Below, one piece after another: positions 1 to 15,336 of a DNA stretch of 15,336 nucleotides. The stretch lies in contig NZ_JAGGQW010000098.1 in assembly GCF_018613065.1 (NCBI RefSeq), forward strand, positions 1-15,336. The letters run 5' to 3'. Each line of letters opens with the position of its first letter. Within the stretch, counting starts at the first letter, position 1. Origin of the DNA: Bacillus sp. ISL-7 (GTDB lineage: Bacteria > Bacillota > Bacilli > Bacillales_B > DSM-18226). The notes under the pieces were generated by a model. It did no database searches. It saw only the letters and a list, made by a program, of their open reading frames with translations, and was not told the origin of the DNA. Position numbers and translations under genes: made by a program.

Positions 1-86
1 TAGTTTAGTGTTGACATACCACCGCTTTGAAATAAGAGGGCAAGTACAGATAAAGAAATTACCATTATTTTTTTGTAAGAATACAT
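1..86 (-). CDS. N-terminus of a secreted protein, cut by the window edge
   Basis: An ATG at 86-84 opens a frame that runs off the left edge after 28 codons. It begins MYSYKKIMVISLSVLALLFQ, a lysine-containing start followed by a hydrophobic core of about 13 residues and then SGG, which is the layout of a Sec signal peptide. A good ribosome binding site, AAAAGGAGC, lies at 101-93, seven bases from the ATG. The mature part is outside the window, so the protein cannot be identified. It is most likely exported or membrane anchored. The next sequence upstream is the IS110 relic, so the original promoter may have been affected by that insertion. Confidence 0.6.
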   Translation of the reverse strand, partial: MYSYKKIMVISLSVLALLFQSGGMSTLN

Positions 87-175
87 TTAATTGCTCCTTT
101 TGATATGTAATATGGGGCAATGCAGCATAACATCTTCTACCCATTACTATCTCCAACCTTCTTCCACTAACCTGC

Positions 176-441
176 CCCGTTAGCCATCCATGAAGCGCAA
201 AAATCAGCGCTTCACCACAGAGAATGAAAATAGTCACTAAACGTCAATACTGATTCTACGGCTGGAGAGGAAGGTCGCTGAACTATGGTGCGTTAGAGCC
301 CATCCGTTAGTCTGACTCCACCGACTACGGTGAACCACTGACTGTCGCTCCCTTACGGGAAGCACACATGGTAGATTAATCCTATACTGGTTGTTGCACC
401 AGCCTCTAATTATAATGATCGCTGTAGAAAGGATGTTTTCA
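176..441 (+). ncRNA. IS110-type left-end leader, candidate bridge RNA relic
   Basis: This is the non-coding stretch directly upstream of an IS110-type transposase relic. It is unusually rich in hairpins: GAAGCGC/GCGCTTC at 192-198 and 207-213; CCGTTAGTC/GACTACGG with one bulged T at 304-312 and 323-330; TCCC/GGGA at 349-352 and 357-360; CTGGT/ACCAG at 387-391 and 398-402. The first 79 bases recur, about 84% identical by eye, at 10922-10999. In IS110-group elements the non-coding left end encodes the bridge RNA that guides the recombinase, so position and structure fit. The RNA call itself is inference, the exact left boundary is not visible, and the partner transposase is dead. Confidence 0.5.
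192..213 (+). repeat. Conserved hairpin in the IS110-type leader
   Basis: A perfect 7-bp stem (192-198 with 207-213) closes an 8-base A-rich loop ending in TCA. The equivalent hairpin in the second copy (10940-10956) keeps the loop and replaces one G-C pair of the stem with A-T, which suggests selection on RNA pairing before the copies decayed. Confidence 0.6.
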
Positions 442-594
442 ATGGATGTAGTCATTGAAAGAGCATGCGGTATGGATGTCCATAAGGACAATATTACTGC
501 ATGTATTTGACACCTGAAGGAAAGGAGATTCAAACGTTCTCTACTAAAACTGTATTTCTATTACAGTTGGTTGACTGGATTAAACAACATCAGC
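442..594 (+). pseudogene. IS110-family transposase, 5' fragment with frameshift
   Basis: The ATG at 442 begins MDVVIERACGMDVHKDNITA, the typical N-terminus of an IS110-family (RuvC-like DEDD) recombinase, including the first catalytic Asp of the GMDVHKD motif. The frame hits TGA at 508-510. The homologous sequence continues in another frame from 510 as TPEGKEIQTFSTKTVF and then LLQLVDWIKQHQ, so about one base has been lost. Similarity stops near 594, where the sequence becomes the 3' end of a minus-strand gene; roughly the last 350 residues expected for this family are missing. This is a dead 5' remnant whose upstream structured leader is still present. Confidence 0.8.
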
Positions 595-915
595 AATATG
601 ATAAACAACTTTATTTATTTTGTCTTTGGTTTGCTTTCCCTTATATTCACTATTTGAAATTTCAATGGTAATTTCTTTTTTATCTGTATCTTGACTAGCA
701 TAGAGCATTCTAACTAAAGTTGAGTTATACCCTTCTTCCTTAAGCTCCTTTTCCACTAAATAAATGAATTTAGCCTTTAGTTTGTAAGTTTTAAGTGAAT
801 CTAATTTATCATTTTGAGTGGAAATGCTAGCTTTAGCTTTTGGAGTATGTTTAAAAACAACTAGTCCACCTAACAAAACGAGACAGCTTACCATAGCCCA
901 TAAAATTTTTCTCAC
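580..915 (-). CDS. Small secreted or membrane-anchored protein, unknown function
   Basis: The best start is GTG at 915-913, because a strong AAGGAGTGG site (931-923) lies seven bases upstream; the longer frame to 969 starts at TTG without a good site. The 111-residue product opens MRKILWAMVSCLVLLGG, a hydrophobic export segment ending near KAKA, a plausible signal peptidase I site. The rest is a Lys/Glu-rich domain with no motif I recognise. The last codons (ADVV and the stop at 580-582) lie inside sequence that reads as IS110 transposase on the other strand. The native 3' end therefore appears to have been replaced by the insertion, leaving a chimeric C-terminus. The protein may or may not remain functional. 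Confidence 0.6.
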   Translation of the reverse strand: MRKILWAMVSCLVLLGGLVVFKHTPKAKASISTQNDKLDSLKTYKLKAKFIYLVEKELKEEGYNSTLVRMLYASQDTDKKEITIEISNSEYKGKQTKDKINKVVYHIADVV

Positions 916-1000
916 TTGAATTCCACTCCTTGTACTTTTGGTGTCTGGAATAAGTTTATGCATATCCAATACTATCCATTTTTGTTACTTATCAAAATTG

Positions 1001-1111
1001 ATTGTTCAACTGAACTGCCCTTTAATTGAACTAAAAAAAGGATGCCGTAGCACCCCCTATTCTTTCTTTAACATAAGCACCCGATAGTTTAAGTGCTATT
1101 GTTCACAATCT
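1001..1111. repeat. Repeat element A with terminator module and CCGATAG motif
   Basis: This intergenic block begins GATTGTTCAAC and ends GTTCACAATC, imperfect inverted ends about 110 bp apart. It holds two hairpins: a terminator-like one (1040-1055) and AGCAC/GTGCT at 1076-1080 and 1093-1097 enclosing CCGATAGTTTAA. Parts recur at 2463-2548, 10011-10047 and 10687-10741. It resembles a small dispersed Bacillus repeat; that identification is from memory and not proven here. Confidence 0.5.
1033..1055 (-). terminator. Rho-independent terminator of the membrane protein gene
   Basis: On the minus strand GGGTGC, loop TACG and GCATCC form a 6-bp stem with one G-T pair, followed directly by seven T. 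It lies about 90 bases after the stop codon at 1144 and points the right way to end that transcript. It forms part of repeat element A. Confidence 0.65.
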
Positions 1112-1143
1112 CTTTTACACTTAATATAACTCCTAATATAGGG

Positions 1144-1575
1144 TTAACTCTTGAATATAAATTTTTTTAGCAACAATCCTAATGTAATACCAAAAATGAT
1201 GGCACAGAAAATATGAGAATAATAATCATTGATGGGTCTAATATCGATATACTTACCTTCTATTAATGATGTGAATAATAGTTCACATACTAACCAGGCA
1301 AATAAACTGCCCACGGTCGTTTTTATAACTAAATGGCATGAACCAAACTTTTCAAATATAAAGTAAAGTAAGACTGCAAAAACACTACTAACTAAAAAAT
1401 CTACAATTAATCCTATGGTAAATACAGGTCTGTTAAATGTAATAATAAGACTTGCTAATTCATAAATACCAAACTTTCCAAAGCCAAAATGTGCAAATAT
1501 CCTCGAAACAATCTCTCCTGGTATTGTTGAAAGTACACCTAATATACCTATTCTTAACATCCTATCTTGGATCAT
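1144..1575 (-). CDS. Small four-helix integral membrane protein, unknown function
   Basis: The ATG at 1575-1573 is preferred over an upstream TTG (1605) because AAGGA lies eight bases before it at 1588-1584. The 143-residue product is strongly hydrophobic, with about four membrane segments: near residues 7-20, 45-75 (possibly two helices), 85-102 and 120-138. Charged, Pro-containing loops separate them, including IDIRPINDYYSH. The end, GLLLKKFIFKS, is basic and probably cytoplasmic. It resembles short uncharacterised membrane proteins of Bacillus, and no catalytic motif is visible. The gene stands alone between an inverted repeat upstream and a terminator downstream, so it is probably monocistronic. 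Confidence 0.7.
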   Translation of the reverse strand: MIQDRMLRIGILGVLSTIPGEIVSRIFAHFGFGKFGIYELASLIITFNRPVFTIGLIVDFLVSSVFAVLLYFIFEKFGSCHLVIKTTVGSLFAWLVCELLFTSLIEGKYIDIRPINDYYSHIFCAIIFGITLGLLLKKFIFKS

Positions 1576-1640
1576 ATCATCATTCCTTAATCTTAATGTG
1601 GACAAATATAGTATTTAAATTATATATAATTTTATACTTA

Positions 1641-1660
1641 ATAAAGGTCGACACCTTTAT
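1641..1660. promoter_or_regulatory. Inverted repeat, possible operator
   Basis: ATAAAGGT, spacer CGAC and ACCTTTAT form a perfect 8-bp inverted repeat about 65 bases upstream of the membrane protein start at 1575, beside an AT-rich stretch that could hold its promoter. No T-tract follows on either strand, so an operator is more likely than a terminator. This is inference from position. Confidence 0.35.
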
Positions 1661-2037
1661 ATTTGAAATAAGGCACCTCATTACAGGATATTAATAATTG
1701 CAAAAATGGACTTATTTCTTACTAAAGCCCCTTTAGTTTAGTGAAATGATGTACTATCATTTCTGGAGCGACCTTTTTTTCACTCTTACATCATCGATGC
1801 AAAAGGATACACGTCAGTAAGGATAAATCCCTAAGAAAAAACCTGGAAAAAAGAAAGGGAAATATCTTACCACATATCTCCCCAATACTTGACTTTGAAG
1901 TTCCCAAAATAAGCGTGAATTCTTAAAATAAGCCTTAATCCTTCTTGGATTAACGCTACCCGTTACAAGAAGTACACAATATATTCGAAACACGCAGTAC
2001 AATAATTTATTTTTATATAGTTCCATCCTTGTCCATT

Positions 2038-2064
2038 ACTTTACGATTCTTAATCACATACAAT
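2038..2064 (+). promoter_or_regulatory. Possible sigma-K promoter
   Basis: A -10-like CATACAAT at 2057-2064 follows an AC dinucleotide (2038-2039) by 17 bases, matching the loose sigma-K pattern (AC, then CATANNNT). It ends 18 bases before the ribosome binding site of the Cys-rich gene. The consensus is short and could occur by chance. Confidence 0.4.
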
Positions 2065-2099
2065 GTAGTACCATCTTCTTATAAAGGTGGTGATACATA

Positions 2100-2381
2100 A
2101 TGAATTCTGAAAAAAATGAATGTAAAGATTGTAAAAGTAAGCGTAAACGAAAAAAATCAAATCGTTGCAGAGGATGCGCATGTGACCAGCTTAGAAAATT
2201 ACAAACACTTACAGAAGTAGATGTTTTCCTATCTGGAGGAACCGTTCTTGAAGATGTAATTTTCGTAAGCTTTGACCCAAATAATTGCTGTGCTTTCTTT
2301 AATGATAACGAGACAGAACCAGGATCAGTTCTTATAGTTGATTGTCAAAAAATCCAAGCTATTAGAATCGAAGCTGATTAA
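2100..2381 (+). CDS. Small Cys-rich protein, possible spore-layer protein
   Basis: A strong site, AAAGGTGGTGA (2083-2093), precedes the ATG at 2100. The 93-residue protein has a basic, Cys-rich N-terminus (residues 1-35) with CKDC, a run of Lys and Arg, then CRGCAC. The hydrophobic C-terminal half begins VDVFLSGG, contains SFDPNNCCAFF and ends IQAIRIEAD. The second half alternates hydrophobic residues like a small five-strand beta barrel of Sm type, but this is only a pattern impression. The many Cys residues, the possible sigma-K promoter and a private terminator fit a late mother-cell protein for the coat or exosporium. I do not recognise the family with certainty. Confidence 0.75.
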   Translation: MNSEKNECKDCKSKRKRKKSNRCRGCACDQLRKLQTLTEVDVFLSGGTVLEDVIFVSFDPNNCCAFFNDNETEPGSVLIVDCQKIQAIRIEAD

Positions 2382-2388
2382 CAATATT

Positions 2389-2430
2389 GAGAGGGATTCT
2401 AAGATGTTTTAGAACCCTCTCTTTTTATTT
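2389..2430 (+). terminator. Rho-independent terminator of the Cys-rich gene
   Basis: GAGAGGG-ATTCTAA pairs with TTAGAACCCTCTC (about 12 bp, one bulged A) around a short loop, followed by CTTTTTATTT. It starts eight bases after the stop codon. Confidence 0.85.
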
Positions 2431-2462
2431 CTGCGAATTAGCGAGCATTCGGGAGAAAATCG

Positions 2463-2548
2463 TATTTAACTGAGGGAGTGGAACAAGAAAAAATGGCTGC
2501 CGTAGTAACCTCTTGTTTAACCCAAGCATGCGTTAGCAGTAAACCCCT
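2463..2548. repeat. Repeat element C, degenerate copy of element A
   Basis: The block contains AAAAAATGGCTGCCGTAG and further on AAGCATGCGTTAGCAGT, in the same order and spacing as the two modules of the element at 1001-1111. It sits just after the end of the decayed gene at 2547. The terminator-like stem is poorly preserved here. Confidence 0.4.
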
Positions 2549-3003
2549 ATTCAGCAAAAATATTTTTCTTCCTATTGTTTTCTGCAAACTGATTAAAACG
2601 CTTATCATATCCAAAACTTCTTTTAACCAAAAAGTCTTCAAGTATTTCTGGATGGCTTATCGATAAATAATCTTGGAGTTGATTAATAAAATCGTCTAAA
2701 GCCTCAATAAATTCATTTGTATTAACCACAAAACTAGACCTTTCAGGAATCTGTCTTGTACCGTCATTACCATAATCCTTCATATTTAAGGTGGAAAAAT
2801 ATATGGATTCCCTCTTCATCTCTATAAAATACAAATTCAGTTTGATATGCATCGTGGGTCATAATAATAATTTCGTGAAGTTTAATTTGTTTTAATCCAA
2901 AATTTATATCAATAGCGATACTAAATAAAGGAAAATTAGCATGTTCATGGGGATGAGTAAACGCACTGCTTTCCCATCCACTATGAACGATATACTTTGC
3001 CAT
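2547..3003 (-). pseudogene. Hypothetical protein split by a frameshift
   Basis: Two overlapping frames make one protein if a single T is removed from the minus-strand T5 run at 2799-2795. The first part starts at the ATG at 3003 with MAKYIVHSGWESSAF and reads to EEGIHIF. The second continues as STLNMKDYGNDGTRQ and ends at the stop at 2547. The joined product is about 150 residues with a His-rich N-terminus (THPHEHANF) and an acidic helical middle (EFIEALDDFINQLQDYL). I do not recognise the family. The ATG lies one base after the stop of the broken thioesterase frame, with no clear ribosome binding site, so the N-terminus may also be lost. A homopolymer sequencing error is possible. Confidence 0.5.
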
Positions 3004-3004
3004 T

Positions 3005-3317
3005 TCACTGTCTTTTGTCACCCGGTTTAGCTGCTTCGATAAACTGGATGGTAGTGGAGATTCCTACCTAGGTTTTTCCATATGCATTACAGGCTACCGA
3101 AAAGGCATGGTTTGCTAAAGCATAAATAACTGCTCCGTGAACCGTTCCATAGGCATTTACCATATGGTTTTGCACTTCAAGCATTGCTTCTGCAAAACCT
3201 GCCTCAAATTTGGTTAACTGAGTGCCTAAAGACTGAGCATACATCGTTTTTAACTTGCTTATAAATTTGTTCGTAGTGTTTTTCATAAATTTGATACTCA
3301 TCAATTTTCTTCTTCAC
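3005..3317 (-). pseudogene. PaaI-type hotdog thioesterase, multiply disrupted
   Basis: A GTG at 3317 with a strong AAGGGGTGGG site opens VKKKIDEYQIYEKHYEQ. After about 24 codons an extra base shifts the frame, and the protein resumes as AQSLGTQLTKFEAGFAEA. The hotdog signature NAYGTVHGAVIYALANHAF is clear; the Asn and the HG motif are typical of PaaI-type acyl-CoA thioesterases. An in-frame TAG at 3070-3068 interrupts after NAYGKT, the frame then reads VGISTTIQFIEAAKPGDK, and it ends at TGA (3007-3005). The last 35-40 residues normal for the family, including the final beta strands, are absent. Three independent lesions make this a pseudogene. Confidence 0.8.
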
Positions 3318-3396
3318 AGATACCCACCCCTTTGGTTAGCAAGCAATTTTAGCCTATTATTGTCTCCGTTCACCTCAATAAAACTGTCATAAACAT

Positions 3397-3422
3397 AGCC
3401 AATCGAACATAATCGATTGGCT
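3397..3422 (-). terminator. Hairpin after the lost gene's tail
   Basis: AGCCAATCGA, a six-base loop and TCGATTGGCT form a perfect 10-bp stem, four bases after the minus-strand stop at 3426. The following T-tract is weak, so it may be a weak terminator or an mRNA-end hairpin. Confidence 0.5.
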
Positions 3423-3425
3423 CAA

Positions 3426-3527
3426 TTATTTATCATTGATTCGCTTTTTTACCCATTCTGTAACTGTTACTGTACGTTTCGCTTGATGTTTTACAGCTGC
3501 TTGAACATCTTTCACAATCTTGCTTTG
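3426..3527 (-). pseudogene. C-terminal remnant of an unidentified gene
   Basis: One minus-strand frame reads LQSKIVKDVQAAVKHQAKR and then TVTVTEWVKKRINDK before TAA at 3428-3426. It has no start codon or ribosome binding site and runs back directly into the bgl operon terminator. The composition is protein-like (amphipathic, Lys/Val-rich), and a perfect hairpin follows the stop as for a genuine 3' end. It looks like the last 34 residues of a gene whose 5' part was lost. The family is unknown. Confidence 0.4.
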
Positions 3528-3532
3528 AAGAT

Positions 3533-3558
3533 AAAAAAAAGAGCTACCATAGTAGCCC
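3533..3558 (-). terminator. Rho-independent terminator of the bgl operon
   Basis: On the minus strand GGGCTAC, loop TATG and GTAGCTC form a 7-bp stem with one G-T pair, followed by eight T. It lies 24 bases after the bglH stop. Confidence 0.85.
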
Positions 3559-3581
3559 ATTAAAAGTGATTAAAAATTTAA

Positions 3582-5084
<1,503 letters not shown>

Positions 5085-5101
5085 ACGAATTCCTAAAAAA
5101 T

Positions 5102-6940
<1,839 letters not shown>

Positions 6941-7015
6941 CTACGCTCCTTTTTATAATCAAATCCTTGTTAAATTCTTTACCTGATTAACTGATGTAAA
7001 GTCAAAAATAGCAAT

Positions 7016-7065
7016 AAAAAAAACCTAAACCAAACAATCAATTTTGATTGTAAGATTTAGGTTTT
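7016..7065 (-). terminator. Conditional terminator in the bglP leader
   Basis: AAAACCTAAA pairs with TTTAGGTTTT (10 bp) and encloses a second perfect stem, ACAATCAA/TTGATTGT. Eight T occur at the 3' end. The 5' arm overlaps the end of the adjacent RAT sequence (GGCAAAACC), so RAT folding and terminator folding exclude each other. Confidence 0.9.
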
Positions 7066-7084
7066 GCCCGTAAGGTAACAACCC
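7060..7084 (-). promoter_or_regulatory. RAT antiterminator site before bglP
   Basis: The minus-strand sequence begins GGGTTGTTAC and ends GGGCAAAACC, the two conserved ends of a ribonucleic antiterminator bound by LicT/BglG-type proteins. It starts six bases after the licT stop codon. At 25 bases it is about four shorter than the copy before licT, the loss being in the apical part, so its affinity for LicT could differ. Confidence 0.85.
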
Positions 7085-7089
7085 TATTA

Positions 7090-7929
7090 TCATCCGTTAT
7101 TATTTTTTACCACTCTTTCAATATGAATGGTTAAATAAATCATTTCTTCATCTGTTAATTCGTAGGTGTAGCTGTTCTCAATAAATTTCTTTATTTTCTG
7201 TGAACAATTATATGCCTCTGGATACTTCTGCTTAATGACATTATATAAATCGTCATCTGTTGCACTATTGTAATGATTTCCTTTGACTAGACGTTGTGCG
7301 AAAAACTTTAAATGTGTAATAAAACGATAGAATGGTAATGAATTTTCATTAAACTCAATCTTAAAATGATATCGCACAATCGTTAATATTTCTTGCATAA
7401 CTTTAGTCATATTTTTAACAACAGGCATCTCTTCATTCAATTCGGCATTAACAATATGAAGAGCAAGAAAACCAGCTTCATCTTCAGGTAAAATCACGCC
7501 AAATTGTTCACAAATCATGTTTAACGCTTCTAAGCCAATTTCATATTCGTCTTTGTATAATTGCCTTGTTTCCCAAAGTAATCCATTTTTTATAGGCAAA
7601 TTGTTTTTATAACGCTCAATCGCAAAATGAATATGATCCGTTAAATGAATATAAATACTTTCATTTAACTTTTTTCCTAATTTCATTTTTGCATATGCTA
7701 TGATCTTCTCTGATAATTCCATATACTCAATCGGCATATCAGTAATCAAGGTCTTGAACTTTTTCATAGTATCTTCGTTTTCTAAAGTGAAAATTTTATC
7801 TATTTGCTGTTCATTAATTTCATCACCAGCACGCTTATTAAAAGCAATTCCACGTCCTATGATGATAACTTCTTGATTATCTTTTTTTGTAATAACTGCA
7901 TTATTGTTTAATATTTTATCAATTTTCAC
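7090..7929 (-). CDS. licT: LicT-type transcriptional antiterminator
   Basis: RNA-binding regulator that stabilises the RAT hairpin so that RNA polymerase passes the overlapping terminator. The 279 residues have the family layout: CAT RNA-binding domain (1-56, MKIDKILNNNAVI and GRGIAF), PRD1 (about 65-170) and PRD2 (about 175-279). All four regulatory histidines are in place: H99 (LTDHI) and H158 (LALHIV) in PRD1, H206 (FITHLKFF) and H269 (LTIHIERV) in PRD2. Known regulation is inhibitory phosphorylation of PRD1 by the permease and activating phosphorylation of PRD2 by HPr. The start is GTG at 7929, behind GGAGGTGAT. The gene has its own RAT/terminator leader, so it should activate its own synthesis. 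Confidence 0.95.
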   Translation of the reverse strand: MKIDKILNNNAVITKKDNQEVIIIGRGIAFNKRAGDEINEQQIDKIFTLENEDTMKKFKTLITDMPIEYMELSEKIIAYAKMKLGKKLNESIYIHLTDHIHFAIERYKNNLPIKNGLLWETRQLYKDEYEIGLEALNMICEQFGVILPEDEAGFLALHIVNAELNEEMPVVKNMTKVMQEILTIVRYHFKIEFNENSLPFYRFITHLKFFAQRLVKGNHYNSATDDDLYNVIKQKYPEAYNCSQKIKKFIENSYTYELTDEEMIYLTIHIERVVKNNNG

Positions 7930-7950
7930 CTTATCACCTCCGATAATAGA

Positions 7951-7993
7951 AAAAAGGCAAAACCTTACCTTTTTCTAGGTAATCGGTTTTGCC
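7951..7993 (-). terminator. Conditional terminator in the licT leader
   Basis: GGCAAAACC pairs with GGTTTTGCC (9 bp), enclosing TTACCT/AGGTAA (6 bp) with a six-base loop, followed by a run of T. The 5' arm is the 3' end of the RAT site. Confidence 0.9.
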
Positions 7994-8013
7994 TGATTTA
8001 ACAGTTACAACCC
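7985..8013 (-). promoter_or_regulatory. RAT antiterminator site before licT
   Basis: A 29-base minus-strand sequence from GGGTTGTAACTG to CAGGCAAAACC. It has the normal RAT length and both conserved ends, and overlaps the following terminator by nine bases, the standard LicT/BglG switch. Confidence 0.9.
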
Positions 8014-8017
8014 GTTC

Positions 8018-8031
8018 TGTATACGCTTCCT
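8018..8031. promoter_or_regulatory. Weak candidate cre site (CcpA)
   Basis: TGTATACGCTTCCT matches the cre consensus at most fixed positions, with three mismatches. It lies between the licT promoter and the RAT, where CcpA roadblock sites often lie in PTS operons. The mismatch count makes this tentative. Confidence 0.3.
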
Positions 8032-8048
8032 TAATATTAGCATTGCTT

Positions 8049-8077
8049 AATTTAATTAGCAATACTTTTTTTGACAA
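8049..8077 (-). promoter_or_regulatory. Sigma-A promoter of the licT-bglP-bglH operon
   Basis: TTGTCA (8077-8072) and TAAATT (8054-8049) are separated by 17 bases, 36 bases upstream of the RAT. An A/T-rich stretch precedes it. ATTGCT/AGCAAT arms (8042-8047 and 8058-8063) flank the -10 box and could be an operator. Confidence 0.65.
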
Positions 8078-8224
8078 AAACTATTTTACTTGAATAACAA
8101 AAATTAATCCTTCATTTTTAAGTTTTTAAAAAAATTGGATTCATAATTTTGAAATTGACTCGAGAAGGAGTTGTAGCCCTCCTTGTCACTTCTTTTACTG
8201 TGGCAGATGCCCCCCCAACTTCTA

Positions 8225-8368
8225 CTACACCTCTTTACCGACTTCCCGTGCAGTCTCATTAGCAGTTTCTTTTATTGCTTCATCCTGTTCTGCATTCGTA
8301 TTCTCAATAACTGTTTCTTCACTTGTAATCTGTTTTGTTTCTTGTGTATGGTTCCTGTTCTTTGCCAT
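8225..8368 (-). CDS. Very small hydrophilic protein, unknown function
   Basis: The ATG at 8368 follows GAAGGAGATG at good spacing. The 47-residue product starts MAKNRNHTQETKQ and ends ETANETAREVGKEV. It is highly charged, rich in Glu, Thr and Asn, and has no membrane segment or Cys. Such composition is common among small spore-associated proteins of Bacillus, but no family is recognised. In another frame the downstream sequence still looks protein-like (VVEVGGASATVKEVT) and holds a run of seven G, so the present stop may result from a frameshift. It lies 18 bases after another tiny ORF and upstream of the licT promoter. Confidence 0.5.
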   Translation of the reverse strand: MAKNRNHTQETKQITSEETVIENTNAEQDEAIKETANETAREVGKEV

Positions 8369-8386
8369 ATTGAAACATCTCCTTCA

Positions 8387-8485
8387 TTAAATTAAATAAG
8401 CACTCACAAGTGGAGTATTGAAATTAATCCAGACACCTGGCTTGCCTTCATAAGTTGTGCTTTTTAAAAGAATTAACTTTTCCAT
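8387..8485 (-). CDS. Tiny ORF, possibly the tail of a decayed gene
   Basis: An ATG at 8485 opens a 32-codon frame, MEKLILLKSTTYEGKPGVWI and then NFNTPLVSAYLI, ending 18 bases before the next small gene. Its ribosome binding site is weak. Upstream, the same frame reads protein-like sequence (LWIRNDTQGKTTPVQILLLG) up to a single TAA about 12 bases before the ATG. The pair could therefore be a longer gene broken by a stop codon, or the frame could be chance. Confidence 0.3.
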   Translation of the reverse strand: MEKLILLKSTTYEGKPGVWINFNTPLVSAYLI

Positions 8486-8580
8486 TTTCAGCCCACTTTA
8501 AGGCTCACCCAATAGCAAGATTTGAACAGGTGTAGTTTTTCCTTGAGTATCGTTTCTAATCCACAAGCATAGATAATTTA

Positions 8581-8631
8581 AAAAGAGCTGTGCAAGATTG
8601 AATTAATATTCAATCGGACACAACTCCTTTT
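8581..8631 (-). terminator. Bidirectional terminator after the radical SAM gene
   Basis: A central perfect stem, GATTGAAT/ATTCAATC (8596-8603 and 8608-8615), is extended by imperfect outer arms (AAAAGAGCTGTG with CACAACTCCTTTT). A- and T-rich ends lie on both sides, so it can end transcripts in either direction. It lies about 80 bases after the stop at 8711. Confidence 0.75.
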
Positions 8632-8710
8632 AAATTTACAAGCTTCATATTGAAGTGTGTTTAAAAGTTCCGGCTTATCATTGAGAAAAACCCTAAACTT
8701 ATATTTCTAT

Positions 8711-9544
8711 TTATCTTGGGAAAGCATCATTTTTAGAAACCCGTATGATTTGACTAGGAAAAGATTTATTAAAATATTTTTCCACCGTTACATGTAGATT
8801 TTTTTCATACCACTGAGTTAATCCATGTTGCTCAAATAAATTTGGCATTCCTAATCTCTCTGAACGTTTGCCCATTGCACCATCTCCAATGGATAGTGTA
8901 TCAATCCATATATGGTCCACGATTCCATCCAATGCTTTTGGAAAATCAGGGGTAAATGGTAAAACTGGTGATATAGAAGCTTGAGTAGATATTCCTGCAT
9001 CATGAACTTGTTTTAAGGCATTTAACCTTAATTTAATACCAGGTGCATATGGAGCAAATATTTGCTTAATATCTTCCCTGTCTGTCTCAACGGTCATGGA
9101 TAGAAGAACTTTACATTTTTCTTTCAATTTTACTAACAAATCAATATCCCTAGTGACAAGTGGGCTTCGTGTTTGGATTTGAAGAAAGTCAGGAGGATTT
9201 TCAATCATTTCTTCTAATATCCCTCTTGTAATTTCTGCTTTACGTTCAATTGGTTGGTAAGGATCTGTTGCGGAAGACATAAAAATGTTCAAGGGATTTT
9301 TTTTCTTCCGTAGTTTAATGATTTCTTTGCGGTAATTTTCTGCTGCGTTTGTTTTAATATCCAACCATTCTCCCCAAGTGATCTCTTTGAATCTTTGAAT
9401 TGGCATTTCTCTTACGTAGCAGTAGAGGCAGGAAAACGCACAACCACTGTAAGGATTCAATGAATGTGTAAAACCAACATCTAAATAACCATTGGCTTCA
9501 GTAAGAATTTTCTTTGAAAGTATTTCTTTTGTTTCAATTCTCAT
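8711..9544 (-). CDS. SPL-family radical SAM protein
   Basis: Radical S-adenosylmethionine protein of the spore-photoproduct-lyase-like group (COG1533). The [4Fe-4S] motif CxxxCxxC is C35, C39 and C42 in SGCAFSCLYCYV. The following elements support the family: MSSATDPYQPIE, then LQIQTRSPLVTRDIDLL, LLSMTVETDRED and QASISPVLPFTPD. At 277 residues it is shorter than SplB (about 340), so true DNA photoproduct repair should not be assumed; the substrate of this subgroup is unknown. The ATG at 9544 follows AAAGAGGTGAG. It lies 56 bases after the broken macrodomain gene and may once have formed a transcription unit with it. Confidence 0.85.
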   Translation of the reverse strand: MRIETKEILSKKILTEANGYLDVGFTHSLNPYSGCAFSCLYCYVREMPIQRFKEITWGEWLDIKTNAAENYRKEIIKLRKKKNPLNIFMSSATDPYQPIERKAEITRGILEEMIENPPDFLQIQTRSPLVTRDIDLLVKLKEKCKVLLSMTVETDREDIKQIFAPYAPGIKLRLNALKQVHDAGISTQASISPVLPFTPDFPKALDGIVDHIWIDTLSIGDGAMGKRSERLGMPNLFEQHGLTQWYEKNLHVTVEKYFNKSFPSQIIRVSKNDAFPR

Positions 9545-9600
9545 TGGAACTCACCTCTTTTTTAAGTCTATCGTAAATTTAGAAAATTAGGGGTAAGTTC

Positions 9601-9935
9601 CTATTTACTCGGTTCAAAGACATTGATGAATTCCTTGTAATCTCCTTCACTAAACACATTAAATATGATTTTTTCAAAATGATATTATAGCCCCTTGTAA
9701 TTTTTGCCCCTCCAGTCATCTCTAATCCCTTTTGAATGGTCATAATTGTTACGCAATCTTCTCTTAGTTGTGGACCTGCGGCGGAATGGATAGCATTATC
9801 TATACAGGCATGTAAAGGCTGAAAACAACCTAACATGTATTTATTAGCAGCATTGACAATGGCATCTGCATTTAATTGCGTAATGTCACCTTGCCATAAG
9901 ATGAATTTATCCGATTGGTTAAAGGGGTTCGGGGA
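9601..9935 (-). pseudogene. Macrodomain (ADP-ribose hydrolase) with internal deletion
   Basis: The frame from 9935 contains [20 protein letters not shown], then [20 protein letters not shown] and [11 protein letters not shown]. These are the first half of the zinc-type macrodomain hydrolases often linked to sirtuins; the Cys-His-Cys spacing in GCFQPLHAC fits the zinc ligands. Family members run to about 260 residues. Here the sequence jumps near 9685 to another frame reading [17 protein letters not shown] to TAG at 9603-9601, which resembles the family C-terminus. About 100 residues are therefore missing from the middle. The 5' end is also lost: in-frame stops and an IS110 scrap precede it. 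Confidence 0.8.
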
Positions 9936-9956
9936 CTAAAGTTGAAATTGTTTTCA

Positions 9957-10004
9957 GGTAATATCAACACCTATAATTAATGTTTGAGAAGTAATTTGAG
10001 CAAT
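9957..10004 (-). pseudogene. Scrap of a second IS110-family transposase
   Basis: The minus-strand frame reads IAQITSQTLIIGVDIT between TAG (10007-10005) and TGA (9956-9954). This matches from memory the N-terminal strand of another IS110-family lineage (IxxxTLIIGVDIA), including the first Asp of the DEDD site. It differs from the relic at 442-594. It lies just upstream of, and in frame with, the truncated macrodomain. Only 16 residues remain, so the call is tentative. Confidence 0.35.
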
Positions 10005-10010
10005 CTATTT

Positions 10011-10047
10011 ATCTAAAGAACCCGTTACTTTAAGTACATATCTTCAC
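10011..10047. repeat. Repeat motif D, half copy of element A
   Basis: AAGAACCCGTTACTTTAAGT followed by TTCACAAT matches the right half of the element at 1001-1111 (AAGCACCCGATAGTTTAAGT then TTCACAAT). No terminator module accompanies it. Confidence 0.45.
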
Positions 10048-10145
10048 AATGTTGAAGTTCAAACCTTTTTAATTCCTATTCCAGAAACAACAAAATGAGG
10101 ACTATTATCTTTTCGGTGAGAGAACCTCCAGTGTTAAGTATTTCT

Positions 10146-10616
10146 TTAAACCGCGTCTTGATTTTTATTAATCGATTTTTCCACTATATACTGATATCCA
10201 TAAATAATAATTGCTAAAGACACACATATAAAATACCATATAGTATGATTCAACTTTTTAAATTTAAATACTCCTGCTTTTTCCCATATTTGCGCAAAAG
10301 GATAAGCACAAATGGCATCTATTACTATATTTGTCATTAAATATTTAAGAAAACTGCCGTATGTTAGTTTAAATACCCATAGTGTGACTACAAAAAAAGG
10401 ACCTAATATATATGTAAAATCAACAAAACCGGGAGATAAAGGATTTTTATTAACCCACCATTTTTTCTTATTAGCAATTACACTTAACACACTTATGAAT
10501 AAATTAACAAAACTTGCTACAGGTAAAAACCTAAAAAATGATTTTTTCCCCATGAAAGGGACAGTTAGCCAAGGAACGATTAACATCGCTAAAGCGAATG
10601 TCTTTTTATTATCCAT
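10146..10616 (-). CDS. Small integral membrane protein, CBO0543-like
   Basis: The ATG at 10616 follows GAAGGAAG at nine bases; an upstream TTG at 10625 lies too close to that site. The 156-residue product has about four or five membrane segments: near residues 8-25, 30-48, 65-85, 90-110 and 125-145. The middle contains KKKWWVNKNPLSPGFVDFTY and further on YLMTNIVIDAICAYPFAQ. This layout (WW motif, then a DxxxAYP helix) recalls the uncharacterised CBO0543 family of Firmicutes, an identification made from memory. No catalytic residues are visible. It is flanked by gene-free DNA and appears monocistronic. Confidence 0.65.
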   Translation of the reverse strand: MDNKKTFALAMLIVPWLTVPFMGKKSFFRFLPVASFVNLFISVLSVIANKKKWWVNKNPLSPGFVDFTYILGPFFVVTLWVFKLTYGSFLKYLMTNIVIDAICAYPFAQIWEKAGVFKFKKLNHTIWYFICVSLAIIIYGYQYIVEKSINKNQDAV

Positions 10617-10686
10617 ATAAATCAACTTCCTTCTGATATGTTTTTTATAACATTCCTCTAACTAAATCTTATTATTATTTTTTCTT

Positions 10687-10741
10687 GTTAAACTATCGCA
10701 TCCGTTAGTCCAATAAGAAAAAGCCGCCCATAAAAGCAGCT
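10687..10741 (-). terminator. Terminator module with CCGTTAG motif (repeat E)
   Basis: On the minus strand AGCTGC/GCGGCT (one G-T pair) is followed by TTTTTCTT at 10721-10714. Next to it ACTATC and GTTAGT (10692-10709) form a small imperfect hairpin around the CCGTTAG motif. It could end transcripts reading through from the ger operon, although it lies about 400 bases beyond the gerC stop. Confidence 0.5.
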
Positions 10742-10895
10742 CCGAATTTTAACTCTATGAACCGTGAGTCGAACAAGCAATAACTATCGTGATTCAATTA
10801 AGGTAACTTTTTCTGTTTTTTTCCTGCTGTCTAGGTAAATTAAAACACCTAATCGGTAAAATTGGTGATGTTAAATTTGTTCTTTAACAAAAAGA

Positions 10896-10920
10896 GCATT
10901 TCTCCATCTTGAAGAAATGC
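10896..10920. repeat. Perfect 8-bp hairpin beside the second leader copy
   Basis: GCATTTCT and AGAAATGC pair across a nine-base loop and end one base before the leader similarity starts at 10922. It has no equivalent perfect stem at the first copy, so it is probably flanking DNA or a separate repeat. Confidence 0.45.
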
Positions 10921-10921
10921 A

Positions 10922-10999
10922 CCCGTTAGCCATCTCTGCAGCACAAAATCAGTGCTACACCACAGAGAATGAAAATGGTTAGGAAGTGTCAATACTGAT
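10922..10999 (+). ncRNA. Second IS110-type leader copy without transposase
   Basis: This segment aligns to 176-254 with about 66 of 79 columns identical by eye, including CCCGTTAGCCATC, CACCACAGAGAATGAAAAT and GTCAATACTGAT. The central hairpin is kept as AGCAC/GTGCT (10940-10944 and 10952-10956) with one compensatory pair change. No transposase-like sequence follows, and similarity ends at 10999. It is most likely a truncated or solo left end of a related IS110-type element, or a dispersed structured RNA repeat. Confidence 0.5.
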
Positions 11000-11149
11000 A
11001 CTGTCCTTAATCTAGTCAACCCTACTCCATAGACTTATTTACTACCGCTCTCCTCTTTTTTTTAACGATTGAGCAGGGTCCTTTTAAGTTTTGTTATTTT
11101 TCTTATCTTGAATAAACTTATTTTCATTGTAGAACATCATTGGCCCGTG

Positions 11150-12253
11150 TTACTTAATCGTTCCCATCCCACTAATGGTTACACTTACCTTCACGTTTAT
11201 ATCAGCCTTCGAAAAGGCTTTTCCCCATTGATTTTGGACTTTTTTCCACTCTGGATATGTATAGGCTCTTGCATATATCCCAAATCCAAAAGGGTCAATG
11301 TTCGCGGTTTGCGTTTTCTTTATTAAGCGCTCAAAATCTGCTTGCAGTTTCGTTTCAATACTCTTTTGCAGTTTCGCTGCGTCTTTCCTTACATTGAATG
11401 GAAAAAGCCGTTCTGTAATAACAATTCTCAATTTTACGTCTGTGTCAAAAATAAAATGATTGTCATACTTTACCTTTGTTTTTACCTTGATGCTTGGGGT
11501 ACCAAAGCTTAACCAATGTTTATCGCGTCCATTCGATTTCAATGGGACTGAAATGGTAAATGGGAAATCACCTTTTGTTTTATGCTGCAGGATGCGTAAT
11601 AATTTGTTTTCATGCGGTGTTATGCTTAACTTATATCTGCTTTGATCATCCAGAAGCGCCGTGCCTGTCAACATAATTTTGTCCGTTTTTTTCATCTCGG
11701 TAATACTTGCTGTCATCCCTTTTTCCGTCGTTTCCTCATGTAATTCCTGAAGTGACGTTTTTACCGTGACATTTCTTCTGGAGGCTGTATCCACTAAATT
11801 TGCCAAATACAAAGGAAGACGCGGCTTATCTTTTGGTCTAAAAAAAATGAAGTCCGAAACAGGCCCATCTACTGCGACAACTCTTGTGGTTACCGTATTT
11901 TTGGGGTCCCGGTAGTAAGTATCGATATAATCAATCCAATTTTTTCGTTTTAGCAGTTTTTTCCCGATTAGGATTAATTGCGTTTTGCTTCCCGATGTCA
12001 AAGCCATTACCGTCGTATCAAACAGTTCCCTGGAATCTCGAACCGTAACAGCTTTCACCTCGACCTTCTCCTCTTTAACCTTTGCTTCTTTATTAAACAC
12101 CGGACTGGACATGTACACCAATAAATGATCATCCTCATCCAGGTCTAAACCTAGTATAAGTGACATAGTGACATCTTCAACATTCATTTGGTCCACGCAC
12201 CCAGTCATCATCATAGCCAAGAGCGATAGGCAAAGTAGTATCTTCCTTTTCAA
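11150..12253 (-). CDS. Spore germinant receptor subunit C, Ger(x)C lipoprotein
   Basis: Lipoprotein subunit of a GerA-type germinant receptor, anchored on the outer face of the spore inner membrane. The start is TTG at 12253, behind GGAGGG, and overlaps the gerB stop by four bases (TTGA). The N-terminus MKRKILLCLSLLAMMMTGC is a type II signal peptide with lipobox MTGC; C19 would be lipidated. The three-domain Ger(x)C pattern follows: MNVEDVTMSLILGLDLDED near the start, the middle KTSLQELHEETTEKG region, and a helical C-terminal part with IETKLQADFERLIKKTQ. The length of 367 residues is normal. It is last in the operon, and no close terminator is evident downstream. Confidence 0.92.
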   Translation of the reverse strand: MKRKILLCLSLLAMMMTGCVDQMNVEDVTMSLILGLDLDEDDHLLVYMSSPVFNKEAKVKEEKVEVKAVTVRDSRELFDTTVMALTSGSKTQLILIGKKLLKRKNWIDYIDTYYRDPKNTVTTRVVAVDGPVSDFIFFRPKDKPRLPLYLANLVDTASRRNVTVKTSLQELHEETTEKGMTASITEMKKTDKIMLTGTALLDDQSRYKLSITPHENKLLRILQHKTKGDFPFTISVPLKSNGRDKHWLSFGTPSIKVKTKVKYDNHFIFDTDVKLRIVITERLFPFNVRKDAAKLQKSIETKLQADFERLIKKTQTANIDPFGFGIYARAYTYPEWKKVQNQWGKAFSKADINVKVSVTISGMGTIK

Positions 12254-13350
12254 CGGCTTACCCTCCGACGAAACTTTTCATATATCCAGCTATAGACCCA
12301 TAAAAAGGGAGGAGCTACGAATGCCAATTGCAGCCCTCCTTTGGCAACCATTTGCTGCCACTTTTCCGATTCCATCCAAGTAGGATCTCTCCAAAAGACC
12401 AATCCAATAATGATTAATAATAAAATAATGACGTGCTGGCTGTGATCCTGTTTTCCAAGCAATTGACTAGAACAAAAGACAGCAAAGAATACGCAAGACA
12501 TCCATGACGTGGAAACAACAATCAGATATACAGCCAATAAAACCATGTCAAAACGCTCCAAAAAACGAAACTCAATTAGTTTAAGTAAATTCAGTACGGG
12601 CTGATTAAATTCGATAATCCCATCGGGGCTAAAATAGGCAAAGCAGACAATCGTTACAAATACATAAAACATCATCGTTAAGGTGTTCGCAATCGTGATT
12701 CCGAGAACCGCATGCTGCTTTTTTTGTAAAAAGGGGTACAAGAAGAACGCGACTTCAAATCCCAAAAAGGAAAAAACAGTGGTCGGCACAGCGGATAATA
12801 CTGGTCCCCACCCTTCTTTAAGCACCGGAAGAAGGTGCAGCCAATTTCCATCCCTTAGCGGTACCAAGAAAAACAGAGGAATCCACATCACCATGTAAAA
12901 AGACAGCTCGCAGTATCTGGCTAAAACGCGAACCCCGTTACGGACTACCAAAAAGGTGGGAATCGAAAATAACAGTAAAATGATGTAATTTGAGGTTTTA
13001 GGCAGAAACCATGCTTTGATATATAGACTGCCATTCACAAGAACGGCCCAAGCGTAAAAAGCAAAGTACATCATGTAAACGATGACGACGGCTTTTCCCA
13101 CTATTTTTCCGAATAGTCGTATAAGAATTTCGAAAAGCGTATCATCAGGGTATCTTTCGGCCGTTTTAACTATAAAAATGCTGGCAGCCACGGAGAAGAC
13201 CCAGCCAATTAGGATAGCGACCCAACCGTCGGTACCTGCTTTTTCCGCTAGTATACGTGGGAGGGATAGGACCCCAGTTCCCACCTGTGTTCCACTAATC
13301 AAAAAAATATATTGCATGAGAGTGATTTCATTATAGGCATATTTTTTCAT
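12250..13350 (-). CDS. Spore germinant receptor subunit B, GerB-type permease
   Basis: Integral membrane subunit of the APC (amino acid/polyamine) permease superfamily that, by family knowledge, forms the germinant-binding part of the receptor. The 366 residues carry about ten membrane helices. The first includes FLISGTQVGTGVLSLPRILA, the unwound Gly-rich segment where ligands bind in GerB proteins. The ATG at 13350 lies four bases after the gerA stop, and its ribosome binding site AAAGGTGA overlaps the gerA end, so the two are translationally coupled. The C-terminus YEKFRRRVSR is basic and cytoplasmic. The germinant cannot be predicted from sequence alone. Confidence 0.93.
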   Translation of the reverse strand: MKKYAYNEITLMQYIFLISGTQVGTGVLSLPRILAEKAGTDGWVAILIGWVFSVAASIFIVKTAERYPDDTLFEILIRLFGKIVGKAVVIVYMMYFAFYAWAVLVNGSLYIKAWFLPKTSNYIILLLFSIPTFLVVRNGVRVLARYCELSFYMVMWIPLFFLVPLRDGNWLHLLPVLKEGWGPVLSAVPTTVFSFLGFEVAFFLYPFLQKKQHAVLGITIANTLTMMFYVFVTIVCFAYFSPDGIIEFNQPVLNLLKLIEFRFLERFDMVLLAVYLIVVSTSWMSCVFFAVFCSSQLLGKQDHSQHVIILLLIIIGLVFWRDPTWMESEKWQQMVAKGGLQLAFVAPPFLWVYSWIYEKFRRRVSR

Positions 13351-13354
13351 CGTT

Positions 13355-14902
13355 TCACCTTTTAGTGCGATTTCGCCCTTGTCGAATAGTTGGAATAGCT
13401 CCTGTGCCTTTAGGGCGGCTTTTCATTGCCCATAAAGGGAAGCGTAGAAACGCATCCTTCATATCGGCAAATCGGAAAGGAGCCAGAGGTGTTCCATAAG
13501 GCGTGCCTAGTGATTCAAGACTAGTCAGGTGGCCGACTACGGTCATCCACCCGATTACAATCCCTACAATTCCAAACATGGAAGCGGATAACATCATAGG
13601 AAATCTTAATAGTCTGATGGACGAACTCATATCATAATTAGGGATGTTATAAGAAGCGATGGCTGTAACGGCAACGACGATGATCATAATGTTGCTGACA
13701 ATTCCCACCTGCACAGCCGCCTGGCCAATGATAATGCCGCCAACAATGCCAATAGTCTGACCTATTGGAGTCGGCAGCCTTAATGCAGCTTCCCTCATCA
13801 ATTCCAAGATCATTTCCATAATCACAGCTTCCATTAAGGGTGAGAACGGAACTTGAATCCTTGATTCTGCAATCGTAAGCAAAAGCTCCATCGGGATGAC
13901 TTCAAAATTATAGGAAATAAAGGCGACGTAAGTGGCGGGCAAAAATAAGGCAATCATAAAGGCTAAAAAACGCATGACTCGGATAAAGGAAGAAACTAAC
14001 CAACGGGTACCGTAATCATCCACAGCCTGAAAAAAGGACATAAAGTTTACCGGAGCAATCATTACGTTCGGAGAATGATCCATAATAATCACAAATCTTC
14101 CCTGAAGAATATGAGATACAGCTGTATCAGGTCTTTCCGTCAACATCATTTGCGGAAAAGGCGAATAGGGATTATCTTCAATGAACTCGATAAGTTCGCC
14201 AGTATTAATGATTGCGTCTACTGTAATATTTTGAATCCGCGTTTCCAGTTCTCTTAGTACGTCTTTAGAAGCTACATCTCTCAAATATAAAAGGGAAACC
14301 TTTGTTTTCCCTCGAATTCCGACGGTCATCTCTTTTAAGATTAATTCCTGATGGGGAATATACCTGCGGATTAGGGCAATATTTTGACTACCTGTTTCCA
14401 CAAATCCTTGATTAGCACCTTTTAGAGACATTTCATTTTGAGGATTATTAAGCTGTCTTTGCGGCCACCCTTTTGTATCTAATTGATAACCGGTGATTTG
14501 CCCGTTTATCAATAAAACGCTATCTCCTCCTAGAATCGCATTTTCGATCTGCCCCCACGTATAGACCATTTGGATTTCTCCTATTGTGACTGGCAGTTCC
14601 TTATTAGGATCGAAGGAACTATGCATCAATGGCTTTAGAACATAATTATGGATTGTATCTTTATTCGTCAAACCGGACAAGTACGCCAAAGCGGCCTCCG
14701 TTTTACTCGCGGCGATGGGAAAGCGACGAATCACTAAATCCGGTGCTTGAGAAAATAGCTGTTGGAGATTCTCTGTATTTTGGGATAAAACAGAGTCCAG
14801 GACATCATCTTCCATATTTTTTTTCTGAAGATTAGAATTATTGCTTGTTTGATGGAACCGAGAAGAGCGCTTTCCTCTTAAAAACTTCAGAAAATAAAAC
14901 AT
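13355..14902 (-). CDS. Spore germinant receptor subunit A, GerA family
   Basis: First and largest subunit of the receptor, located in the spore inner membrane; GerA proteins assemble into the ion channel opened during germination. The ATG at 14902 is preferred because AGGAAGGGACGGAG lies just upstream; an ATG at 14923 has no site. The 515-residue product has a soluble N-terminal region (about 1-290), then membrane helices from FLAFMIALFLPATYVAFI onward. The family hallmark PTPIGQTIGIVGGIIIGQAA is at about residues 377-396. The tail (RPKGTGAIPTIRQGRNRTKR) is basic. It heads gerA-gerB-gerC with almost no spacing, behind a sigma-G-like promoter. No D subunit gene is visible. Confidence 0.94.
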   Translation of the reverse strand: MFYFLKFLRGKRSSRFHQTSNNSNLQKKNMEDDVLDSVLSQNTENLQQLFSQAPDLVIRRFPIAASKTEAALAYLSGLTNKDTIHNYVLKPLMHSSFDPNKELPVTIGEIQMVYTWGQIENAILGGDSVLLINGQITGYQLDTKGWPQRQLNNPQNEMSLKGANQGFVETGSQNIALIRRYIPHQELILKEMTVGIRGKTKVSLLYLRDVASKDVLRELETRIQNITVDAIINTGELIEFIEDNPYSPFPQMMLTERPDTAVSHILQGRFVIIMDHSPNVMIAPVNFMSFFQAVDDYGTRWLVSSFIRVMRFLAFMIALFLPATYVAFISYNFEVIPMELLLTIAESRIQVPFSPLMEAVIMEMILELMREAALRLPTPIGQTIGIVGGIIIGQAAVQVGIVSNIMIIVVAVTAIASYNIPNYDMSSSIRLLRFPMMLSASMFGIVGIVIGWMTVVGHLTSLESLGTPYGTPLAPFRFADMKDAFLRFPLWAMKSRPKGTGAIPTIRQGRNRTKR

Positions 14903-14942
14903 CAACTCCGTCCCTTCCTGCATTTGCTATAAATTATGTTTT

Positions 14943-14971
14943 TAGTATGCATTGTATAAGGAAAAATATTC
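14943..14971 (-). promoter_or_regulatory. Sigma-G promoter of the ger operon
   Basis: GAATA (14971-14967) and a perfect CATACTA (14949-14943) are separated by 17 bases, matching the forespore sigma-G consensus (TGAATA, CATACTA). The -10 box lies about 40 bases upstream of the gerA start. Germinant receptor operons are sigma-G dependent in Bacillus, which supports the call. Confidence 0.75.
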
Positions 14972-15007
14972 TAATCCTTCCCCTGATTCATCAAAATAGA
15001 GTGGGGC

Positions 15008-15208
15008 TTACTCTTTCTGTGTTATAAACCATCCTTCCGGTTTTTTTTCTATATGAAAAACATCTTCATCGAATTTTTTTCTCAGTTCTTTATATTCCTC
15101 ATTTTCAATTTTAACCTGTGCTACTCTGATTTGCTTTAGTGTAATTTCTGGTTTCTGGATTTCAAAAATCAGATCTTTAATAATAAAAAAAGTCCCTTGA
15201 CGTTTCAT
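15008..15208 (-). CDS. Small hypothetical protein
   Basis: The frame from ATG 15208 gives 66 residues, MKRQGTFFIIKDLIFEIQK through ELRKKFDEDVFHIEKK to GWFITQKE. A GTG at 15235 would add nine. Neither start has a convincing ribosome binding site. The composition is protein-like, with alternating hydrophobic strands in the first half and a charged helix in the second, and no motif is recognised. It ends only 37 bases before the ger promoter region and runs in the same direction, but the sigma-G promoter makes joint expression unlikely. It may be a fragment of a larger gene. Confidence 0.4.
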   Translation of the reverse strand: MKRQGTFFIIKDLIFEIQKPEITLKQIRVAQVKIENEEYKELRKKFDEDVFHIEKKPEGWFITQKE

Positions 15209-15217
15209 TTGAACTAT

Positions 15218-15266
15218 AACCCGAATAATGGACACTTAAAAAAGAGTCCCTTATTCGGGTTTTTTG
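15218..15266 (+). terminator. Strong terminator-like hairpin or leader attenuator
   Basis: AACCCGAATAA and TTATTCGGGTT form a perfect 11-bp stem (15218-15228 and 15251-15261), followed by a T-tract on the plus strand. No plus-strand gene precedes it, so it may attenuate transcription into the gene at 15327 or be left over from a lost gene. Confidence 0.55.
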
Positions 15267-15284
15267 TGTCCAATGGGCTAAAAC

Positions 15285-15315
15285 CCGTTTATAATCATTT
15301 GGGAGATATAAACGG
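15285..15315 (+). promoter_or_regulatory. Inverted repeat over -10 box and ribosome binding site
   Basis: CCGTTTATA (15285-15293) and TATAAACGG (15307-15315) are a perfect 9-bp inverted repeat. The left arm overlaps a TATAAT box (15290-15295) and the right arm touches the GGAGG site (15314-15318). It could be a repressor operator or, if transcribed, a hairpin hiding the ribosome binding site. No good -35 box is visible. Confidence 0.45.
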
Positions 15316-15326
15316 AGGAAATGAAA

Positions 15327-15336
15327 ATGAGCAAAA
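15327..15336 (+). CDS. Start of a plus-strand gene, cut by the window edge
   Basis: An ATG at 15327 lies eight bases after a strong GGAGG site (15314-15318) and opens MSK before the window ends. An earlier in-frame ATG at 15321 is too close to the site. The gene is divergent from everything to its left, and nothing can be said about its product. Confidence 0.55.

Follow-up and report, generated by a model that had tools for sequence, protein, structure and literature searches.

IS110-related segments in the window

The window, a stretch of 15,336 bp from Bacillus sp. ISL-7, contains two related segments at positions 176-257 and 10922-11002 that are 84-85% identical (families D2 and D3), in agreement with the value of about 84% given in a sequence-only reading of this DNA. 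The first belongs to the remnant of a full-type IS110 element on the plus strand (184-590), for which homology and alignment identified a left end, a bridge-RNA gene and the truncated start of a recombinase gene. It is preceded by a left target half-site (177-183, core AG at 182-183) that was placed by alignment and by the guide table described below. The left end includes a hairpin of 8 pairs (191-214; predicted fold and hairpin set) and is followed by a predicted bridge RNA (256-410), in which the consensus fold and the covariance model place an outer stem and two internal-loop domains. According to the guide table, this RNA carries a 5' target guide (TGAACT, 279-284) pairing with the right target AGTTCA, a 3' target guide (CCGTTAG, 304-310) that is the same as the left target, and a 3' donor guide (CATGGTAG, 367-374) that is the same as the usual right terminus. 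The transposase adjoining copy one is itself a 5' remnant of the recombinase gene (442-590; ORF list and homology), as homology stops near 590 and the ORF list holds no intact frame. Phage records searched with copy one gave no match. The idea that 176-254 represents a target repeat hit by an IS insertion was rejected, since the target consists of CCGTTAG only and the remainder travels with the element.

The second segment falls in the left part of an element of about 205 bp (10928-11132, plus strand), designated type A here, in which a left end is joined to a right end with an AG core at both ends. Its continuation past 11002 was found by blastn against plasmids, and the copy was resolved by alignment to full-length IS110 elements on Peribacillus, Radiobacillus and Paenibacillus plasmids. 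In this alignment the left end extends up to about 11002, and the right end starts at what is left of the recombinase stop codon (11008-11010) and runs to 11132. The junction between them (11000-11006) lacks the bridge-RNA gene and almost the whole recombinase gene. The sequence-only reading had rightly reported that no transposase ORF adjoins 10922-10999. Its description of the segment as a solo second copy of the leader was mistaken, as copy two runs on to 11132, the second half being a right end from the same IS110 family.

The type A element of the window follows a left target half (CCGTTAG, 10923-10929, core AG at 10928-10929), recognised by the heptamer common among other copies and by its identity to the guides of the full-length relatives. 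Within the element lie a covarying left-end hairpin with one broken pair (10937-10959; sequence and covariation tests), a ATGAAAAT box (10969-10976) that is an inverted copy of ATTTTCAT at 11120-11127, and a right terminus (11125-11132) that reads CATTGTAG, with one mismatch to CATGGTAG. Both boxes are present as 7-mers in 70 of the 82 distinct type A copies described below, and the ATGAAAAT box is likewise found near the left end of copy one (224-231). The ORF list contains no ORF of 60 aa inside the window copy, and neither a recombinase nor a bridge RNA of its own is encoded. The element sits between gerAC (stop at 11150) and a terminator-like pattern match on the minus strand (10896-10920) that lies downstream of gerAC beside the target half-site. 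With a mismatched terminus and a right flank that is not a half-site, the window copy is therefore probably immobile now.

Recombinase, bridge RNA and guides of the full-length relatives

The autonomous relatives L001 and L002 encode proteins with both Pfam domains of IS110 recombinases (DEDD_Tnp_IS110 and Transposase_20), and the enzyme of L001 scored 271.9 bits against the IS110 recombinase model NF033542 (cut-off 140). Upstream of the recombinase gene, the consensus fold of 21 aligned RNA regions predicts a structured RNA with target and donor loops, composed of an outer stem plus two domains that contain internal loops, which is the bridge-RNA layout of IS110 elements. A covariance model located 73 such bridge RNAs in 18 of 23 genomes. 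By manual count the pair table of the RNA core contained 17 G-U versus 4 A-C cells (one-sided changes and mismatches), which favours the plus strand and indicates that the mismatch test is able to detect a plus-strand RNA.

The guide table comprised 78 RNAs (69 of the 73 covariance-model places and 9 others), with guides read by alignment. The left flank was placed and the guide free of gaps in 63 rows, and the right end was located in 55; a spurious end (L007) was excluded from the latter, and at several full-type loci the sequence taken was too short to reach the right end. The 3' target guide was identical to the left flank heptamer in 59 of the 63 rows, a value reached in 0 of 10000 permutations, which are blind to relatedness. 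These matches included the rarer targets CCTATAG, CCCGCAG, CAGTTAG, CTGTTAG and TGCGCAG, leaving four misses. Similarly, the 3' donor guide equalled the right terminus in 44 of 55 rows (0 of 10000 permutations, again blind to relatedness), where only the free positions carry weight because the motif by which the right terminus was found already prescribes much of the octamer. Termini reading CATGGTAG, CATGGGAG and CAGGGTAG were each matched by 3' donor guides, and the 11 misses differed at one or two positions. For the 5' target guide, the mean agreement with the right target over 51 rows was 5.32 of 6 compared to 5.16 when permuted (2 of 10000 permutations blind to relatedness), with clear cases of paired guide and target change such as TAAGCT with AGCTTA. 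This test was run without two Radiobacillus elements, whose guide register is shifted by one base and whose match was seen by eye, without L003, for which the right flank is missing, and without one gapped guide. Overall, the guides appear to match the elements' own target and donor ends, clearly for the left target and the right terminus and more weakly for the right target.

A second IS110 lineage with recombinases 43-45% identical was encountered in genome G008 (C107:21829, C98:26129 and C127:11215), for which no bridge-RNA model match was listed just upstream.

Distribution and target sites of type A elements

The pattern of the type A junction matched 49 stretches of Bacillales DNA, all contigs of whole-genome-shotgun assemblies found by that junction, from Peribacillus, Psychrobacillus, Neobacillus, Cytobacillus, Priestia, Viridibacillus, Heyndrickxia, a record titled Paenibacillus and others. 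All 23 genomes of the genome set match type A by construction. In a survey of one family, at least 48 of 151 genomes had a match at E <= 1e-10 and at least 31 a near full-length copy by manual count, both being lower bounds since five candidates were scored per genome. Among the matches listed for the 23 genomes, many of which were partial, 51 near full-length copies from 21 genomes were picked by hand, one of them (G007) ending at query position 201. The type A set contained 82 distinct end-to-end sequences (88 rows minus 6 that were duplicate or short) of 187-214 bp with a mean pairwise identity of 80%. Even though 36 of these 82 did not match the scan pattern exactly, they displayed the same build.

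Several observations give the picture of a moving element, namely near-identical copies at unlike sites and a higher identity within genomes. Two type A copies in G002 are identical, with flanks only 0.17 and 0.23 alike at a distance of 30-90 bases. Pairs that are 99.5% identical occur in G008 and G010, the left flank being 0.63 alike in one of them, and mean identity is 0.92 within genomes compared to 0.82 between genomes. The copies are complete elements and not, as the sequence-only reading had allowed, all truncated ends of one element. An empty site was obtained neither from the nearest relative found, G196 (89% identical over 11133-13350), which shares the right flank with different DNA on the left, nor from the plasmid comparisons.

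At the best offset, at least 6 of the 7 positions of CCGTTAG were present to the left of 74 of the 82 distinct copies, TTNA to the right of 50, and both in 44. The right terminus was CATGGTAG in 55 and CATGGGAG in 9; the latter was found in all eight type A copies from Psychrobacillus and also in 9 of the 10 donor guides of the two Psychrobacillus genomes.

The sequence CCGTTAG followed by TTNA belongs to an inverted-repeat site, with AACTAA and TTAGTT on either side of a spacer, which is clustered on one strand between ORFs. Exact matches to the target-site pattern numbered 60 in G010 and 55 in G018, and in a 20-kb region of G018 a single strand carried all of the 18 sites found with up to one mismatch, against 0.79 expected. 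In five of seven hand-picked regions an Xer-like tyrosine recombinase of about 285 aa was encoded within about 700 bases of a site; two of these proteins were typed. The integron integrase model for IntI (TIGR02249) gave no score above cut-off in 24 genomes, nor in 14 control genomes. The IS110 targets are recombination-site-like repeats in cassette-like arrays. Such arrays, with ORFs separated by same-strand inverted-repeat sites, were seen at L325 (G018:C15:540001-560000), L023 and L045. Within the window, sites or half-sites are located at 177, 10702 and 10923. The one at 10698-10725 is a further copy of the target site that is unoccupied and decayed (CATCCGTTAGTCCAATAAG).

Covariation of the left-end hairpin

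The base pair G197-C208 of copy one is replaced by A10943-T10953 in copy two, as the sequence-only reading had stated, and the stem is present in the predicted fold of both copies. Closer examination revealed that the loop is not unchanged, as had been supposed, since it reads AAAAATCA in copy one and AAAATCA, one A shorter, in copy two. In addition, a broken pair had been overlooked (A193-T212 in copy one, C10939 x A10957 in copy two). A single compensated pair between two copies proves little, and the support for covariation comes from larger sets. Among 23 type A elements, 94.0% of the cells were paired compared to 81.3% after shuffling (0 of 500 shuffles as high, the shuffles being blind to relatedness), while controls in which the pairing was slid reached at most 51.6%. 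The statistical test for which the earlier reading had called yielded 26 two-sided cells versus 9.8 in shuffled data, with a score of 0.349 versus 0.134 (0 of 500 as high). Two measures were weaker, as two-sided change affected 4 pairs versus 3.0 (152 of 500), a count that is not exceptional, and further pair types numbered 8 versus 6.2 (8 of 500). In a set of 65 distinct hairpins from all classes, 87.2% of the inner six pairs were formed versus 71.1% when shuffled (0 of 5000). The anchored pattern used to collect this set requires TG...CA ends, for which reason the two outer pairs were excluded; a loose pattern, in which the register is free to slip, gave 22.1% versus 24.7% and was replaced by the anchored one. 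Stem changes elsewhere were therefore mostly compensated and not the random substitutions that would have spoken against the covariation.

The sequence-only reading had taken the preserved pairing as a sign of an RNA under selection that might have spread independently of its recombinase. Pairing is indeed preserved and the segment does spread without a transposase, but the RNA part of the proposal fares less well, and we consider it highly unlikely that the segment represents or encodes a small structured RNA that is kept by selection and spreads on its own. In its favour are the compensatory changes and the finding that plus-strand segments of 82 and 81 bases fold better than shuffled sequence (z -2.6 and -2.9), an effect that is smaller for the minus strands (-1.18 and -0.60). 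Against it stands the loss of the bridge-RNA gene from type A, the window copy included, together with a remainder of the element that folds no better than shuffled sequence (z -0.11 and 0.28). Nor do hairpin mismatches show the excess of G.T over A.C expected of a plus-strand RNA (5 versus 12 in type A, 5 versus 5 in RNA-bearing elements and 4 versus 4 in the rest), and the segment has no match in Rfam at the gathering score. The suggestion that the hairpin forms the first stem-loop of the bridge RNA, at its 5' end, is unsupported as well, as the conserved RNA core begins about 45 nt further downstream, although promoter scans gave no plus-strand promoter that would fix the transcript start (one minus-strand match each, which is no more than shuffled sequence yields). 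A role at the DNA level, with a hairpin or cruciform used at the element's end, or the upkeep of palindromes by template-switch correction without selection, fits the hairpin at least as well as RNA does. Pairing that is kept amid sequence variation, A.C mismatches that equal or exceed G.T, and a hairpin that persists in elements without a bridge-RNA gene are consistent with this; a transcript across the joined circle could, on the other hand, include the hairpin, and we give the DNA-level account an even chance.

Elements that carry the bridge RNA without the recombinase

A second class of short elements, type B, was first seen among short genome matches, of which 12 loci were aligned, one ending at a contig edge. 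These elements of about 380 bp consist of the left end, the complete bridge RNA and the right end, with the recombinase gene missing (L178, L181, L184, L185, L192, L009 and others; alignment and automatic typing). Automatic typing assigned 36 elements to type B, 35 of them in 11 of the 23 genomes and one on a plasmid; the 31 with both ends placed measured 367-397 bp. G003 has two identical type B elements whose flanks are 0.28 and 0.16 alike. No intact close recombinase was found in eight of the 11 type B genomes. It is this class that fits the earlier idea of an RNA spreading without its recombinase.

Proposed origin and mobilisation of type A

The comparisons establish the ends of type A, its missing parts, its multi-copy spread and choice of target, as well as the matching of guides and ends in its relatives. 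Taken together with published trans action, they make it likely in our judgement that 10922-10999 is the left end of a non-autonomous IS110-group derivative of about 205 bp that was moved in trans by a full-length relative. Because the junction is common to the copies, a single ancestral deletion is suggested, which would have extended from about the start of the bridge RNA to the recombinase stop codon. What remained would be a donor made up of the two ends, each with its AG core. Recombinase and bridge RNA would both come from a full-length relative within the same cell. The joined ends, probably in a circular intermediate, would be recognised by the donor loop, and the target loop would direct type A to CCGTT-AG-TTNA sites. 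In published plasmid assays, the bridge RNA acted in trans on a 22-bp donor (PMC11208160), and a mini-IS with ends of 29 bp and 16 bp was moved by recombinase and RNA expressed outside it on the same plasmid (PMC11187229). Since the ends and targets of type A are those of the full-length relatives and trans action is on record, trans mobilisation by the relatives' recombinase and RNA appears to be the economical reading.

Some findings count against it. In 15 of the 21 genomes with full-length type A no close recombinase was found intact, meaning uninterrupted by a stop, full length and at least 76% identical, and the covariance model found no bridge RNA of this kind in five of the 23 genomes, which are shotgun assemblies. 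In G003 and G020, type A ends in CATGGTAG but the bridge RNAs found there carry CATGGGAG, one base off. Many type A copies may be relics. The lack of a recovered empty site and the window copy, with its right-end mismatch and missing right half-site, weigh on the same side. Type A also keeps end stretches far beyond the 22-bp donor, which the trans account leaves unexplained.

Two other accounts of type A were weighed against trans mobilisation. That it is merely a decayed, truncated IS110 end, immobile by itself, would suit the mutated right terminus and missing right half-site of the window copy as well as the many partial genome matches. This account is contradicted for the family by the identical join of left and right ends in the 49 stretches, albeit found by that junction, by the shared build of the 36 copies off the exact scan pattern and by near-identical copies at different sites; it may hold for the window copy, and as a general explanation we rate it as improbable. 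An alternative mover would be the tyrosine recombinase whose sites type A occupies, which would make the element a passenger of recombining cassettes independent of IS110. The clustered same-strand sites among the targets, and the proximity of the Xer-like recombinase to such a site in five of the seven regions, would agree with this. Most near-identical pairs have unlike DNA on both sides, however, and the element boundaries coincide with IS110 ends and the AG core, leaving this possibility with very little weight.

Extending trans mobilisation to type B, we think it somewhat probable that two tiers of parasites have arisen from Bacillales IS110 elements, a donor-only one of about 205 bp and a guide-only one of about 380 bp, both homing to sites of Xer-like cassette arrays. 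The shorter element would borrow both enzyme and guide RNA. The longer one would carry its own complete bridge RNA and borrow the enzyme, and the RNA would in this way spread, and its targeting evolve, independently of the recombinase.

Relation to known systems and significance

The full-length relatives resemble IS621 and other IS110 elements with bridge RNA (PMC11208160, PMC11208158) in recombinase family, in the two-loop RNA upstream of the gene, in the dinucleotide core, which reads CT on the other strand as in IS621, and in guides matching donor end and target. They differ in the order of the target guides, which appears reversed relative to the IS621 arrangement described in PMC11208158; the 5' target guide does not pair with the flank on the side of the RNA gene but with the distal flank, as matched in L092, L090, L002 and L115. 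Type A is further set apart from IS621 by having neither RNA nor recombinase.

ISPpu9 of Pseudomonas putida (PMC8450116) is likewise an IS110-family element with an AG repeat and small RNAs, and has RNA copies away from the transposase gene. For these orphan ssr9 copies the authors suggest a possible independent mobilisation helped by tnp, which makes them the closest precedent for the class of about 380 bp, a likeness drawn from the description in that paper. As described there, ssr9 differs in its host, Pseudomonas, in being a regulatory RNA and in occurring as three or four orphan copies per strain. In contrast, the RNA of the class of about 380 bp has two loops, and its guides match the ends and target of the element itself. 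Non-autonomous IS derivatives are already known, as are orphan RNA segments from an element of the IS110 family.

The artificial ISEc21 mini-IS (PMC11187229) shares with type A a mobile part limited to IS ends and target flanks, with recombinase and RNA external, while type A is a natural element, present in multiple copies and widespread. Bacterial MITEs (PMC10969869) are similarly short, gene-free and multi-copy at different sites, with ends in common with an autonomous IS. The ends of type A are not inverted repeats of each other, so the element is MITE-like only, and it would depend on an RNA besides the enzyme. IS1111 elements on integron attC sites (PMC11187229) are a parallel case of RNA-guided IS targeting of cassette recombination sites. 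They belong to another IS group, and the sites found here are without a recognised IntI; the subterminal inverted repeats of 11-13 bp and downstream RNA gene of IS1111 have no counterpart here, where only the 8-bp ATGAAAAT/ATTTTCAT pair occurs and the RNA gene is upstream. MiniMdi3 from Methylobacterium, a transposase-less relative of ISMdi3 of about 400 bp (PMC2680597), may be an earlier donor-only IS110 derivative, though the main text does not say to which IS family it belongs. Otherwise, a search of the open-licence PMC literature, as distinct from ISfinder, preprints and subscription papers, found no donor-only IS110 derivative.

In the papers cited here, action of bridge RNA in trans comes from plasmid assays, and type A and type B would be natural cases of it. 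If this is true, donors without RNA and RNAs without recombinase have been multiplied and dispersed by evolution. The two types offer minimal donors and many natural pairs of guide and target, and they make it possible to ask what, besides base pairing, matters in the ends, the covarying hairpin included.
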